This document shows, in pieces, positions 1 through 64,000 of a stretch of 64,000 nucleotides of DNA (positions are counted from its first letter, which is position 1; the number at the start of each line of letters is the position of its first letter). The notes beneath the pieces are model-generated. The model did not search any database. It was not told where the DNA came from and worked only from the letters and a program-made list of their open reading frames with translations. The position numbers and the translations under genes were made by a program. Source of the DNA: Candidatus Edwardsiibacteriota bacterium (GTDB lineage Bacteria; Edwardsbacteria; AC1; EtOH8). The stretch is from assembly GCA_020053305.1 (NCBI GenBank), contig JAGVNJ010000067.1, positions 1-64,000 of the forward strand, read 5' to 3'.

Positions 1-24
1 TGATTTGTCCGGCATCTGTTCCAT
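1..24 (-). CDS. 5' end of a truncated gene, unknown product
   Basis: A possible start codon (ATG at 24-22) opens a frame that runs off the left edge of the window after eight codons (MEQMPDKS). A weak purine-rich stretch precedes it. It lies downstream of the transposase gene on the same strand. Too short to identify, and it may not be a gene. Confidence 0.25.
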
Positions 25-72
25 GGTATTCTCTCTGTTCTGTTTCCGTGAGTATACCATAGATTCCCGATA

Positions 73-585
73 CTAACCCATCCTTAACAGCGAATAACCT
101 TCTTTTATTTTATAATATGATTTTTCGTTGCGAATTAGGTGCTCGCAATAATTCCTTTGCCGTTTAAAGATGGCCCATCCAGCATCCTGGACCTGTTTTG
201 TTGATCTATCCTTGAAATGCCGGATTATTTTCCCCAATGTTTGTTTCGGATTTTTCATCAATATCCATTTAGCACCGTTACCTGTAGGGGTTTGATTAAT
301 CAAACCCCTACCATACCCGGCCAATATGATTATGCCGTGGATATGATTTGGCATTATCACATAATCATCCAAAATAACACGAGGAAACGCATTTGGGATA
401 TCCATCCAGTTCTTTTCAACGATCCGGCCAATCTGGGACAGAACGCAATCTCCATTTTCAATCTTTCCCAGCAGACACAGATGATCCTTACCACAAATTG
501 TCAAAAAATATAAACCCTGCTTTGAATAATCATGCCCGGGCAAACGAATTGATCTTCTTTTATATTTTGGTTCGTTTTCTGGCAC
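73..585 (-). CDS. REP-associated tyrosine transposase (RAYT, Y1/IS200-like HUH family)
   Basis: A 170-residue protein of the Y1_Tnp type. These HUH endonucleases nick single-stranded hairpins and form a 5'-phosphotyrosine link; RAYTs are the stand-alone members associated with REP palindromes. The HUH motif is visible as PNHIHG after a typical core ending in LDDYVIMPN. The likely catalytic tyrosine region reads QRNYCEH, where relatives usually have NYYEH. The start is GTG at 585. The C-terminus (KIKEGYSLLRMG) stops earlier than the usual tail with YIINNP, so the end may be truncated or frameshifted. A perfect palindrome at 284-311 lies inside the frame, directly after the HUH segment where the family varies most. 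The gene begins 15 bases after the MFS gene. Family assignment is firm; activity is uncertain. Confidence 0.85.
   Translation of the reverse strand: MPENEPKYKRRSIRLPGHDYSKQGLYFLTICGKDHLCLLGKIENGDCVLSQIGRIVEKNWMDIPNAFPRVILDDYVIMPNHIHGIIILAGYGRGLINQTPTGNGAKWILMKNPKQTLGKIIRHFKDRSTKQVQDAGWAIFKRQRNYCEHLIRNEKSYYKIKEGYSLLRMG
284..311. repeat. 28-bp perfect palindrome inside the transposase gene (REP-like)
   Basis: The 28 bases are identical to their reverse complement: a 14-base arm starting GTAGGGGTTTGATT is followed directly by its complement. It is translated in frame on the minus strand as part of GRGLINQTPT. GTAGGGG-type arms are typical of REP elements used by RAYT proteins. I saw no second copy in the window. 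Confidence 0.85.
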
Positions 586-600
586 GCTATGAATCTTTTT

Positions 601-1788
601 TTATCTCTTCCCCTTGACTAAAAATACGAACATGATCGCTGCCAGCAAGGCGGCGGCCGCTCCAAAGATGAAGGTGGACCGGAATCCCAGGGTCTGCCAC
701 AACAGCCCGGCGATGGTGCTGGCAACAAAGCTGGCCAGCCCGGTGGACATATGGTACACCCCCATCCCGGTGGCCCGCAGCTCCTCCTGCACCAGCCTGG
801 AGGCATAGGCCTTGCCCACCCCGTCGGTGAGGGCGGTGTAGAACCCGTAGACCGCGAACAGCACCCACAACATATGCGGGCTGTGATTGAAGGCGAAGCC
901 CAGGTAGACCAGGCCGAAGACCAGCAGCCCCAAAGTGAATACCTTGCGCGGGCCTATCCGGTCGGCCAGCATTCCGGCCGGATAGGAGCCCAGGGAATAG
1001 GTCAGGTTGTAAAGCATGTAGGCCAGCAGCGACATCACCACCGGATTGACGGCAAACAGCTCCTTGGCCCGGACGATCAGGAAGACATCTGATGAGTTGC
1101 CTATGGCGAAGATCAGGTTGATAAAAATGAATATCTTGAAATCCTTGTTGCAGGCCCTCCACCGGAACTGGGGTTTTGCATAGCGGCTGACAAAGGGTTT
1201 GTCCCGGACGGTGAACAGCAGGAACACCCCCAGAATGGCCGGGACGAAGGCCCATAAAAAGACCGTCCGGTAGGCCGCGGCATCCTCCCCCAGCCGGCTC
1301 ATGAAGAACAGGGCCGCCAGCGGGCCCAGCACCGCTCCCAGGGAATCCATGGCCCGGTGCAGCCCGAAGGCCCGTCCCCGTAAACAGTCCGGAGTGTGGT
1401 CGGCGATCAGGGCGTCCCGGGCCGACGACCTGAAGCCCTTGCCGGTGCGGTCCATCACCCGCAGCAGCAGGACCAGCGGCCAGCCGGCCGTCAGGGCGAA
1501 GACCATCAGCGGCTTGGACAGGGCCGACAGCGAATAGCCGCCGATCACAAAGGGCCGGCGTTTTCCGGTCCGGTCCGACCACCAGCCCGAGAATATCTTC
1601 AGGATGCTGGCGGCGCTCTCGGCCAGCCCCTCTATCAGGCCCAGGGCCGCCATCGGGGCCTTGAGCACGGTGGTCAGAAAAATGGGGATCAGGGGGTACA
1701 GCATCTCCGAGGAGGTATCGGTCAGCAGGCTGACCCACCCCAGCCGGACCACGCTGGGCGATATTTTTTTATTTCCGGTATTTTCCAT
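601..1788 (-). CDS. MFS transporter, substrate unknown
   Basis: A 395-residue hydrophobic protein with about twelve membrane segments, the normal size of a major facilitator. The loop 2-3 signature is clear as SDRTGKRRPF (residues 71-80), and a second-half equivalent appears as ADRIGPRKVF. The N-terminal LLTDTSSEMLYPLIP segment resembles the drug/metabolite MFS subgroup often annotated as multidrug or nickel/cobalt exporters, but nothing fixes the substrate. It is the last gene before the transposase and lies downstream of the orphan transferase tail at 1833-1892. Start at the ATG that begins MENTGNKK. Confidence 0.85.
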   Translation of the reverse strand: MENTGNKKISPSVVRLGWVSLLTDTSSEMLYPLIPIFLTTVLKAPMAALGLIEGLAESAASILKIFSGWWSDRTGKRRPFVIGGYSLSALSKPLMVFALTAGWPLVLLLRVMDRTGKGFRSSARDALIADHTPDCLRGRAFGLHRAMDSLGAVLGPLAALFFMSRLGEDAAAYRTVFLWAFVPAILGVFLLFTVRDKPFVSRYAKPQFRWRACNKDFKIFIFINLIFAIGNSSDVFLIVRAKELFAVNPVVMSLLAYMLYNLTYSLGSYPAGMLADRIGPRKVFTLGLLVFGLVYLGFAFNHSPHMLWVLFAVYGFYTALTDGVGKAYASRLVQEELRATGMGVYHMSTGLASFVASTIAGLLWQTLGFRSTFIFGAAAALLAAIMFVFLVKGKR

Positions 1789-1832
1789 TTATAATTTCCC
1801 TAAAATCTATTAGCCCATATCTATAATCTGTA

Positions 1833-1892
1833 TCAGTAGGCTCCCTTGGCGGTGATCACCGCCGGAATGGTTTTGATCAGTATCTTTATATC
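1833..1892 (-). pseudogene. Orphan 3' end of a polyprenyl-phosphate sugar transferase gene
   Basis: Read on the minus strand this gives [19 protein letters not shown] and a TGA stop. It matches the last 19 residues of the priming transferase at 5899-7308 ([19 protein letters not shown]) at 17 positions. The 3' part, 1835-1885, is base-for-base identical to 5901-5951. No upstream part of the gene is present: the frame runs into the end of the phosphatase gene. It is therefore a scar, not a gene. Confidence 0.85.
1835..1885. repeat. 51-bp direct repeat, copy 1
   Basis: Identical to 5901-5951 in the same orientation over 51 bases; the flanking bases differ on both sides (1834 c versus 5900 t; 1886 t versus 5952 c). 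Together with copy 2 it brackets the whole heptose cassette. Confidence 0.95.
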
Positions 1893-2416
1893 CGTCCCGT
1901 CTCCCATAGATCCATCAGGTTGTCAATCTCATGGTCGGGCCGGCACTTTCCGTCTCGGTTATAATGCCTTTTAAGCAGGGCCGTTTTTACTCCGGCGGCT
2001 TTTCCGGCTACCACATCCTTCCAGGTGTCACCGATCATGATGGTCTCATTCCTAAGAAGGGCGTGTTTCTCGATCATCCGGGTTATCATGCCGGGCTGGG
2101 GCTTGCGGCAGTCGCAGCCGTCACCGTCATCGTGCAGACAATAGGAAACATCCTTTATCCGGCAAGCTGATCTTATTATCAGATCGATCTGTTCCAGGAA
2201 TTCCCGGTCGATCAAACCCCTGGGAACCTCCGGCTGATTTGAGATTATGAAAAGATCCTTGCCCAGGGATGCCGCCCTTTCATGGAATCTTATAAAATCA
2301 TCTCTCAGCCGAAATTCATCCACCGACCGGGGAGAGGTGGCCTTGGAATCCCTGAAGATTATCTCATTGATGGTTCCGTCGCGGTCCAGGAATATATTTT
2401 TTATCCTGCCGGTCAC
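1886..2416 (-). CDS. gmhB: D-glycero-D-manno-heptose 1,7-bisphosphate phosphatase (GmhB-like HAD)
   Basis: A 176-residue HAD-IIIA phosphatase that would remove the 7-phosphate (or anomer-specific phosphate) of heptose 1,7-bisphosphate. The nucleophile motif DRDGT lies at residues 11-15, the second motif SNQ follows near residue 60, and the family's zinc-type segment reads CLHDDGDGCDCRKPQPGM. The acidic motif is GDTWKDV. The start is GTG at 2416; the SIS gene ends 7 bases upstream. Neighbours supply the isomerase, kinase and nucleotidyltransferase of the same pathway, which supports GmhB over the related histidinol phosphatase. Its last codons overlap the orphan transferase tail. Confidence 0.85.
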   Translation of the reverse strand: MTGRIKNIFLDRDGTINEIIFRDSKATSPRSVDEFRLRDDFIRFHERAASLGKDLFIISNQPEVPRGLIDREFLEQIDLIIRSACRIKDVSYCLHDDGDGCDCRKPQPGMITRMIEKHALLRNETIMIGDTWKDVVAGKAAGVKTALLKRHYNRDGKCRPDHEIDNLMDLWETGRI

Positions 2417-2423
2417 CGTAGTC

Positions 2424-2999
2424 CTATGCCTGGCAGCTCAGGTTGAGTCTTTTCTGCAGTTCCAGCACCACGTAATGGAATAGAATGGAGTGGATGCTTT
2501 CTGCGGTGCACATGTCGTTCAGGGGAACATGCAGCTGATGCCCGGCTGAAGCTTTGAGCCGCCCCCCATCGAAGCCGGTCACGCCAACTGTGACCAGGTC
2601 GTTCCGGTTGGCCCAATCCACCGCCATCAAAACATTCGGGCTATTGCCCGAGCCGCTGATGGCCACCAGGATATCCCCGGTTTTGGCAAAGGTCCTCAAC
2701 TGCTGCTCAAACACATATTGATAGCCGTCGTCATTGGCCAGAGCCGTAATGAATGGAATATTATCGGTCAGGCTGGCGGCCTTGAAGCGAACATCGCTGT
2801 CCAGAGCACCCCGGCATCCCTTGGCCAGGTCCTGGGCGAAATGGGAGGCATTGGCCGCCGACCCCCCGTTGCCGATAACATAGATGGACTTTCCCTCGCG
2901 GTAGGCCTTCAGCAACAGGTCGATAAAACCATCCAGCTGACCCCTTTCGATCTTAGACAATATGCCGTTAAGGTCCTGGATATATCTTTCGAAGCTCAT
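2424..2999 (-). CDS. gmhA: Sedoheptulose-7-phosphate isomerase (GmhA-like, SIS domain)
   Basis: A 191-residue SIS-domain protein, the usual GmhA size. It would convert sedoheptulose 7-phosphate into D-glycero-D-manno-heptose 7-phosphate in the cytoplasm. Phosphate-binding loops are seen as GNGGSAANASHFAQDL and ISGSGNSPN. As I recall the family, metal ligands are His-x3-Glu and a later Gln-x2-His; here these read HFAQD and ESIH, that is Asp for Glu and Glu for Gln, conservative changes. It overlaps the nucleotidyltransferase gene by 4 bases (ATGA), so the two are translationally coupled. Confidence 0.85.
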   Translation of the reverse strand: MSFERYIQDLNGILSKIERGQLDGFIDLLLKAYREGKSIYVIGNGGSAANASHFAQDLAKGCRGALDSDVRFKAASLTDNIPFITALANDDGYQYVFEQQLRTFAKTGDILVAISGSGNSPNVLMAVDWANRNDLVTVGVTGFDGGRLKASAGHQLHVPLNDMCTAESIHSILFHYVVLELQKRLNLSCQA

Positions 3000-3703
3000 G
3001 TTCTCACCCCCGTTATTTTAGGCCATTCTTCATCGGCCTTTTGTAGATTTTCCAGCGTCCCGATATCTATCAAATAATCGTCGGTTATCCAGCCTTTCAT
3101 CCTCCCCGATAACAATGGGAGCAGGTCGAATCCGATATCGGCATTATCCCTGTCCGGTATCATGTCCAGAATGGAAGGTCCGGAAATATACAATCCGGCA
3201 TTGGCCAGGCTGGACTTCGGGTTTTCTGGTTTTTCTTCAAAATTTATTATGGTGTTATGGTTGTCTATTTCGGCGATACCGCAGGCCCGTGGATTCACGG
3301 AATGGAACAAAGCCATGCTAAAGATGCTCTTTTGCCGGCGGTGGAATGCCAGGAAATCGTTAAGATTGTAATTTGTCAGATTATCGGCATATAAAATAAA
3401 AAATTCTTTTTCCCGGCAAATAAACTCCCGGTTGGCCTTAAGGGTTCCGGCGCTTCCCAGTAGCTTTTCTTCATAAAAAATCTGGAACCGGATCTTTGTT
3501 TCCTTTTCTTTTAAAAAGTTCTCCACCTTTTCCGGCAAGTAATGTAGGTTGATCAAGACCTCATCTATACCGCTGTTTTCCATCATTTCTATCCACCAGG
3601 CCAGCAAAGGTTTTCCAGCAACCGGCACCAGGCATTTGGGGAGATCATTGGTCAGGGGGCGAAGCCGGGTGCCAAGGCCGGCCGCCAGTAAAAAGGCTTT
3701 CAC
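2996..3703 (-). CDS. hddC: Sugar-1-phosphate nucleotidyltransferase, probable heptose-1-phosphate guanylyltransferase (HddC-like)
   Basis: A 235-residue protein with the nucleotidyltransferase signature LAAGLGTRLRPLTNDLPK at the N-terminus, a LLGSAGTL segment, and YADNL as the metal-binding loop. It lacks the C-terminal left-handed helix of GlmU types. In this cassette it is best explained as the enzyme that joins heptose 1-phosphate to GMP (GTP-dependent, HddC type), giving GDP-heptose. The sequence alone does not prove the base or sugar specificity; a mannose-1-phosphate or glucose-1-phosphate enzyme is the alternative. It overlaps both neighbours by 4 bases. Confidence 0.75.
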   Translation of the reverse strand: MKAFLLAAGLGTRLRPLTNDLPKCLVPVAGKPLLAWWIEMMENSGIDEVLINLHYLPEKVENFLKEKETKIRFQIFYEEKLLGSAGTLKANREFICREKEFFILYADNLTNYNLNDFLAFHRRQKSIFSMALFHSVNPRACGIAEIDNHNTIINFEEKPENPKSSLANAGLYISGPSILDMIPDRDNADIGFDLLPLLSGRMKGWITDDYLIDIGTLENLQKADEEWPKITGVRT

Positions 3704-4815
3704 TTCCGGACCGATCTGACTACATTTAACTGTTTCATGGTCTTGTCGGCATATTCCAGAATATCCTCAATATCGGTCTGGGCCTTGAGGTATTCCAGGT
3801 ATTCTTTTACCGAATCCTCCGCCGTTCTCCGGGGGGTCCAACCCAGATTCCTGATTTTCGCAATATCCGAACAGGTGTGCCTGGTGTCCCCCAGCCGGAA
3901 CTCGCCGGGGATGTTTGGCTTCAAATGTTCCTTGCCATGAACCTTGGCCACGATGTCGGCAAATTCCTCGACAGTGTAAGAATGTCCGCCGCCTACGCAA
4001 TAGGCGTTATAATCCGCCCGGGGATCCTGCAAAACTAACAGGTTGGCATCCACTACATCATGGATATTGACAAAGTCCCGTCGCTGCAGTCCGTCCTCGT
4101 AAATGGTGGGGGCTTTATCAAAAAAGTAGTGCAGGTTGAATATCCGGCATGCCCCGCTGTAGGCATTATAAAAAGACTGCCGGGAGCCCTGCACTATTGA
4201 ATATCGCAGGGCCACCGATGGTATTCGGTACATTCGTCCGAAGGCCAGGGTCATCAGCTCCTGGGAATATTTGGAAATTGCATAGGCATTGGGCGGATTG
4301 GCATGGGTCTCGGGGGTCCATTGCCACTCCATGAGGCGACCTTCAGTATCCTTCCATTCCCAATCACCGGCTTCCAACTGCGACAATGAGCGTTGCTGCG
4401 GGGCTACTATCGATCCATCAGCTTTTTTATAGAGACCCTCTCCCTGGACAAATTGTGACGAGGCGACAATTACTTTCTTTAGGGGCAGTTTCTTTTCCAT
4501 GGCTATTTCATAGATCAGGGCGGTGCTGACCGAGTTCACCTGAAAAAATGTGGAGAAATCCGGCAGATAATCCTGATAGGCGGCAAAATGGAACACATAT
4601 TCGACCCCTTCAAGCGCCCGGATCATGGTTTCCTTATCCCGCACATCGCCCAGCATAAATTCCGCCTTCGGATTTAGATACCCTGGCTTCCCCTTTAAAT
4701 GTACGGGCTTTTGTAGATTATCAAGTATCCTGACCTGATGCCCCAAACTTATCAACCGGTCCACCGTATGTGAACCGATGAATCCCGCACCGCCAGTCAC
4801 CAAAACAAGAGACAT
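3700..4815 (-). CDS. NAD-dependent nucleotide-sugar epimerase/dehydratase (extended SDR)
   Basis: About 371 residues with the Rossmann motif TGGAGFIGSH at the N-terminus, an ASSQF serine segment and the catalytic YAISK motif. It belongs to the extended SDR family that epimerises or dehydrates nucleotide sugars. Placed between hddA and hddC it probably modifies GDP-heptose, or supplies another NDP-sugar for the same polymer. An upstream in-frame GTG at 4821 abuts the hddA stop codon; I prefer the ATG at 4815, which gives the natural MSLVLVTGG start. The stop overlaps the next gene by 4 bases. Confidence 0.8.
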   Translation of the reverse strand: MSLVLVTGGAGFIGSHTVDRLISLGHQVRILDNLQKPVHLKGKPGYLNPKAEFMLGDVRDKETMIRALEGVEYVFHFAAYQDYLPDFSTFFQVNSVSTALIYEIAMEKKLPLKKVIVASSQFVQGEGLYKKADGSIVAPQQRSLSQLEAGDWEWKDTEGRLMEWQWTPETHANPPNAYAISKYSQELMTLAFGRMYRIPSVALRYSIVQGSRQSFYNAYSGACRIFNLHYFFDKAPTIYEDGLQRRDFVNIHDVVDANLLVLQDPRADYNAYCVGGGHSYTVEEFADIVAKVHGKEHLKPNIPGEFRLGDTRHTCSDIAKIRNLGWTPRRTAEDSVKEYLEYLKAQTDIEDILEYADKTMKQLNVVRSVRK

Positions 4816-4821
4816 AACCAC

Positions 4822-5811
4822 CTACTTCCAATCATACCTACGGTAATTGAATATTATCCGGCTGCCTTGAGGTTCTAACATAAAAGGCATCTCCCGGAAC
4901 TTTCTCATCGCCCGGTGCAACCGGTCCTGTTTTTCCCGTGGGCAGTAGACCAAAAGGAACCCGCCACCGCCGGCCCCGGAGATCTTAGCCCCGATGGCAC
5001 CGTTCTTCATGGCAGTGTCGTGCATCTCCTCGATGACCGGGTTTGTAATATTGGAGGAAAGCTGTTTTTTGTATATCCAATTCCGCTCCAGTGTCTCCCC
5101 CACGCAATCCAGGGTACCTTTTAATATACAATCCTGAACATGGTGCGCCAAATTTTTTATCTTTCCCAGGTGTTCTATTTTATGACGAATATTTTCCTTC
5201 TGTTCTGTCAGGATCGTGGAAGATTGGCGGTTGATGTTGGTGTAGAATAGCAGTAGATTTTCTCCCAGCCTTCTTTTAATGTCGTTTCCCACCTTAAGCT
5301 TTTCAACCAGTACTTTATCATCTTTCTTGAACTTGAAAGAGGATAACCCTCCATAAGCTGCGATATATTGATCCTGCTTTCCAATGGGCCGTTTCAGGAT
5401 GCCGACCTCAATCTCATAGGCCTGCTGGGCCAGATCTTCTGCTGTTACCTGCACCCCGTTGTACTGATAAAAACCGTTGAGCAAACCTACGGTCAGGCTG
5501 CTGGAGGACCCCAGTCCCGACCCTTCGGATGGTATATCGGCCATCATGGCCACTTCGAATCCATTCTCCATGCCGGTCCGACGCGCTGCTTCTCTAACCA
5601 GTTCGTGCTGAATCTGATCGATATTTTCAACGATTTCCTTTTTAGTGTATGACACATAGATCAGATTGTCAAAACGTTCTTTTATGATCACATAGATATA
5701 TTTATCTATGGCAGTACTGACCACGAATCCGTCGTGATTTATATAATAATCCCTGAAATCAGTACCGCCTCCGGAAAGGCTTATCCTCAAGGGAGTTTGA
5801 GATATCACCAT
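4822..5811 (-). CDS. hddA: D-glycero-alpha-D-manno-heptose-7-phosphate kinase (HddA-like GHMP kinase)
   Basis: A 329-residue GHMP kinase. The N-terminus carries TPLRISLSGGGTDF, typical of the HddA/fucokinase-like branch, the ATP loop is PSEGSGLGSSSS, and the third motif is KISGAGGGGFLLVY. It would phosphorylate heptose 7-phosphate at C1, giving the substrate of the GmhB phosphatase. It is the first gene of the heptose cassette in transcription order and lies 87 bases after the priming transferase. The pathway context (GmhA, GmhB, HddC-like) strongly supports the assignment. Confidence 0.85.
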   Translation of the reverse strand: MVISQTPLRISLSGGGTDFRDYYINHDGFVVSTAIDKYIYVIIKERFDNLIYVSYTKKEIVENIDQIQHELVREAARRTGMENGFEVAMMADIPSEGSGLGSSSSLTVGLLNGFYQYNGVQVTAEDLAQQAYEIEVGILKRPIGKQDQYIAAYGGLSSFKFKKDDKVLVEKLKVGNDIKRRLGENLLLFYTNINRQSSTILTEQKENIRHKIEHLGKIKNLAHHVQDCILKGTLDCVGETLERNWIYKKQLSSNITNPVIEEMHDTAMKNGAIGAKISGAGGGGFLLVYCPREKQDRLHRAMRKFREMPFMLEPQGSRIIFNYRRYDWK

Positions 5812-5898
5812 ATTGTATTTTTCCCTATTTTAAATATTAATTAGCTCACGATCCTTCTGGTCCTTTTATCCCCTGTCATTAAATCATGGCCTGTAATT

Positions 5899-7308
5899 TT
5901 AGTAGGCTCCCTTGGCGGTGATCACCGCCGGAATGGTTTTGATCAGTATCTCCAGGTCCATCATGGGCGACCAGTGTTCCAGGTAGTAGATGTCCAATAG
6001 CACCATCTCTTCGAAGGACAGTTCGCTCCGGCCGGAGACCTGCCACAGCCCGGTCATCCCCTGCTGTCCCTGCAGCCGGTATTTATGCCAATCCTGATAT
6101 TTCTCCACCTCCGAGGGCAATGGGGGCCGCGGCCCCACCAGGCTCATATCCCCCTTGAATACGTTGATCAGCTGGGGAAGCTCGTCCAGGCTCAGGCGTC
6201 TCAGCCAGCGGCCAACCCTGGTGATCCGGGGATCTTCCTTGATCTTAAAGAGCGGACCGTCAGCCTCGTTGTGCTGATGTAGTTTCACCTTTACCTTTTC
6301 GGCATCCTTATGCATGGTTCGGAATTTTAACAACGGATAGAGGGTGCCATTCCTTCCCACCCTGGTTTGCCTGAAGAAAACCGGCCCCGGGGAGTTGAGT
6401 TTGATCAGCAGGGCGATTGCCGACATCAGCGGACTAAACGCAGCTATGGCCAGGGCCGAAAGGGAAATGTCCATAACCCTTTTTACATATGGGTAAAACC
6501 GGCTATAAAAGGTCCCGTGTCGGGTCACAATGGCCACCCCGGCCACATCATATATTCCCGCCACCTTAGCCAGCAGGTCATAGTGGTGGGAAATTATGCT
6601 GACCTCCATTTTATGGTTGCGGCAGAGATCGATCAGGTCGCTGTAATCGGCCAGTTTGGTGGTCAGACCCGGGATGAAGATTTCCTCCACTTTATTTTTT
6701 TTGACGGTTATATTGCAATCCCGATGAAGGCCGATGGCTTTTACTCCGCCGTATTTGAATTGCAGGTCCTTTTCGCTCTCCACTAAAAATCCTATTATCT
6801 TATATCCGTAGGTCCGGTTGGTTATCAGATGGTCAAAAACGGCTTTGGCTGTTTTCCCGCTGCCGGTAATAATTGCATTTTTTACGCCCCAGCCGCGCTT
6901 CATAAGCTCTTCACTGAATACAAAAAACAATACTCTGCCCAGAGAAAGCAGGAATGGCGCCGTGGTATAATATAAAATGATAAACCCCCGGGAATACTGA
7001 TAACCTTTTATTAAAAAAACCGCCAGTATTATGAAAACCAGACTTATAAGTGAAGATTTATATATGTTCAATATTTGTTCCAGCCGATTCATTTTATAGG
7101 TGTGGCGATACCCGCTTTGCAGTAGCACCGAAAGCAACAGGGAAAACACCAAAACTACCTTATGTTCCAGCTCCAGCGGCTGCGGGCCCTGCCAGGGACC
7201 CAATTTTATGAACCATAATTGCCATAAAATATTAGCAGCGGTCCAGCCCAATATTAAATCGCTGACAAATATAATCCAGGAATATATTACGGACCAGTAT
7301 TTTTTCAT
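5899..7308 (-). CDS. Undecaprenyl-phosphate sugar phosphotransferase (polyisoprenyl-phosphate priming enzyme, WcaJ/WbaP family)
   Basis: A 469-residue priming glycosyltransferase. The N-terminal half has about four membrane segments, followed by a nucleotide-binding-fold domain ([14 protein letters not shown]) and the C-terminal bacterial sugar transferase domain starting at [15 protein letters not shown]. Family motifs visible are [41 protein letters not shown] and GLWQVSGRS. It transfers sugar 1-phosphate from a UDP-sugar to undecaprenyl phosphate on the inner membrane, starting the repeat unit. Its last 16 codons lie in the 51-bp repeat found again at 1835-1885. The start overlaps the preceding glycosyltransferase stop by 4 bases. 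Confidence 0.9.
5901..5951. repeat. 51-bp direct repeat, copy 2 (inside the 3' end of the priming transferase gene)
   Basis: Identical to 1835-1885. It encodes the last residues of the priming transferase plus one base of its stop codon. The two copies are about 4.07 kb apart and enclose exactly hddA, the epimerase, hddC-like, gmhA and gmhB. Confidence 0.95.
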
Positions 7309-8444
7309 TGGTCTTCCTGCCTCTGTCGAAGGAATGCCTTATATTGATCGCTTAAGATTCGGATGAATTTCTGCTCGAATGTTTTTTGGTCAAAAGTCTC
7401 CGCCTGTTTTCTTATGGCCCTGCTTTCAAATTGGGACTGGTTAAAACCGATAACCGCCGAAATCAAGCTCTCAGGTGTTTGTTGTTGAAATAATATACCC
7501 GTCCTGCCGTCCACAATAGTTTCTTCGCTGCCGCCTTTTCCATAGGCGATAACCGGGCGTCCGCAGGCCTGGGCCTCAACCGGGGCAATGCCGAAATCCT
7601 CCAAGGCGGGAAATATCAAGGCCCGGCAATTCTGGTAGTACTTCAGCAGCTGATCATCCGATACTTTGCCGACAAAACTGATATTCGGGCCGGCCAAGCG
7701 TTTTAGCCGGCGGCGCTCGCTCCCGTCACCGACGATTATCAGCTTCAGGTCAAGTTGATTGAACGCCTTTACCGCAATATCAATCCTTTTATGCGGCTTG
7801 AGTCTGGACACCATCAAAAAATAATCACCCCCGGTCTCCCTAATTGATGGAATGAAATAATCGGTTTTAACCGGCGGATAAACCACCGTAGCGTGGCGCC
7901 GGTAATACTTGGCAATCCTCCTCCGCACTTCCATCGAATTTGAAACATAAAAGTCCGGACGATGACAACTGCATTCGTCCCAGAGACGGACCTTGCTTAA
8001 AAACGGGATCAGAAGGAGATTGGTAATGGCATTATGTTCATGAGAAATTTGATGATACCAATCCCATACAAAACGCATGGGCGTATGCACATAACAAAGA
8101 TGGAACGTTCGGCTATCAGTTATGGCTCCCTTGGCCCAAGCATTGGAACTGGAAATAACTATATCGTAACCGTTCAGATCGAAGCTTTCTACCGCCAATG
8201 GAAATAAGGCCAATAGTTTCTGATAGTGGCGCCTGTGCCCTGGTAATCGGTTGAGAAAAGACGGACGGATATCCCAGTCGCGGAAATGACCTGGCAGCAT
8301 ATCCGGATCATGCAGCAGGGTATAGACCGGAGCCTCCGGGAAAAGCCCGTGCAATGATTCCAGAACCCTTTCGGCTCCGCCATATTGGTTCAGATAATCG
8401 TGGACGATGGCAATTTTAATATTTTTCAGAGCGACATCCATCAT
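7305..8444 (-). CDS. Glycosyltransferase family 4
   Basis: A 379-residue GT-B enzyme. The N-terminal acceptor-side segment is IAIVHDYLNQYGGAERVL and the C-terminal donor site holds the GT4 E-x7-E signature in EDFGIAPVEAQACGRPV. HTPMRFVWDWYHQ is typical of the mannosyl/glucosyl transferases that follow WcaJ/WbaP in exopolysaccharide loci. The likely place of action is the cytoplasmic face of the inner membrane, adding an early sugar to the lipid carrier. Donor sugar cannot be read from the sequence. It overlaps the priming transferase gene by 4 bases. Confidence 0.85.
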   Translation of the reverse strand: MMDVALKNIKIAIVHDYLNQYGGAERVLESLHGLFPEAPVYTLLHDPDMLPGHFRDWDIRPSFLNRLPGHRRHYQKLLALFPLAVESFDLNGYDIVISSSNAWAKGAITDSRTFHLCYVHTPMRFVWDWYHQISHEHNAITNLLLIPFLSKVRLWDECSCHRPDFYVSNSMEVRRRIAKYYRRHATVVYPPVKTDYFIPSIRETGGDYFLMVSRLKPHKRIDIAVKAFNQLDLKLIIVGDGSERRRLKRLAGPNISFVGKVSDDQLLKYYQNCRALIFPALEDFGIAPVEAQACGRPVIAYGKGGSEETIVDGRTGILFQQQTPESLISAVIGFNQSQFESRAIRKQAETFDQKTFEQKFIRILSDQYKAFLRQRQEDQ

Positions 8445-8500
8445 CAGCTCACTTAAAATTATTGCTCGATCAGGGCTTTATAAAAGCGGATCCGCGCAGG

Positions 8501-9973
8501 TTAAAAATTGATTATCCCCTGAGAAAAATTGAAACCCAAACCCAACCCTGCCAGCCATTGACTGCGGGATTGGCCAGGGATATTATTGCAGTTTTGGCTG
8601 TTTTCATAGCTCCACAGTCCGAAGACGCTGGTCAACCGGTTCTGATTTAAAATCTTTATAGCCAAGGTCTGCCATTCCAGATTAATCTGACAGCCCACTG
8701 TCCTCTCCACCACTCCGGTGGGGAAGGTCTGGTGCCAGGTTGAATCATGCCCCCAGGGCTCAGTCCAGGGGTCTTCGATATTTACCTGCCCCTTTCGTTT
8801 ATAAAATACCTCGGCGGATCCGGTCCAGGCTGAAGAATTCACGCTTAATCTCCATGACAACCTGTCGAAATCGTTTCCCTCTTCGGAACCGATCGGCTGG
8901 GATTCAAACAAGAAACGGTTCCAATCCTTGGCTTGATTGTATGTCCATCCGGTGATCATCCGGTAGGAAAGCGATGTAGTGACAAAGCAGGGACGGGATA
9001 TAATCGCCCAATCGGCCTGCAGGCCGAATCCGGCTTCGGTCGGTTCCAGATCCCCGGCGGTTTTCCTTTCTATCTGGAAATCGTCAATGGTTATCTCCCC
9101 GGATAATCTGAAAGGGGGCTTTACAATTTTAAAATCGGCATTCCAGATAACATTATCGTCAAATTCACGGTTGATCTGCTCTCCTTGGTAAAGATATAAG
9201 GGAATAAGATAATATAGCTCTACATTCCGCCCCGGCCCGCCATAGATCACATATTCATTGAATCCCAATTGAACCGAGTTAAAAGATATTTCAGCCCGGT
9301 GCCCGGCCAGATAACGGTTGACAAAAACGCTGTCCTTAAGCCAGCCATCAAGTTTACCGACAAATCCGTAAAGCTTCAAGTGATCCCCCAGGGTCACGCC
9401 CCCCTGAATATTCTCGTAAGGATCCCGGCCCGAGAGCGTCAGTCCCAGTCCGCAGTTAAGACGGTCCTTGCCGATCTGGAAAAAACCTTTATCGCCCGAC
9501 CACCTTACGTAAACCTGCCCGGTCTTGGCCTTGACCCCGCGCCACTGATACCCGTAATAATTTGCAGAAAGATCGTCCCCCGATATTCCTTCATATACGG
9601 CGGCGGATGACCACCGTCCGGAGCCCAGCAGCATTCCGCCGTGAAATTCTCCGACGGTTGATAATTTATTTTTGTTTTTAAGAAGCTGGGCCTCAACTTG
9701 GCCGAAAAGGCGCATTTGTTCACTGCCGGAATACGGCAACCCCAGTTCCCGATAACGGGAGACCAACGTTTCTCTGGTCGAATCGGGGATTGATAGATAT
9801 TGGCGGTAGGTCAGCGGACCGTACAAACTGGCCGGCTGGACCAAGCCCCGCAATTCAAGATCAAAGTAATATGAACTGAATTTATCGTCAATGATTGTGA
9901 AATCGGCCGCCGTTATGCTTGACGCAATAAACAACAGCAACGCGGGCAGAATTAATAATCTATATTTGGTCAT
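8501..9973 (-). CDS. Wzi-like capsule assembly outer-membrane protein
   Basis: A 490-residue protein with a signal peptide (LLILPALLLFIASSITAADF) and a body rich in alternating aromatic/polar strands, ending in GLGFNFSQGIINF with a terminal aromatic residue as in outer-membrane barrels. The early LRGLVQPASLYGPLTYRQYL segment and GGPGRNVELYYLIP resemble the Caps_assemb_Wzi family, which helps anchor capsule to the cell surface. Its place inside a Wzx/Wzy locus supports this. The match is by overall pattern rather than a strict motif. It is preceded by an orphan coding tail (9998-10132). Confidence 0.65.
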   Translation of the reverse strand: MTKYRLLILPALLLFIASSITAADFTIIDDKFSSYYFDLELRGLVQPASLYGPLTYRQYLSIPDSTRETLVSRYRELGLPYSGSEQMRLFGQVEAQLLKNKNKLSTVGEFHGGMLLGSGRWSSAAVYEGISGDDLSANYYGYQWRGVKAKTGQVYVRWSGDKGFFQIGKDRLNCGLGLTLSGRDPYENIQGGVTLGDHLKLYGFVGKLDGWLKDSVFVNRYLAGHRAEISFNSVQLGFNEYVIYGGPGRNVELYYLIPLYLYQGEQINREFDDNVIWNADFKIVKPPFRLSGEITIDDFQIERKTAGDLEPTEAGFGLQADWAIISRPCFVTTSLSYRMITGWTYNQAKDWNRFLFESQPIGSEEGNDFDRLSWRLSVNSSAWTGSAEVFYKRKGQVNIEDPWTEPWGHDSTWHQTFPTGVVERTVGCQINLEWQTLAIKILNQNRLTSVFGLWSYENSQNCNNIPGQSRSQWLAGLGLGFNFSQGIINF

Positions 9974-9997
9974 AATTCAAATGATTATATTTATTGT

Positions 9998-10132
9998 TTA
10001 TGGGAGGCGCCCGATGTTTTTCATCAGGATGCTATAACCCTGGCGTGATTCGATATTTCTCCCAAGCCGTGGCCCGGTTTGATCCCATTCTGGCAGCTGA
10101 TCTATTTTCCTCTTCAGGTATCCGTTTTGGGT
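9998..10132 (-). pseudogene. Orphan coding-like 3' tail of unknown gene
   Basis: Directly after the stop of the WcaI-like gene the same frame stays open for 44 codons and ends in TAA at 10000-9998. The translation looks protein-like (LKRKIDQLPEWDQTGPRLG, then RNIESRQGYSILMKNIGRLP) but has no start or domain that I recognise. It looks like the 3' end of a gene whose front was lost. It could also be chance open frame. Confidence 0.4.
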
Positions 10133-11371
10133 TTATGACGTAAGGGCCAGACACCTTTGTTCGAATTCTTCGAGAATAACATTTTTATTAAGTTTTTCCC
10201 GGGCAAAACGCCGGGCATTATCCTTGAATTCTTTTCGCAAGTTCATGTCTTGTGCCAAACGTTCTATGCCCAAAGCCAAGGCCCCGGATGATTCCGGTTC
10301 GATAACCAATCCCAGGCGGTTTTCCTCCACAATTTTATGCAAGGCGGTCCCGGCATCGGCCGTTACTAAGGCTGCCCCGCCGGCGGCAAAGATCCCGGTC
10401 AGTTTCGATGGCATGGCCAGGTCGGCCACCCCTCTTTTCTGAAGAACCAAATGAATATCCCCCGATGCCAATAGCACCGGCAGCCTTTCGACGGGCTGAA
10501 GAGGCTTGAATATTATATTGTCCAGTTTTCGATCAGCCGCCGCCTGCATCAACTCACTTTTAGCCGCGCCCTCTCCCGCAATGATGAACAATATCTGTGA
10601 ATGTTTTTCTTTGAAGTCCCCGGCAACCGAGAACAACAGCTCCAGCCCCTGCTTCTTCCCGATGTTTCCGGCATATAATACCACTATCCTGTTTGCGGCA
10701 ATGTTCCATTCGGCCCGCAACGACTGATCAATACTTAAAGGTACAATTTTATCTGTGTCAACCCAATTGGGGAAAAGGACCGCTTTTGTCGGCTCAACTC
10801 CGCGGCTGATTAATTTGGCCACCATGGCGTCTGATATGCTGGATACAAGGTTATATTTATTCATGATCCAGCGTTCAAAGGTTATCAGGCCTTTTAAGAT
10901 CAATGAACCCTTTACCAAACCCAATCCAAAGGCGGCATCGATCTCGAAATCCTGAAGATGCAGCCAAGTGCGTGATCCGGATAACCCGGCGCCCAGCAAA
11001 GTTGGCGGCACGGTAAAAAATGTCGGTTCGACGGCCCAGATCATATCTGGTTTCCAGCCGATTGATTTTACCAGCATAACCGGCAGGCTGCTCAACATGA
11101 AAGACAGCAAGTGGAATATTCGCTTCAGGCCATTGGGCTTGCTGGGGACCCAAAGGGGGCAGCGGTAAATTTTCACTTTGCCCCGGCATTCAGTCCGGTA
11201 TCGCCATCCCGAATAGTCATCTTGGATACGCCAGCCGGGGTAATACGGCGGAGAGGTAATGACCTCAATCTGGTGCCCCCGTTCTGCCAGCCATTCCGCC
11301 ATTTCGCCGGTATATTTCCCGATCCCGGTCAACTCCGGCCAGAAATTTATTCCGTATATTAAGATCTTCAC
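10133..11371 (-). CDS. WcaI-like glycosyltransferase (GT4)
   Basis: A 412-residue GT-B glycosyltransferase. MKILIYGINFWPELTGIGKY and MAEWLAERGHQIEVITSPPY are strongly characteristic of the WcaI group (colanic-acid type transferases, probably fucosyl in E. coli). The middle has VLYAGNIGKKQGLELL and the donor side AMPSKLTGIFAAGGAALVTA. It adds a sugar to the growing lipid-linked repeat unit. The actual donor here is unknown. The stop of the methyltransferase gene upstream overlaps its start by 4 bases. Confidence 0.85.
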   Translation of the reverse strand: MKILIYGINFWPELTGIGKYTGEMAEWLAERGHQIEVITSPPYYPGWRIQDDYSGWRYRTECRGKVKIYRCPLWVPSKPNGLKRIFHLLSFMLSSLPVMLVKSIGWKPDMIWAVEPTFFTVPPTLLGAGLSGSRTWLHLQDFEIDAAFGLGLVKGSLILKGLITFERWIMNKYNLVSSISDAMVAKLISRGVEPTKAVLFPNWVDTDKIVPLSIDQSLRAEWNIAANRIVVLYAGNIGKKQGLELLFSVAGDFKEKHSQILFIIAGEGAAKSELMQAAADRKLDNIIFKPLQPVERLPVLLASGDIHLVLQKRGVADLAMPSKLTGIFAAGGAALVTADAGTALHKIVEENRLGLVIEPESSGALALGIERLAQDMNLRKEFKDNARRFAREKLNKNVILEEFEQRCLALTS

Positions 11372-12315
11372 GGGGTCGTCTTCTTATTAGCTTTGACCAC
11401 CAGGCAGTCGCCCCTCTTGACCCTGTTTCCCAGCCACAGGACGGGGGAAAAAAGCAATCTGGTCAGAAACATTGTTATCCCCACCAGCCAGAAAGAGCGC
11501 ATTTGTTGGGTAATCCTTCCCTGTCGGGCAAACAACTGTGCGATAAAAGATTGTGTTACCCAGAGCGCCGGGGTCTCATTTTTCAGCGAGACAACCTCAA
11601 ACCCCGTCTCTTCCAATACTTGAGTTAAGGTCTCTTGTGAAAAATGGGAAACATGAAACGGCGGATGCCAGTTTATCCAATGTCGCCCGAATAATTTTCT
11701 ATACCAGCTTTGGCTGTTGGGGCAACTTATCCAAACCTGGCCACCGGGCTTTAGCTGCTCCCTGATGCTTGCCAGCATGTCCGCCGGGGCCAATGAGTGC
11801 TCCAAGACATTGGTAAGCACAACAATGTCGTATGTTTCCGAAGTTTGAAAACTATCCAAAGAATCAGCGTGCACCTTAAACCCCAGAGACCGGGCAGCCC
11901 GGGCTGCCACCGGGTTTATCTCCAGCCCCTCGGCAGTAAAGCCGTTTTTTTGATAAACCGCCAATCCCCGCCCTTCGTTGCATCCCACATCCAAAAGCCG
12001 CCCCCTGCCCTTGACCCGGTAAAAAGCGATATCACCATCAATAAACATCCAAAAGCTGTAGAGAAAAGACGACAGAAATATTTGCCGGCGTTGCCGGTAT
12101 TTTGGACTATCGGCTCCCTGAAAATTGTAGTGCCCCTCATAGAATTTTTTCAGCTGGTCATTGTCCGGTCGGGGAAACAGCTGTTCCAAACCGCAAGAGC
12201 TGCATTTGCCGACAGCGTAAAATCCCTTTATCCCGAATCTGGTGTCGAACACATTTTTAACCGTTATCTCAGTTTTGCTACCGCATATCAAGCACATGTT
12301 TTCCGGTGAAGTCAT
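11368..12315 (-). CDS. Class I SAM-dependent methyltransferase with N-terminal zinc ribbon
   Basis: A 315-residue methyltransferase. The N-terminus has a CxxC...CxxC pair (CLICG and CSSCG) like the zinc-ribbon group found in sugar-modifying loci. The SAM-binding loop is LLDVGCNEGRGL, with VVLTNVLEHSL as the post-II region. The C-terminal part is hydrophobic (FWLVGITMFLTRLLFSPVLWL), suggesting membrane association. It probably methylates a sugar or a lipid-linked glycan; the target is not visible. It overlaps both neighbouring genes by 4 bases. Confidence 0.8.
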   Translation of the reverse strand: MTSPENMCLICGSKTEITVKNVFDTRFGIKGFYAVGKCSSCGLEQLFPRPDNDQLKKFYEGHYNFQGADSPKYRQRRQIFLSSFLYSFWMFIDGDIAFYRVKGRGRLLDVGCNEGRGLAVYQKNGFTAEGLEINPVAARAARSLGFKVHADSLDSFQTSETYDIVVLTNVLEHSLAPADMLASIREQLKPGGQVWISCPNSQSWYRKLFGRHWINWHPPFHVSHFSQETLTQVLEETGFEVVSLKNETPALWVTQSFIAQLFARQGRITQQMRSFWLVGITMFLTRLLFSPVLWLGNRVKRGDCLVVKANKKTTP

Positions 12316-13205
12316 TTTTCTATATATTCCTTATATTTTTCATAAAGCGGAGAATTCTTATCCTTTAGCTCATTTAATTTCAGGCTGATCTGGTAATCAT
12401 AAAAGGCATGCAACATTGAAAAGCGGAATCCTATCCTGCCGTCCAAAAATCCAAACTTAAAAAAATACATCCAAATGAACTTAAAAAATGGTCGGGCCGG
12501 GATATAGCGATAGGCTATATTTTTTAAATACCGGCGCTTGGCCGGCCCCCGGGAAAACAGTGTCGGCTGGATGGTTTCTTTATCACCGACAGCGATAAGC
12601 GTTCGATAGATCTCCACTGCCTCCATGCTGGAGTAAGTATTATGGCGGTCAAAATACCTTTCGATACCCTTGTAATCATAGTGTATTAAATGATTTTTCA
12701 AGAAACCGGCTGATCCGTCCAGCAACATATGTTCATGGACTATCCGGTTCTCATACCGGGCACTGCCGATTTTTATCAACCGCAGCTGCCAGTCGGGATA
12801 CCAGCCGCCAAACCGGATCCATTTGCCGGCAAACATATTCTGGCGGGCAACATAGTATCCATTGTGTTCGGACGGCCCCGCCAGGAGCGATTCGATCTCC
12901 CTGGCCAATTTTAAGCTTACTCTTTCATCGGCATCTACTATCAGTAGCCAGCTGTTTTTAAAATCGATATGATCAATTGCCCAGTTTTTATGAGCGGCAA
13001 AATTATCGAACTGCCGCTGAAAGACCCTGGCCCCAAGTTTCTCGGCCATGCTGGCAGTGGCATCGGTGCTGAAGGAATCCAAAACGACCAAGTCACTAGC
13101 CCATCCAAGGTTTTCTAAGCAATGAATTATATTCCTCTCTTCGTTTCTTGTTATGACTAGAATAGAGATTGGCGCTTGTTTATTATTTAATATTTGATTT
13201 GTCAT
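12312..13205 (-). CDS. Glycosyltransferase family 2 (WaaE/KdtX-like)
   Basis: A 297-residue GT-A enzyme. ISILVITRNEERNI opens the nucleotide-binding fold, VLDSFSTDAT follows, and DADERVS is the DxD-type metal motif. WIRFGGWYPDWQLRLIK is typical of the lipopolysaccharide-core beta-glycosyltransferase group (WaaE/KdtX-like). The acceptor is probably the lipid-linked repeat unit. The C-terminus contains a hydrophobic FFKFIWMYFFKFGFLDG segment. Its stop overlaps the next gene by 4 bases. Confidence 0.85.
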   Translation of the reverse strand: MTNQILNNKQAPISILVITRNEERNIIHCLENLGWASDLVVLDSFSTDATASMAEKLGARVFQRQFDNFAAHKNWAIDHIDFKNSWLLIVDADERVSLKLAREIESLLAGPSEHNGYYVARQNMFAGKWIRFGGWYPDWQLRLIKIGSARYENRIVHEHMLLDGSAGFLKNHLIHYDYKGIERYFDRHNTYSSMEAVEIYRTLIAVGDKETIQPTLFSRGPAKRRYLKNIAYRYIPARPFFKFIWMYFFKFGFLDGRIGFRFSMLHAFYDYQISLKLNELKDKNSPLYEKYKEYIEK

Positions 13206-13208
13206 TTT

Positions 13209-13847
13209 TTATGGTTTTCGTGCCGTGGCAATCATCGCTTTCCATAATAATGGAGCGCGACCAGCATATTTGAACTCTACATTTCTGAATCCCGCTTCTT
13301 TTAAAAGGAGTTTTAATGTCCGCGGGGAGAAGAATTTAATGTGCCCCCCTTGCCAGTTAACCGTATGATGAAAATCCCACTTGTTAAATAAGGCAATAGC
13401 CAGGTTTTTCAAATATCCATGATAGGGAGTAGTTAACACTATTTTTCCCCCAGAGGAAAGAGATTTAAAGATATTATCAATAAACATTTTGGGATTATAA
13501 AGATGTTCAATAACCTCAACCGATATTATCAAATCAATATTTATTGCGATATCATCAAGATTATCATAAGCAGATCTTACCTCAAATTTAACATTTTGAT
13601 ATTGCGTTTTAGCAATTTCAATCCCATCTGATGAACAATCAATACCCGTTACCTGATGCCCTTTATCAGCTATTAACGCTGCAATATAACCATTGCCGCA
13701 ACCTATATCTAAAACATTAGATGGTTTTTCAGGAAGGTGTTTGCAAATAGCCGGCCAGAGGAAGCTATGCACGAACGTAGGAGCACTATCCTTCCATCCA
13801 TAGTTAGTAATAATATTCTCTTCGTTTTTTATCATAACCGTTCTCAC
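13209..13847 (-). CDS. Class I SAM-dependent methyltransferase (UbiG-like), AT-rich
   Basis: A 212-residue methyltransferase with the SAM loop VLDIGCGNGYIAALIADKG and acidic residue at GIDCSSDG; IISVEVIEHLYNP is motif II. The gene is markedly AT-rich: hand counts of bases 13441-13560 give about 27-28% GC, against over 60% in parts of the housekeeping region, suggesting recent acquisition. I choose the GTG at 13847 because it overlaps the stop of an upstream orphan tail as GTGA, the junction style used throughout the locus; ATG at 13835 is the alternative. The methylated substrate is unknown. Confidence 0.8.
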   Translation of the reverse strand: MRTVMIKNEENIITNYGWKDSAPTFVHSFLWPAICKHLPEKPSNVLDIGCGNGYIAALIADKGHQVTGIDCSSDGIEIAKTQYQNVKFEVRSAYDNLDDIAINIDLIISVEVIEHLYNPKMFIDNIFKSLSSGGKIVLTTPYHGYLKNLAIALFNKWDFHHTVNWQGGHIKFFSPRTLKLLLKEAGFRNVEFKYAGRAPLLWKAMIATARKP

Positions 13848-13972
13848 TTATTATAAAACTTTGAAATTATCATTAGTATTTCACGGTGCTTCAACATTCC
13901 AATCAAGCATTTATAAAGATACTCGCTGATTGATATTTTCACTAACAAAATAGTCCCGAAATATTCCTTACC
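13844..13972 (-). pseudogene. Orphan coding-like 3' tail preceding the methyltransferase
   Basis: On the minus strand an open frame of about 42 codons without a start ends in TGA at 13846-13844. It reads KEYFGTILLVKISISEYLYK and then CLIGMLKHREILMIISKFYNK. The TGA overlaps the GTG of the methyltransferase as GTGA, as at true gene junctions here. This suggests that it is the 3' end of a gene whose 5' part has been replaced. The family is not recognised; a glycosyltransferase tail is possible. Confidence 0.45.
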
Positions 13973-13974
13973 GG

Positions 13975-14745
13975 TTATTTATTTTGATTAAAAGCATCTT
14001 TAAGAGTATTGGTTTCTTTGCTTATTCTTCCAAAGACGAATATTGCCGGCTTAAGAAACCCCGGGGCAAACCTTTGATGTAAAACACCAAAAAAATATGC
14101 CAGCTTTGAAAACGAAAGATAACTTGGCTCGGCTTCGTATCCATAGACGACATAATTAAAGCCGCTTTTTTTCATGATGTGTTTTAGTTTGTTGACACTG
14201 TTACATTTATAAAATGCAGGGAACACATCTTCGTCTTTCCTGCCCTCCTGAGCAATAGCCGTAACTTTTGCATGATATTTATTGGGAATAATGGTAGCCG
14301 CTATCGCAAAGTAACTCCACCGGTTGGGAGTCCGCAGGCACAAAATGCCGCCATTACGCAAAACCCGCTGGATTTCCCCAAAAAAGCGGTCGGGATTATC
14401 TATATGTTCTAAAACATTATCACAAATAATTAGATCAATAGAGTTGTCCTCAATCGGCCAGGAGTAATCCTGCATCAGACGAAATTCATCTATAAAGGGA
14501 TTTTCCTTAGCACTTAGATCGACATCAATCCCAATGACTTTTGCTGTTTTCCCCTTCAGAATTCTAAGGTTTTTTCTGAGCGTTACCTGGTCTTCTTTAA
14601 ACGACCCTCTGCCACATCCAATGTCAAGGACCACCTGCGCGGGATCAAGCAGTGAATTGACCCTGTTGTAAAATGCCACTGTCCCATCAATATCTGTAAA
14701 CCCGCCAAAACGTGATTCGGGATAGAAGCTTTCCTTATTATTCAT
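13975..14745 (-). CDS. Class I SAM-dependent methyltransferase
   Basis: A 256-residue methyltransferase with SAM loop VVLDIGCGRGSFKED, acidic loop GIDVDLSA and DLIICDNVLEHIDNP as motif II, followed by LRTPNRWSYFAIAA. It resembles the Methyltransf_11/23 proteins common in O-antigen and exopolysaccharide clusters. A good ribosome-binding site (AAGGAG, 7 bases before the ATG) supports the start at 14745. The substrate is unknown; the cluster holds six such enzymes. Confidence 0.8.
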   Translation of the reverse strand: MNNKESFYPESRFGGFTDIDGTVAFYNRVNSLLDPAQVVLDIGCGRGSFKEDQVTLRKNLRILKGKTAKVIGIDVDLSAKENPFIDEFRLMQDYSWPIEDNSIDLIICDNVLEHIDNPDRFFGEIQRVLRNGGILCLRTPNRWSYFAIAATIIPNKYHAKVTAIAQEGRKDEDVFPAFYKCNSVNKLKHIMKKSGFNYVVYGYEAEPSYLSFSKLAYFFGVLHQRFAPGFLKPAIFVFGRISKETNTLKDAFNQNK

Positions 14746-14817
14746 TTCTCGCTCCTTGTCGTAATCGGATATACTTTTATATGCCTGCGCAAAACATTTC
14801 TATTGCCGCCGCCTGGA

Positions 14818-15234
14818 TCACTTTATAATTGAAGAGTCGTCCGGCCGGATCATAATCTTAACCACGATTGCGCCCAGCGTCGCCCCGGCCAAGTTTGACG
14901 CTGCATCATGCCAGGAAAAGCTCCGAAAAGGAAGGGCTACTCCCTGAACCAATTCCAATCCAAATCCCAGGGTTCCGGCTATGGCCATTATTGCCAGCCA
15001 GTAGTTTTTTTTCAATCTGGCATTGGCTAAACCCAGCAGAATAGACAGCCCCAGGTAAGCGGCAAAGTGCAGCCACTTATCAGGCGACCAAAAATTGTTT
15101 TCCGATCGCGGCCGGAACCAGGGGTTAAGGCTGGCAAAAGTGATAATTAAAATATAACTTCCTGTTATCAACCGCCATATTTTCGGTTTAAACAACCGCT
15201 TCCTGGCATTACTCATTACGATAACATCATTCAT
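14818..15234 (-). CDS. VanZ-like family membrane protein
   Basis: A 138-residue protein with about four membrane segments. WRLITGSYILIITFASLNPW, then DKWLHFAAYLGLSILLGL and GFGLELVQ, match the VanZ-like family pattern (D-K-x-x-H-F and E-x-x-Q). The family's biochemical role is unclear; some members affect teicoplanin resistance. I choose ATG at 15234 because it overlaps the glycosyltransferase stop as ATGA; a longer frame upstream lies inside that gene. Many exopolysaccharide loci carry such a small VanZ gene. Confidence 0.75.
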   Translation of the reverse strand: MNDVIVMSNARKRLFKPKIWRLITGSYILIITFASLNPWFRPRSENNFWSPDKWLHFAAYLGLSILLGLANARLKKNYWLAIMAIAGTLGFGLELVQGVALPFRSFSWHDAASNLAGATLGAIVVKIMIRPDDSSIIK

Positions 15235-16400
15235 ACTTTGCCTAACAAGGCAAGATAGGCTTGTTCTAATTTCTGGCCGATCGTCGACCATTGATAGTTT
15301 TCTCTTACCAGCCTCTGACCGGATTGCCCCATTTGCCTGGCTGAATCCTGGTCGTTTAACAAAACAGACATGGCCTGGGCAAGAGATTCCGGCTCGGTTG
15401 GCACCACCAGACCCGCTCCGGCCCCCTTTATCTCGCGCCATATATTGACCTTATCCGATACCACCACCGGGACACCGCAGGCCAGGGCCTCCAATACCGA
15501 TATTCCGAAATTTTCGGTATAGGACGGAAGAACGAACATCTCGGCATCCCGAAAAGCGGCCAGCTTATCCCGGCCCTCCAGCATTCCGGTGAAGGTGGTT
15601 TTATCAAGCAGCTCATATTCTCTTAACCATCCCCGAACCTTTGCGCCATATCCGTCGTTGTCGGGGCCGGCAATAATCAAATGAATATCCGGAAACGCTT
15701 TCAAAGTTTTGGCAAAGGCCGGCACCAAAAGATCAAAGCCCTTTTTGAAATTCAGCCTTCCCAGGAAAAGAACCAAGCGGCTATCTCCGACCTGGGGAAA
15801 CAAACGCCGGAAAGCACCGGGCGGCGGCAATTTTTCATATTCAGCCCAATTCAATCCATTGGGGACAACTATTCCCGGAGAGTTAAAAACATACGGCTTG
15901 GCCAGCAGCATCTCCTCTTCGGTGGTATAGTGAAGGGCCGCGGCACCCTTGATATTTCGATTTTCGAACAGCAACTCCATAATTCTTTTTCTCAGGCGAT
16001 GCCGCTGGTAAAGGTAGGGATCCAAGGTCCCATGGGGCCGGATAATATACGGCACCCGGTATTTGCGGCAGACCCGACCGGTTATCAAATCGTGAAATAG
16101 ATATAAGGAATGGATATGTACAATATCGTATAAAGCTAAATCGCGCTTGATGGCACGGGCCAGGGGCAAAGACGTCCCCCAGAATTTCGGAGGCTGAATG
16201 GGAAAATATTTGAACTCAACGCCGCCATCAATCACCGGGCTCTCAAGCGAAACCGGCAGGACATCATCGCCATCCTGATTGGTGGTATATATACTCACCT
16301 TGTGTCCCCTAGCAGCTACCGCCCGGGCCATCTCTATGCAGGCTTTGGATGGCCCGCCGTAACGAGGAGCCAGATTGGCAATAACATGCAGGATATTCAT
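15231..16400 (-). CDS. Glycosyltransferase family 4
   Basis: A 389-residue GT-B protein. The N-terminal APRYGGPSKACIEMARAVAA glycine-rich loop is typical for GT4, and the donor half contains FLGRLNFKKGFDLL and the E-x7-E site ENFGISVLEALACGVPV. It should transfer a hexose to the lipid-linked oligosaccharide at the cytoplasmic face of the membrane. Sugar specificity is unknown. Both ends overlap neighbours by 4 bases. Confidence 0.87.
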   Translation of the reverse strand: MNILHVIANLAPRYGGPSKACIEMARAVAARGHKVSIYTTNQDGDDVLPVSLESPVIDGGVEFKYFPIQPPKFWGTSLPLARAIKRDLALYDIVHIHSLYLFHDLITGRVCRKYRVPYIIRPHGTLDPYLYQRHRLRKRIMELLFENRNIKGAAALHYTTEEEMLLAKPYVFNSPGIVVPNGLNWAEYEKLPPPGAFRRLFPQVGDSRLVLFLGRLNFKKGFDLLVPAFAKTLKAFPDIHLIIAGPDNDGYGAKVRGWLREYELLDKTTFTGMLEGRDKLAAFRDAEMFVLPSYTENFGISVLEALACGVPVVVSDKVNIWREIKGAGAGLVVPTEPESLAQAMSVLLNDQDSARQMGQSGQRLVRENYQWSTIGQKLEQAYLALLGKV

Positions 16401-17923
16401 GTATTATCCAAAAGAATTTTTGCCGACCTGACGTCAAATGGCCACAGTCTCTGCAGCCGGCTCCACAGGGGCAGCAGGACGTTCACGGTTTTGATCAGGA
16501 CAAAATATGTTACTAATAGCAAGATCGGAAATTGGAATATATAAAGGGTGATGGAAGAAACGGTGGCCTCAACCAGATTATGCTGAAAAATACCTATCAG
16601 GAAAACCGCCCAGATATTTCTCTCCAAGGTGCCGCTAAGGGTGTTAAAAAGCAGTATGAATGTTGCCATTGCCAGATAGGGTATAACTATCACTCCTACC
16701 CACCCGAAAGCGTCATAGGCCTCGGCAATTATTCCCATAGATATCTGGGTTGAAAAATCCTCGTCCCCCAATGTTTCTGTTTTATGTCCGAAATAATTGG
16801 CAGTATTGTATACGGGTTTGTCGGGATACAATAATCTGGGGGGAAGCATCTTAAAGCCATGGATTACTGTGTGCCATCCGGAGAAACCCTGCTCTCCGAC
16901 AGCCCGGATAAGTTCGTCGTTCTGCTCAATCAGGGACATCCTGTCCAAAAGCCCCATATCCCTGCCGTAATATAAAAAACGTTGTTTTTTATACGCTGCA
17001 TCCTCCATAAATGTTTCTACCTCTTCCAGGTTCTCCTGGTTCAGAAAAATATCTTTGATGAATAAATTGGTAAGCATCAGGTTCTGGCGGGGGTCGTTGT
17101 CCCTGGTAAAGGCCCTGCCAAGCTGGGCAAAGGGGAATAGTATTGTAATCATTATTATAAAAATCAGCGAAACCAAAACCATATGCCTGACTCTAAATTT
17201 ATAACCAAAAGCCAGGCAAGTAAGCAAGTAAATCAGGAACGGCTCAAACATCATCTGCTTGCTGGTGGATAGAATACCAAAAAGGAATTGGGTAGCGAGC
17301 GGTATTGCGGCCCAGATCCCAATGCTTCGTTTATGGCCTGAAGCAATTATGGTATAAGCAATGGCGCTGATGGTCGAAATGGGGTAGATAAAACCCAGTT
17401 GCCGGAGGACCCCGACGAAACCTCCCACGCTAACGTCCCCGGACATCTGGTCAAAACCATGAAACATAACATATAGGTACGAAAACAATCCCAGAACATA
17501 TACCACTATCGACAGACCCAGCAGTAAATCGATCCGTTCCATCGGTTTCAATATTTTTTTTTGCCCGATAAGCGGCCCGACGGTCAGCCCCCCCAGCCAG
17601 ATGCTTATCATGCCGACGGTCAGAACCCCGATGGTAAGGACGGGAACATCCAGGTAGCTGTCGCCGGGTTGGCCGAAAAATACTTTGGCCCATTGTGAGA
17701 TTATCACTATCTTCAGCCCCAACATGGCTATCCCGAATCCGCTGACCGTCAACGGACCGCCGGCCGAGTTGACCGCCATGGCCGTGAAAAATGTAAAACC
17801 AAAAGCCAACAGGGCATAATCTAAATTTGTGCCGGTCAATAATTGCAAAACAAACAGCATGCCGGCCAATATCAACACCAACTGTATTTTTACCGACCTG
17901 AAATATTCCAGATTAAAGATCAT
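16397..17923 (-). CDS. Oligosaccharide repeat-unit polymerase, Wzy-like
   Basis: A 508-residue integral membrane protein with about twelve predicted membrane segments and one large, mostly polar loop between roughly residues 260 and 380 (GRAFTRDNDPRQNLMLTNLF up to the YPDKPVYNTANYFGHK region). This is the architecture of Wzy polymerases, which join repeat units on the periplasmic face. Sequence conservation in Wzy is low, so the call rests on topology, length and on being the only such protein between the glycosyltransferases and the flippase. A ligase is the alternative. Confidence 0.7.
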   Translation of the reverse strand: MIFNLEYFRSVKIQLVLILAGMLFVLQLLTGTNLDYALLAFGFTFFTAMAVNSAGGPLTVSGFGIAMLGLKIVIISQWAKVFFGQPGDSYLDVPVLTIGVLTVGMISIWLGGLTVGPLIGQKKILKPMERIDLLLGLSIVVYVLGLFSYLYVMFHGFDQMSGDVSVGGFVGVLRQLGFIYPISTISAIAYTIIASGHKRSIGIWAAIPLATQFLFGILSTSKQMMFEPFLIYLLTCLAFGYKFRVRHMVLVSLIFIIMITILFPFAQLGRAFTRDNDPRQNLMLTNLFIKDIFLNQENLEEVETFMEDAAYKKQRFLYYGRDMGLLDRMSLIEQNDELIRAVGEQGFSGWHTVIHGFKMLPPRLLYPDKPVYNTANYFGHKTETLGDEDFSTQISMGIIAEAYDAFGWVGVIVIPYLAMATFILLFNTLSGTLERNIWAVFLIGIFQHNLVEATVSSITLYIFQFPILLLVTYFVLIKTVNVLLPLWSRLQRLWPFDVRSAKILLDNT

Positions 17924-19005
17924 CCCTTGATTTTAGCTCCTATGATGCTTAATACTTGATCCATAGCCTGCCGCAGGCTGCCTTCATAGCTGTAATCCGA
18001 TTCTATACATCGGCGATAGCCCGCTGCAGCAATTTTAAGCCGGGCGGAATCATGGGCCAGGTAATATCTTACTTTGTCTGCGCACTCATCAACGCTGTCA
18101 AAAAATTCGGCCTCTTCGCCTTCCTGGTACAATTCTTGGTGGGTTTTCGTTCGCTGGCCCAAGAAAAACCCCTTGCAGGCAGGGATCTCAAAACTTCTGG
18201 TGGTATAATCGTCGCGATTGGAAAGAGATACAAATCCCAGTGATATTTTGCTGTTGCCTATAGTGTTCGCATATTCTTCTCCATGAACAGGTGGGTGAAA
18301 TTTTGCGCGTTTGGTATAATAAAACAACTGGCGATCCCACTTTTCGCCAAATATATTCAAATCAATCTTATATTTACAGAGTAGCTCCTTAACAAATAAT
18401 ATCCTATAATCAAGGGCTGTGCCGATAAAAGAGATCGGCCATTTAAAAACCACCTGATCGGCTTCGGAATAAACGGGTTTGAAAATATCGGAAAAATAGC
18501 CGCCCCTGAATTTGATCACCCTCTGCGCTCCGGCTTGTTTAAATTCCAACAGGTCAATATCCTTTTTTACAAAATGCAGATCGAACAACGGCAAGATCTG
18601 GGTAAAATACTTCCATACAGAAGCAGCATACCTTCCTCTGCCCAATGGGTCGTCATCCTGGAAACACACAAATAAACAATTAGGGGACACCTTTTTACAA
18701 CTATTCAAAGTTTCCGGCAAGAGCATTAACGGTTTTTCGACCCAGGCAATGTCCGGTTGAGTCCTTTTAAAGGCTTTTAAAAAATCCTGGTTGAAATATA
18801 TGATATCCTGTTTAGCAAATACTTGTTTGGTAAGCTTGGTCAATGCCCGTTGTATCCAATTCTGACTTTTATGATACGGTCCGTAAGGAAACCATGTTAC
18901 TGCATATCCCAGTTTTTCCAAAGTTTTTGCTCGATGCCAGCCGGACATGGAGTTTCTGGCAAGATGTGCCGTAAAAAATATATTCACCTCTCTCTTTTCA
19001 CTCAT
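17920..19005 (-). CDS. Glycosyltransferase family 1-like protein (CgeB/DUF3880 type)
   Basis: About 361 residues. NIFFTAHLARNSMSGWHRAK opens a Rossmann-like half; the C-terminal half has ISLGFVSLSNRDDYTTRSFE and IPACKGFFLGQRTKTHQELY, a pattern seen in CgeB-like glycosyltransferases (the E-I-P-A-C-G-x motif). The ATG at 19005 has an AAGG about 10 bases upstream and gives MSEKREV; a longer form would need the TTG at 19038. The donor is unknown. The stop overlaps the Wzy-like gene by 4 bases. Confidence 0.75.
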   Translation of the reverse strand: MSEKREVNIFFTAHLARNSMSGWHRAKTLEKLGYAVTWFPYGPYHKSQNWIQRALTKLTKQVFAKQDIIYFNQDFLKAFKRTQPDIAWVEKPLMLLPETLNSCKKVSPNCLFVCFQDDDPLGRGRYAASVWKYFTQILPLFDLHFVKKDIDLLEFKQAGAQRVIKFRGGYFSDIFKPVYSEADQVVFKWPISFIGTALDYRILFVKELLCKYKIDLNIFGEKWDRQLFYYTKRAKFHPPVHGEEYANTIGNSKISLGFVSLSNRDDYTTRSFEIPACKGFFLGQRTKTHQELYQEGEEAEFFDSVDECADKVRYYLAHDSARLKIAAAGYRRCIESDYSYEGSLRQAMDQVLSIIGAKIKG

Positions 19006-19044
19006 GAAGTAATATACCTTATAATTACCGTATACCAATACTTA

Positions 19045-19770
19045 TCATTTTTTCTCAGCACTAACTAACATATTCTGGGAAAGTATGCACTTTCCAATAC
19101 CCGTTTCCGCCAGCAGCAATATTCTATAGGGCAGTGTAAACAGTTGCCATAAAACATATCTGACAAAGCTGGGAAGCCCGTGGATCACCGGTTTATCCTC
19201 AAAACACCTGACATTTGTAAACCCGCAGGCAGTTAATGCCTGGCTAATAGATTGAGACGTGAATGAAGTTTCATGGGTTAGATCAGAATATCTGGACTTT
19301 CCGCCAAAAATCCCTTCGGCATTTGGAACATGAATCACAACGATCCCGCCAAAACGCAGAGCACTATTTACCTTATCCAGTAGTTTTAAAAGCTGGCCCT
19401 TATCAAGATGTTCCAAGATATCAATTAAAAACAGTACGTCAAATGTATTTATTTTTTCATCTAAAAATGCATCTATATTCTGACAACGCACTTCATTCAA
19501 GCCAAATTTATGCGATAGCTCTACCTGTTCATTGGAAATATCAACACCCTGTATGTTATGGTAACCATGTTTTTTTAAGCAATATATCAACCGACCATAA
19601 CCACATGCCAGGTCGGCCACCGAAATATCCCTATCTTGTGGAAGATGTTTTTTAATTATTCTGGAAAGGTAATGATAAAATCCTCCGTCTAAGCTTTCTC
19701 TTCCAATATTCTGTCCCGCTTGTTTGGTTGAGACATAACTATCAAATAATTTTTGTTTCCATTCTTCCAT
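19045..19770 (-). CDS. Class I SAM-dependent methyltransferase
   Basis: A 241-residue methyltransferase. The SAM loop is SVADLACGYGRLIYCLKKHG, the acidic strand end is GVDISNEQ, and FLIDILEHLDK is motif II. A hydrophobic C-terminal patch (FVRYVLWQLFTLPYRILLLA) suggests contact with the membrane. It probably methylates a sugar of the polymer. It is AT-rich relative to the cluster ends and lies 39 bases before the CgeB-like gene. Confidence 0.8.
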   Translation of the reverse strand: MEEWKQKLFDSYVSTKQAGQNIGRESLDGGFYHYLSRIIKKHLPQDRDISVADLACGYGRLIYCLKKHGYHNIQGVDISNEQVELSHKFGLNEVRCQNIDAFLDEKINTFDVLFLIDILEHLDKGQLLKLLDKVNSALRFGGIVVIHVPNAEGIFGGKSRYSDLTHETSFTSQSISQALTACGFTNVRCFEDKPVIHGLPSFVRYVLWQLFTLPYRILLLAETGIGKCILSQNMLVSAEKK

Positions 19771-19837
19771 TAATCTTTATACTCCGCATTGCTTAGATAA
19801 CTCATCGTATTACTTTCCCAATATGACGATTGAAACT

Positions 19838-20998
19838 TTAATTAGAGCCGGATGTTATATCCGATAATAGTTGAACGTATTTTTCTCCGTAGGTATCCCA
19901 TCCATTTATTGCTTTCACCCGCGCCAACGCTGCATGGCTCATTTTCTCCCTTTGCCCGCAATCCTGAGCCAAATATTCAAGTTTTTCTGCTATAACGTCC
20001 GGGTTGCGGATGGGCACGATAAATCCTTCTTTCTCATTTGTAAAAAGGTCTTCCGCCCCCGTATTTACAGTGCTTATCAAAGGACATCCGCAAGCCATTG
20101 CTTGGCCCTGAACCAAAGCCAAGCCCTCTTCAATGCTTGGCAAGACCATAACATGGCTGGTGCTCATTATATGTTTTAACCTGCTTTGGGGCAGGGGACC
20201 AAGGATCTCGACATTGTCCATGTTATAGTTTTTAAAGATATCATCCATTCCAGGAAGAACGGAGCCGACGATACGCAGCCTTTTTTGGGAATGTTTTAAA
20301 TTCGAAAAGGCGGATAAAAGATATGGTATCCCCTTGCGCAAAGACACCTGGCCGACAAATAAAACCTCAAATATATCTTTGGGGGGGCTTCCAACCGGCG
20401 TAAACATTTTTAGATCCGCTCCATACGGTATTTTTTTTACTTTTTTAGGATCCACCCCCATTTCGATAAAACTTATGCGGGCAAATTCCGATGGCACCGT
20501 AATGCAATCTGCCAGTTCATATTCATTCATCTCTTTATTAATGACCCGGAGATCTATGCCGGAAAACCTTAAACCCCACCGTTGGTATTCTTCCCTCAAG
20601 ATGTTGTCCTGATATTTAATATGTGAAGAACCTCTGTCGCAAATATATTTTATACCCCTATGTTTTGACTGAGCGCCTGTATACAATCCTGACGCTGATA
20701 TGCCAATAAAAACATCGCAGGCCGGGATGGTTCGGGCAACATATTTATCAAGCGACTCAAACAACCACCAAAGCAGATCATTATCGATCGTTTCATTGTG
20801 TATGCCAAATCGCCATTTCGCCGCTAACAATGTATGAATCCAGGGAAATGTTTTTATTACATCGGTCGGCAAATTCTCATTTCTTAACTTCCACAAAGGA
20901 TAGCTTGTGTAAATAGCCTCCAGCATTCCTCTTCCGTATAATTGACGCGCCAAATGAAAATGATGAAATTTGCCGGAAACAGATTGAACTATTTTCAT
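19838..20998 (-). CDS. Glycosyltransferase family 4
   Basis: A 386-residue GT-B enzyme. The N-terminal SVSGKFHHFHLARQLYGRGM is typical of a sub-group of cluster GT4 proteins, the middle has LFVGQVSLRKGIPYLLSAF, and the donor site is EEGLALVQGQAMACGCPLI. Donor and acceptor are unknown. It lies 67 bases before the methyltransferase and 27 bases after the flippase in transcription order. Confidence 0.85.
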   Translation of the reverse strand: MKIVQSVSGKFHHFHLARQLYGRGMLEAIYTSYPLWKLRNENLPTDVIKTFPWIHTLLAAKWRFGIHNETIDNDLLWWLFESLDKYVARTIPACDVFIGISASGLYTGAQSKHRGIKYICDRGSSHIKYQDNILREEYQRWGLRFSGIDLRVINKEMNEYELADCITVPSEFARISFIEMGVDPKKVKKIPYGADLKMFTPVGSPPKDIFEVLFVGQVSLRKGIPYLLSAFSNLKHSQKRLRIVGSVLPGMDDIFKNYNMDNVEILGPLPQSRLKHIMSTSHVMVLPSIEEGLALVQGQAMACGCPLISTVNTGAEDLFTNEKEGFIVPIRNPDVIAEKLEYLAQDCGQREKMSHAALARVKAINGWDTYGEKYVQLLSDITSGSN

Positions 20999-21025
20999 AA
21001 ATTGGTTTTTAAATAAAGCTGGTTT

Positions 21026-22522
21026 TTAAAATCTTTTACGCGTTTCCATCAGCACCTGTTTTAGTCCCAAAAAGAAATAGGCCGTTAATAATAAAATGGG
21101 GACCATGGCAATTGTTTTAATAATCAGCAACGAGTCCCCGCCAATGTAGAACCAAGGATAATAATTTATAAAAACCAATACAAACCCGCCAAGAATGCCG
21201 CCTAAAATAACAATAGGACTAAAAGAAATATCTTTTGCCCGATTAAACAAAACAGTATTAAAAACCAATATAACACATAATTGAAATATTTCAGTTATAA
21301 GCCATGAGAACAAAAATCCGTTTATGCCATAAGCCTTGATCGAATAAATACTTAATAATATCATTATCAAATAACTGAAGAACATCACGGACCCCGTTCT
21401 TTCATGAGTATTGGTAGCATATTGAAAGTATATTTTATTCTCTTTTAGACACATGGCAACCGATATGAGCATCAAGAACAGATAAGACCATTTGTTATAA
21501 TAATCGGCGTTTTTTAACCACAACCTCAGCAATAGCGGGCTTAACATTAAAACGGCAACATTGGCCGGCAAGGCAATTGATATGGTGAGCGACTCAGTAT
21601 ATTTATATAATCTTTTTAGTTGGAGCCAGTCCCCAATTCCCTTAAGTCTGGTTATTTCCGGTTCTATCGCTCCATAAATCAGCCCCAATCCCTGTCTGAT
21701 AAACGAAAATATCATCCTTCCCACAGAGAACATAACCACAAGTTTGGGTTCGACAAAATAGTTTAATATTAAAACCGGAGCCTGATATAATAAAAAATTG
21801 TTTATTGTAAATAAGGAGAAATACAGACTGGGCTTTATGATATTTTTTGCTATCGCACTATTCCAATATTTAAACGAGATAGAAACATTGGTAAAATTCA
21901 ATTTTCTGTCATAACTGACAATTATTAGTGATAAAATTACCGCGGCAAACTGAAATATGGCTAATATATAAAATGGAAAGGCTAGTAAAACACCCGCAAT
22001 CAAGGATAAAACCATTATAAGCTTTTGTACATTCGACCACATTACACCGCGAAACGCTTTGCCGGTTGCCCTATATCCTCCATTTATCAAGCCCAAAACA
22101 TTAAGAACCAGCAGCTGCAGAATTAAAAAATAAATAGTGACTGAAATGTTTATTTCGGAGGCTGACAGATTCAGCATTATTTTCAAAGGCAAAACAAAAA
22201 CAACTCCGGCTATCACTGTAAATAATACTGCTATGCCGGTTAATAATATTAAGCAGGTGGTTTGTAGTTCATGGAACTTCTTCAGATCATTCTGGTGATA
22301 TGAAACATTTAGTTCATTTATTACGTAGGTGTGGAGGCCAAAATTCAAAACCGATAAAAACCCGATGGCGGCCGTTAAAACCAGCCACTCGCTATAACCC
22401 AGTACCCCATATTTCATTAAAAACAAAGGCGGGACGGCCAGCTGGCCAAGGAGTTGCAATCCTTGGTTTCCGACTAATGCTATGCCTGTTTTTGTTATTC
22501 TTTTAAAAGTATTTTCCGTCAT
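21026..22522 (-). CDS. Oligosaccharide flippase, Wzx-like (MOP superfamily)
   Basis: A 498-residue protein with about twelve to fourteen membrane segments and the MOP-type N-terminus (GNQGLQLLGQLAVPPLFLMK). It would move the undecaprenyl-linked repeat unit across the inner membrane to Wzy. The gene is AT-rich. It is one of three flippases in the window and the one closest to the Wzy-like gene. It is followed (upstream in the DNA) by the orphan glycosyltransferase tail at 22574-22640. Confidence 0.82.
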   Translation of the reverse strand: MTENTFKRITKTGIALVGNQGLQLLGQLAVPPLFLMKYGVLGYSEWLVLTAAIGFLSVLNFGLHTYVINELNVSYHQNDLKKFHELQTTCLILLTGIAVLFTVIAGVVFVLPLKIMLNLSASEINISVTIYFLILQLLVLNVLGLINGGYRATGKAFRGVMWSNVQKLIMVLSLIAGVLLAFPFYILAIFQFAAVILSLIIVSYDRKLNFTNVSISFKYWNSAIAKNIIKPSLYFSLFTINNFLLYQAPVLILNYFVEPKLVVMFSVGRMIFSFIRQGLGLIYGAIEPEITRLKGIGDWLQLKRLYKYTESLTISIALPANVAVLMLSPLLLRLWLKNADYYNKWSYLFLMLISVAMCLKENKIYFQYATNTHERTGSVMFFSYLIMILLSIYSIKAYGINGFLFSWLITEIFQLCVILVFNTVLFNRAKDISFSPIVILGGILGGFVLVFINYYPWFYIGGDSLLIIKTIAMVPILLLTAYFFLGLKQVLMETRKRF

Positions 22523-22573
22523 ATATTCATTTGATCCCTCTGTTTCTTAAGGGAATATCTGCTTGATTATTAT

Positions 22574-22640
22574 CTAAATAATTCTTTCAACAATTTTATA
22601 GCACCGTCGTTCAACGTTTTGAAAAGAAACATATTCCACC
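22574..22640 (-). pseudogene. Orphan 3' end of a GT4 gene, paralogous to the intact gene at 24067-25149
   Basis: The minus strand reads EYVSFQNVERRCYKIVERII and then TAG. The intact glycosyltransferase 1.4 kb away ends in EYFSFKNFEHRCHQIIERMV and TAG. Eleven of 20 residues are identical, most differences are conservative, and the lengths match to the stop. No upstream domain is present; the frame runs back into the end of the sorting-domain gene. It is a scar of an older related gene. Confidence 0.75.
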
Positions 22641-22664
22641 TTAGCGTGAATGTATCTCCCTTAG

Positions 22665-23927
22665 CTACCTAACCAGAACCATTTTTTGCACGGCGTTAAA
22701 ATCATCCCCTTCCAATTTATAAATATATATCCCGGCTGAGACATTTCTGTTTTCGTTGTCCTTGCCATCCCATACCGACACATGGATGCCCGGGGCCATT
22801 TCCCGATTGACCAAGGTCCTGACCTTTTGCCCCAGGGTGTTATAAACATCCAATTTAACCTGTCCGTATTTAGCCAATCTATATTCTATGCTGGTTGATC
22901 CTGATAAAGGGTTTGGATAATTTTGCATCAGCGCATTATTGTAACTTTCTTTGGCTGGCGGCACAGTATCCCCTGATTTATCGCCTTTTTTGAGCATGTA
23001 GAAAGTATCGGAATTAACCACTTCGAACAATGTGTCCCGGCGTATGAATTTTTGCTTGGATATATATACGGTGCTGTCTCCTATTTGAAGGGTCTTGGCC
23101 TTCACACCGCCGTTCACGTCAAGTTTGGCGGTCGGGTTGATTTTTCCGATGCCTATGTTTCCATCGGAATTTTTTATGTATACCGCATGTCCCCAGGCCG
23201 GGTTATAAATGGAATAATCGTAGCTCCCCGCCATGATCCTCTGGATCCATTTATTAGCCCCCCCCATGGCATATGTCACTTGAATTTCCTTTGCGGCCGG
23301 ATCGGTCTGGTTTATTCTATAAGCATAATGATCATTGATGGTTTGAGCCAACGATCGACTCTCAATCACTATACTGCCAATGGCCTGCAAAACCATTATT
23401 TTTGTGGCGGCATCCTTGGAAAAAAAGACAATTTTATCAGCGCATACGGATACGTCAACCCATTTATTCTCGACCTGCATTGATGAAGATACCGGTCGGT
23501 ACATTTTACCGGACTCATCGCCGAATATCCAGTGTCTCTCCACCAGCGTTTTGCCTTCTTCGGGAACGAAGTGATGCTCCCAACTATCAAAAATCTGAGC
23601 CTCCCCGGCCCTTTCTTGAGCCCCCCCGGAGAGAACATTCCAACCGAAATATATTGTCGGATTACTACGATCGCTTGCCGGATTGGGAAAAAACCCTTGG
23701 GCTAAATTAAAATTCACATAGCCATCATATGCCGGAGATTGAAAAAGCACTTTATGCGTATCCTGAGTAATAAAATATATTTGCTTCACGGTATCAACGG
23801 CACTATTGAGATATGACGCCCAGGGATTGATGGCTGTCTTTTCCCCGCTAACACCACTGGACACTTGGTCGCCCCAGGATGTTGAAACAACAAATAAAAT
23901 ATATACTAAAAAAACCGCTCGTCTCAT
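22665..23927 (-). CDS. Secreted protein with C-terminal FlgD-like/Por-secretion sorting domain
   Basis: About 420 residues with a signal peptide (MRRAVFLVYILFVVSTSWG). The last 80 residues form the familiar sorting/FlgD-Ig type domain: MQNYPNPLSGSTSIEYRL, KLDVYNTLGQKVRTLV, then WDGKDNENRNVSAGIYIYKL and a KMVLVR end. A middle segment (GIGKINPTAKLDVNGGVKAK) resembles tail-fibre-like structural repeats of surface proteins. The ATG at 23927 is preferred because it begins a proper signal peptide. It sits inside the polysaccharide locus between an intact GT4 gene and an orphan tail of a related GT4, which suggests insertion. The function is unknown. Confidence 0.75.
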   Translation of the reverse strand: MRRAVFLVYILFVVSTSWGDQVSSGVSGEKTAINPWASYLNSAVDTVKQIYFITQDTHKVLFQSPAYDGYVNFNLAQGFFPNPASDRSNPTIYFGWNVLSGGAQERAGEAQIFDSWEHHFVPEEGKTLVERHWIFGDESGKMYRPVSSSMQVENKWVDVSVCADKIVFFSKDAATKIMVLQAIGSIVIESRSLAQTINDHYAYRINQTDPAAKEIQVTYAMGGANKWIQRIMAGSYDYSIYNPAWGHAVYIKNSDGNIGIGKINPTAKLDVNGGVKAKTLQIGDSTVYISKQKFIRRDTLFEVVNSDTFYMLKKGDKSGDTVPPAKESYNNALMQNYPNPLSGSTSIEYRLAKYGQVKLDVYNTLGQKVRTLVNREMAPGIHVSVWDGKDNENRNVSAGIYIYKLEGDDFNAVQKMVLVR

Positions 23928-24066
23928 TATTTTTGCTTTCCACTCCATGACCATTTTGCAAAGATCATAGAAAGTTATAAATTTAAAATGTTACCACTCT
24001 ATCGAAAAATAAACCAGGCCCCTCGCCTCGATCCCCCCGTTTTATTGATTATTTCTTCCTTGCGAC

Positions 24067-25149
24067 CTAAACCATTCTTTCAATTATTTGATGACACCGA
24101 TGTTCGAAATTCTTAAAAGAAAAATATTCCAATTCGCCCGGAACATGCCCTTTGGGACGCTTTAAGGCTTCTAATATTTTTTGTATCATATCCTGGGGAT
24201 CGTCAGGATCTGCCAGCCCGCCCAATTTGCCATCCAGCAGGGCTTCCCTTCCGCCATCAATTTTGCTGGCCACCACCGGAATGCCGCAGGCCATAGCTTC
24301 CAGGAAGACGAAGCCGAAACCCTCCAGCCGGCTGGGCATAGCATATACGTCAGCTAAACGATAGTGGTCGGCCTTCTCTGGTTCGGACACCAGCCCGGTA
24401 AAAACGACCCTCGTTTCCAGACCCATCCCCCGGGCCTTTGTCTCCAGTCGAGAGCGGTCGTTCCCATCCCCTGCAATCATATAGACCAGACCTGGAAAAC
24501 GGACGCTTAGTTCAGGCATGATTTCGATGATTTGGTCAAAGCCTTTGGCCTTTTCCTCACTAGCCAGGCGGCCCAGGGTCATAATTACCGTTTTATCCTG
24601 TAGTTTATACCGGTCGATCAGATATTTGGGTTTGGGCCCTGGGCCGTATTTCATAATATCAATGGCGTTGGGAAGAATATCTATCTTGCCTTTATTCGTT
24701 TTAGACCAATTGGCAAAATTTTCTTTTGTTATCTGGCTGATTGATATATAACGGTCAGCCTTTGAAGCCAACAAATTAACGGTCCACCGGTCCGTTTTGG
24801 TCCAGGCATCAATTCCGTACAATATCTGCAACAACGGGGCCATTATCAATAGGTTGCACAGGCAGGCCAATGGCAATAGGTTTAGATGGGCGCAAACCAC
24901 CAGGTCGAACTTATGGTCCTTAACTACCATGCCGAACAATGATTTTATATATTCGAACTTGCTCCCGCCCACCACATGATATTTCAGTTTTTTGGGCAAG
25001 CTCCCGTATTTCCCGGGGGCCTTTCTCGAAACCGCCACTACCTCATGGCAACCGGCATAAGAACAAAGGGCTGTTAAAAAGTCAATGTTATATTTTGAAA
25101 TGCCTCCATATCCGCCAAAGGCATCGGTAGTAAGAAACAGCACTCTCAT
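24067..25149 (-). CDS. Glycosyltransferase family 4
   Basis: A 360-residue GT-B enzyme. TDAFGGYGGISKYNIDFLTA is the N-terminal loop, MTLGRLASEEKAKGFDQIIE the start of the donor domain, and SRLEGFGFVFLEAMACGIPV holds the E-x7-E site. The product should add a sugar to the lipid-linked repeat unit. Its C-terminus is mirrored by the orphan tail at 22574-22640. It starts right after a short coding-like tail (25150-25209). Confidence 0.87.
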   Translation of the reverse strand: MRVLFLTTDAFGGYGGISKYNIDFLTALCSYAGCHEVVAVSRKAPGKYGSLPKKLKYHVVGGSKFEYIKSLFGMVVKDHKFDLVVCAHLNLLPLACLCNLLIMAPLLQILYGIDAWTKTDRWTVNLLASKADRYISISQITKENFANWSKTNKGKIDILPNAIDIMKYGPGPKPKYLIDRYKLQDKTVIMTLGRLASEEKAKGFDQIIEIMPELSVRFPGLVYMIAGDGNDRSRLETKARGMGLETRVVFTGLVSEPEKADHYRLADVYAMPSRLEGFGFVFLEAMACGIPVVASKIDGGREALLDGKLGGLADPDDPQDMIQKILEALKRPKGHVPGELEYFSFKNFEHRCHQIIERMV

Positions 25150-25209
25150 TTATTTTCGCATAAACATTCTATACATATAACTTTTTAGATCCGCGGATAA
25201 GTTTTTATC
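25150..25209 (-). pseudogene. Possible short orphan coding tail before the GT4 gene
   Basis: A frame on the minus strand reads DKNLSADLKSYMYRMFMRK and stops with TAA directly before the ATG of the glycosyltransferase at 25149. It is only 19 codons long and preceded by another stop, so it could be chance. It is listed because the same kind of tail occurs at three other spacers of this locus. Confidence 0.25.
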
Positions 25210-25251
25210 TTAAGCCATAACATGTCAATGGTTGAAAATAGAAATAAACAG

Positions 25252-26127
25252 CTATTGCTGTTTTATTTTCTGATTTACTTTTACAATTACCATAAGTTCA
25301 TCCCCATCTGTTTCTGCAATTATTTGCTGATCCTTCCATTCGGATATTGCCTTTCCATTATAGGGCGAACTTTGAATATAATATGGCACATCAGCAAATA
25401 AATTTGCCAAATATTCTGGATTTAAATAATTGGGGTGCACCAAACCCCATAAGGAATGGAATGACTTAGGACTTATTTTACGAAATTCTTCGCTGCCATT
25501 TGGGAAAAAGGCTATAAAGACTCCATTCCGCTTCAATACTTTTCTGGCAATCTCAACAACTCGGGGAATCGAGGGGACATGCTCTAATACATGGGAACTA
25601 TAAAAGATATCGTTCTCATTTGGAATAAGAGTTTCATCTACCTTGATGTCTAACCCCAGACGTTGAGCATAAGATGCCCTTCGGTTTGACATTTCATAGC
25701 CATTAACCAACATGCCTGCGGCTTTAAACTGAAATGATGTGTAGCCCCAACTCGCACCGTAATCAACTATTTTCTTTCCCTTAAGATCCGGGAAAATATT
25801 AGTTATTACCGAAAGATGGACTGTAGCATTTTTGGGGCTATCACAAAAATTATTAGCCATCCAATGATTGAGATGACTTATGTCTGGCAGTTTTGTAGTA
25901 ATGCCATCATCTTGGGTATAATTGCTTTCATAGAATTTTTTCGCCCTTTGTGGGTTCTCAATGGGATGGCGATAATACAAATGGCAGTCCCTACATTCAA
26001 TTAAACTTGTAAAAATATACTTTCTATCGATTATATTACCCGCACAAGATCCGCATGACGGGCAAGTTTTTTTTGATCTATAATTATGTGCCGCCCACAA
26101 TAAATACAAAATTTTTTGAGTAATCAT
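25252..26127 (-). CDS. Class I SAM-dependent methyltransferase with N-terminal zinc ribbon
   Basis: About 291 residues. Two CxxC pairs near the N-terminus (CPSCGSC and CRDC) precede a methyltransferase domain with VDYGASWGYTSFQFKAAG as SAM loop and YSSHVLEHVPSIPRVV as motif II. The glycine pattern of the SAM loop (DYGASWG) is less canonical than in the other enzymes here. A GGAGG lies 12 bases before the ATG at 26127; a TTG at 26136 is a less likely start. AT-rich. The substrate is probably a sugar. Confidence 0.75.
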   Translation of the reverse strand: MITQKILYLLWAAHNYRSKKTCPSCGSCAGNIIDRKYIFTSLIECRDCHLYYRHPIENPQRAKKFYESNYTQDDGITTKLPDISHLNHWMANNFCDSPKNATVHLSVITNIFPDLKGKKIVDYGASWGYTSFQFKAAGMLVNGYEMSNRRASYAQRLGLDIKVDETLIPNENDIFYSSHVLEHVPSIPRVVEIARKVLKRNGVFIAFFPNGSEEFRKISPKSFHSLWGLVHPNYLNPEYLANLFADVPYYIQSSPYNGKAISEWKDQQIIAETDGDELMVIVKVNQKIKQQ

Positions 26128-26164
26128 TTCGATCAATAACCTCCAAGCATAGATTGGTATATAA

Positions 26165-27970
26165 TTAAATTCTTTCTATTTTTAGTACCTTTTCAATATG
26201 CAGATCCCAATCCCTCAGGCCCCTTGCCTTGCTACTGTTCGGTGTTTCACTCAGCAGCCAATCCCTGACCGGCACCGAAAACCCCGTTTTCTTTCTATGG
26301 AAAACCTCAGCGGGCAAAGATGATCTAACAGCCGATAACAAGTCAGCCTTATTTAATTGCCCCCGTAATAAAAACGGAACCAGCGACCGGAATAATTTTA
26401 CATCTACCCAGGGCACCCTTATTTCTAAAGAATGAGTCATGCCGGCCCAATCCGAGTCCCTTAGTAATTGATTGCGCATATACCAGGTCATTTCCAGGGC
26501 CGTCAATTTTAAGCGGTGGCTTTTTAGCGAACGAACCGTCTCTTCCAGCCGTTCCAATAAATTCAATTCTTCCCAACCAACTTTAGCCTGTTCAATTCCC
26601 ATCTTCCCGGGCAGCTCCCAAGGCATAAAAAGGCCTCTCCTTAACAGATAGGCCCCGCCATATGACCATCCGTATTCCGGCAGCCCGGCATATTTTGGGG
26701 AGGTAAAATAGTTCAACACCGGGGACAGCAGTTTGCGGATATTAACCGCCAGCAGCTTATGATTTTCCCAACCCTTGAAGTAATCAACCATCCTGGGGAC
26801 CTGCCTATAGCTGGGATACCCGGCACAAAGTTCATCGCCCCCCAGTCCGGAGAGAGCCACCTTTAACCCCAGTTCGGATGCAATTTTGCTGACAAAGAAG
26901 GTATTAACGCCGTCAATGGACGGCTGGTCCATGGCGGAAAGTATTTTTTTCAACTGCCCGGAAAAATCTCCCCGCGAAACCCAGCGGGTGTTATGATCGG
27001 TCTTTAGTTTGGCCGCCGTCAATTCGGCTAAGGGAACTTCGTCGTTTTCCCGGCCTTTATATTCGGCAAACCCCAGAGTCACAGTTCTAAGATGGGCCGT
27101 TTGCTCCGATGCCAAAGCGGCAATTACGCTGGAATCAACCCCGGATGAGAGAAATACCCCCACCGGAACATCTGAAACCATATGGTGCTTGATGGAATCC
27201 CGGAGGGCGTCATGCAATTCGTCTTTATTCAATCTGTTATTATGGCCACCCGATATGGCTGCTTCGGTTTTAGCAAGTTCGCTGCCTATGTCAAAATGAC
27301 GGATACTCTTTTCCCGGCCGGATCGTTCTATTAGTTTTGCACACCCGGCAGGCAAAGCCCTGATATTTTTGTATAAAGTATGCGGCTCGGGCACATATCC
27401 CAGCAAATAAAAACCTGCCCGCCCAGCCTGATCTTCGTCATGCGGCAGTGCGCCTCCCGCCAACAGAGCCTTTACTTGGGAGGCAAAACGGAAATACCCC
27501 CCCTGCCGGGAATAATACAGCGGCTTAATGCCGAAATGGTCCCGGGCTAAAAAAAGCTCCTTCTCCCGCTCATCCCAGATTGCCAGGGCAAACATTCCCC
27601 GCAAAGAATCCAGCATGCCGGCGCCTCTCTGGGCATAAAGAGCCAGTAAAGCTTCGGTGTCGCTGCTGCTGGTAAATTTTTGCCCTTGTGCAGCCAAGCC
27701 CTGGCGAAGTTCCCGGTAATTGTATATTTCCCCGTTGAAAACAATAGTATATCTTCCGTTGCCAAAGGACATCGGCTGGGATGCCTGGGGGCTCAGGTCT
27801 ATGATGGAAAGGCGGCGATGGCCCAGGACCGCTTTGCGATCCGGCGAGATCCATAGTCCCGCTCCGTCCGGCCCCCGGACGGCCATCCTGTCCCGTATCC
27901 TCAGCAGCTCCTCCGAATCCACCGGCGGCCCTTCCCGGCCGATAGACACTATCCCGCAGATGCCGCACAT
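26165..27970 (-). CDS. asnB: Asparagine synthase, glutamine-hydrolysing (AsnB)
   Basis: A 601-residue, full-length AsnB. The N-terminal amidotransferase begins MCGICGIVS with the nucleophile Cys2, followed by GHRRLSIIDLS and FNGEIYNYRELR. The synthase half has the ATP pyrophosphatase loop VFLSSGVDSSVIAAL and LSGLGGDELCAGYPSY. It makes asparagine from aspartate, ATP and glutamine, or amidates another carboxylate. Such genes recur in exopolysaccharide clusters, where amidation of a uronic acid or amino-acid substituent is often proposed; this is inference here. It follows the Wzz-like gene. Confidence 0.92.
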   Translation of the reverse strand: MCGICGIVSIGREGPPVDSEELLRIRDRMAVRGPDGAGLWISPDRKAVLGHRRLSIIDLSPQASQPMSFGNGRYTIVFNGEIYNYRELRQGLAAQGQKFTSSSDTEALLALYAQRGAGMLDSLRGMFALAIWDEREKELFLARDHFGIKPLYYSRQGGYFRFASQVKALLAGGALPHDEDQAGRAGFYLLGYVPEPHTLYKNIRALPAGCAKLIERSGREKSIRHFDIGSELAKTEAAISGGHNNRLNKDELHDALRDSIKHHMVSDVPVGVFLSSGVDSSVIAALASEQTAHLRTVTLGFAEYKGRENDEVPLAELTAAKLKTDHNTRWVSRGDFSGQLKKILSAMDQPSIDGVNTFFVSKIASELGLKVALSGLGGDELCAGYPSYRQVPRMVDYFKGWENHKLLAVNIRKLLSPVLNYFTSPKYAGLPEYGWSYGGAYLLRRGLFMPWELPGKMGIEQAKVGWEELNLLERLEETVRSLKSHRLKLTALEMTWYMRNQLLRDSDWAGMTHSLEIRVPWVDVKLFRSLVPFLLRGQLNKADLLSAVRSSLPAEVFHRKKTGFSVPVRDWLLSETPNSSKARGLRDWDLHIEKVLKIERI

Positions 27971-28024
27971 TCTAAGCAGGTCGCCTTATCTGATTATGGA
28001 ATCCTGTGGGATGGTATCTGAATT

Positions 28025-29065
28025 TCATCTCCGTAGCCTTTTAAAAACAGCGGCAATATCCCGGGACATTACCCGATATCCTTCCAATTGGCGAAGCCGG
28101 GCGATGGTCCCGGATTTTTTTATTTGCTCGCTGATCAAAAGAACTGACAAGCCGGTCGCCAGTGATAGAAAAAACACCACCATCAGGACTTTTCTCTTTA
28201 CCGGGCCGCTTTTTACCGGCAACGGCTTGGCCATTTCAATGATGTCCAGCACCGGGGTGTCCCTGACCTCCTGAATCTTGGTGGTTTCGTATTCTTTGGT
28301 TAATAGCAGGTATAGTTCCTCGCTGACATTCATCTTCCTGACCAGTCTTTGCTGCCTTAGCATCAGCATGGGCGATTGGGTTACTTGGCGGTTTTCTTCC
28401 CGAAACAGCCTAAGGGCCTCTTCGTATTTTGCCAGAGAATCCCCGGTATCTTTCAGTCTTTTTTCAACAAATTCCCGGTTTGATTTAGCTTTGTTGTTAC
28501 GGTACAGTTTATTGTAACTGTCGAGCTCCTCGACTATGGCGTTCATTAATTCTGCTGCTATCAACGGATCATTTACTTTCACGGAAATATCCAGGCTCTT
28601 GATTCGGGCATCTATACTGGTGGTCATGGCCCGGTTTAAAGCCAGATGAGTAAAATATTCTATCCGTGCCGGATCTTTTTCCTTCACCTTAAAAACCTCG
28701 CGGAGCTTTAGGGTGCGATTTTTCCCGTTGTGAAAATACTCCCGCTTGCCAAGCATCTCGGAAAGTACGCGGCTGCGGACTATCCGGGAGATCACCTGGG
28801 GGGAATTGATAATGCCATCGCCCGACGATGAGTACCCCAGCTCCGAAGCCAGGTTCATCAGGCCCGAAAAAGAGCTTTTTCCGGCGGGCGGCAGGATGGT
28901 AACCTGAGCAATATAGTAATTGGGCACAACCAGAAGAATAATCGCAGTAACAATCGTCACCGAAAACACGAATATCGTCAGTTTTTTCCAATTAGCCATA
29001 ATAATACTGAAAGAATTGTATATTACCTCAAAATTAAAAATGCTTTCCTGATTTTCAGTAGCCAT
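28025..29065 (-). CDS. Polysaccharide chain-length/copolymerase protein, Wzz-like (no kinase domain)
   Basis: A 346-residue protein with one membrane segment near residues 25-50 (KKLTIFVFSVTIVTAIILLV), a periplasmic alpha-helical region with coiled-coil character (about residues 180-270), and a C-terminal membrane segment (KVLMVVFFLSLATGLSVLL). PNYYIAQVTILPP is typical for the Wzz domain. There is no Walker-type tyrosine kinase domain after the second membrane helix, unlike Wzc. It should set polymer length and contact the SLBB exporter encoded upstream. Spacing to that gene is 66 bases. Confidence 0.85.
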   Translation of the reverse strand: MATENQESIFNFEVIYNSFSIIMANWKKLTIFVFSVTIVTAIILLVVPNYYIAQVTILPPAGKSSFSGLMNLASELGYSSSGDGIINSPQVISRIVRSRVLSEMLGKREYFHNGKNRTLKLREVFKVKEKDPARIEYFTHLALNRAMTTSIDARIKSLDISVKVNDPLIAAELMNAIVEELDSYNKLYRNNKAKSNREFVEKRLKDTGDSLAKYEEALRLFREENRQVTQSPMLMLRQQRLVRKMNVSEELYLLLTKEYETTKIQEVRDTPVLDIIEMAKPLPVKSGPVKRKVLMVVFFLSLATGLSVLLISEQIKKSGTIARLRQLEGYRVMSRDIAAVFKRLRR

Positions 29066-29131
29066 TAATATTAACTCCTGATATAGTTTGGATAGTCGGA
29101 AGTTGCGGCTTGCGGGTTATCGGTCACCCGG

Positions 29132-31168
29132 TCAGTTAATTTGTTTGATAGCCAAAATCATGACCGCCGTGGCCGATACAATTGCCGTTGTGTTTTGGAT
29201 GACATCGCCCCACTTGATTCCCTCGGTTTCTTTCTTTTTAGGGACAACGATGGTGGCTCCGGGGGGAACCTTGGTAAGATTGAAGGTCCAAAGGAATTTT
29301 TTAGGTTTGACATTGCGGCCATTGGCCAGCCGCAGGGTGATCTTTCCCTTGTCGGCATCCTCGGTCAATCCCCCCACTTTCTCGAGATAATACCCTACGC
29401 TCTTTCCCGGCTCATGCAGGGTGCTGATGGGGAACAACACCTCTCCCCTTACTGCGATTGATGCCGGTTTCTCCGGAATATAAAGATAATCTCCGTCCTT
29501 TAACAAAATATCATCCAGCTTGCCTTTATTCTGCAGGGCTCTTTTCAGATCAACGTCTATCTGGCCGACCCCCTCCCTTACAAAGATCAAACCTTCGGGA
29601 TAGGCGGTGGTCTTTAGGTCACCGGCCCTTTTTATCAGGCTGGTCATCCTTTCGTTTGTGGAATGAAGGGAATATTTTCCCGGAAAGGTAACCTTGCCTT
29701 CAATGGTAACATTGCGCTGCAGCTCCCAGTCCGGGTCCTGCTTAATAAAAACGATATCCCGGGGCTTCAATAAAAAGCTGTCGGTCTCAGCGGCATCAAG
29801 GTCGATTGAGAAGGTAAGCGTGGACTCGGGCCGGGAATAAAAAAGAATCCGGGAAATCTCGATCCGGAATTTATAGGCCGATTGTAAAACCCCTCCCGCC
29901 CTGTTGATCAGATCCCTTACCGTCATACCCCCTGCCAGTTCGTATAGCCCGGGAATAAGCACCGATCCGTCTATGGTGATAAAGTTATCGATGTTCTCTG
30001 GGACCTTATACATTCCGATCACGTCTTCATTGAATAATGCAAAATCGTTTTCGGATTGGACGATTTCGCCATACCTCACATCTATAATTTTAGCTGTGCC
30101 ATCGGCGCCGGTACGGTTAACATGGATTATATCGGTGTAGGCATCGGGCCGGAGGCCTCCGGCAAGCGACAGAACAGTTTTAAGACCCTCCCCCTCGATC
30201 AGCTCATATATTCCTGGACGGCAAACGCCCTTGGGCAACGCTACTCTCTTTTTTATCAATGGAATGAATATTACATCCTCGCTCTGCAGCCTTATTTCGC
30301 TGGTGTTCTGTCCCTTCAATAAAAGCTGATAAAGATCCAAGGTGGCAATAACCTGGTTATTCCTGATAAGCTTGACCATCCGCAGGGAACCTTTGCGCGT
30401 AGGGCCTCCGGCATAATACAGCGCATTGAAAACCGTAGTCATGCTGTTTAGTACATATCCCCCTGGTTTTTGGGCTTCGCCCAATACAAAAACCTTTATT
30501 TTTTTCAGCTTACCCAGGGAAATATCAACAGAAATGGATCGGTTTTTTATGCCGGAGTAAACCCTGGCCAGGCGGTCGGAAATCTTAATTCTGGCATCAT
30601 TCAGTGTATAACCGTTAAGTATAACAAGGCCAACATCCGGGATCGAGATTTTGCCCTCTCTGTCCACAACTGCAGTATAAATTACTTGGACCTGTCCCCA
30701 CAAATTTATAATAATCTCGTCCCCTGGGCCGACGAGATAGTTGGGATCCACCGGGCCAAAATCGAGCGGTTCAAATGTCTGGGGTACGTTTTGAAAAATA
30801 TTGTAACCAAAAGGGTTGGCTGCAAATATATCTTGTTTAGCAAGCTTCATCAACTCGTCTTTATTGCTGAAGATAATTTCATCCTCAAACGGAAGATAGC
30901 CAGTTGAGGCGGCTTTGGTCCAGCTCAGGTACTCTTTGGTTGGCTCATAGCTTTGATTGCCGTTTTTCTTTTTTTGCTCAATGGCGTTTAAAATTTCTTG
31001 ATCGGTATAACCCGACCCCTTGGCCCTTTGAATGCCCTCTTCAATCGATACTCCGGATTTTTGCGCCTCTGACTCCAGCCCGGCATCCTTGGCAACTTTG
31101 ACCGCGTCTTGCGCCAAAACCGGCAAAGTTCCTAAAACCAATAACAGAGTTAATATTATTTTTTTCAT
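29132..31168 (-). CDS. Polysaccharide export protein with multiple SLBB domains (Wza-like)
   Basis: A 678-residue secreted protein. A signal peptide (ILTLLLVLGTLPVLAQ) leads to a polysaccharide-export domain (YLVGPGDEIIINLWGQV, about residues 143-159), then several SLBB domains with KVFVLGEAQKPGGY, VCRPGIYELIEG, ITIDGSVLIPGLYEL, VTIEGKVTFPGKY and AVRGEVLFPIS. The end has one membrane-type segment (TAIVSATAVMILAIKQIN). It is longer than E. coli Wza and forms the presumed outer-membrane/periplasmic export channel. It is the first gene of its transcription unit: a candidate promoter lies at 31241-31269. Confidence 0.9.
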   Translation of the reverse strand: MKKIILTLLLVLGTLPVLAQDAVKVAKDAGLESEAQKSGVSIEEGIQRAKGSGYTDQEILNAIEQKKKNGNQSYEPTKEYLSWTKAASTGYLPFEDEIIFSNKDELMKLAKQDIFAANPFGYNIFQNVPQTFEPLDFGPVDPNYLVGPGDEIIINLWGQVQVIYTAVVDREGKISIPDVGLVILNGYTLNDARIKISDRLARVYSGIKNRSISVDISLGKLKKIKVFVLGEAQKPGGYVLNSMTTVFNALYYAGGPTRKGSLRMVKLIRNNQVIATLDLYQLLLKGQNTSEIRLQSEDVIFIPLIKKRVALPKGVCRPGIYELIEGEGLKTVLSLAGGLRPDAYTDIIHVNRTGADGTAKIIDVRYGEIVQSENDFALFNEDVIGMYKVPENIDNFITIDGSVLIPGLYELAGGMTVRDLINRAGGVLQSAYKFRIEISRILFYSRPESTLTFSIDLDAAETDSFLLKPRDIVFIKQDPDWELQRNVTIEGKVTFPGKYSLHSTNERMTSLIKRAGDLKTTAYPEGLIFVREGVGQIDVDLKRALQNKGKLDDILLKDGDYLYIPEKPASIAVRGEVLFPISTLHEPGKSVGYYLEKVGGLTEDADKGKITLRLANGRNVKPKKFLWTFNLTKVPPGATIVVPKKKETEGIKWGDVIQNTTAIVSATAVMILAIKQIN

Positions 31169-31240
31169 AATCCCCTTGATCCTTGTTTTATGGCTTTAAA
31201 ATATTCTGCAACTTCATGTAGAGTATCATATTAAAACATC

Positions 31241-31269
31241 ATGGTAGCATAAATATTTAGCAGAGTCAA
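31241..31269 (-). promoter_or_regulatory. Candidate sigma70 promoter of the polysaccharide operon
   Basis: On the minus strand the -35 box TTGACT (31269-31264) is separated by 17 bases from the -10 box TACCAT (31246-31241). The match is 5 of 6 and 4 of 6 to consensus with ideal spacing. It lies just after a terminator for the upstream locus and about 70 bases before the SLBB gene. Confidence 0.65.
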
Positions 31270-31330
31270 GGGATTAAAAAATGTTACATTTATTAAAATA
31301 TTCTATATTTTTAGGAATAAAATATAGTGC

Positions 31331-31363
31331 AAAAACGCTCTTTATCATTAAAATAAAGAGCGT
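31331..31363 (-). terminator. Factor-independent terminator of the 31.4-41.7 kb locus
   Basis: A 10-bp perfect stem (ACGCTCTTTA with its complement, 31335-31344 and 31354-31363) with a 9-base loop. On the minus strand it is followed at once by TTTTT (31335-31331). It sits 32 bases after the stop of the flippase gene at 31395. Confidence 0.8.
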
Positions 31364-31394
31364 GATGGCCTGTAACTTAATTCATTGTGTTTCT

Positions 31395-32609
31395 TCATGT
31401 TATGTTGTTGCGGTGTCTTTGCCACAAAACATATTGACTGATTCCAGCTATCAGCATCGCCAAACTTTCAGCCAGAGGCAGGGAAATTGTTCCCCATTTA
31501 CTATACCCAAAAATAACGATAAAAACAGTCAAAACCGCCAAAATAATCTGAAATTTGCCGATAATCGACACCAAACCACGGGCATATATGAACATTCCAG
31601 TATAATAGCTGATACAGGAAAAGAATATCCAAGGAACATAATAAATATAATATATCTGAACTTTTTGATATTCAGGACCCCAAAATTTAATGACCACTGG
31701 AAGTAATATATATATTACTCCCAGCGATGACAGCCCTGCATACATAACTACTACCCAAAACCATTTTTTAAAAATTGTTTCAAGTTTTTCATCGTCTTTC
31801 CTGGATAATGCCGGAATATAGGCAAAGTACAGTATGAATATTACAATTACGTGGGCTCCGGCAAATTTTCCCGCTAAAAAATAATAGGTCAGGTCCTGGC
31901 TGATGCCGGCCGCAGCAAGATACATCACCCCGAACCAGTTGGAGATATATAAAGCAATCCCGGTAAGGGCTATGGGCAGGGATTTTTTAAGGATTTTTTT
32001 CAGTGCGTCAAAATCCGGCTGTTTTAGGCAGCCTATTAAGGAGCCCGTAAAAAAAGCCGCTGCTGCTATGGTGCTAAACAGCAGAACCACCGCCAGCTTC
32101 AGCGGGGTTGCCTGATGCTGCTGAATATATATAAGTCCTGCCAAAAGGGCAAGGAAGTTTATCAGATAAAGTAAGGAGGTCTTTCTATACTCCCCATTTG
32201 CCCGCCAGACCTGGGACAGGTTTTCATTTATCCCGATGCTGGCAACAAACCACAATAAAAAAAGAGCCATGGTTTTTATTTCTGATCCATACATTAAAAA
32301 TGCGGCCAGAATGCAAACAATGGCTCCCGCCAAGGTGAACAGAATCCTCCCCGTGAAAAACGCCACCGTTGTTCTTCGGGGATCTTCCGCGATGGCTATC
32401 TCCCTGGCGGCGACATCATGGTTGATGAAATAGGCGATGGTGGTGGCCAGGCTTACCAGGGCCAGAGCCTGGGGTATGACGGCATAATCCTGTGGCAAAA
32501 GGCTCCGGGCCATTAACAGGTGTATAATGAATCCGGAAGCCATGGGCAAAACCACCGGGAAAAAGCTGTATAAGAACTGTTCCGCTCTATGTCTTGAAAG
32601 TGATGTCAT
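31395..32609 (-). CDS. Oligosaccharide flippase family protein (MOP superfamily)
   Basis: A 404-residue protein with about twelve membrane segments and an N-terminus (FPVVLPMASGFIIHLLMAR) of the Wzx/RfbX type. It would flip a lipid-linked glycan. It is shorter than the Wzx at 21026 and only distantly similar by eye. It is the last gene of the second glycan locus, followed by the terminator at 31331-31363, and overlaps the preceding glycosyltransferase by 4 bases. Confidence 0.78.
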   Translation of the reverse strand: MTSLSRHRAEQFLYSFFPVVLPMASGFIIHLLMARSLLPQDYAVIPQALALVSLATTIAYFINHDVAAREIAIAEDPRRTTVAFFTGRILFTLAGAIVCILAAFLMYGSEIKTMALFLLWFVASIGINENLSQVWRANGEYRKTSLLYLINFLALLAGLIYIQQHQATPLKLAVVLLFSTIAAAAFFTGSLIGCLKQPDFDALKKILKKSLPIALTGIALYISNWFGVMYLAAAGISQDLTYYFLAGKFAGAHVIVIFILYFAYIPALSRKDDEKLETIFKKWFWVVVMYAGLSSLGVIYILLPVVIKFWGPEYQKVQIYYIYYVPWIFFSCISYYTGMFIYARGLVSIIGKFQIILAVLTVFIVIFGYSKWGTISLPLAESLAMLIAGISQYVLWQRHRNNIT

Positions 32610-33790
32610 TTTAAAGATAACTGCATAATTAAATCCGATATTTTTTCCAGCATATTCCCCAGGTTACATCTCTTTCGTGCTTTTATAGCACCATTGCTCG
32701 CAAGTCTGCTGCGAAGCGGTTTATCCGCCAATAACTTTTCGATGGCTGCGGCCAGTTGACAATAATCTCCCGGAATCACTATCAGTCCGTCCTCTCGGTC
32801 TTGGATGATCTCCTCAACTGCCCCCCCCCTGGCGGCTATCACCGGAACCCCCAGGGCCATGGCCTCAATAAGCACCCGGCCGAAAGGTTCCGGCTCCACT
32901 GAACAGTGGGCCAGAACATCCAACCGCTGCAACAGCGGATAGACGTTTTCCAAATGCCCGGTGAAGATCACCCGTTCTTGCAGGTTGTTGTTGGCAACAA
33001 AGTCTTTCAGTTCCCGCCTGAAATCCTTTTCATCAAAAAGAGCCTCGCCAATGATAAGGAATTTGGCCTGTGGCAATTTTTCGGCCAGAAGTTTGGCGGC
33101 TTGTAAAAAAACATCCTGCCCCTTCCACCGGGCAATTTGTCCCACCATCCCTACGATCGGACCGCCCCCTGAGTTTTCTATTAGACGACCTGTTTCGGCC
33201 GGAGATTCCTGAGTGGCTTTTTTTTGTATCGCCTCGGCATCGATGCCATTATAAATCACCGACACTTTTCGGTCGCCAAACTGTCTGCCCACCGCTTCGG
33301 AAACAGCCACTATCTTATCCGGGATAAATATCGATGCAAAGTGTATGGCTCTTTCGGGCCTTTTTTGTATCGGGATATCTCTCATGTGCCATATCACTTT
33401 AATCCCGGTCAGTCTTCCTGCCAGACCTCCTAGAATATGACTTTTAAGTGTATTGGTATATATTACATCGTATTTTCCCTTGCGCAGGATATTATATATC
33501 TCAATTACCGCCTTTATGGCGCTGCCCAAGCTTTGGATTATTTTAAACGGCTCTTTTTGAAAATCATTTTTATTAATATTTAATAATTTTTCCGGCAATG
33601 GTATTTCTATGTTTATTATCCCGATATCGGTTGTTCGCTTTGCAAGGCTGCTACCTTGAGTCGTTAAAAGGCAATAATCCATCGATCTATTTTTCAATCC
33701 CTGCAAAATATCCAACAGGCTGTATTCCGCCCCGCTCATAATGGGCGAGTGGTCGAAGAACAGTATTTTGATTTTTTTATTATCAGTCAT
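32606..33790 (-). CDS. Glycosyltransferase family 4
   Basis: A 394-residue GT-B protein. ILFFDHSPIMSGAEYSLLDI is the N-terminal loop, VGMVGQIARWKGQDVFLQAA begins the donor half, and PEPFGRVLIEAMALGVPVIA contains the E-x7-E site. Donor and acceptor unknown. It overlaps the GT9 gene by 8 bases and the flippase by 4, so the three are likely cotranslated. Confidence 0.87.
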   Translation of the reverse strand: MTDNKKIKILFFDHSPIMSGAEYSLLDILQGLKNRSMDYCLLTTQGSSLAKRTTDIGIINIEIPLPEKLLNINKNDFQKEPFKIIQSLGSAIKAVIEIYNILRKGKYDVIYTNTLKSHILGGLAGRLTGIKVIWHMRDIPIQKRPERAIHFASIFIPDKIVAVSEAVGRQFGDRKVSVIYNGIDAEAIQKKATQESPAETGRLIENSGGGPIVGMVGQIARWKGQDVFLQAAKLLAEKLPQAKFLIIGEALFDEKDFRRELKDFVANNNLQERVIFTGHLENVYPLLQRLDVLAHCSVEPEPFGRVLIEAMALGVPVIAARGGAVEEIIQDREDGLIVIPGDYCQLAAAIEKLLADKPLRSRLASNGAIKARKRCNLGNMLEKISDLIMQLSLK

Positions 33791-34832
33791 TGCCGCTGTC
33801 TGCCAGTAGTTTGGCAGCTTCCTTTAGAACCATATCTACTGGAATATCCAAGCATCGGGACGGATAGCAATCGCATTTATATTTATTCGCGGGACGGTAA
33901 CAGGGACTGCACTGGAGGCTATTCCTTATTACTCGAACATTTTGGGCTACGGGCGCGCAAATATTCGGATCGGTTGGCCCGAAAACAACCACCGTCGCCA
34001 CGCCCAGAGCCGCGGCACAATGGGCCAATCCGCTGTCGTTGGAAAGAAATATCTGGCATTTGCTGATAAGGGCCAGGGTGGAATTCAAATCATTGTTTCC
34101 GACGAACCGAAGTCCTTTCGGACCGATTCCGGAGGCTACTTCATTTACCAGTCCGGCCTCCTCTGCCCCGCCGAAAATTATCAATTGGCAACCCCTGCTG
34201 GTTAGATCTTTTCCGATGGCAACAAATTTTTCGGGGAGCCATCTTTTCTGCCTGTTCCCGGCGCCCGGATGAAGCCCGATTATTTTATTTGAAAAGATAT
34301 TACTGTTTTTAATGAATTCTTCGGCCTGTTTGTTATATTTAAGCGGTATCCCGATCCCGTACTCCACTTCGTTTGATTCTATTCCCAAAGGCTTTAAAAG
34401 GCTCAAATTCCTGTAAACATAATGCTTTTCTCCGGATTGGGCCGCGACTTTAGTATTGAATAATGGACTGCCGTATTGCCTGGCGCATATTCTTTTAACG
34501 GAGCCGCTTAAGAACGCCAGCATCCCCGATCGTATTTTAGGCGAAGGTGCCGTGCTTATCGTCGCCTGAGGATTATGTTCCCTTATTTTTTTAACTAAAT
34601 TCAATTTGCCGAAGATTCCGCTAAAATTAGGATCATCCAGCGCCAGCTTAACGATATTATCCCTGCCCTCCAGCAGGTCCAGCATGACTCTTTTCTGGGC
34701 AAGAATAACTATAGCCGTCTTTGGCAGGAAACGGCCGACGGCATTGAGCATCGGCAGGGCCATAACCATATTTCCGATCCCTCCCCATATAAGGATCAGA
34801 ATTCGGGAGGGGTTTTTATTACTTTCCATCAT
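33783..34832 (-). CDS. Glycosyltransferase family 9 (heptosyltransferase type)
   Basis: A 349-residue GT9 enzyme. RILILIWGGIGNMVMALPML is the acceptor-side start; the donor side has IGLHPGAGNRQKRWLPEKF and LSNDSGLAHCAAALGVATVV followed by FGPTDPNICAP, the classic ADP-heptose transferase pattern. A four-cysteine C-terminal segment (CSPCYRPANKYKCDCYPSRC) is common in related GT9 proteins. Together with the heptose cassette at 1.9-5.8 kb it suggests heptose in a surface glycan, though GDP-heptose made there is not the usual ADP donor. The start overlaps the methyltransferase gene by 14 bases. Confidence 0.85.
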   Translation of the reverse strand: MMESNKNPSRILILIWGGIGNMVMALPMLNAVGRFLPKTAIVILAQKRVMLDLLEGRDNIVKLALDDPNFSGIFGKLNLVKKIREHNPQATISTAPSPKIRSGMLAFLSGSVKRICARQYGSPLFNTKVAAQSGEKHYVYRNLSLLKPLGIESNEVEYGIGIPLKYNKQAEEFIKNSNIFSNKIIGLHPGAGNRQKRWLPEKFVAIGKDLTSRGCQLIIFGGAEEAGLVNEVASGIGPKGLRFVGNNDLNSTLALISKCQIFLSNDSGLAHCAAALGVATVVVFGPTDPNICAPVAQNVRVIRNSLQCSPCYRPANKYKCDCYPSRCLDIPVDMVLKEAAKLLADSGND

Positions 34833-35838
34833 TATCTCCGGCCAGGTTCTGGTTGGCGGGAGTTTTTTCGCCGGTATATATCAGCGGCAGTCCGAACAGA
34901 TGCATCCCGGAATAAAATAATATTCTCTCCAGTATAAATTTAGCCCAGGGAAATTTATAAAGCTTGGCTGTAAACCCGGCCAGATAATAAAATTTATGCC
35001 TGCCGATGAATCCTCCGGTCGCCAGTCTCTGCCTGATATTATCGGGAAATAGATACCTGCCGGCGAACCCTGCTCTCTCCAGCGCTTTCATCCAGGTTCT
35101 AATACCGTAGTGCTTTTCGATCACATCGTCCGGACCCTCAAGATGTCCGATATTTGTTTGAAATGCTTCGGCCAGACCCCGGACCGGCTCATTGGCGATC
35201 TCCAACCTTCCCAGTGATTTCATTGTTCTGAATATCTGACTCAGGCTTAAATCTAGGTTCCGGCTGTGGTGCAGGGCAGCTGAGGCGAAAGCCAGGCTGA
35301 ATACCTCTGGGCGAAAAGGTAGATGGTTGACGTCGGCCAGCACCCGGTCAAAATAAATATCCTTATCAAAATGCTGACGACCCAGCTCCAGCTTGTTGTC
35401 GGCCGAGATGTCTATGGCCACCGGCCGGTATCCCCTGCCTGCCAAGCCCGCCGTGGTCCAGCAAGTGCCGGCTCCGATATCCAGCGCCCAGCCCTGTTCA
35501 GCATTCAGCCGCAAGAGAAGTTCATTAAAATTTATTACTGTATCATGTCGGTAATTGCTCTCCAGGTGCTCGCGCTGGGCTAGCTTTTGCGGAGAAATAT
35601 CGTTTTTAACGAGAGATTCCTTCGATTTTTCATATACCCTCCGGGCTGCCCGAACCACAGAATCGGAATAAACCAGGCAATTTAGAATTCCGTCTTTTAT
35701 TGAATAGGTCAGGCCGCATCTACGGCAGGTTACCGACCCTTGAGTTACCTCAAGATCATCTTTCTTCTTTATAATAAAATGGAGATCATCAGTCCCGCAT
35801 CTGAGGCATTTTAATACTTCAATCAACGCCGACCTCAT
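34819..35838 (-). CDS. Class I SAM-dependent methyltransferase with N-terminal Trm112-like zinc region
   Basis: A 339-residue protein. CLRCG and CRRCG with YSIKDGILNCL resemble a Trm112p-like zinc region; the methyltransferase core has WALDIGAGTCWTTAGLAGRG as SAM loop and LAFASAALHHSRN as motif II. The C-terminal part is hydrophobic. It probably acts on a sugar or lipid-linked sugar. It overlaps the following GT9 gene by 14 bases and the GT2 gene by 4. Confidence 0.78.
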   Translation of the reverse strand: MRSALIEVLKCLRCGTDDLHFIIKKKDDLEVTQGSVTCRRCGLTYSIKDGILNCLVYSDSVVRAARRVYEKSKESLVKNDISPQKLAQREHLESNYRHDTVINFNELLLRLNAEQGWALDIGAGTCWTTAGLAGRGYRPVAIDISADNKLELGRQHFDKDIYFDRVLADVNHLPFRPEVFSLAFASAALHHSRNLDLSLSQIFRTMKSLGRLEIANEPVRGLAEAFQTNIGHLEGPDDVIEKHYGIRTWMKALERAGFAGRYLFPDNIRQRLATGGFIGRHKFYYLAGFTAKLYKFPWAKFILERILFYSGMHLFGLPLIYTGEKTPANQNLAGDNDGK

Positions 35839-36737
35839 GAAACATCACTCCTTCTTAAGATCGAATGCTGGCCGGACGGACCGAACCAGGCCCAGCGCCA
35901 CAGCCGGCCGCTTATCCAGGGTTCAATCCCGGTCCTGATATTTTTCCATCCCGAAACATCCGGCACCTGCCCGAACCTATGCTGCCACATCCGGCCCCAT
36001 TTTTGCCTGAACATCATCCGGGAATGCTTCCAATGGAATTTCCAACACAGGGATACCCTGCCCCCGACATAGACGCCGGAGCGCCCGGCGAAATGATAGA
36101 ATACGGCATCCTGACAGCGGATCATCTCCGGGACCGGGGCCAGCAAGGCGGCCCGGATAAAAAAATCCGGATCGGAGGCCGAGCCGGGGTTGAAGCGCTC
36201 GTCCAGCCCGGATAATTTTTCCCAGAGCCCGGCCGGGATCAGGAACGGATAGTTGATCCCCGGTTCGATCATTCCTTTCTGCTTTTGCGCCCTTTGCCAA
36301 GCCCTTTCAATGAAGCTTTCGCGCTTAAAATCCTCCGGACTATGTCCCATATCTATTTTTTCATGGCAGGGAGGGACCTCTATCAGGCCTGGCTCCCAAA
36401 CCTTGCCGCTGACTATTCTGCCGGGGCTTGCCGTGGAGAGCAATGCTTCGTCCCAGCCCGGGGCCGGCACCATGTCGTCATTGCACAGGAACAGATATTC
36501 TCCCTCGGCCAGTCCGGCCGCCAGATTGGTGGCGGTGCAGAGGCCCTGTCGGCGCTGGGTCAGGCTGATGATGAGGGGGTATTGCTGTAGAAAGTCGACA
36601 TGCTGCCGGTTGTATCCGTCCAGTCCGACGATGACCTGGCAGTGCCGGCTCTTTAAGTATTCCGGCAGACATAGCTGGAGGAATTCCAGATTTCTGAAGG
36701 AAGGAATGATTACTGATATCTTATATCTATAAGACAT
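35835..36737 (-). CDS. Glycosyltransferase family 2
   Basis: A 300-residue GT-A protein. ISVIIPSFRNLEFLQLCLPE starts the fold, and YLFLCNDDMVPAPGW carries the DxD-equivalent NDDM. The C-terminal half (FHWKHSRMMFRQKWGRMWQ) is basic and aromatic. It resembles the rhamnosyl/GalNAc-type GT2 enzymes, but the substrate is not readable. It overlaps the WbqC gene by 11 bases and the methyltransferase gene by 4. Confidence 0.8.
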   Translation of the reverse strand: MSYRYKISVIIPSFRNLEFLQLCLPEYLKSRHCQVIVGLDGYNRQHVDFLQQYPLIISLTQRRQGLCTATNLAAGLAEGEYLFLCNDDMVPAPGWDEALLSTASPGRIVSGKVWEPGLIEVPPCHEKIDMGHSPEDFKRESFIERAWQRAQKQKGMIEPGINYPFLIPAGLWEKLSGLDERFNPGSASDPDFFIRAALLAPVPEMIRCQDAVFYHFAGRSGVYVGGRVSLCWKFHWKHSRMMFRQKWGRMWQHRFGQVPDVSGWKNIRTGIEPWISGRLWRWAWFGPSGQHSILRRSDVS

Positions 36738-37422
36738 CTGCTTTTACGATCCTTTTTACCGCCTGTGGCCCGCAATTATAGAGCATGTCGATTATTGACA
36801 GGCCGGGCACGAAGTCCCCACACAACTGGGGGTAGGCCTGCGGATAATAGGTGACAAACCTTAGCTCTATCCCGGCCTCTTTGAATTTTTTTTCATCAAG
36901 ATATTTTTTTCCGCCCGGACCGGAAAGATAGACCTGGGCCGACATTTTATTGCAGATATCTATCAGCAGTTCGCTGGACTTTGAATTTATATTCAGCTCG
37001 GATAGGTTTGTGAATTTCGGAATAACACCCAGATTTACTGCTATTGACTTTATCAATTCAATATTAAGCAGGGATAGTCTATCCCATTTATTTTTGTAAG
37101 CAGCATCATTCAGCCAAGAGCTTTCTCTGAAATACGGGGCCTTGGAGTAACATGATTCCAAGCTCCGTTGATGAGCCTTCTGCCATTCGGAATCATTATC
37201 AATATTTACTTCCGAGATGTTTTGAAAATAACGGCCTTTTTTGAACACCGGCACCGACAGCCATTGGGACTTGCCTCTGATGCCCTTGATCAAACAACGG
37301 GCGGTGTATGAGGTGCGTGAGTACTGGACGCTGTCCAGGAACACAAAAGCATCACAGCGGGCCATCTTATAGAAGTATCCGGCCCAGGGAAGATAGTTGG
37401 GTTGATGGGCGGCTAAGATCAT
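36727..37422 (-). CDS. WbqC-like family protein
   Basis: A 231-residue protein that begins AAHQPNYLPWAGYFYKMARC and continues FVFLDSVQYSRTSY, the diagnostic pattern of the WbqC family. These cytoplasmic proteins occur in O-antigen and capsule loci and near amino-sugar or glycine-modification genes; their reaction is not established to my knowledge. Near the C-terminus SGPGGKKYLDEKKFKEAGIE is conserved-looking. The neighbouring PIG-L deacetylase suggests they act on the same N-acetyl sugar (inference). Confidence 0.87.
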   Translation of the reverse strand: MILAAHQPNYLPWAGYFYKMARCDAFVFLDSVQYSRTSYTARCLIKGIRGKSQWLSVPVFKKGRYFQNISEVNIDNDSEWQKAHQRSLESCYSKAPYFRESSWLNDAAYKNKWDRLSLLNIELIKSIAVNLGVIPKFTNLSELNINSKSSELLIDICNKMSAQVYLSGPGGKKYLDEKKFKEAGIELRFVTYYPQAYPQLCGDFVPGLSIIDMLYNCGPQAVKRIVKADVL

Positions 37423-37428
37423 AATATT

Positions 37429-38058
37429 TTACCGTATTACCCACCTAATTACCTCGAAAGCCTCGGCAAAGGCGGCCCCGATCTGGGTCCCGCGGGTCTT
37501 GGCCAGGGCCCGGATGAACTCCTCGTTGGCGTAGAATCGGTCCAGCTGCGATCTATAGCGCTTCAAAGCCCAGACCTTGGCCTGAATATGTTTTTCCTCC
37601 AGCAGTACGAAAGATTCGGTATTGAAGGTCTTGTTGTTCCAGGGGATCTCGTAGCCCAATATGGTCCGGTCCTTGAAGGCTCGGAAACCCTCCTGGGCGA
37701 TGGTCAGATGATCCTGGTGGGTGTCGTTGAAGCAGGGCATCAGCACCAGGTCCGGCTCAATCCTATCCTTGAGGGCCACCATATCCTCCAACAGCGCCTG
37801 ACGGTGCTCGGGAAAATCCCTGACGCTGTAATCATAGATGAACCGGTTCTTGTTGGCAATCCCCAGGCTGTCCATGGCGTCGTTCAGTTCGTTCTTAAGG
37901 GTGTCGGGATGGACGCCGGGCGGAAGGGATTTTTCGGCCGAGGAAAAGGCCGCATAGCAGACCTCGGCCCCCTGTTCCACAAGCCTGGCCATAAACCCGC
38001 CGCAGCCGAATTCCCCGTCATCGGTATGCGGCGCCAGCACCAGAATTTTTTTAAACAT
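37429..38058 (-). CDS. PIG-L/LmbE family deacetylase
   Basis: A 209-residue zinc-dependent N-deacetylase. The metal motif appears as APHTDDGEFGCGG at the N-terminus and the second histidine cluster as NDTHQDHLTIAQE. It would remove an acetyl group from an N-acetylated sugar in the cytoplasm. The usual HPDDE reads HTDDG here, losing one acidic residue. The ATG at 38058 is chosen because AGGAG lies 6 bases upstream; the longer form would start with a TTG. Confidence 0.87.
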   Translation of the reverse strand: MFKKILVLAPHTDDGEFGCGGFMARLVEQGAEVCYAAFSSAEKSLPPGVHPDTLKNELNDAMDSLGIANKNRFIYDYSVRDFPEHRQALLEDMVALKDRIEPDLVLMPCFNDTHQDHLTIAQEGFRAFKDRTILGYEIPWNNKTFNTESFVLLEEKHIQAKVWALKRYRSQLDRFYANEEFIRALAKTRGTQIGAAFAEAFEVIRWVIR

Positions 38059-38077
38059 ATATCGCTCCTGCAAAATA

Positions 38078-39349
38078 TTAAACCTTCAATACCTGGTCAA
38101 TGACGGATCGCCATTTATCAGCGCACCTGTCGATGGAGAGAGTTTCCTCCACCAGTTTAAATCCGTTATTGCGGTGGTCACCGTAGCCCGCAAAAAATTC
38201 TGCTTCTTTTTTCAGGGATTCATTCTGATCGGGATCGACCACCAGCCCGCAGCGGTACTTCTCGATCAGCCGGGCCACCCCCTCCACATGCGGAGTGCAG
38301 ATCACCGGCATCCCCGCCGCCAGATATTCCCCCAGCTTGACCGACAGGCAGACCTTGGTATTTGCAACCTTCCTCTCCAGTATCAGCCCGGCATCGCCCA
38401 AGGCCAGCATCTCCTCCAGTTCCGGCCCTTCGGGATGATATATCCTGAAATCGTCCGGGCCCAGCCCTTCGTCAAGCAGGGCCTTTTCTATGGCCGGGCC
38501 GAAAGCGGGCGTTCCTGAAGCAACGACCAGAATGGCATCGGGCCTGACTTTTTTTAAACGCAACAGGTATTTTCCAACCAAGCCCCGGTCGCCAGGCGTG
38601 CCGAAGGAGCCCAGATGCAGCAGAACGAAACGATCCTCCAGCCCGTATTTGGCCTTGGTTTTTTCTTTATCCGGCGGTTTGATCTTGCCGGGGTCCACGC
38701 AGCAGGGGATGAATTCCACCCTGGCGCCTGGATCGATGCCCAAAACATGCTCCACGAAAGGCTGGGAGACGACCACACAGGCCCGGGAGAAAGCAATAAT
38801 CTTTTTTTCCAGTTCTTTCCAGAATTGATAATCCGGGGAATTTACATCGTATCGGCCGGCATTTACCGACTCCTCGGGATACATCCCCCGCAGGTCGAAT
38901 AGGTATGGGATCTTCAATATCTTCTTCGCCCACCAGGCCAGCAAGGCCGCCGGATAACTCCGGGCGATTATCAAGTCCGGCTTTAAAAACAATAGCTTCA
39001 GAACAAGCCCGGGAAGTGTCGCGGCAATGAATAATACCGTTTCATTTTTCTTTAGGTTGAACTGCCTGGGCAAAAAGGGATATGGCGTCAATGATGTCCG
39101 GTAAGTAATGCCCTTCATTAACAACCCGGATCGTAGGGCCTTGTTTCTGTTTCGGCTCTTGATATATTGCTTGAAAGAATTCCGTCGGCTCAAGTAGAAG
39201 CTGGCCGGTATCACCGACAGGAATGACACCTGCCACTGGCCGCTTGACAGATTCCGGGCTCTAACCAGGGGATCGAAGAACTGGGTCTCTATCAGGCGGG
39301 ACCGGAACGGAGCCTCGATGGCGGTCAGGGCCAGCACCTTCCTCATCAC
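38078..39349 (-). CDS. Glycosyltransferase (GT4-like)
   Basis: A 423-residue GT-B type protein. The N-terminal part includes LPGLVLKLLFLKPDLIIARS and IPYLFDLRGMYPEESVNAGR, the donor half LLHLGSFGTPGDRGLVGKYL, and the C-terminus VKLGEYLAAGMPVICTPHVE. It resembles GT4 enzymes of capsule loci without the strict E-x7-E motif; KLGEYLAAG is the equivalent. It overlaps the radical SAM gene by 4 bases and precedes the deacetylase. The sugar is unknown. Confidence 0.78.
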   Translation of the reverse strand: MMRKVLALTAIEAPFRSRLIETQFFDPLVRARNLSSGQWQVSFLSVIPASFYLSRRNSFKQYIKSRNRNKALRSGLLMKGITYRTSLTPYPFLPRQFNLKKNETVLFIAATLPGLVLKLLFLKPDLIIARSYPAALLAWWAKKILKIPYLFDLRGMYPEESVNAGRYDVNSPDYQFWKELEKKIIAFSRACVVVSQPFVEHVLGIDPGARVEFIPCCVDPGKIKPPDKEKTKAKYGLEDRFVLLHLGSFGTPGDRGLVGKYLLRLKKVRPDAILVVASGTPAFGPAIEKALLDEGLGPDDFRIYHPEGPELEEMLALGDAGLILERKVANTKVCLSVKLGEYLAAGMPVICTPHVEGVARLIEKYRCGLVVDPDQNESLKKEAEFFAGYGDHRNNGFKLVEETLSIDRCADKWRSVIDQVLKV

Positions 39350-40461
39350 AAAACCCTCATCCGGTAACAGTCCACGCAGATGGGAAAGAGATTTGCCTCC
39401 GCCAGCCTTTTGCGGAAATTCCTAAACTCCGGAGAATTCCAAGCCTCGGCCAGCGTTACCTGCCGAAGATCTCCGAAGCTCTGCCGGAAATGCTGGCAAT
39501 GGATCAGCCGGCCCGAGGGGTCCACCCTGACGGTATCCAGGGCTCCGCAACTCAGCCGGTGTTTCTTTCTGATGCTGCCGTCCCGGATATCAGAGTAATT
39601 CGCCAGAAAACTTTCCGGACTGGTGCTGGTTCTCATGCCGCAGCTTTTCCCCAATGCCAGGCCGGATTTCAGGTCCTCCAACAATTGGCGGGTGTCCGTT
39701 TTGTATTCCAGCTCCGGTTTGGATGTGATACAGATGTTTTTTTCGTCAATGCCGGACAAACGGGCCGTCTCTTTTATATCGTCCTGGCTGTGGTTGACGA
39801 TCAGCGAAAGATCTATCGATCTCACCTTCAGGTCGTCCAGCAGTTCTATCAGCTCCCCCAGCTTTTCCCGGTTGCTGTCCAGTATCAGAATGCTCACTGT
39901 AACCGGCAGCCCGGATTGCACCGCCAGCTCTATGCCCCGGCGGGCCCGGTTGAAAACATCCTTCCCGGGGCGTATCTGGTCGTCGACTCCGGCCACCCCT
40001 TCCAGCGAGGCCCCGAAATTCCTGATATGATCCTTATGATCGGACCAGGATTTGATCCTTGCCTCATCCAGCAGGGTGGAATTGGTCTGGACCGAAACTT
40101 CCAGGCCCAGCCCCACTGCCGCCTTCATCAGATCTTCCAGGTCGGTTCTGACAAACGGCTCGGAGCCGATGAACCCGATGGTCCGGAAATCATGCTGTTT
40201 TTTCAGGCCTTTTATGAATTCGACGGCGGCTCCGGTGTCCATCTCCGGGCAGGAGCCCTCGGTGTGATGCTGGCGGTGGCAGCACATGACGCACGACAGG
40301 TTGCAGCGCTGGGTGGGTTCGAACACCAGTCCCCTGGGCAGCGGTATTTTTCCGCCCTCCAGCGCCAGCTGTTGAAGGGCCTCCATCCGCTGTTTTTGCA
40401 GTTTCCGCCTGACGGCTCTCAGGGGAGGGGTGTTTTTTATCATATCAATCGGCGATCTCAT
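39346..40461 (-). CDS. Radical SAM protein with SPASM-like C-terminus
   Basis: A 371-residue radical SAM enzyme. The cluster motif C-x3-C-x2-C is at residues 53-60 in PTQRCNLSCVMCCHR. The SAM-binding glycine region follows (TIGFIGSEPFVRTDLEDL). The C-terminal part has several cysteines (SCGALDTV, LIHCQHF, FPICVDCYRMR) as in SPASM domains holding extra Fe-S clusters. In glycan loci such enzymes may dehydrogenate or epimerise sugars; the substrate here is unknown. The start overlaps the end of the flippase gene by 17 bases; an ATG at 40443 is an alternative. Confidence 0.85.
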   Translation of the reverse strand: MRSPIDMIKNTPPLRAVRRKLQKQRMEALQQLALEGGKIPLPRGLVFEPTQRCNLSCVMCCHRQHHTEGSCPEMDTGAAVEFIKGLKKQHDFRTIGFIGSEPFVRTDLEDLMKAAVGLGLEVSVQTNSTLLDEARIKSWSDHKDHIRNFGASLEGVAGVDDQIRPGKDVFNRARRGIELAVQSGLPVTVSILILDSNREKLGELIELLDDLKVRSIDLSLIVNHSQDDIKETARLSGIDEKNICITSKPELEYKTDTRQLLEDLKSGLALGKSCGMRTSTSPESFLANYSDIRDGSIRKKHRLSCGALDTVRVDPSGRLIHCQHFRQSFGDLRQVTLAEAWNSPEFRNFRKRLAEANLFPICVDCYRMRVL

Positions 40462-41731
40462 TCAGGCCGCTTTCATGTTCGCTGATAAGGGTATATTCCC
40501 CGGCTTTCTCCGGGGAGATCGCCTGGGATCTTTTTCTGATGAACAGTCCGATGAATATCAGGGCCTGGATGGTGTAGGATATGCTGGAAGCGGCGGCGGC
40601 CCCCGAGATGCCGTATTTCGGGATCAGCCAGAAGTTAAGCGGGATATTGCACAGCAGTCCGGAGGCCTTGCCCCAGACCAGCACCTCGGGGGAGCCCATC
40701 TCGGCTATCAACGGCGCCTCCAAAAATTTGGGTATCGCCAGCATTACGGTTCCCGGCAGAAGCAAGATAAACGGCCAGGCGGCTCCGGCAAAGGGCTCCC
40801 CGTATAACAGCCGGATGGCGGGGCCGACCAAAAAGGCCGCAATCAAAGCCAGGCCGGAGGTGGCGGCCAAAGTCACCAGGGCCGCCTTTTTAACTATGTC
40901 CCGGGAAAGGCCGTCACGGGCCAGCCCCGAGAAGACCGGGGCGTAAAGCCCCCGGGGTATCATCCATAGCAACTCGGAGAGAAAGGCCGCCGTGGCATAG
41001 AGGCCCACCTGAACATTGTCTTTCCATAAAAGGATCAGAAATATATCCGCCCGGTAATGCAGAAACCCCAGGATCTCACCGGCGAAGACCTTCATCCCGA
41101 ACTTGAAAAAATCCGCGATCTGTCTTACTGACAATGCGGCCGATTTTGGCCTTAGATAAACCCACAGGGCGCCGGCCGAGATGATAAACGCCGCCCAGTT
41201 CAGGATCACCGAGGCCAGGATCACCGCCTGAAGCTTGTTGCCCAGCAGGATCAGGAAAATCACTAATATCAAAAGCCGGAATATTTGAAAGCCCGTCCGC
41301 CACCAGTTGTAGCCCCGGAGCAGGCCCAGACCCAAAAATATCTCCGGCAGGAAGGTCAGCCATAGGCCGGGAGGGATCAGGCTCAGGATCACGAAGCGAT
41401 TGAAACCGCCCCAGGCCTCGGCCGGCAGTCTAACCGCCGCCCCGGTGATGATCATGGCCAGGCCGCCCAAGATCAGGCTGGCCAGCAGCAGGAATAGAAC
41501 CACCGATTCGGGCTGATATTTTTTCCTGGCCAGCTGGTAGGCCCCCGAGGTCCCCAGCCCCAGTTCGGCGAACACCACCGCCGTCTGGGGGATCAACAGG
41601 CAGGAGACGAATATCCCCTTGAGCTCCGGGCCCAGGGTTCGGTTTATCAGGACGCTGGCAAACATCCCTATGGCCAGCACCCCCAGGTGGCTGATCAGGG
41701 TATCCAGGCTTTGGCTAAGAAGTTTTTTCAT
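40445..41731 (-). CDS. Lipopolysaccharide/oligosaccharide flippase family protein (MOP superfamily)
   Basis: A 428-residue polytopic protein of about twelve membrane segments. IGMFASVLINRTLGPELKGI and LGTSGAYQLARKKYQPE are typical of the polysaccharide biosynthesis/MurJ-like branch. It should flip a lipid-linked sugar. It is GC-rich, unlike the Wzx at 21026, and appears to be the first gene of the second glycan locus. Confidence 0.8.
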   Translation of the reverse strand: MKKLLSQSLDTLISHLGVLAIGMFASVLINRTLGPELKGIFVSCLLIPQTAVVFAELGLGTSGAYQLARKKYQPESVVLFLLLASLILGGLAMIITGAAVRLPAEAWGGFNRFVILSLIPPGLWLTFLPEIFLGLGLLRGYNWWRTGFQIFRLLILVIFLILLGNKLQAVILASVILNWAAFIISAGALWVYLRPKSAALSVRQIADFFKFGMKVFAGEILGFLHYRADIFLILLWKDNVQVGLYATAAFLSELLWMIPRGLYAPVFSGLARDGLSRDIVKKAALVTLAATSGLALIAAFLVGPAIRLLYGEPFAGAAWPFILLLPGTVMLAIPKFLEAPLIAEMGSPEVLVWGKASGLLCNIPLNFWLIPKYGISGAAAASSISYTIQALIFIGLFIRKRSQAISPEKAGEYTLISEHESGLNEIAD

Positions 41732-41793
41732 ATCAAAACGACGGGGATAGATATTCTCACCCCCGTCGCATTGGTCTCCCGATATTCAAATTT

Positions 41794-42918
41794 TCAGCTG
41801 CCCATCTTCTGGTTGAGGTCCAGCTCCTCTTTACGGCGGGCCTCTATCCGCTCGGCTATCTCCTGCTCTTCCTTCTGCCGTTTTTCGATGCGGCGGTCCA
41901 GATCTACCACCTTTTTCCGGATCAATTCTATCTTCTGGGCCAGCTTGACCTCCTCCTGCTTGTGGCCCGAGATCTTGGCGGCCAGTTCTTTCTCCTCGCT
42001 GGTCAGGGCGGCCTGGCGTTCCAGGGGATTGGCCTCCAGTATCTTCTTGCGCTTCTCGATATGGTCGGCCTGCTCCGCAGCCTCTTTCTTCAGGGCCTCC
42101 AGCTTATAAGTCTCCTCGAACTGCTGTTTCTTCATCTCCTCGATCTGCTGCTCCATGGCCCCCTGCTGGCTTTGCATCTGTTCGGCCTGGGCCAGCTGCT
42201 GCTTGGCGGCCGCCAGCTTGGCCGATACGGATGATTCCTCGGCCTTGAGGGCGCTCAGCTTGGCGTCGCTCACCGCCGCCCCGCCGGGCCCGGCCGTGAG
42301 GCCGGCCAGTTCTTTGGATTTACCGGAGATCAGCGCCACCGGCGCGGCGATGCCTATTATCATGGCTATCAGGCCGATGATCATCAGCAGGTTTTTGCTG
42401 CCCCCGCCGCCGCCCTTGGCCATCGGGGTCTCCACGGTCATCCGCAGGCCGCCGATGATGGTCTTCATGGAGATTATCGGGGTGGCCACCCAGACGCTGC
42501 CAGCCGAGAGTTCATTGACGGTGAATTTCTCTCCGGCGTCCGGCTTCATCCCGGACGGGACCTTGTAGGTTTTTTCTATCTCGTCCTCCTTGGCGGAGTA
42601 CACTACCATCCGCTTGTCGTCCAACACCCAGATGTCCTTGATCTCGGGAAAATCGGCCTTGATGTCCTTGACCACCTTGTCCAGGAAGAACTGGCGCTCC
42701 ATGGCGTCCTCGTAATCCAGGATCCCCCTGGCCGACAGCCGGGCCACGGATTTAGCCAGCACTTCAAGCTGTTTGTCCCGCTGCTCGCTCACGGCTACGG
42801 TATCCGAGCCCGGCCAGGCGGCCACCGACATTCCGGTGACGCCGCCTACCGTCAAAACCGCGACCACCGCCAGAGTGATCATCAAGCCATTCAAATTAAC
42901 AGCTTTTTTATCCGCCAT
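41794..42918 (-). CDS. Two-TM protein with periplasmic sensor-like domain and long cytoplasmic coiled coil, family unknown
   Basis: 374 residues. A first membrane segment lies at about 11-34 (GLMITLAVVAVLTVGGVTG), then an extracytoplasmic region of about 150 residues (DIWVLDDKRMVVYSAKED, then VNELSAGSVWVATPIISMK) that resembles single Cache/PAS-like sensor domains. A Gly-rich linker (AKGGGGGSKN) leads to a second membrane segment (LLMIIGLIAMIIGIAAPVAL) and roughly 150 residues of charged heptad coiled coil, ending in EEQEIAERIEARRKEELDL. There is no kinase, cyclase or chemotaxis output domain. The ATG is preceded by GGAGG. I do not recognise a family; a sensor that works through coiled-coil contacts is an inference. 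Confidence 0.7.
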   Translation of the reverse strand: MADKKAVNLNGLMITLAVVAVLTVGGVTGMSVAAWPGSDTVAVSEQRDKQLEVLAKSVARLSARGILDYEDAMERQFFLDKVVKDIKADFPEIKDIWVLDDKRMVVYSAKEDEIEKTYKVPSGMKPDAGEKFTVNELSAGSVWVATPIISMKTIIGGLRMTVETPMAKGGGGGSKNLLMIIGLIAMIIGIAAPVALISGKSKELAGLTAGPGGAAVSDAKLSALKAEESSVSAKLAAAKQQLAQAEQMQSQQGAMEQQIEEMKKQQFEETYKLEALKKEAAEQADHIEKRKKILEANPLERQAALTSEEKELAAKISGHKQEEVKLAQKIELIRKKVVDLDRRIEKRQKEEQEIAERIEARRKEELDLNQKMGS

Positions 42919-42968
42919 AGCCCCTCCATATAAACCATTATTAGACTATATATTTACCATATTTTCCA

Positions 42969-44918
42969 CTATGTTGTCAATGGCTTTTTAAGAAATATTT
43001 TAAGTTTGCTCCTTAACACCAGTTCCAGCATCAGGAAGAGCCCTGTCAGGAGCAATAAGATATCGTTCAATCCCCTTTGGCCGGCCGGAACTTTTTCGGA
43101 GGATATCCGACGGCTCCATTGGTTTTTTCCCATAATCCTGGCCAGTTCGTCATCCTCAAGCAGCGTTAAGTCGGATTCGTCAGGGGGGATATTCACAGCC
43201 AGTGTTTGGCTTGATTTGTTTTTTAGCGCCGAATAAAATCCGGCTTTCTCCAGCGGCCATTTGATCCCTCCCCGGCCGTCCGGAAGGCCGGAAACCTTTT
43301 TGCCGTCCGGGGCGGTTAACTGGGAGATATCGGCGGCGGATAGAAATTGGCCGGTGAGATAGCCGGAATCAGATGATCTCAGCAGTCCCTGGCAGGTCTG
43401 GTTCAACAGGGCCAAAAAGGCCGGATGAAAGCCGATATCGGTCATGCCGGGCTCGGTCCCGAACAGCCAGAGAAAAGCTTTGCCCGATCCTTGTTCGATC
43501 ATCATCAAGCCCGGGAACTTGCGTCCGATGGTAAGCAGGACAAGCTGCTTGGTCTGCACCCGCCAGTGTTTGTAGATCGAGATGTGCCTCAGGTCCCGGG
43601 AGCTTATGTCCTGAAAATATTCTCTTGGCCCAAGATCAAGCGCTTTCGGCAGAGAATCCTCCGATATTCCGGCTATCCGCAGATCCGGCGATAGATTTGA
43701 TAACAGATTATTGTAATCACTGATCACCGCTTTTTCCGGCGGGATGAGCAACAGTCCCGCCCCGTTCCTTACCGCTTCCAGGAGGCCGCTATTGAGGCCT
43801 GATAGCGAGCGCCCCGCTACGACAGTTATATCCGAAGCGGCGATGTCCTGCAGGCTTGGATTATTTTCGGTCTTCAAACGGTATCCGGCAGCCGACAATG
43901 CCTTAAAGGCTTGTTTCAAAATATCGCTGCCCTCGGTTATCAGCAGAACATCGATGCTGTCGTTGGTGTTGAAAGGAAGGTAATACCTGTCGTCCAGCGG
44001 CATATCATCCGGCGAGCATTCCAGATAGGTTTGCCCCTGTCCGTCCCAGCCCAGGCCGGCCGAAAAATATCCGGCGGAATCGGGTTTGATCCGGGCTTGA
44101 TAGCCCATCCGGCCATCCTTGACCAGGCTCAGGCTCTGCTCCAGACCCGGTGCGCTCTTCCCCTCGATGATCAGTCTTTTTTTAAGAGAGTAGAATTTCA
44201 CCTTGCGCCATTCCAAATTTTTGCCCGTCATTTCCCTGCCGGAGGACACCAGGTTCAGGTGGGCCTTTGACTTAAGGGCTGGCAGAGGCGAGCCATTATC
44301 GCCAAAACAATTTCCCCGAAGATCGGAAAAAATCATTATTGATGCACCGGTCCGTCCGGCATTTGCCAGAAGGACATCGGCCTTTAGAATAGCCCCGGCC
44401 AAATCGGTCCCCAGCTCGGTCTGTTCGATGGATCTTACCTGCCTGGCCGCTTCGGCTGGATCCGCCAAGCCGCATAAAATTTTATTCCCCTGCGAGCCGC
44501 AGATCACCGCCACCCGGCTGTCAGGGCTTAAGGTGGAACATAGATTGAAAGCCGAGGATCTGGCCTGTGATAAATCACTGCTGTCTCTTTCGATCGCCGA
44601 CATGCTGGCCGAATTGTCAATGACCAGGACTAAGGTCATCTCCCGCGGCGCCATCCAAGACGGCAGAGTAGCATTTAGCGACGGTCCGGCCATCAACAGG
44701 ACCAGCAGCAGCAGGATGATGGTTCGGACCAGCAGCAGCAGCCATTCCTGCAGCCGGCTTCTTTTCCAGGTTTTGGTATGGGTGGATCTCAAAAGAATGA
44801 TGCTGGGAAAGGGGACCACCCTGGCCTTGTTGTGCCGGAGCAGATGGATCACCAGCGGCAGGGCGGCCAAAGGCAGAAAGAAAAGTGCGGCGGGATTTTG
44901 GAAGGAGATAAAATTCAT
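42969..44918 (-). CDS. BatA-like membrane protein with von Willebrand factor A domain
   Basis: A 649-residue protein. The N-terminus (NPAALFFLPLAALPLVIHLL) and KTWKRSRLQEWLLLLVRTII form the BatA N-terminal domain with two membrane segments. A vWA domain follows with the MIDAS motif DNSAS in LVLVIDNSASMSAIERD. A long extracytoplasmic part has a DJ-1/glutamine-amidotransferase-like stretch (VLLITEGSDILKQAFKALSA). The C-terminal end has one more membrane segment. The family is often called aerotolerance-related; function is not settled. No MoxR ATPase is in the window, so this is an isolated member. Confidence 0.8.
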   Translation of the reverse strand: MNFISFQNPAALFFLPLAALPLVIHLLRHNKARVVPFPSIILLRSTHTKTWKRSRLQEWLLLLVRTIILLLLVLLMAGPSLNATLPSWMAPREMTLVLVIDNSASMSAIERDSSDLSQARSSAFNLCSTLSPDSRVAVICGSQGNKILCGLADPAEAARQVRSIEQTELGTDLAGAILKADVLLANAGRTGASIMIFSDLRGNCFGDNGSPLPALKSKAHLNLVSSGREMTGKNLEWRKVKFYSLKKRLIIEGKSAPGLEQSLSLVKDGRMGYQARIKPDSAGYFSAGLGWDGQGQTYLECSPDDMPLDDRYYLPFNTNDSIDVLLITEGSDILKQAFKALSAAGYRLKTENNPSLQDIAASDITVVAGRSLSGLNSGLLEAVRNGAGLLLIPPEKAVISDYNNLLSNLSPDLRIAGISEDSLPKALDLGPREYFQDISSRDLRHISIYKHWRVQTKQLVLLTIGRKFPGLMMIEQGSGKAFLWLFGTEPGMTDIGFHPAFLALLNQTCQGLLRSSDSGYLTGQFLSAADISQLTAPDGKKVSGLPDGRGGIKWPLEKAGFYSALKNKSSQTLAVNIPPDESDLTLLEDDELARIMGKNQWSRRISSEKVPAGQRGLNDILLLLTGLFLMLELVLRSKLKIFLKKPLTT

Positions 44919-44985
44919 ATTATTTTTGATCGTTCATTTTTTAGATGCGGGTGCTTCGGCATAAAGATATCACTATGAGCCTACA

Positions 44986-45005
44986 AAGGCCGCTCCAGCG
45001 GCCTT
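44986..45005. repeat. Inverted repeat 1 (8-9 bp stem)
   Basis: AAGGCCGCT and AGCGGCCTT face each other with two bases between them. No T-run follows on either strand, so it is not a clear terminator. Confidence 0.75.
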
Positions 45006-45018
45006 GATGATAGACCAG

Positions 45019-45033
45019 TCCGCCTGAGGCGGA
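45019..45033. repeat. Inverted repeat 2, TCCGCCT-G-AGGCGGA
   Basis: Two 7-base arms separated by one base. The core TCCGCC recurs, modified, inside the loop of inverted repeat 4. Confidence 0.7.
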
Positions 45034-45153
45034 TCATTTATGGCATCGCGGCAATTATTATATTGCTCCGCTTGCTTGCCACTGAGGGTTCTTACGGAAT
45101 AGCATCGTTTCCCACATATACTACTTGGAGCAGTTATTAGCAGACCGAGGCAA

Positions 45154-45169
45154 AGGCCGTGAACGGCCT
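45154..45169. repeat. Inverted repeat 3, AGGCCGT-GA-ACGGCCT
   Basis: Two 7-base arms with a two-base loop. It shares the GGCC core with inverted repeat 1. Confidence 0.7.
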
Positions 45170-45190
45170 AAGGCTGGTACAATACGTGCT

Positions 45191-45250
45191 CTTAACCCAG
45201 CCCTTCCACCTTCGCTTAAGCTGCGGCGGACAAGTAAGGGCTGGGTTAAG
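45191..45250. repeat. Inverted repeat 4: 15-bp stem with 30-base loop
   Basis: The arm at 45191-45205 (CTTAACCCAGCCCTT) pairs perfectly with 45236-45250. The 30-base loop (45206-45235) is itself an imperfect palindrome centred on CTTAAG. This looks like one palindromic element placed inside another. No T-run follows. Confidence 0.85.
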
Positions 45251-45270
45251 GACACCCTTTGAAGGCAATC

Positions 45271-45311
45271 AAGGCCATTCCTTGTGCTGAGCTTGTCGAA
45301 GCAATGGCCTT
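45271..45311. repeat. Inverted repeat 5: 9-bp stem with 23-base loop
   Basis: AAGGCCATT at 45271-45279 pairs with AATGGCCTT at 45303-45311. The loop carries GAGCTTGTCGAA (45289-45300), repeated at 45321-45332. Confidence 0.8.
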
Positions 45312-45490
45312 ACCCGTGGTGAGCTTGTCGAACCAGGTCTTCTATTGTATGCTCCGAGCAATAAAGGAGAAGCGCTGGAATGCGGTCCACTAAAATCCTT
45401 TGTGTTCCTTCCGGCAAGGCTAAGCATGCATTGTGCGCTTTGTGGTAAAAAACCTGAATGCCCAGATAACTTCAAGCAACCATAATTGTA

Positions 45491-46288
45491 TCAGCATTCC
45501 CGGATCTTTCCGCTCCAGAAGTGGTCCAGCGGGCCGAAGCCGTGGCCGATGCCGACCGAATTTTTTATGCAGCCGGTGACATACTTTTTGGCCTCGGCGA
45601 TGGCCTGCTCCAGCTTCAACCCGCGGGCCAGGCAGGCGGTGATGGCCGCCGAATAGGTGCAGCCGGTGCCGTGGGTGTTGGAGGTGTCGATCCTTTCGCT
45701 CTCGTAGGTTTTAAAAGCCCGGCCGTCGAAATACAGATCGGTGGCCCGGCCCGGCAGGTGGCCGCCCTTGATCAACACGGCCCTGGGGCCCAGCATCGAG
45801 ATCTTCAGGGCCGCCTCCTTCATCTGATCCAAGCTTTCGATCTTCTTCATCTTGGCCAGACGCTGGGCCTCATCGATGTTGGGCGTCAGAAGATTGGCCA
45901 GCGGCAGCAGGCAGGTGATCAGCGCCTCCTCGGCTTCGGCCTTCAGCAGGGCGTGGCCGCCCTTGGCCACCATCACCGGGTCCACCACCAGCGGCGATAT
46001 CTTGTATTTCTTGATCTCGTGGGACACCTGTTCGATTATCTGGCTGTTGTAGAGCATTCCGGTCTTGGCCGCCTGGCAGCCGATGTCCTTCATCAGCACG
46101 AACAGCTGCTTGGCGATGAACTTGGGGGTCTGCTCGGCCACTCCGAAGACGCCCTGGGTGTTCTGGGCGGTCAGGGCGGTGATGACGTTGATGCCGTAGA
46201 CTCCGAAGGCGGCGAAGGTTTTGAGATCGGCCTGGATGCCGGCCCCGCTGCCGGAGTCGGAACCGGCGATGGTGAGAGCCACTTTCAT
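45491..46288 (-). CDS. thiD: Hydroxymethylpyrimidine/phosphomethylpyrimidine kinase (ThiD)
   Basis: 265 residues, the normal ThiD size. It phosphorylates hydroxymethylpyrimidine (phosphate) in thiamine biosynthesis. The N-terminus has [20 protein letters not shown], the substrate-binding part TAQNTQGV, then [15 protein letters not shown], and the anion-hole motif [20 protein letters not shown] start at ATG 46288 because it overlaps the PHP gene stop as ATGA; a longer frame upstream runs inside that gene and has unnatural, Gly/Arg-rich composition. No other thi gene and no TPP riboswitch were found nearby. Confidence 0.93.
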
Positions 46289-47085
46289 TTCTTGTTGAGC
46301 CCTTTCAGTTCGGGAATTTTGGTTAAGATGTCGGTGAAGCCGTGGGCGATGTGTTCCGCCTGGTGGGCGTCGCTGCCCAGGGTCAGCCTGGCGCCGCCCA
46401 TTTTGAGATACTCCATCACCGCCGGCAGCCCGGGATAACTCTCCTGGGGATCGTGCCGCAGGCCCGAGGTGTTGATCTCCACCATCAGGTCGCGCTGCAC
46501 CGCCCGCTCCAGTATCTTCTTGATGGGCTTTTGATATTTCTGCCAGGACATGGCGCCGTAATGTTTGAAGCCGTATTTCTTGCACAGGTCCAGATGCCCC
46601 AGGCAGTCGAACAGCCGGCTGTCGGCCAGCTTCAGCGCCTCCTGGAAATACGCCCCGTAGGCCTGCTCCTCCTCCATCCGCCCGAAGTATTTTTTGGCCA
46701 GCTCGGGCCAGGAGACATCGTCGGTCCCCACCATGTGCACCGAGCCCATCACGAAGTCGAACTTGTAGGAGTTGATGAATTTTTCGATCTGGTCGCGGTA
46801 CTGCGGCTGATAGGTGATCTCCACCCCCTTGTAGATCTTGAGATGCCTGCCGGCCATCACCCGGCAGTCGGCCAGGCTGGACTCGATGGCCCTGTCGTCG
46901 TAGACCCCGTAGCCCTGGTCGGTGGGATCGAAATCCACGTGCTCGGTGAAGACCAGCGCCTTAAGGCCCAGCTCCATGGCCCGGCGGCAGGCCGCGGCCG
47001 GCTCCATTTTGGAGTCGCAGGAATGCTTGGTGTGCAGGTGAGTGTCTATGTCGCCGATCTGGTATTTTAATATTTCGGGGTTCAC
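46285..47085 (-). CDS. PHP-domain phosphoesterase, HisK/histidinol-phosphatase type
   Basis: A 266-residue PHP protein. Metal-binding histidines appear in [33 protein letters not shown] and [11 protein letters not shown]. The length and the order of motifs match the histidinol-phosphatase HisK family, which hydrolyses L-histidinol phosphate. No other his gene is nearby, so another phosphoester may be the substrate. The start is GTG at 47085, overlapping the lipoprotein stop as GTGA; the stop overlaps thiD by 4 bases. Confidence 0.85.
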
Positions 47086-47822
47086 TTATTCCCCGCAATA
47101 TTGGGCTTTTTTCCGATATTGAAAATCAGTCCCAGGTTGAACAAAAAAGGCTGAAAAAACATTTCTAAATCAACTTGCCCTGAAGGCAGTGAAAATCCCA
47201 CTTGGGCAAAAAGTTTAACGTGCTCGTAACCCAGGCGGGTGGTAAGTACTGGCTCGATGAAAAACCCGTCCACATTGTGATCCAGCAATAGTTCCCCACT
47301 TTGGATACGGTAAAAATTAACATAGCAGGTCCTAAGGCTCAAGGCGGCGTCAAAGTTGTCGGAGGTAGTGCCTATGCTGGGCTGAATGAAAAAACGCCGG
47401 TAGCTGCCGGTGGCAATTAAATCTTGGGGTCCAAACAAGTCGTAGGTGTTCGATGTCGAAGTACCCTGGCCGTAGCCGCCGTAGGTTTCGAATCGGCCAT
47501 TTTTGCTTAAAGCTGTGTAATAGCCGACTCCGCCTTCTAAGAAACTCCGCTTGGTGTTGTCGATGACGGTGTAATCAGTATTACTGGATTCCGTACCGAA
47601 GGTGCCCTTGTAAAACGAATAGTTGGCCATCAGACCCAGATTGCCGGTCAAAGCATAGCTGGTTTGAAAGTCTGTACCGCTCGTCCCGGCAGAAAACGAA
47701 CCATGGAACTCGGCTTGGTTGCCGAGGAGCGGCACGTTGACCGCATTTGGGATGTAGGCCGGAGCGCAGCCGATCAAAACTGTCATCAGCGCCAAAGAAA
47801 CGACTACAGCTACGTTCCTCAT
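47082..47822 (-). CDS. Predicted outer-membrane lipoprotein, unknown function
   Basis: About 246 residues. The N-terminus is a lipoprotein signal with lipobox LIGC (Cys19) in MTVLIGCAPAY. The body alternates short hydrophobic and polar strands (LTGNLGLMANYSFYKG, FLEGGVGYYTALSKNGRF, RFFIQPSIG), as in small beta-barrels, but there is no known family that I recognise. The ATG at 47822 is chosen because AAAGGAG lies 8 bases upstream and because it places the lipobox correctly; an in-frame ATG at 47858 would add 12 charged residues. It is translationally coupled to the PHP gene. Confidence 0.75.
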   Translation of the reverse strand: MRNVAVVVSLALMTVLIGCAPAYIPNAVNVPLLGNQAEFHGSFSAGTSGTDFQTSYALTGNLGLMANYSFYKGTFGTESSNTDYTVIDNTKRSFLEGGVGYYTALSKNGRFETYGGYGQGTSTSNTYDLFGPQDLIATGSYRRFFIQPSIGTTSDNFDAALSLRTCYVNFYRIQSGELLLDHNVDGFFIEPVLTTRLGYEHVKLFAQVGFSLPSGQVDLEMFFQPFLFNLGLIFNIGKKPNIAGNK

Positions 47823-47883
47823 TTCTTGCTCCTTTCTGTAGTATGACTTTTGTTTCATTTTCGTTTCTCTTTTAAAATATTTT

Positions 47884-48666
47884 TCACACCTTCAACCCGG
47901 CGGCGGTCATGTCCTCGTCGCTGACGGCCTTCATCCCCAGCCACAGGTAGGAGGCGGCCATCAGGTAGTACAGAATGAAGAAATACGGAAAATCAATCCC
48001 GCTCAGGCTGAGCAGGGCATCCAGAACCATCCCCAGCGACAGCGCCCGGATGGACAGTTTGTAGATATCGCCGAAGGGCATGTTCATCCGCATGATGGCC
48101 TTGAAGTTCATGCCCAGCCCGGCAATGAACAGCGCGCTGAGCAATTTCCCTCCCAGGTAGATGATCATCCAGAAGGCCGCCATGAAAAAGCCCAGCATCC
48201 CCCGGTTCGCCAGGGCGGCCAGGAGCTCCGTCTTGTCCACTTTCAGGTTGCCGTAATCCTTGAAAAACAGATCCCGCTTCTGCCCCTCGCCTCCGCTGAC
48301 CACCACCCGGTCGGCATACAGCAGAACGCCCCGGGGGTAGCCTGCCAGCAGGCTGTCGTTAAAGCCGGGCTTGGCTCCGATGACCAGAATGAGATCGCCC
48401 TCCTTGCGGTAGACCGCGGTGGTCTCCGGGCTGGTGGCGAACACCCCCTTGGCCAGGACGAAATCCGGGGCCTGGCTGGTCAGCCAATTGGCCAGATCAT
48501 CGGCATCGTTGTTGAAGGTCCTCCAGGGCCGGATGAAGCTTATGGACCCGAACACCAGGCTTAAAAAAAGCAAGTAACCAAGGGTCCGCAAAAAACCCTG
48601 CCGGCGGAAAAAGCCGTAAGCTTTGAAATTGGTAAGGCTGTTGATCAGCTCGCCGAATAATTGCAT
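47884..48666 (-). CDS. DUF1189-like membrane protein
   Basis: 260 residues. One membrane segment near residues 28-45 (LGYLLFLSLVFGSISFI), an extracytoplasmic domain of about 110 residues (VYRKEGDLILVIGAKPGF, DRVVVSGGEGQKRD) and three to four membrane segments at the C-terminus (LGFFMAAFWMIIYLGGKLLS, YFFILYYLMAASYLWLG). This layout matches DUF1189 proteins. The function is unknown. It stands alone between two spacers of 61 and 103 bases. Confidence 0.65.
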   Translation of the reverse strand: MQLFGELINSLTNFKAYGFFRRQGFLRTLGYLLFLSLVFGSISFIRPWRTFNNDADDLANWLTSQAPDFVLAKGVFATSPETTAVYRKEGDLILVIGAKPGFNDSLLAGYPRGVLLYADRVVVSGGEGQKRDLFFKDYGNLKVDKTELLAALANRGMLGFFMAAFWMIIYLGGKLLSALFIAGLGMNFKAIMRMNMPFGDIYKLSIRALSLGMVLDALLSLSGIDFPYFFILYYLMAASYLWLGMKAVSDEDMTAAGLKV

Positions 48667-48769
48667 GATATTCCCGAAGTTGAATTTGAAGGCTTATTCT
48701 ATCAGAAATCCCCCGGTTTGGCAATTGGCATCCTCCGTCGGCTACTTCCATTTTGCCAACCGACAAATA

Positions 48770-50524
48770 TTATCTGCCCCCCCCCAACATCTCCAGCACC
48801 CGAGGATCCTCCTTAAGGCCGTTCCTCACCGCGGTATGATAGTACTCTAAAGCCCGTTCCCGGTCGCCTATGGAATAATACAGAAAGGACAGGTGATACA
48901 GGTTCTTGCTGTCATCCGGTGAGATCTGGTGGGCCTGAAGCAGATATCTCTCGGCTTTGACCCAGTCGCCTTTTTTCAGGTAGAGATATCCCAGGTTATC
49001 GGCCCCCTCGGCCTTGTCCAGCCCCAGTTCGACGGCTTTCAGAAATTCGGATTCGGCCAGATCGGGCCGGCCGGCGTTGAGATAGACCAGCCCCAGGGTG
49101 TTGCGCATCCCGGCGTTGCCGGGATATTTGTCCAGCAAATCAAGGGCCAGCTTCTCGGCTTTCTGGTATTCCCCCTTATTGAGATAGAGCAGGCAGAGAT
49201 CGTTGTAGGCGGTGTAATGTTCGGGATTGAGCCCGAAGGCAATGATGAATTCCTTTTCGGCCAGATCCGCTTTCCCCAGATTGGCGTAACTGCGGCCCAG
49301 GATGGTATGGGCCACATAGGAATGAGGGGAGACCTCAGTGGTCTTTTTCCAGTGGGCCAGGCCGCTCCGGAAACTGCGGCTGTAGGACAGGTTGATCCCG
49401 GCAAAGAAAATGAAGATCAATATCATGATGATGCCGACTACTGGGACCGGCATCCGCTTCAGCTTATCTGGATCCAGCTGCAGCAAACTGACGGCAAAGC
49501 CGGCCAGCGGCAGGTACAGCCGGTGCTCGGCAAAGTTGGCGTAGGTGGTATTCCCCAAAAACGTAGGAGCCAGAAACAACAGAAACCAAAATATTCCGAA
49601 CAAAAACAGCTTTTTGTTTTTTACCTTTAGGTAGAATATCAAGGCCAGCAGAAAGGCCAGCCCGGCTATCCCGTAAGCCACCGGCAGGTCGGCCGGAATG
49701 GGGTCGCCGGAAAGGTTTATCGGGAAGAATATCTTGCCGATATAGCTTAAGAATCCGACCAGGCTTTCCCTAACGGTGTTCATCCTGGCGTTGGTCATGC
49801 CGGAAGATTCGCTCAGGGCCGATGCCCTTAGCAGCAGATAGGCCCCAACTGCCGTTACCCAGCCCACTATCGAAAGAAAGAATTTTTTATCGAATACCTT
49901 TTCGCTCTTATCCCACTGCAGGAATAAATAAAAGATAAGCAGGACCGGCAATAAAACGGCGGTCTCCTTGGTCAGCAGGGCCAGGGAAAAGGAAAGGATA
50001 TGCAGCAGTCCCCACAGAATGCGCCCTCCCCGCCGGTAATTCAAAAAGCAAAGGGTTGACAGCAGCACAAATACCGTCAGCAGGGAATCGTTGCGGCCCG
50101 GTATCCAGGCCACCGCCTGGATCAGCACCGGATGGATGGCAAACAACAGCGCGGCTACCAGGGCTGCAGTTTTCTCCGTTTTCATGGTTTTAAGGAACAG
50201 GTACAGCAGACAGCAGGCCAGCAGATGGATCAGGATATTTCCCAGATGAAAGATGAACGGCCGGGTGCCGCCGATAAGAGTATCGGCCATGAACGACAGG
50301 GTCAGCGCCGGCCGGTAGTAGATCCCACGGTTCCCCCATACCACATCGGTGGCGAAGGCCTTCAAAATGTTGGCCGGGTCCTTCAGAAAACGGGCCTTCT
50401 CCACCAGCAGCTCCACATCATCGTGGCTGCTGAAATCGTAAAAAATCGTCTGGCCGTAGATGGCAATGACCAGCAGGGATATCAGCAGGTAAGGAAAGAA
50501 ATGATGTTGGTATATCTTATTCAT
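48770..50524 (-). CDS. TMTC-like membrane protein with C-terminal TPRs (GT-C fold candidate)
   Basis: 584 residues. About ten membrane segments occupy residues 10-385 and at least five TPR units fill 400-584 (YVAHTILGRSYANLGKADLA, AYNDLCLLYLNKGEYQKAEK). The first loop has the acidic pair in SSHDDVELL (Asp35-Asp36), followed by YYRPALTLSF, FHLGNILIHLL and HPVLIQAVAWIPGRND (131-146). These match the signatures of eukaryotic TMTC proteins (family GT105 O-mannosyltransferases), so a membrane mannosyltransferase is possible; activity is inference. It is a tandem paralogue of the next gene, overlapping it by 8 bases. Confidence 0.75.
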   Translation of the reverse strand: MNKIYQHHFFPYLLISLLVIAIYGQTIFYDFSSHDDVELLVEKARFLKDPANILKAFATDVVWGNRGIYYRPALTLSFMADTLIGGTRPFIFHLGNILIHLLACCLLYLFLKTMKTEKTAALVAALLFAIHPVLIQAVAWIPGRNDSLLTVFVLLSTLCFLNYRRGGRILWGLLHILSFSLALLTKETAVLLPVLLIFYLFLQWDKSEKVFDKKFFLSIVGWVTAVGAYLLLRASALSESSGMTNARMNTVRESLVGFLSYIGKIFFPINLSGDPIPADLPVAYGIAGLAFLLALIFYLKVKNKKLFLFGIFWFLLFLAPTFLGNTTYANFAEHRLYLPLAGFAVSLLQLDPDKLKRMPVPVVGIIMILIFIFFAGINLSYSRSFRSGLAHWKKTTEVSPHSYVAHTILGRSYANLGKADLAEKEFIIAFGLNPEHYTAYNDLCLLYLNKGEYQKAEKLALDLLDKYPGNAGMRNTLGLVYLNAGRPDLAESEFLKAVELGLDKAEGADNLGYLYLKKGDWVKAERYLLQAHQISPDDSKNLYHLSFLYYSIGDRERALEYYHTAVRNGLKEDPRVLEMLGGGR

Positions 50525-52373
50525 TGCTGCCTTGGCGTTGCATCTTTAGATTATTTTCCATGAACTGGTTCCGGGGACAGCCCCGATCCAGCGCTTTTTG
50601 ATACTGACTCCGGGCTTGGTCTGTTTCCCCAACAACCAGGTACAGCTGGGCCAGATGCAGGTTTATCATCGGATCCCGGGGAGAAATTTCCAGTGCTTTT
50701 ATCAGTTGAATCAAAGCTTCATCATATTTTTTTGATTGGGTGAGTACAAGGCCCAGGTTATGGCGCGCCCCGGCGTTGTTGCCGTCTATGGCCAGCGCCT
50801 GCCGGAGGAAGATCTCCGCCGAATCCGGCACTCCCAACTGCAGGTACAGAACGCCCAAGTTGACCATCGGGTCGGCCCGCTGCGGCTCAAGCTCAATGGC
50901 TTTGAGAAGTTCGTTTCGGGCTTCGGACAATAGCCCTCGGTTGAAATATACCAGCGCCAGGTTATTATGAACATTGGCGAATTTGGGATCTATCTCCAGC
51001 ACCTTTTTGAATTCCATCTCGGCCGAACGCAGATCGCCTATTTCCAGATAAAGAAGAGCCAGGTCATTGTGGGCCGAAATCCCGCTTTCTAGATCTAATG
51101 ATCTGATATATTCCCGGCGGGCCTCCTCCATCCGGCCGGATTTAAAATGCATCCGTCCCAGCATCTGGTGGGCCAGAGCAGAGCGGGGGGAGGTTTTGAC
51201 GGCATTGCTCCAGAAGCGGTTGCCGTCGGAAAAGACTCCAATATGATTGAAGGTCATGGCCCCGAAAGAAAGGATAACGACTGCCCCGAACGCGGTCATC
51301 CCTTTATCCGGAATATTTCTGAGGAGATTGCTTTCCGCCAGGATCAATATGATGCCCAGCATCGGCAGATACAACCGGTGTTCCAGAAAATTGATGGAGC
51401 TGGATACCGGAATGAAGGTGGGCAATAGAAAAAGAACGAACCAGAAAGCCCCGAAAATAAAATTCTTTTTATTGCTGATGCCTCTCAACCAGACGATCAT
51501 TACCAGCAAGGCCAGCCCGGCCATTCCGTAGAGCAGATTAATGTCCCCGGAAAGCGGAAGCACCGACAGGTTGAACGGCAGGAATATCTTTCCGATATAT
51601 GAAAGCAAGCCGGCGACGACATCCGCCGCACCCGCATATTGACGGGAGGAATAGGCCCGTTCCATCCCCAGGGCCAGTGCTCGCAAGAAAAGCCACGCAA
51701 TTGTGATGGCCGCCCAGCCGGGCGCCAATGCTTTCCAGGATCCTTTGAATTTCCCTTTTAAAACCAGATACGGCAGAAACAGCATCGGAACAAAAACCGC
51801 CGCCTCCTTGGTGAACAGGGCCGCCAGCCAAGCCGCAAAATGCATTGCCAGCCAGGTCTTGCTTCGCTGGCCGGAATATTTTATCAGGGCGATAAAGGCC
51901 GACAGGATAAAGATCGCCAGCAGCACATCGTTGCGGCCCGGTATCCAGCCTACGGCTTGGGATAGGGCCGGGTGCACCGCAAATAATCCGGCAAAGATAA
52001 AGGATAGTCCTTTGCGATAGTTCAGGGCATTCAGGCAGACGAACAACAACCAGCAGGCCGCGATATGCAACAAGATATTGCTTAGGTGATAGATGAAGGG
52101 CTTCTCTCCGCCCAAGGCATGGTCCAGCATGAATGACAGGCTTAAAAGCGGGCGATAGTAGGTCCCGGGGCTCTTCCAGTAGACATCGGTCTTGAAGGCT
52201 TTGATAGCATTGGAAAAATTGCCGATATTCTCCCGGTTCTCCCGGATGAGATGAACGTCATCCAGCGAGGTAAACCCGAAGCCCAGCGTCTTGGCATACA
52301 GGGCCAATACCGCCAGGGCCAGCCACAAGTATGGGGCCGGCCCGGTCAGGAATATTTTTTTTATCTTTTCCAA
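50517..52373 (-). CDS. TMTC-like membrane protein with C-terminal TPRs (GT-C fold candidate), paralogue
   Basis: 618 residues with the same layout as its neighbour: LDDVHLI (Asp38-Asp39) in the first loop, YYRPLLSLSFMLDHALGG, YHLSNILLHIAACWLL, HPALSQAVGWIPGRND, about ten membrane segments, then TPRs (AHNDLALLYLEIGDLRSAEM, VHNNLALVYFNRGLLSEARN, ARHNLGLVLTQSKKYDEALI). The gene pair probably arose by tandem duplication, but the proteins have clearly diverged. It sits just before the phosphomannomutase gene in the DNA, which could supply the mannose donor pathway (inference). Confidence 0.75.
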   Translation of the reverse strand: MEKIKKIFLTGPAPYLWLALAVLALYAKTLGFGFTSLDDVHLIRENRENIGNFSNAIKAFKTDVYWKSPGTYYRPLLSLSFMLDHALGGEKPFIYHLSNILLHIAACWLLFVCLNALNYRKGLSFIFAGLFAVHPALSQAVGWIPGRNDVLLAIFILSAFIALIKYSGQRSKTWLAMHFAAWLAALFTKEAAVFVPMLFLPYLVLKGKFKGSWKALAPGWAAITIAWLFLRALALGMERAYSSRQYAGAADVVAGLLSYIGKIFLPFNLSVLPLSGDINLLYGMAGLALLVMIVWLRGISNKKNFIFGAFWFVLFLLPTFIPVSSSINFLEHRLYLPMLGIILILAESNLLRNIPDKGMTAFGAVVILSFGAMTFNHIGVFSDGNRFWSNAVKTSPRSALAHQMLGRMHFKSGRMEEARREYIRSLDLESGISAHNDLALLYLEIGDLRSAEMEFKKVLEIDPKFANVHNNLALVYFNRGLLSEARNELLKAIELEPQRADPMVNLGVLYLQLGVPDSAEIFLRQALAIDGNNAGARHNLGLVLTQSKKYDEALIQLIKALEISPRDPMINLHLAQLYLVVGETDQARSQYQKALDRGCPRNQFMENNLKMQRQGSNE

Positions 52374-52395
52374 TTTCTGACGCTGAACTGATATT

Positions 52396-53742
52396 TCAGG
52401 AGCGGATCAAATTCAATAATTCGGCGGATTTATCCTCCAGCAGGGCTTTTGAATTGGCCTCCACGTTAAGCCTCAGCAGCGGCTCGGTGTTGGAGGGCCG
52501 GATATTGGCCCACCAGTCCTTGTAGGAGACCGTCAGTCCGTCCAGGTGATCCAGCTCGGCTCCCTTGTTTTTATAGATGCTCTCCAGCTCGGCCAGCTTG
52601 GCCGGGATGTCCTCCACCTGGCTGTTGGTCTCGTTGATCCGGTGATAGGGGTCGATCTCGGCCACCAGCTCCGACAGCGGCTGGCCCTCCTCGGAGATCA
52701 GCTGCCAGCATACCAGGAAGGCTATCAGCCCGGAGTCGGCGAACCAGAAATCACGGAAGTAAAAGTGCCCGGAATGCTCGCCGCCGAAGATGGCGTTCTC
52801 CTGGCGCATCAGCGGCTTGATCAGAGCGTGGCCCACCCGGCTGCGGATGGATTTGCCGCCGGCCCTGGCCACCGTCTCCGGCACGCAGCGGGAGCAGATG
52901 GCATTGTACAGCACGGTGGAGCCGGGCTTCTTCTTGAGCAGCATCTTGGACACCAATCCGGCGATGTCCGACCCGCCCAGGGCCCGCCCCTTCTCGTCTA
53001 TCAGGAACATCCGGTCGGCGTCGCCGTCGAAGGCCGCGCCGAAGTCGCACTTCTCGGCCACCACCTTGGCCTGCAGGGCCGCGATATTCTCCGGCTCGAT
53101 GGGGCTGGCCGGGTGGTTGGGAAAGCTGCCGTCCAGTTCGAAGAACAGCGGGATCAGTTCGCCCGGCAGCTTGGCGAACAGCGGGGGCACGGTCTGCCCG
53201 GCCATGCCGTTGCCGGCGTCCACCGCGATCCTGTAGGGCTTGATCTTGGCGGGATCGATAAAAGTCAGGCAGTGGTTGATGTAGGCCTCGCTTACATCCC
53301 TGGCGGCGATGGAGCCTTTGACGGCGTTATCTTTCAGCTGGCCCTGATTGATCAGGTCCCGCATCTGGCTTAAGCCCTCGTCGCCGGAGAGCGGGATGGC
53401 GTCCTTTTTGCAGATCTTCAGGCCGTTATATTCCTTGGGATTGTGGCTGGCGGTGATCATTACCCCGGCCTGGTAGCCGTATTTGCCCACCGCAAAATAC
53501 AGCCCGTCGGTGGAGACTTTGCCCAGGTCCACCACATTGGCCCCCTGGGCGGTGATGCCATCGGCCAGGGCCGCAAAAACGGCATCGGACGAAGTGCGCA
53601 TATCGCGGCCCACCGCTACCTCCTGGCATTCCAGGTGATCCACCAGGGCCCGGCCTATTTCACGGGCCTGGTTTTCGTCCCACTCGGTGGGAAATATTCC
53701 GCGGATATCGTAGGCCTTGAAAATTTTCGGATTGACCGCCAT
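52396..53742 (-). CDS. Phosphomannomutase/phosphoglucomutase (ManB/AlgC type)
   Basis: A 448-residue alpha-D-phosphohexomutase. The start VNPKIFKAYDIRGIFPTEWD is typical; the phosphoserine loop is TASHNPKEYNGLK, the metal loop DGDADRMF, the sugar-binding loop GEHSGHFYF and the phosphate-binding loop RPSNTEPLLRLN. It interconverts 6- and 1-phosphates of mannose and glucose, feeding GDP-mannose or UDP-glucose synthesis for the glycan loci. The upstream spacer of 28 bases borders the decayed sorting-domain gene. Confidence 0.93.
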   Translation of the reverse strand: MAVNPKIFKAYDIRGIFPTEWDENQAREIGRALVDHLECQEVAVGRDMRTSSDAVFAALADGITAQGANVVDLGKVSTDGLYFAVGKYGYQAGVMITASHNPKEYNGLKICKKDAIPLSGDEGLSQMRDLINQGQLKDNAVKGSIAARDVSEAYINHCLTFIDPAKIKPYRIAVDAGNGMAGQTVPPLFAKLPGELIPLFFELDGSFPNHPASPIEPENIAALQAKVVAEKCDFGAAFDGDADRMFLIDEKGRALGGSDIAGLVSKMLLKKKPGSTVLYNAICSRCVPETVARAGGKSIRSRVGHALIKPLMRQENAIFGGEHSGHFYFRDFWFADSGLIAFLVCWQLISEEGQPLSELVAEIDPYHRINETNSQVEDIPAKLAELESIYKNKGAELDHLDGLTVSYKDWWANIRPSNTEPLLRLNVEANSKALLEDKSAELLNLIRS

Positions 53743-53770
53743 AGCAAGCTCCTTAGATTATATTTGATTT

Positions 53771-54060
53771 TTATTTTATGATTATCATTTTCTTGGTTAA
53801 AACGTTTCCTCCGTTTGCCAAGCGATAGAAATACACCCCGTTGGCCACCGCCCGGCCATTGTCATCCCGGCCATCCCAGGTAACGGACCCATCCATGACA
53901 TCCCTCTCCAAATGCCTTTGGAGAGGGGCCGGGGGTGAGGTCGTTATTTCTATCAATGTTCTCACCTATTGCCCGGCAATGTTATAAACTGCAAGCTTGA
54001 CCGGCCCATCCCCTGTCAACTGACACCTGATTACTGTTGACTGATTAAGTTTAGAATAGC
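53771..54060 (-). pseudogene. Decayed C-terminal sorting (FlgD-like/Por secretion) domain with internal stop and palindrome insertion
   Basis: Reading the minus strand from about 54060: LNQSTVIRCQLTG, then GPVKLAVYNIAGQ, a TAG stop, VRTLIEITTS, an insertion encoded by the palindrome at 53902-53927, then VTWDGRDDNGRAVANGVYFY and KKMIIIK. Intact relatives read NQSTTIRYQL...VYNIAGQLVRTLV...WDGRDDNGRAVASGVYFYRL. The TAG replaces a Leu codon, and the palindrome lies exactly before the WDG part. No signal peptide or main domain remains. A short frame from 53965 exists but is unlikely to be a gene. Confidence 0.75.
53902..53927. repeat. Palindromic element inside the sorting-domain remnant
   Basis: CCCTCTCCAAA pairs with TTTGGAGAGGG (11-bp stem, loop TGCC). 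It is followed by GCCGGGGGTGAGG, giving the widespread element that translates as SPPAPLQRHLERD on the other strand. It interrupts the sorting domain in frame. Confidence 0.8.
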
Positions 54061-54146
54061 CGGCTGGTAATGTCAAGGAATAATTGATGTCCCGGATTTC
54101 AATTATCTTCTTGACTTTTAGTTCAAAATACTTGAAAATTCATCTC

Positions 54147-55925
54147 ATGCGATTCAGGCTTATCATATTGTCCTATTGTCTGTTTTTTATTCTGTCTCCG
54201 GGGTATTGTCAGGAGCCGCCCCCCCCCGGCAATGATGACGAATTCAGGCCTTTCACCATTCTGGCCCCCCTGCCGGATTCGGTGATCCCAGCCGGGGAGC
54301 CTTTGGAGATCTCCCTGTTGCTGGAGGAAGCCGCCGGCATGGACATCCACTTGCTGCTGGACGGCGTTGATATCACCGGGCAAGCCCAAGCGACTAAGGA
54401 CTATCTTTTCTATCTTTCCCCGGAGCCGCCGGAGCCCGGCCCCCACCGGATAACCGTATTGTTCACCAGCCTGTCCGATACCGTGTTCAATAATACCTGG
54501 GGCTTCAAGGCAGCTGCTTTGGATACCGCAATTTCCGGGCCGATCAAGATACCACTTGATATCTCCCTTACCGCCGGAATGTTCTATTCGCAATGCGACC
54601 GTGATACCACCAGGTTGGGCCTTAGCTACCCTATAGGCTGGCATCCCTCGGGCGATGTGAACTTCTCGGGACAGCTGGACGGCGGTTTTTTCAATTCGTA
54701 TCTATCTTACGATCCGGCCTACGACAAACATCTTCACGGACTGCTGCAGTTCGAGAATTCCTCCTTCGGACTGTCCGCCGGAGAGTTCTACCCCGAGCTG
54801 TCAACCCTGGTATTCTCCGGAACATCCCCCCTGGGGCTGCTGGCCACCTGGCAGGATAAAAAGACCCGGATCTTGGGCACCGCCTGCCGCACCCAGCCGG
54901 CCGACACCCTGTTTCAGACCTATGCCCAGTACCTCTACGGCGGCCGCATAAAAAGATCCCTGGCCGACAGTCTCTGGCTGTCCGGGGGATACCTTTACGG
55001 ATATGACCAGCCGGGCTCCCTGCCTGATTCGGTGCGCTTTCGGTCATCCACCTACATTTATAATGACACCCTGACCGGCTTCTCCGATACCCTGATAACA
55101 GTGGACACCCTGTTATCGGGAAAGAACCGCCTCTGCTGGTTCTCCCTGGAGTGGCCGATCAGCGGAGCCAGATTCCGCACCGAGTATGCCGGATCGGGCT
55201 TCCTGCCGGATTCAGCGGCCGGATACATCAATGACCGCAGTTTTCTTTTGGGAGTAAAAAAGGGGATGGGACGCCACATGCTGGACATGCAGTATATCTC
55301 CTGGGGCCGTAACTTTAAAAGCTTCGGCAATCCATATCTGGAAACAGCCAAGAACGAGCTCCTGGGGGCAGCCGACCTCCGGTTCCCCGGCAGCCTGTCG
55401 GCCAGACTGGACGGCTCGGTGTACAAGGTTTTCACCGATTCCGCCTCCGGCAGCAGCTTTAAACTGGGGGGGGGCTTGAATTATGCCCGGGGACGGCTGA
55501 CATCGGCCAGCCTGCGGCTGGATTATAACTACCGACCATATATCGCCTATCTTTACCAGAACCGAAGCCTGAGCCTGAGCGCCGTGACCAAACTGGGGGT
55601 TTTCTCGGTGATGTCCTCCTATTCTTACTCCTCAAGTTCCGGCATCAGCCTGACCCAGTCTCATAACGGAATGTTGGGCATCTCCCGCTATTGGATACAG
55701 GACCGATTATATGTCCAGGCTTCTGGTCAGCACTATCAGGTCTTCGACAGCTACGGCTTGACCGACCAGGCCCGGACCACCGCCCAACTGAGAGCATCCT
55801 GGCAGGCCTCGATCCATACCGGCATCATTTTTGATTGCCGGGATATACAACACCGTGACCGGATCGCTCCGGATAAAGGTTATCGCCAACAGCTGGCATC
55901 GCTTTCGGTTAGCTATAGATTTTAG
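54147..55925 (+). CDS. Secreted/outer-membrane protein with N-terminal Ig-like domain and beta-barrel body
   Basis: 592 residues from the ATG at 54147, which begins a signal peptide (LIILSYCLFFILSPGYC). Residues 33-122 form an Ig-like domain (LLLDGVDIT 69-77, YLFYL 86-90, GPHRITV 98-104, WGF 118-120) that aligns with the end of the anti-sigma factor two genes away. The rest has many alternating strands (LRLDYNYRPYIAYLYQNRSL, SVMSSYSYSSSSGISLTQ) and ends in LASLSVSYRF with terminal Phe, as in outer-membrane barrels. No known family. It opens the only plus-strand block. A weak TTGACT/GAAAAT pair lies directly upstream but would leave almost no leader. Confidence 0.75.
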   Translation: MRFRLIILSYCLFFILSPGYCQEPPPPGNDDEFRPFTILAPLPDSVIPAGEPLEISLLLEEAAGMDIHLLLDGVDITGQAQATKDYLFYLSPEPPEPGPHRITVLFTSLSDTVFNNTWGFKAAALDTAISGPIKIPLDISLTAGMFYSQCDRDTTRLGLSYPIGWHPSGDVNFSGQLDGGFFNSYLSYDPAYDKHLHGLLQFENSSFGLSAGEFYPELSTLVFSGTSPLGLLATWQDKKTRILGTACRTQPADTLFQTYAQYLYGGRIKRSLADSLWLSGGYLYGYDQPGSLPDSVRFRSSTYIYNDTLTGFSDTLITVDTLLSGKNRLCWFSLEWPISGARFRTEYAGSGFLPDSAAGYINDRSFLLGVKKGMGRHMLDMQYISWGRNFKSFGNPYLETAKNELLGAADLRFPGSLSARLDGSVYKVFTDSASGSSFKLGGGLNYARGRLTSASLRLDYNYRPYIAYLYQNRSLSLSAVTKLGVFSVMSSYSYSSSSGISLTQSHNGMLGISRYWIQDRLYVQASGQHYQVFDSYGLTDQARTTAQLRASWQASIHTGIIFDCRDIQHRDRIAPDKGYRQQLASLSVSYRF

Positions 55926-56033
55926 GAACCATTGGTTGGTTGGTGGACTCTAATCAATATAATAAATATCAAACGATATTTAACGCCTTGTTCGCTATGG
56001 ATTTAACCTCATGGGTGGATATTGATATCCGCC

Positions 56034-56062
56034 GGAACTTTTCAGCAACAAAATTACTCTAA
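56034..56062 (+). promoter_or_regulatory. Candidate ECF-type promoter upstream of the sigma factor gene
   Basis: GGAACTT (56034-56040), a 16-base spacer, and CTCTAA (56057-56062) follow the ECF/sigmaE pattern of GGAACTT-N16-TCTAA. It lies 20 bases before the ATG of the sigma gene, giving a leader of about 13 bases. It would allow autoregulation. Confidence 0.5.
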
Positions 56063-56081
56063 CCTACAGATAATCGATAAT

Positions 56082-56609
56082 ATGCCTGAAAAACAGCGGC
56101 TGGAATTTGAAGAAGTTCTGGATAAATACGGGCAGAAGCTGTTCAATCTGATGCTCCGGCTGACCGGCAACTACCACTGGGCCCAGGACCTGACGCAGGA
56201 TGTTCTTTTGATAGCCCATCGCGAATACCACAAGTTCCGGGGGGACTCCGATGTCTTCACCTGGATATACCGCATCGCCGTCAACCATCACCGCCGGCAG
56301 GCTCGCAAGATGCGGGTCCGAAGCTGGCTGGGCTTCGAGGATGTCTCCAGCGAGGTGTTGTCCACCGATATTACGGCTGCCGACCCGGCCGAAAGCAGCG
56401 AAAGGACCAAGGTGGTGGCCCGGGCGGTATCCGCTCTGCCGGAGGACTTCAAAGAGACCGTGGTGCTGCATTATTTTCAGGACCAAAGCTGCGAACAGAT
56501 CGCCAAGATAATGGATTGCTCGGAGGGAACCGTAAAATCAAGACTATGGCGGGGCCGGAAGATCCTGGCCCAGAAACTAAAAGGTTATATATCTGAAACA
56601 GGAGTGTGA
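56082..56609 (+). CDS. ECF-type RNA polymerase sigma factor
   Basis: 175 residues from the ATG at 56082. Region 2 is clear (FNLMLRLTGNYHWAQDLTQD, then FRGDSDVFTWIYRIAVNHHR) and region 4 has the helix-turn-helix LHYFQDQSCEQIAKIMDCSE and GTVKSRLWRGRKILAQKL. No region 1.1 or 3 is present, as usual for ECF factors. It would direct RNA polymerase to envelope-related promoters, held inactive by the anti-sigma factor encoded 4 bases downstream. An upstream ATG at 56022 would extend the protein over the candidate promoter and has no homologous look. Confidence 0.92.
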   Translation: MPEKQRLEFEEVLDKYGQKLFNLMLRLTGNYHWAQDLTQDVLLIAHREYHKFRGDSDVFTWIYRIAVNHHRRQARKMRVRSWLGFEDVSSEVLSTDITAADPAESSERTKVVARAVSALPEDFKETVVLHYFQDQSCEQIAKIMDCSEGTVKSRLWRGRKILAQKLKGYISETGV

Positions 56610-56613
56610 TAAA

Positions 56614-57312
56614 ATGAATTGCCAAAAAATTGAAGAACATCTGCGGGAAAATCCCGGGGCCCCGTTGCCTAGGGAACTGCAGGAACATATAGCCCAATGC
56701 CCGGCCTGCTCTTTGTTGTGGCGGGAGCAGCAGGCCTTGAACGATATTCTGAAAGCATTTCCCCAGGTGGAACTTCCGGCCTACCTAGGCGCCAAAGCCT
56801 TGTCCCGGCTGGAGGGCCGGCAGAGGGTCTCCGGCAAAAAGCTGCTGGAGCCGGGCTGGTTGACCCTGGCCGCCCCGGCCATGGCCCTGATCGTGGCTTT
56901 TACCGCCCTGGTGATGCGTTACGAATATAGCCATCAATATGCAGACATTCCGAACCGCTCGGTATCTGTCCAGAACCAGGGCAACAATAACGCCGCTCCG
57001 GGGTCTGTCCAAAATAAACCATCAAATATTTTATCTCAGATATACCCGGTCTGGCCGTCCGACCAGGATGTGGTGGGCCGCGAGGACCTTACCATCATGG
57101 CCTCGCTGTATCCCGACCATCCGGGAAAGGTGCAGGTCCTGCTGGACGATATTGATGTCTCGGCCGGATCGACCATCAGCCGTCAGCATATCTTCTATGA
57201 CCCCAAATCCCTGGGGGCCGGAGAACATATGGTCAGGGTAGTGCTGCAGCAGGCTGACGGAAGCTATCAAACGGCCAGCTGGAGCTTCTACCTGTTGGAG
57301 GAACCATCATGA
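56614..57312 (+). CDS. Anti-sigma factor, zinc-finger (ZAS/zf-HC2) type, with periplasmic Ig-like domain
   Basis: 232 residues. The cytoplasmic anti-sigma domain has the H-x3-C-x2-C motif at His25, Cys29, Cys32 (EHIAQCPAC) plus Cys3. One membrane segment lies at 81-101. The periplasmic part ends in an Ig-like domain (VLLDDIDVS 175-183, HIFYD 192-196, GEHMVRVV 203-210, WSF 223-225) that aligns, with the same spacings, with residues 69-120 of the outer-membrane protein at 54147. It should hold the sigma factor at the membrane until a signal arrives. Its stop overlaps the next start by 4 bases. Confidence 0.88.
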   Translation: MNCQKIEEHLRENPGAPLPRELQEHIAQCPACSLLWREQQALNDILKAFPQVELPAYLGAKALSRLEGRQRVSGKKLLEPGWLTLAAPAMALIVAFTALVMRYEYSHQYADIPNRSVSVQNQGNNNAAPGSVQNKPSNILSQIYPVWPSDQDVVGREDLTIMASLYPDHPGKVQVLLDDIDVSAGSTISRQHIFYDPKSLGAGEHMVRVVLQQADGSYQTASWSFYLLEEPS

Positions 57313-58988
57313 AAAAGATGCATTTAATACTGATCCCCTGGCTGCTGATATCATCGGCAGCCCTGCAGGCCGCCGGGCTTCAGGTCTCGCCTAATCCGGC
57401 AGAGGTCCAGGTCAATACTGTCGTTGCCTTCACCGTCCAGGGTCTGGAGCCGGGTGGGTCGTTAAACTGGGAGGTCATTCCGGCCACTCTGGGAAATATT
57501 GACCAAAGCGGACTTTTCACCGCATCGGTCAAGCCTGGCCGGGGAATGATAAGAGCCATAGCCAAAAACAAGGATGGCCGGGCCACGCTGGGACACGCCA
57601 TGATAAAAGTTTTAGGGAACAAATCGGTCCGACTTACGGTATCGGTATCGCCTACCAGGGCCGAGACCAAGATCGGCGAAACCCTGCGTTTTGCGGCCCG
57701 GATTATACTGCCAGATGAAAATATCAAAACCGAATGGCTGGTCATCCCCAATGATCTGGGAAGCATAGATGCCCAGGGCAATTTTATGGCCACCGGCACC
57801 GGGAAGGGCCGGATTGTGGTAATTGCCAAAGGAACGGGAAAGTATGGTTTGGGTCAGGCCCAGTTAAATATTTTACCTTCCGGCAAAGCCTCAAGCCTGT
57901 CGGTGGTTGTTTCACCTAAAAGAATCAAACTGCAGCCGAAAAACCGGATCCGGCTGGCCGTTCAGGTCCAGGACCCGGAGGGCCAAACCGTCAGAGCCAG
58001 ACTCAGATACACCCTGTCTCCCCCGGAGCTGGGAACCATCGACCAGGACGGAAATTTTACCGTCGGAGAAAAGGCCGGACTGGGGATTATCAAGGTTGAG
58101 GCCGCTTCCGGATACGCCTTGGGCAGCGACCGGGTCTTTGTCATAGTCTCCGAAAAAAGCAGCCGCTATCAGATAAAGCTCAAACCTCGCCAGATGGTAA
58201 TGGAGGCCAGATCAAGTGCCAAATTCGAGGTTGAGGTATGGGACGAAAACGGCAGCCCGGTGATCCCGCCAGCCCTGGACTGGAAGGTGATCCCCGAGGG
58301 CCTGGGTTCGATCACCCCCCTGGGGCTGTTCACTGCTGGAGACCGGATACTGTCCGGCAAAATTGTGGCCCAGCTGCCGGCCGAATTCGGCCGGGGTCAG
58401 GATGTTGCCTCGGTCAAGATACAAAGCAAGGATCGGAGGACCATCCGGATAAACCCGCCCAAGGCCAGCCTGAAGCCGGGGCAGATGATGCAATTCTCGG
58501 CCGCCATAAGCGACAGCCGGGGCAAGCCGGCCGGAGATCAGCGCATCACCTGGAAGCTTCAACCGGATAACCTCGGCATCATCACCCCCCAGGGACTGTT
58601 TACTGCCGGAGCGGCAGCCCGGTCGGGCTTGGTCATCGCCGAACTTCCTCCGGAATTCGGAGCCACCCGGGCCATCGCTCCGGTCGTCATCAGCAGCTAC
58701 CAGATCAAGATCTCCGCCCCGCCCAATCAATATAACATCCACACCGGGGAGCAGGTCACCTTTGCCGCCTCGGTGCGGGATGCCAACGGGAACGACCTGA
58801 GCAGCTCGGCCGTCTTCGAATGGGAGGTGAAATCAACGGCCTCCGGTTTCGGCACCATCAACAGCTCATCAGGATTATTCAGTGCCGGTCACCCGGCCAA
58901 GCTTCCGGCCGATGGCTACATCATGGTCCGGGTTTCCATCAACGGACTGCCGGCGGGAACCGATGGCATAAAAATAACCATTAGATAA
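57309..58988 (+). CDS. Secreted Ig-like repeat protein (six repeats)
   Basis: 559 residues with signal peptide (LILIPWLLISSAALQAAG) and six repeats of about 80-90 residues, each with a conserved turn: LGNIDQSGLFTA, LGSIDAQGNFMA, LGTIDQDGNFTV, LGSITPLGLFTA, LGIITPQGLFTA and FGTINSSSGLFSA. These are Big-like/bacterial Ig domains common in surface adhesins and stalk-like proteins. There is no sorting domain, lipobox or barrel at the C-terminus, so it is either periplasmic or released. It is translationally coupled to the anti-sigma gene and is probably a partner or target of the signalling module. Confidence 0.82.
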   Translation: MKKMHLILIPWLLISSAALQAAGLQVSPNPAEVQVNTVVAFTVQGLEPGGSLNWEVIPATLGNIDQSGLFTASVKPGRGMIRAIAKNKDGRATLGHAMIKVLGNKSVRLTVSVSPTRAETKIGETLRFAARIILPDENIKTEWLVIPNDLGSIDAQGNFMATGTGKGRIVVIAKGTGKYGLGQAQLNILPSGKASSLSVVVSPKRIKLQPKNRIRLAVQVQDPEGQTVRARLRYTLSPPELGTIDQDGNFTVGEKAGLGIIKVEAASGYALGSDRVFVIVSEKSSRYQIKLKPRQMVMEARSSAKFEVEVWDENGSPVIPPALDWKVIPEGLGSITPLGLFTAGDRILSGKIVAQLPAEFGRGQDVASVKIQSKDRRTIRINPPKASLKPGQMMQFSAAISDSRGKPAGDQRITWKLQPDNLGIITPQGLFTAGAAARSGLVIAELPPEFGATRAIAPVVISSYQIKISAPPNQYNIHTGEQVTFAASVRDANGNDLSSSAVFEWEVKSTASGFGTINSSSGLFSAGHPAKLPADGYIMVRVSINGLPAGTDGIKITIR

Positions 58989-59194
58989 ACGACCGGTCAA
59001 AATAAATCCTGAACTTTGGCAAATTTGCAACGCCTGCGTCATCCTTCGTCAAACTCAGGACAAGTTTTTGAGAATTATCCCTTGCTTTATATTTCGTCAG
59101 ATTCCTTTCATGAGCCATGCATGACGCTTATCTCATGACGGCGCTTAGATTGCAAGTCATGCTGTTGCGCTCAGAAGGACTTGATGCATAAATC

Positions 59195-59229
59195 AAAGAG
59201 AGGTGCCCTGAAAGGCACCTCTCTTTTTT
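59195..59229 (+). terminator. Factor-independent terminator after the plus-strand block
   Basis: A 13-bp perfect stem (59195-59207 with 59214-59226), loop CTGAAA, followed by a T-run to 59229. On the minus strand only TTTGATTT follows the stem, but it may also stop transcription of the converging membrane-protein gene at 59239. The 206 bases before it (58989-59194) hold no gene that I can see. Confidence 0.88.
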
Positions 59230-59238
59230 AATCGGCAG

Positions 59239-60447
59239 TTATCTTTTTTTCGTCATGCTGACGGCTTTGCTCTTCTTCAAAACCTTCCGGGGTTTCTTAT
59301 CCTTCAGGGGTTCGGCTTCCTCTGTTTTCTTTTCGTTGTCATCGATCGTCTGGCAGGTTTCCTCCGGGGACCCTTCCTCCCTGGCGAAGATGTCGCGCTG
59401 GTCCCTCTTCATCACTATTATCCCGTAGATGATGGTCTGCCCGGTAACGAAGACGCCCAGCAGGTACGACAGAACCAGCAGCCGGACGGCGTTCAGTGAC
59501 ATCCCCATGATGAATGCCGCCGTCTGGCCGGACCAGCTAAGGGCCGGAGCCGCCGTCATGAATGAGGAGAGGCCCGATATCATGGGATTATCCATCCCCA
59601 GAAACATAATATAATTGGTCGCCAGCGGTGGAGTATACAGATTGAAAGCAGCAATGGCGATGTCGGCGAATTTGCCGCCCATCGACCAGGACAGGACCTG
59701 GTAAGCTATGCCCAGCCCGCTGACGGTGAACCAGGCAAAAAGCCCCGCCGCAACAAGGCACAGTATCTTTAGGAGCCCGGTATAGGCCACCAGCCTCCAG
59801 GGCTGGGCGGTAAGGGACGAGAACACCTCGAATAGGTTGTCAAAGGCATCGCCCCTGGTGGCGCCGGAGATCACCGGGGAAAAGAACAATCCTATGGCCA
59901 AAGAGACCAGCAGGAAGACCAGGAACAAACACACCAAGTAGATGGGCAGGCTCAATAGGGCGATGGTCAATTCTCCCAGCACCGGTATCCGCCCCCACCA
60001 GCCGGACAGCATTCCGGCCAACAACAGCAGCAGCACGAAGAAGATTATGACCAGCGGCCCGCCCAGGATGGATTTCCAGGCCCCTTTCAGATAAGCGGCG
60101 GCTTCCTTCACTTCGTAAAATTCATTGCCTTTCAATTGCTCCGCCGCCAGGCGGGCCGTTACCGCGGCGGACATCATGTATATCAGCAAGGCGCCCAAAA
60201 GCCCGACCATCCACAGCACCCAGGAAATGGCCCCGGAGCCGGGCCAGGGCATTGCCGGAACCAGACCGAACATCACCCAGACATCGGCCAGGCTGCGGCC
60301 GGCAACCATGTGGGACGCATATCCGAATATTCCGTATACGGCAAAACCACATACCAGTCCCCAAAAGAGAACCCACATTTTTTTGGGCGACAGTCCCAGC
60401 CTGGCCGCCCGGAAAACATCCCGGTAATCAAAATACATCTTCAGCAA
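59239..60447 (-). CDS. Polytopic membrane protein with basic C-terminal tail, unknown family
   Basis: 402 residues with about seven to eight membrane segments (for example MWVLFWGLVCGFAVYGIFGY, LVIIFFVLLLLLAGML, LTIALLSLPIYLVCLFLVF) and a highly charged tail (KDKKPRKVLKKSKAVSMTKK). I do not recognise the family, though the layout resembles YIP1/DUF-type membrane proteins. The start is a TTG at 60447: AGGAGG lies 8 bases upstream, while the ATG at 60438 would be 17 bases away. It converges with the plus-strand block. Confidence 0.7.
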   Translation of the reverse strand: MLKMYFDYRDVFRAARLGLSPKKMWVLFWGLVCGFAVYGIFGYASHMVAGRSLADVWVMFGLVPAMPWPGSGAISWVLWMVGLLGALLIYMMSAAVTARLAAEQLKGNEFYEVKEAAAYLKGAWKSILGGPLVIIFFVLLLLLAGMLSGWWGRIPVLGELTIALLSLPIYLVCLFLVFLLVSLAIGLFFSPVISGATRGDAFDNLFEVFSSLTAQPWRLVAYTGLLKILCLVAAGLFAWFTVSGLGIAYQVLSWSMGGKFADIAIAAFNLYTPPLATNYIMFLGMDNPMISGLSSFMTAAPALSWSGQTAAFIMGMSLNAVRLLVLSYLLGVFVTGQTIIYGIIVMKRDQRDIFAREEGSPEETCQTIDDNEKKTEEAEPLKDKKPRKVLKKSKAVSMTKKR

Positions 60448-60487
60448 TTTTTCACCCTCCTTTTATGGTTGCAAAGTGACGCTGCCC

Positions 60488-62059
60488 TCAGCTCAGGTTA
60501 TCTATCAGCAGTTTGCAGATATAATCCTCGATCCGCCTGGCCAGTTTCGAGCGGTAGGTGTTGTTCACCATTATGGAGAAGGCGAACATCTTGCCGTTCT
60601 TGGCCGTCAGGTAGCCGGATAAGGCCGAGACCCCGCCGATGGATCCGGTCTTGGCGTAGACCCGGCCGCAGAAATCCGGCTGGGAGAACCTTCCCGACAG
60701 GGTGCCGTCTATCCCGCCGATGGCCAGCGATTTATAAAATACGTCCCAGTATGGCTGTTCGTGCATGTATTTGAGAAGGTTGACCATCTGCAATGGCGAT
60801 ACTTCATTCTGCCGGGACAGCCCGCAGCCGTCGAACAGGTCCACCTCCCCCAGGCCCATCTGGCTGATGATGCCCCGCTCGGCCGAGGAGCCCCTCTCCC
60901 GGCTGCCCTCGCCGTCCACCTCGGCTCCGATGGTCTGTAGCAGCGATTCGGCGTAGAGATTGTGGCTTTTTTTGTTGATGACCTTTATGATCTCGGAAAG
61001 AGGCTCGGAATAATGAACGTACAGCAGCGAGGTGTTGTTCTCCCGGATCGGGGGATGCTCCTGGCTGGCCCTGATATTTCCCTTGATCGCTATATCCCGT
61101 TGCTTTAAAAGTTCGGCCAAGATCCTGGCGAAATGGCTCTCCGGCTCCTTGGCGATGAAGGTGAATTTTTTAGAGGATCCGGCGGCCAGCTTTCCGGTTA
61201 TTTTCAGGGTGGCCCCGTCGAAGGAGGCGTAGGCCTTGCCGTTGTTATAGACCCGGCGGCTCTTGGTGGTATAGGTGCCGTCCTTGTTCCTCACCTTTTT
61301 ATTGACGGTGCTGTAGCTGCCGGCGATGGTTCGGCTGAGATTTTTGATGTTGATCGACATCGGGGGATCTGTGGAATAATTGACCGGCTGGCCCACCCTC
61401 CCCCCTTTGAGGGTCACCACCACCACGTTCTCCCTGAAGGAGAGGCCGGAAAGCCTCCAGGCCAGGCGTTTCTTGGGACGGACCAGTTTGTTGGCCGAGC
61501 GGGGAATGATGGAGACCAGCTTCTCGGGCAGGAAATCGCCCTTGTCGCCTATCACGTCGCCCGATATCTCGGTAATGCCCATGGCCTTGATGTTGTCGGC
61601 CCAATCCTCCATGGTGGCGATATCGTTGATGGTGGGATCGCCGGACCCCTTGATAAGCAGGTCGCCGTCCAGCACTCCGGCCGAGTCTATCGGCCCGCAG
61701 GCATATATTTCGGTCTGGTAGCTGTATTCCGGGCCCAGTTTCTCCAGGGCGGCGGCGGTGGTGAACAGCTTGGTGTTGGATGCCGGAATGAACCGTGAGC
61801 CGGAATTATGCTGATAGATAAGAGAGCCGTCATCCAGCGACATCACCGCCACCCCCCAGCGTCCTACCAGGTTGAGTTTTTTGCTTAATAATTTATCCAG
61901 GTCCTCCTGAACGTCTCCGGTGGGCTTGGGAAGATAAACCGCGCTGGAGGATTTTTTCTTGGCGGTCTTTTTAACGCTGGCCTTCGCCCCCCAGGCGCTG
62001 GAGACACATAGAGCCCCGGTTAAAATAAGGACGGATATATATGAAATTCTTTTTATCAT
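60488..62059 (-). CDS. dacB: D-alanyl-D-alanine carboxypeptidase/endopeptidase (DacB, PBP4 family)
   Basis: 523 residues, a periplasmic class C low-mass penicillin-binding protein of the S13 peptidase family, which trims or cuts peptidoglycan cross-links. After a signal peptide (VLILTGALCVSSAWG) the active-site motifs are SNTK at 94-97, SHN in NKKSHNLYAESLL and KTG in YAKTGSIGGVSALSGYL. The long insert domain between the first two motifs, typical for PBP4, is present. A lysine-rich stretch follows the signal (KKTAKKKSSS). The start overlaps the HNH gene stop by one base (TGATG). Confidence 0.92.
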   Translation of the reverse strand: MIKRISYISVLILTGALCVSSAWGAKASVKKTAKKKSSSAVYLPKPTGDVQEDLDKLLSKKLNLVGRWGVAVMSLDDGSLIYQHNSGSRFIPASNTKLFTTAAALEKLGPEYSYQTEIYACGPIDSAGVLDGDLLIKGSGDPTINDIATMEDWADNIKAMGITEISGDVIGDKGDFLPEKLVSIIPRSANKLVRPKKRLAWRLSGLSFRENVVVVTLKGGRVGQPVNYSTDPPMSINIKNLSRTIAGSYSTVNKKVRNKDGTYTTKSRRVYNNGKAYASFDGATLKITGKLAAGSSKKFTFIAKEPESHFARILAELLKQRDIAIKGNIRASQEHPPIRENNTSLLYVHYSEPLSEIIKVINKKSHNLYAESLLQTIGAEVDGEGSRERGSSAERGIISQMGLGEVDLFDGCGLSRQNEVSPLQMVNLLKYMHEQPYWDVFYKSLAIGGIDGTLSGRFSQPDFCGRVYAKTGSIGGVSALSGYLTAKNGKMFAFSIMVNNTYRSKLARRIEDYICKLLIDNLS

Positions 62060-62553
62060 CAGGTTTTTCCCAAAAACAGGTAGGGCTTCCAGCTATCGTC
62101 GGGATTATGTATCGAATACTGGATGAAGGAGAAATAATGGGGCCGACGGGGTTTCTTGATCAGGGTCATCCTGGATTGTTTCAGGCTGCGATTGGCCTTT
62201 TTATTGTTGCATACCGTGCAGGCGCATACCAGATTGTCCCAGGCGTCATCGCCCCCCAGGCTCTTGGGCACCAGGTGGTCGATGGTGAGCGGACCCTGGC
62301 TGGTGCCGCAGTACTGGCAGACATGCCGGTCCCGCCGGAGAATGTTCTGCTTGGAAAGCTTGACCTCCAGGCGGGGTTTGCGTATGAAACTGCCCAGCCG
62401 GACGACGCTGGGCAGTATGAATCTTCGGCGAATGCTGGAGGCAAAGAAATCGCTGTTCTCGACCACTTCCGCTTTTCCCAGAAACAGCAGAACCAGGGCC
62501 CGCTTGGCATTGCAGACCAACAACGGTTCATAATTCTGATTGAGCACCAGCAC
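62059..62553 (-). CDS. HNH endonuclease-type protein
   Basis: 164 residues. The HNH core is CQYCGTSQGPLTIDHLVPKS with following WDNLVCACTVCNNKKANR: two CxxC zinc pairs plus the DH of the ßßα-metal fold. The N-terminal part (MLVLNQNYEPLLVCNAKRAL) is characteristic of the common stand-alone HNH family found in many genomes, whose role in the cell is unclear. Not part of an obvious restriction or phage unit. It is translationally linked to dacB. Confidence 0.88.
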   Translation of the reverse strand: MLVLNQNYEPLLVCNAKRALVLLFLGKAEVVENSDFFASSIRRRFILPSVVRLGSFIRKPRLEVKLSKQNILRRDRHVCQYCGTSQGPLTIDHLVPKSLGGDDAWDNLVCACTVCNNKKANRSLKQSRMTLIKKPRRPHYFSFIQYSIHNPDDSWKPYLFLGKT

Positions 62554-62579
62554 CTGGCGCCACAGATTGCTATTCGATC

Positions 62580-63023
62580 CTATCTGGTTGGCGTTTGTAC
62601 TTCCTTATGGCTGAAGTTTATTTTATGAGTATAGAACGGAAAATATAATTCCACGGTATAATCTATAGAGATAGCGCAGCTCTGTCCTTCCTCCCTTGCG
62701 ATGTTCTGCAGGAAATATTCCCGGGCTCCGTCGAGGTATTCCCTTTTCTGTTCCTCTGTCCCCGGTATAAAGACATCCTTATTTCCTTTCTCATCCTGCA
62801 CCTGGTAGAAATAGTCTCCCACCAGGGGGATCTTGTCATCCAAGGAGTTTTCGGCCAGGGCCCGGGCTATGCTGTCATCGCTTTCGGTCATAGCATTCTG
62901 GGCGGCCTCTTTCATCTTGTCCTTGATGTGGAAGAAACGGATGTAAGGAATGCTGACGGCCACCGCGGCATACAGCAGGAAGAGCACGGCAAAAAAAATC
63001 AGCACCTTTAAAAATTTGGGCAT
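62580..63023 (-). CDS. Small single-pass membrane protein, unknown
   Basis: About 147 residues. One N-terminal membrane segment (VLIFFAVLFLLYAAVAVSI) is followed by a mostly charged periplasmic domain (FHIKDKMKEAAQNAMTESDD). The pattern recalls pilin-like or DUF4845-type proteins but is not decisive. The ATG at 63023 is chosen for the strong AGGAGG six bases upstream; a start at 63041 has no such site. Confidence 0.65.
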   Translation of the reverse strand: MPKFLKVLIFFAVLFLLYAAVAVSIPYIRFFHIKDKMKEAAQNAMTESDDSIARALAENSLDDKIPLVGDYFYQVQDEKGNKDVFIPGTEEQKREYLDGAREYFLQNIAREEGQSCAISIDYTVELYFPFYTHKINFSHKEVQTPTR

Positions 63024-63146
63024 AACCCCTCCTAAAAACAAAGCACAAGCGTATGCCTGTGCTCAATCTTTACGACGCTTGCCGAATTGTCTTTTCGGCA
63101 CTACAGCCGTAAATCAATTGCCTGCGCAAGCATCTTAGATGATATC

Positions 63147-63224
63147 TGGTGGACCTGAGGGGATTCGAACCCCTGACCTCCTGACTGCCAGTCAGGCGCG
63201 CTACCAAAACTGCGCCACAGGCCC
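63147..63224 (-). tRNA. tRNA-Ala(GGC), CCA encoded
   Basis: The minus strand folds into a full cloverleaf: acceptor GGGCCTG with CAGGTCC, including the G3-U70 pair that marks alanine tRNA; anticodon stem CCTGA/TCAGG with loop CTGGCAG, anticodon GGC; T-arm GGGGTTCGAATCCCC. The 3' CCA is encoded at 63149-63147 after discriminator A. A sigma70-like promoter lies upstream at 63282-63310. Confidence 0.96.
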
Positions 63225-63281
63225 ATTTACATTTAACCTCCTGCCCGAAAACAGACGCCCCGCACCTGCATACCGTCCATA

Positions 63282-63310
63282 AGTTTAGCAAATAATCCGT
63301 CCTGTGTCAA
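63282..63310 (-). promoter_or_regulatory. Sigma70-type promoter of the tRNA-Ala gene
   Basis: On the minus strand: -35 TTGACA (63310-63305, perfect), 17-base spacer, -10 TAAACT (63287-63282). The predicted start lies about 50 bases before the tRNA. Confidence 0.8.
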
Positions 63311-63339
63311 GCCTGTTGAGGCAGATTTGACGGCGATTT

Positions 63340-63819
63340 TTAAAAGAAAAATCTGACGCCTATGCCGCCCTGGAGGTCGAAACCGGTTTCGGGAACCAAT
63401 CCCAGGGTGGGCGCTAACTCCAGAAAGACATCCACCGGAGCCTGGGGAAAAATATATTCCAGGCCCGCCACCCCTCTGACCCCCAGATTGAATCGCTTTT
63501 CATAATGAGCCCTCTGGCCCGACCACAGGGTGCCGCCGACCCCGAAATACACCGGCAGCTGTCCTCGCTCCACCTCTATCAGCTGATAATCATGCCATAG
63601 ATAATCGACATGCAGCCTCAGATAACCGTCATCGATGAAAGACCAGGCCACCGCCCCGTCCCAGGCTCGTTCCTTTCCGCTCCACAGCTTCCAGGATATG
63701 CCGGTCGGCTCCCCGGCTACCAGTCCCAGGCCGAAATCCCCGCCCCCCTTGATCGGCCCTTTGCCCTGGGCCAGAGAAGCGCCCAATACCAACATAATGA
63801 TAGTGATCGTTTTTTTCAT
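63340..63819 (-). CDS. Small secreted beta-barrel candidate, unknown function
   Basis: 159 residues with signal peptide (ITIIMLVLGASLAQGKGP), then glycine- and aromatic-rich alternating strands (GDFGLGLVAGEPTGISWKLW, LRLHVDYLWHDYQL, LPVYFGVGGTLWSGQRAHYE) and a terminal VRFFF. This is the pattern of a small eight-stranded outer-membrane barrel. No family recognised with certainty. It is followed in the DNA by the partial gene at the window end, on the same strand. Confidence 0.7.
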   Translation of the reverse strand: MKKTITIIMLVLGASLAQGKGPIKGGGDFGLGLVAGEPTGISWKLWSGKERAWDGAVAWSFIDDGYLRLHVDYLWHDYQLIEVERGQLPVYFGVGGTLWSGQRAHYEKRFNLGVRGVAGLEYIFPQAPVDVFLELAPTLGLVPETGFDLQGGIGVRFFF

Positions 63820-63844
63820 ATTACCCTTTTTAAGTATGTTTGCA

Positions 63845-64000
63845 TTATAAAAACTTGACTTCCATTACCGCTTTATTGACCACGAACACCTTTTCGGTGT
63901 TGGATTTCTTGTCGGCCGGAAAAAGGAAGAACCCCTTCCGGTTGGGCATGTACATCTCGGTGACCCCGGTCAGCTTCTCCCCGTCGAAAAAAGTGACCTC
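63845..64000 (-). CDS. Partial gene, C-terminal 51 residues (unknown conserved-looking protein)
   Basis: The frame enters from the right edge and ends with TAA at 63847-63845. It contains VTFFDGEKLTGVTEMYMPNR and GFFLFPADKKSN, ending in VFVVNKAVMEVKFL. The sequence looks like a small response-type or DUF domain that I have seen in candidate-phylum genomes, but I cannot name it. Direction and frame are clear; the function is not. Confidence 0.75.
   Translation of the reverse strand, partial: EVTFFDGEKLTGVTEMYMPNRKGFFLFPADKKSNTEKVFVVNKAVMEVKFL

Follow-up and report, generated by a model that had tools for sequence, protein, structure and literature searches.

A gene pair downstream of a sugar-phosphate mutase

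The window, by which we mean the whole 64,000-nucleotide stretch analyzed, carries on its minus strand three genes read in one direction. A phosphomannomutase/phosphoglucomutase gene (52396–53742) is followed after 22 bases by the gene for protein B (50517–52373; 618 aa, TTG start), which overlaps by 8 bases the gene for protein A (48770–50524; 584 aa, ATG start). Both reading frames lie where the original prediction had placed them, and both encode 11-helix membrane proteins with a TPR tail. In protein B, the membrane domain, predicted to be catalytic, comprises residues 1–400 (51174–52373, minus strand) and the tail approximately residues 384–618 (50520–51224, minus strand); the tail of protein A, located by Pfam TPR matches, spans approximately residues 400–580 (48785–49327, minus strand). 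Protein A scores above the Pfam cut-offs for PMT_2 (45.3 bits, cut-off 26.1) and PMT (33.7 bits, cut-off 22.7) and matches TPR_2 with 66.5 bits. In protein B, Pfam recognizes the TPRs of the tail but nothing in the membrane part at E ≤ 0.1, and would thus label the protein as a TPR protein and no more. The upstream gene is, as predicted, a sugar-phosphate mutase, with all four PGM/PMM domains and PRK09542 phosphomannomutase/phosphoglucomutase as its best NCBIfam match (E = 8.4e-160; 532.7 bits, below the cut-off of 618). An Rfam scan gave tRNA as the sole match, and a promoter/terminator scan was uninformative, with 10 promoter-like sites compared with 4.9 in shuffles.

The pair had been singled out for a set of common motifs, nearly all of which we find as described. 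An acidic pair, D38-D39 in protein B (52257–52262, minus strand) and the aligned D35-D36 in protein A (50417–50422, minus strand), lies in the predicted first extracytoplasmic loop; YYRP(A/L)L(T/S)LSF and HL-x-N-IL-(I/L)-H occur in both proteins, as does WIPGRND ahead of the TPRs. The exception is the spacing of the preceding element, which is HP-x3-QAV (HPVLIQAV, HPALSQAV) rather than HP-x4-QAV. Judged on their conservation in homologs (see below), the motifs that the two proteins share are not there by chance.

Fold, topology, and conserved residues

An AlphaFold model of protein B, built on an 85-sequence alignment, has a pLDDT of 94.7 and a pTM of 0.91; the first 400 residues, modeled separately, reach 95.0 and 0.94. 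Structure comparison, which had been proposed as a check, places the modeled membrane domain in the GT-C fold. It aligns with yeast STT3 (8agb; VIA Z 22.3, 4.1 Å, 323 residues), ArnT (5f15; VIA Z 20.7, 4.3 Å, 345 residues), and Pmt4 (9i5l; VIA Z 19.9, 4.2 Å, 336 residues), followed by Pmt1-Pmt2 (6p25; Z 19.5) and PglB (3rce; Z 18.8). Z was at least 8 for 58 of the 998 chains aligned, and the 50 matches listed are all GT-C-fold chains, by class names that we in part assigned ourselves. With Z values so similar, the comparison does not discriminate between GT-C functions. TMTC chains are not among the structure matches listed, a result that rules nothing out. A PDB sequence profile search with the membrane domain returned nothing but an unrelated match at E 0.056, and turned up no solved structure of the human TMTCs. 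The tail of protein B forms helical repeats in the model and matches the TPR domain of OGT (1w3b; VIA Z 23.7).

The model contains 11 helices (residues 13–31, 92–116, 121–142, 144–169, 172–188, 190–205, 209–235, 280–297, 302–320, ∼331–352, and 356–381). The DD, R-x-D, KE, and E-x-R-x-Y motifs follow helices 1, 3, 5, and 9, respectively, and in the model all lie on one side of the membrane, with the loops on the opposite side bearing Lys/Arg and almost no Asp/Glu. The common side of the motif loops and the basic residues of the others together indicate that the active site and the TPR tail lie outside the cytoplasm. We therefore predict, from the model and the loop charges, 11 transmembrane helices and a non-cytoplasmic tail.

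The residues in these loops are almost invariant. Among 101 aligned homologs, D38 is found in 101 and D39 in 100 (one Glu), R74 in 99, P75 in 101, R147 in 101, D149 in 99, K189 in 101, E190 in 99, R333 in 98, and Y335 in 100. Because R-x-D and E-x-R-L-Y formed part of the retrieval patterns, those columns were to some extent selected for; the patterns did not contain the DD, RP, or KE columns. The acidic pair is thus retained in close homologs, where its loss would have counted against the original prediction. An Arg before TM10 binds the donor phosphate in the TMTC/GT-C account given in PMC7801869, and R333 is its candidate counterpart in protein B. A tail of 89–238 residues follows the membrane domain in 85 of the 85 rows of alignment A3. 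This alignment comprises the loci from named genomes without L070 (a contig-edge ORF), the L080 minus-strand ORF, and the first ORF of L092 (low identity), all of which are in alignment A2; A2 omits L027, which is the same gene as L137. Four of 97 cluster ORFs were left out for length.

Relatives, mutase neighborhood, and donor supply

A scan of named genomes gave 348 relatives among 410 pattern matches. The best 80 of these 348 were kept and come from Omnitrophota, Elusimicrobia, Patescibacteria, Bacteroidota, KSB1, Margulisbacteria, and others; none of 47 pattern-matching stretches in viral contigs held a relative. In a tree built from 36 chosen sequences, two clades separate with support of 100/100. 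Clade A holds the window pair, further copies on contigs C14, C70, C40, and C10 of the same genome, and the retrieved relatives. Clade B holds the C19 copy and those bacterial proteins whose PF08409 scores exceed or approach the cut-off. The genome itself (2.59 Mb, 99% complete) has seven GT-C/TPR copies, six of them in clade A. A profile of the membrane domain matched at E ≤ 1e-30 in 90 of 241 sampled genomes. Among the matches listed, the E-values separate into two groups, with none between 1e-99 and 1e-63; the upper group, which we take for clade A, occurs in 9 of the 241 genomes, 7 of them from the window's own family. TMTC-like proteins, taken broadly, are thus common in bacteria, whereas clade A is patchy; clade B is much commoner.

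The original prediction had also linked the pair to the mutase as a source of sugar 1-phosphate. The gene order holds up, being mutase, B, A in G001, G003, G006, and the window, mutase then A alone in G002, and mutase, two inserted genes, then B and A in G008; the mutase thus precedes the pair or one member in 6 of 10 family genomes, including that of the window. (A TAG inside the G001 match looks like the join of two neighboring genes; both G001 ORFs are intact.) The functional part of the link fares less well, since G004 and G009 keep the mutase at 74%–75% identity without a clade A neighbor, and we reject it on this ground as specific evidence for a dedicated donor enzyme. In G005, another gene adjoins the mutase on a 3 kb contig, and in G007 the contig ends soon after it. 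Within two genera the mutase neighborhood is genuine and long-standing, but it says little about function.

Linkage to GT2 glycosyltransferases is better evidence for the donor than the mutase. Across the 80 related loci (best 80 of 348), 15 of 85 clade A genes have a DPM-synthase-like GT2 gene directly upstream on the same strand, with a gap of at most 150 bases, compared with 13 of the 732 other genes (Fisher p 7e-9, with five clade A genes at locus ends left out of the count). The 15 linked genes are mostly from Patescibacteria, and 8 of them come from a single conserved block in that group, leaving about eight separate contexts; genes within a locus are also not independent, so that the p value is overstated. 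The GT2 gene overlaps the GT-C gene in 7 of the 15 cases. In the shared block, GT2 and GT-C are followed in 8 loci by a gene for the lipid II flippase MurJ (TIGR01695, E 4e-104 in the one member scanned) and then by what we take, from its sequence, to be lepA. For the six GT2 proteins scanned, the best NCBIfam matches, none of which reaches its cut-off, are to AglJ or to synthases of polyprenyl- or dolichyl-phosphate sugars. Of the GT2 proteins from other phyla, the one compared with the PDB matches ArnC at 1.3e-6 and the mannose synthase 5mlz weakly, at 8.7e-4, which leaves room for a sugar other than mannose there. The GT2-(GT-C/TPR) module in other bacteria is the notable new point of this analysis.

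The window pair has no GT2 nearby. Elsewhere in its genome, the best PDB match of two GT2 genes, on C35 (E 2.3e-34) and C10 (E 2.5e-27), is Pyrococcus dolichol monophosphate mannose synthase (5mlz); two genes downstream of the one on C10 is a further clade A copy. C35 also carries a mannose-1-phosphate guanylyltransferase gene (TIGR01479, E 1.5e-93; 314.1 bits, below the cut-off of 372.95); three genes of the PGM/PMM family are present in all. By these matches, the genome encodes a complete mannose donor route. All 10 family genomes have the C35-type GT2 and 8 of the 10 have the C10-type; the exceptions for the latter, G004 and G007, also have no clade A gene and, being of one genus, represent at most one event.

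Predicted function and comparison with known systems

From computation, we have the fold, the topology, the conservation of the motifs, the donor-making genes, and the GT2 linkage in other bacteria. These are consistent with a model, which we favor with moderate confidence, in which the proteins are paralogous GT-C transferases that use a GT2-made polyprenyl-phosphate hexose and act on acceptors selected by their TPR tails outside the membrane. The mutase would supply mannose-1-phosphate and ManC would convert it to GDP-mannose, from which a cytoplasmic GT2 would make polyprenyl-phosphate mannose, mannose being the most likely hexose. After flipping across the cytoplasmic membrane, the sugar would be transferred to the acceptor by the GT-C domain, through the acidic pair of EL1 and the Arg, Lys, and Glu residues of EL2, EL3, and EL5. 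The tail, on the same side, would pick the acceptor, most likely a secreted or surface protein, and acceptors would differ among the several diverged copies that a genome carries. OGT and TMTCs use their TPR parts in acceptor selection, and this analogy and the constant presence of the tail in the family lead us to infer the same role here. Catalysis, the flipping step, the identity of the sugar, and a protein acceptor are what this model supposes, with unequal strength. The proteins are very probably GT-C sugar transferases acting outside the membrane, and the predicted transferases almost certainly depend on a polyprenyl-phosphate sugar; if so, the acceptor is probably a protein, and, granted that too, we lean toward mannose as the sugar. 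Protein O-hexosylation is the likeliest role and mannose the likeliest sugar; O-mannosylation of Ig-like proteins, as first proposed, is plausible. The neighbors of copies in the same genome include a DUF4833 protein and, in relatives, GH18 and FG-GAP proteins with weak secretion-tail matches, which gives nothing firm on acceptors.

The same chemistry could instead serve a glycan or lipid acceptor (a cell-wall polymer, an exopolysaccharide, or a lipid A-like molecule), as in ArnT or GtrII, with the TPR tail docking to an assembly machine. We regard this as possible but the less probable reading. In its favor, one of the closest folds is that of ArnT (5f15, Z 20.7), MurJ follows GT2 and GT-C in those eight loci, and TPR domains can bind polymers, that of PgaA being reported to bind PNAG (PMC9384988). 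Against it, the protein-modifying STT3 and Pmt4 score as high as ArnT, many GT2-linked members come from Patescibacteria, most of which are not known to have LPS, and a tail in every row of A3 and several paralogs per genome suit varied protein acceptors better. The fold match also extends to PIG-U, raising a non-catalytic scaffold of the kind found in GPI transamidase; conserved catalytic and phosphate-binding columns and the GT2 linkage make this very improbable.

The headline of the original prediction, that these are TMTC O-mannosyltransferases of family GT105, proved too specific, while its main inference of GT-C enzymes was right. Seven TMTC motifs are defined in Table 4 of PMC7801869, which also states that homologs exist "even among prokaryotes." Clade A has M1 (DD), the YRP of M2, M3 (R-x-D), M4 (KE), and M7 in a shifted form (EHRLY), and these motifs, with 11 helices and a TPR tail, are what speaks for bacterial GT105 members orthologous to TMTC1-4 (motifs from PMC7801869). 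Against this, the HK positions of M2 (SHKSYRP, EL1) are variable in the 101 aligned homologs, and for the DW of M5 (EL4), in a column placed by eye, D277 is present in 90 of 101 with a next letter that is mostly T, S, I, L, M, or V (the six commonest). M6 (PxxP) is not evident. A search for DUF1736 (PF08409) gave no match in any of the 85 membrane domains from clade A (E ≤ 0.1) or in either window protein (E ≤ 0.001), and the DUF1736-positive bacterial proteins fall in clade B. At E ≤ 0.01, PF08409 matches in 13 of 241 genomes, two of them above cut-off. In the window's own genome, its one match, at E 0.07, is in the C19 copy; we dismissed this match because 5 of 14 control genomes match at the same laxness. 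With DUF1736 undetected and HK and DW missing, the window proteins are not filed in GT105, and true membership appears improbable. They likely work as TMTCs do, with a GT-C domain and an outward TPR tail.

Our literature search found no study of bacterial TMTC-like proteins; the existence of prokaryotic TMTC homologs is mentioned in PMC7801869. Speculatively, clade A could be a bacterial protein O-hexosylation system. Its module in Patescibacteria and other phyla without cultured members would consist of a GT2 polyprenyl-phosphate-hexose synthase and a TPR-tailed GT-C enzyme, joined in one lineage by a MurJ-type flippase. Multiplication in the window's family would have given several transferases, each specific for its acceptors, as a counterpart of bacterial origin to the four animal TMTCs. 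The module makes function testable in laboratory strains. If protein glycosylation is the function, many uncultured bacteria, including tiny Patescibacteria, would have an O-glycosylation system annotated merely as a TPR protein, and a bacterial comparison, free of ER complexity, would become available for acceptor choice by the TPR tails of the disease-linked human TMTCs.

Among known systems, ArnT (Cupriavidus, 5f15/5ezm) shares the GT-C fold and uses an undecaprenyl-phosphate sugar donor; its acceptor is lipid A and it is not known to have a TPR. The GT39 PMTs, with the actinobacterial and fungal O-mannosyltransferases, share the fold and the acidic pair. Pfam is divided on this kinship, with protein A above the PMT_2 and PMT cut-offs, protein B unmatched, and 71 of 85 homologs matching PMT_2 at E ≤ 0.1. 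The window proteins differ in having a TPR tail and are too distant in sequence for a PDB profile match. The clade B GT-C/TPR proteins, some with PF08409, have the same architecture and core motifs and differ in their separate branch, their much greater abundance, and an EL5 motif of ERFLYLP type that by eye is nearer to TMTC. Eukaryotic TMTC1-4, the cadherin O-mannosyltransferases of GT105, differ from the window proteins, which are bacterial, known from sequence and model, have EHRLY in place of ERxxY, and have no HK, DW, or detected DUF1736; common to both are the 11-helix GT-C domain, the DD of EL1, YRP, the R-x-D of EL2, the KE of EL3, the E/R/Y residues of EL5, and a TPR tail predicted here, too, to be non-cytoplasmic.

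Genes near the GT-C/TPR pair

Close to the genes for the two GT-C/TPR proteins, A (48770-50524) and B (50517-52373), three consecutive genes of the window (56022-58988) encode an ECF sigma factor, a possible anti-sigma factor that matches zf-HC2 weakly, and a Big_2/PKD-like protein. These genes may form a cell-surface regulon. The ThiD reading frame, listed with a GTG start as 364 amino acids (45491-46585), is compared with frames of 265 amino acids in relatives, so that the true start probably lies downstream of this GTG.

Variation in relatives and a fused enzyme

In relatives, GH18 and FG-GAP proteins, with weak matches to Por_Secre_tail/FlgD_ig, are encoded between the 54084 homologue and the phosphomannomutase/phosphoglucomutase gene (G002, a genome of the same family, L137:10068-14335); the GH18 and FG-GAP genes are absent from the window. 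G002 also lacks protein B, and a separate TPR protein (L137:5624-6934) follows protein A.

A single 849-residue open frame contains matches to both NTP_transferase and PGM_PMM (loci L175 and L182; C2:14014-15555 in the window genome), and its domain content predicts a fused sugar-nucleotide enzyme on contig C2.

The patescibacterial block

Immediately ahead of a patescibacterial block lies a protein of ∼500 amino acids (e.g., L089:5564-7084), for which searches of Pfam and NCBIfam returned no match. The block itself, comprising GT2 (a DPM-synthase-like sugar transferase), GT-C/TPR and MurJ (lipid II flippase) genes, is conserved in loci L061, L067, L069, L079, L082, L084, L089 and L094.

Follow-up and report, generated by a model that had tools for sequence, protein, structure and literature searches.

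Why should an anti-sigma factor carry, in its periplasmic part, the same kind of domain as the outer-membrane protein encoded beside it? The question is raised by a block of four genes at positions 54147–58988 of the window, by which we mean the whole 64,000-nt stretch of DNA analysed here, part of a Candidatus Edwardsbacteria genome. The answer we regard as probable is that the block encodes a self-contained trans-envelope signalling module, comparable in design to TonB-dependent cell-surface signalling but with different components, in which the state of the barrel protein would control proteolysis of the anti-sigma factor through Ig-like domains. The genes and domains concerned are:

54147–55925, plus strand: outer-membrane β-barrel protein, 592 aa, with signal peptide and C-terminal end ...SVSYRF (AlphaFold2, Foldseek; present in 10/10 genomes)
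54252–54512, plus strand: N-terminal periplasmic Ig-like domain of the barrel protein, residues 36–122 (hhalign, AlphaFold2)
56082–56609, plus strand: ECF sigma factor, 175 aa, ATG start (Pfam, orthologues)
56614–57312, plus strand: anti-sigma factor, 232 aa, with zinc-type N-terminus, one transmembrane helix, linker and Ig-like domain
57037–57300, plus strand: periplasmic Ig-like domain of the anti-sigma factor, residues 142–229, homologous by sequence comparison to 54252–54512
57309–58988, plus strand: exported protein with roughly six Ig-like repeats (Big_2), 559 aa, its start overlapping the anti-sigma stop

Across the 64-kb window the block is the sole plus-strand transcription unit, as the original prediction had it; a 195-aa plus-strand ORF at 62041 overlies minus-strand genes. 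Coupling of the Ig-repeat gene to the anti-sigma gene, likewise foreseen, takes the form of a 4-nt stop/start overlap (57309–57312). The block was also said to end in a strong terminator. The hairpin exists, but it lies ~205 nt past the last stop codon, beside the end of the convergent gene:

59195–59226, plus strand: strong intrinsic terminator hairpin separating the block from the convergent gene (stem −25.2 kcal/mol, z = −5.98)

Rfam matches at 59195–59305 were rejected as chance matches on this terminator. Elsewhere in the window, the minus strand at 48770–52373 encodes two neighbouring paralogous membrane proteins with C-terminal TPR repeats and a resemblance to TMTC-like glycosyltransferases. 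At 53771–54050 (minus strand) lies what is left of a sorting-like tail of the C-terminal kind (VKLAVYNIAGQ ... GSVTWDGRDDNGRAVANGVYFYRLANGGN), broken by a short TPGPSPKAFGEG-type repeat; near it, the upstream sequence is different in the three other genomes of the genus.

The assignment of the two middle genes to an ECF sigma/anti-sigma module was upheld by Pfam matches, orthologues and AlphaFold2 models. The sigma factor matches Sigma70_r2 (1e-11) and Sigma70_r4_2 (1.6e-12), and its orthologues in 10/10 Edwardsbacteria genomes are 51–98% identical. The ATG is taken as its start; a start at TTG 56022 would place promoter copy B (below) inside the gene. The Edwardsbacteria anti-sigma factor has an H-x3-C-x2-C N-terminus followed by a transmembrane helix (residues ~83–106 in the AlphaFold2 model, hydropathy peak 83–101), the arrangement of ZAS-type class I anti-sigma factors; C3 and H25-x3-C29-x2-C32 are invariant across the 10 genomes, and the Pfam zf-HC2 match is weak (E = 0.006). 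The conserved C-terminus, LLEExS, was excluded as evidence of binding because the Ig-repeat gene has its ribosome site and start within the same codons. A scan of genome contigs with the anti-sigma protein by itself gave no match. A site-2 protease is encoded in the genome.

The barrel protein is predicted with ~26 barrel strands (AlphaFold2 pLDDT 76.6), and its best global likeness in Foldseek is to the FimD and MtrB barrels (TM up to 0.45–0.50). Pfam returned no family for it at E ≤ 1 and NCBIfam no match; neither database revealed a TonB-receptor or plug signature in the barrel or gave the shared domain a name, and a PDB sequence search with both was empty at meaningful E-values. The Ig-repeat protein matches Big_2 at 8.4e-14, with 51.7 bits against a curated cut-off of 22.8. 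The idea that its repeats are further copies of the shared domain was rejected, the two being unrelated at the profile level compared.

The case for a shared domain began with two series of short motifs, and the residue numbers originally given for them are exact, both in the barrel protein (LLDGVD 70, YLFYL 86, GPH 98, WGF 118) and in the anti-sigma factor (LLDDID 176, HIFYD 192, GEH 203, WSF 223). Comparison of the two domain alignments (9–10 genomes each) in hhalign gave 97.2%, E = 3e-11 and a score of 61.6, far above chance: the reversed profile scored 9.7 and 100 column shuffles at most 18.2. With the sequences of a second phylum added, these values became 99.0%, 3.1e-18 and 96.0, while none of 50 shuffles scored above 16.5. 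AlphaFold2 predicts like folds for the two domains, not unrelated ones, with the elements in the same order: strand, short strand, strand, strand, a 3-residue helix and three strands. In both, the helix is flanked by short bridges and follows an ‘LDG-D-T’ turn. The anti-sigma domain is predicted at pLDDT ~90, and Foldseek matches it to a CopC/FN3-type sandwich (E = 2e-5). On these comparisons, the periplasmic Ig-like domains of the anti-sigma factor and the barrel protein are homologous.

The pairing is also specific to the locus. Genome-wide copies were counted by a search with a joint domain profile (E ≤ 1e-5), which found exactly two places per genome in 10/10 Edwardsbacteria, always the barrel and anti-sigma genes; no further match was better than E = 0.002. 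These ten genomes all keep the four genes, in constant order wherever the contig allows, with the same two convergent genes 3′ of the block. The genomes compared include metagenome assemblies. The second phylum, represented by 20 genomes of one family, has the domain in 15, with exactly two copies in 14, and lacks it in five; 13 of the 14 two-copy genomes carry both copies on one contig, ~2.7 kb apart. Gene order there is barrel, sigma, anti-sigma, Ig-repeat, and the Ig-repeat gene is present in 10/10 Edwardsbacteria and at all second-phylum loci with enough sequence. Hence the gene set is conserved in two phyla. The second-phylum anti-sigma factors, as read from G219 and G078 with their present start codons, seem to lack the zinc N-terminus, as if the sigma factor were held there by a reduced domain. 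Second-phylum anti-sigma factors at L137:6579–7328 (minus strand) and L138:5612–6238 (minus strand) align with the Edwardsbacteria profile from position 39 onward only.

In a tree of the domain, the anti-sigma copies from the two phyla group in a single clade (support 99/97) that excludes the barrel copies. Since this clade spans both phyla, the pairing did not arise by recent local duplication: either it is old, or the entire locus moved as one unit. These data bear on the possibility that there is no functional link at all, the two neighbouring exported proteins carrying the same common Ig-like domain as a relic of duplication. Ig-like sandwiches are indeed common, proteins with related domains occur in other phyla too, and homology by itself would be no proof of contact. 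A mere relic is nevertheless hard to square with exactly two copies per genome, always adjacent and jointly kept or absent across 30 genomes of two phyla (G294, on a short contig, apparently being the sole exception), or with the ancient split between the two versions of the domain. We consider it the least probable of the readings discussed here.

What, then, does the sigma factor transcribe? Comparison of upstream regions yielded a bipartite element with constant spacing, GGAAC-N18-CTCTAA, of which the block has two copies; the barrel gene has a promoter of a different type.

55925–55953, plus strand: copy A of the probable ECF promoter GGAAC-N18-CTCTAA, overlapping the barrel stop codon; precedes fecR in sister genera
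56034–56062, plus strand: copy B of the same element, 20 nt 5′ of the sigma ATG
54111–54139, plus strand: sigma70-like promoter serving the barrel gene, TTGACT-17-GAAAAT, whose end lies 7 nt 5′ of the ATG

The element precedes the sigma operon in 8 of 10 Edwardsbacteria; in G004 it precedes fecR and in G009 a lipoprotein gene adjoining the sigma gene on its 5′ side. In the second phylum it lies 5′ of the sigma gene at 14 of 15 loci, and in G219 and G078 that site is the sole exact match in the whole genome. The ten Edwardsbacteria genomes hold 34 exact sites against 7 for the pattern read backward, and 1 in 20,000 shuffles of the stretch contained a site. GGAAC-N18-CTCTAA is probably the promoter of this sigma factor. 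About five other ECF-type sigma factors are encoded in the same genome; from the position of the element in two phyla we infer that the sigma factor of the locus, not another of this type, reads it. The layout matches that of the E. coli sigma-E promoter type (GGAACTT-16-GTCTAA). No copy of the element was found upstream of the barrel gene in the 10 Edwardsbacteria. There, TTGACTTT stands 35–36 nt 5′ of the barrel ATG in 10/10 genomes. The barrel promoter ends ~7 nt 5′ of the ATG in all ten (54111–54149 in the window), so the barrel mRNA may be leaderless or nearly so.

The putative regulon is small, with 1–5 exact sites per genome. Because one-mismatch sites did not rise above control, the regulon was kept to exact sites; the exceptions are the lipoprotein sites of G001 and G003, which have the spacer of G000. 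Most sites outside the operon precede exported proteins, and nearly all output proteins have signal peptides. The most consistent output is a lipoprotein of ~300 residues, which has an exact site in six Edwardsbacteria and a one-base variant in two more. Seven loci of the second phylum have a site divergent from the barrel gene, six of them readable into a lipoprotein of the same family (link between phyla 99.0%, score 128 against 20.5 shuffled). The sites examined lead to the module itself, to the lipoprotein and to a few small proteins; among those followed up, whose downstream genes were identified in part, none was seen 5′ of chaperone or assembly genes. Two exported proteins without a Pfam match lie behind exact promoter copies on the minus strand, one of 170 aa rich in K/R/Q/T/E (L093:3121–3630) and one of 173 aa rich in W/Y (L094:2855–3373), and these sites are kept in 4/4 genomes of their genus.

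The composition of this target list weighs on whether the system works like RpoE, a misfolded outer-membrane protein releasing the sigma factor for envelope repair. A promoter of sigma-E appearance, signal peptides on nearly all outputs and the YRF at the C-terminal end of the barrel would suit such a role. A misfolded-barrel stress response fits poorly with so narrow a set of promoter sites, however, and the paucity of exact sites, with one-mismatch sites at control level, argues against general envelope stress. Nor were the followed-up sites linked to chaperone or assembly genes, and the domain of the anti-sigma factor is common to one barrel, not to barrels generally. We therefore regard an RpoE-like function as improbable.

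A fecR gene (Pfam FecR, E ~1e-20) lies between the barrel and sigma genes in two of three sister genera and in some members of the third. At L027, L028, L030, L032 and L033 the exported FecR-domain protein inside the module has 490–506 aa and a long C-terminal part. The genomes with fecR have one promoter copy 5′ of it (one base off in G009), and three of them also have a copy before the sigma gene. No fecR was found in the genus of the window, where the best other matches are only to the FecR domain of unrelated proteins; here the two promoter copies stand 109 nt apart, both 5′ of the sigma gene. The simplest reading of these tandem promoters is that fecR was deleted from between the two copies. 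G008 seems to have lost fecR independently.

Barrels with the domain but without the sigma pair beside them also occur (L143, L145, L146, L148, L150, L151 and L154), which implies, as far as gene neighbourhoods tell, that the barrel's Ig-like domain has at least one other role. At L146, L148, L150, L151 and L154, outside the phylum, FecR-domain genes lie directly 5′ of the domain-bearing barrel genes; this FecR–barrel pairing is wider than the module and apparently has not been described before. At L145 the barrel is paired with an Ig-repeat gene, again with no sigma gene. Because domain-bearing barrels pair with FecR or Ig-repeat genes where no sigma gene is present, the link between barrel and partner may be the older one. 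These pairings lend some substance to a competition for a third protein, of the kind that the original prediction proposed: the anti-sigma domain, as a copy of the barrel's, would compete with the barrel for an exported Ig-repeat or FecR partner, so that when the barrel is full or missing the free partner would bind the anti-sigma factor and switch it. The Ig-repeat gene would be well placed for this, overlapping the anti-sigma gene and being present at all loci with enough sequence. FecR, being absent from the genus of the window and from G008, is not an essential partner there. Taken as a whole, competition for a third protein appears to us rather unlikely, if less so than an RpoE-like function.

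Our preferred reading is direct pairing of the two Ig-like domains, with a shared partner as a close second. The sequence supports constitutive expression of the barrel and a sigma factor that most likely drives, through GGAAC-N18-CTCTAA, its own operon including the Ig-repeat gene, the FecR-domain protein where present and the ~300-residue lipoprotein. Across the periplasm, the barrel's Ig-like domain would pair with that of the anti-sigma factor or, alternatively, the two domains would alternate on a single exported partner, either the Ig-repeat protein or FecR. In both cases, the barrel's state, whether of ligand, cargo or assembly, would set the exposure of the anti-sigma factor to proteolysis, with site-1 and then site-2 cleavage freeing the sigma factor. 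That signalling here dispenses with a TonB-dependent receptor, barrel and anti-sigma factor communicating through paired or competing Ig-like domains, with promoter and lipoprotein output common to two phyla, is a more tentative proposal, plausible in our view without being the likelier outcome. Uncultured phyla would thereby gain a signalling system whose promoter is defined and whose targets are few.

How new is such a design? Of the signalling routes that connect a named outer-membrane protein with an ECF sigma factor, those characterised best rely on TonB-dependent receptors and STN domains. The original prediction knew of no described system of this design, which is too strong: in PupR and FoxR the C-terminal subdomain has an STN fold, as does the cognate receptor's signalling domain (PMC7186176, PMC11637429). 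An anti-sigma factor with an Ig-like domain shared with a barrel was not found described in the literature searched. FoxR and FoxA have been modelled to pair through their STN domains (PMC7186176, PMC11637429), and the contact shields FoxR from proteolysis until the signal comes (PMC11637429). This modelled contact between homologous domains is why we favour direct pairing; by analogy, the anti-sigma factor would be kept protected by the barrel's Ig-like domain until some change at the barrel left it exposed.

With TonB-dependent signalling (FecA–FecR–FecI, PupB–PupR–PupI and FoxA–FoxR–FoxI) the module has in common a barrel with an N-terminal periplasmic domain, an ECF sigma factor beside a single-pass anti-sigma factor with a C-terminal periplasmic domain and, as in PupB/PupR and FoxA/FoxR, homologous periplasmic domains on barrel and anti-sigma factor, an analogy of design in which the domain itself differs. 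Whereas the shared domain of those systems is STN, here it is an Ig-like β sandwich in both proteins. The barrel is without a TonB-receptor or plug signature and its gene without a sigma-dependent promoter, TTGACTTT taking that place in the 10 Edwardsbacteria. Moreover, the anti-sigma factor is of the zinc type and has no FecR region, FecR being a separate exported protein in sister genera, and the outputs include the Ig-repeat protein and the lipoprotein. Judged by receptor or plug signature, STN domain and barrel promoter, the module appears to stand outside the TonB family.

The RpoE–RseA–DegS/RseP (sigma-E) system is alike in its ECF sigma factor, membrane anti-sigma factor and promoter layout, and a site-2 protease is available here too. 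It differs in that no broad envelope regulon is seen from the few exact sites and in that the locus encodes a specific barrel with the sensor domain in common. The FecR–barrel pairs at L146, L148, L150, L151 and L154 have a related barrel, the same N-terminal Ig-like type and a FecR neighbour, but no sigma/anti-sigma relative was found adjoining them. If the proposed mechanism is true, the same domain on barrel and anti-sigma factor would be a recurring design rule rather than a quirk of STN.
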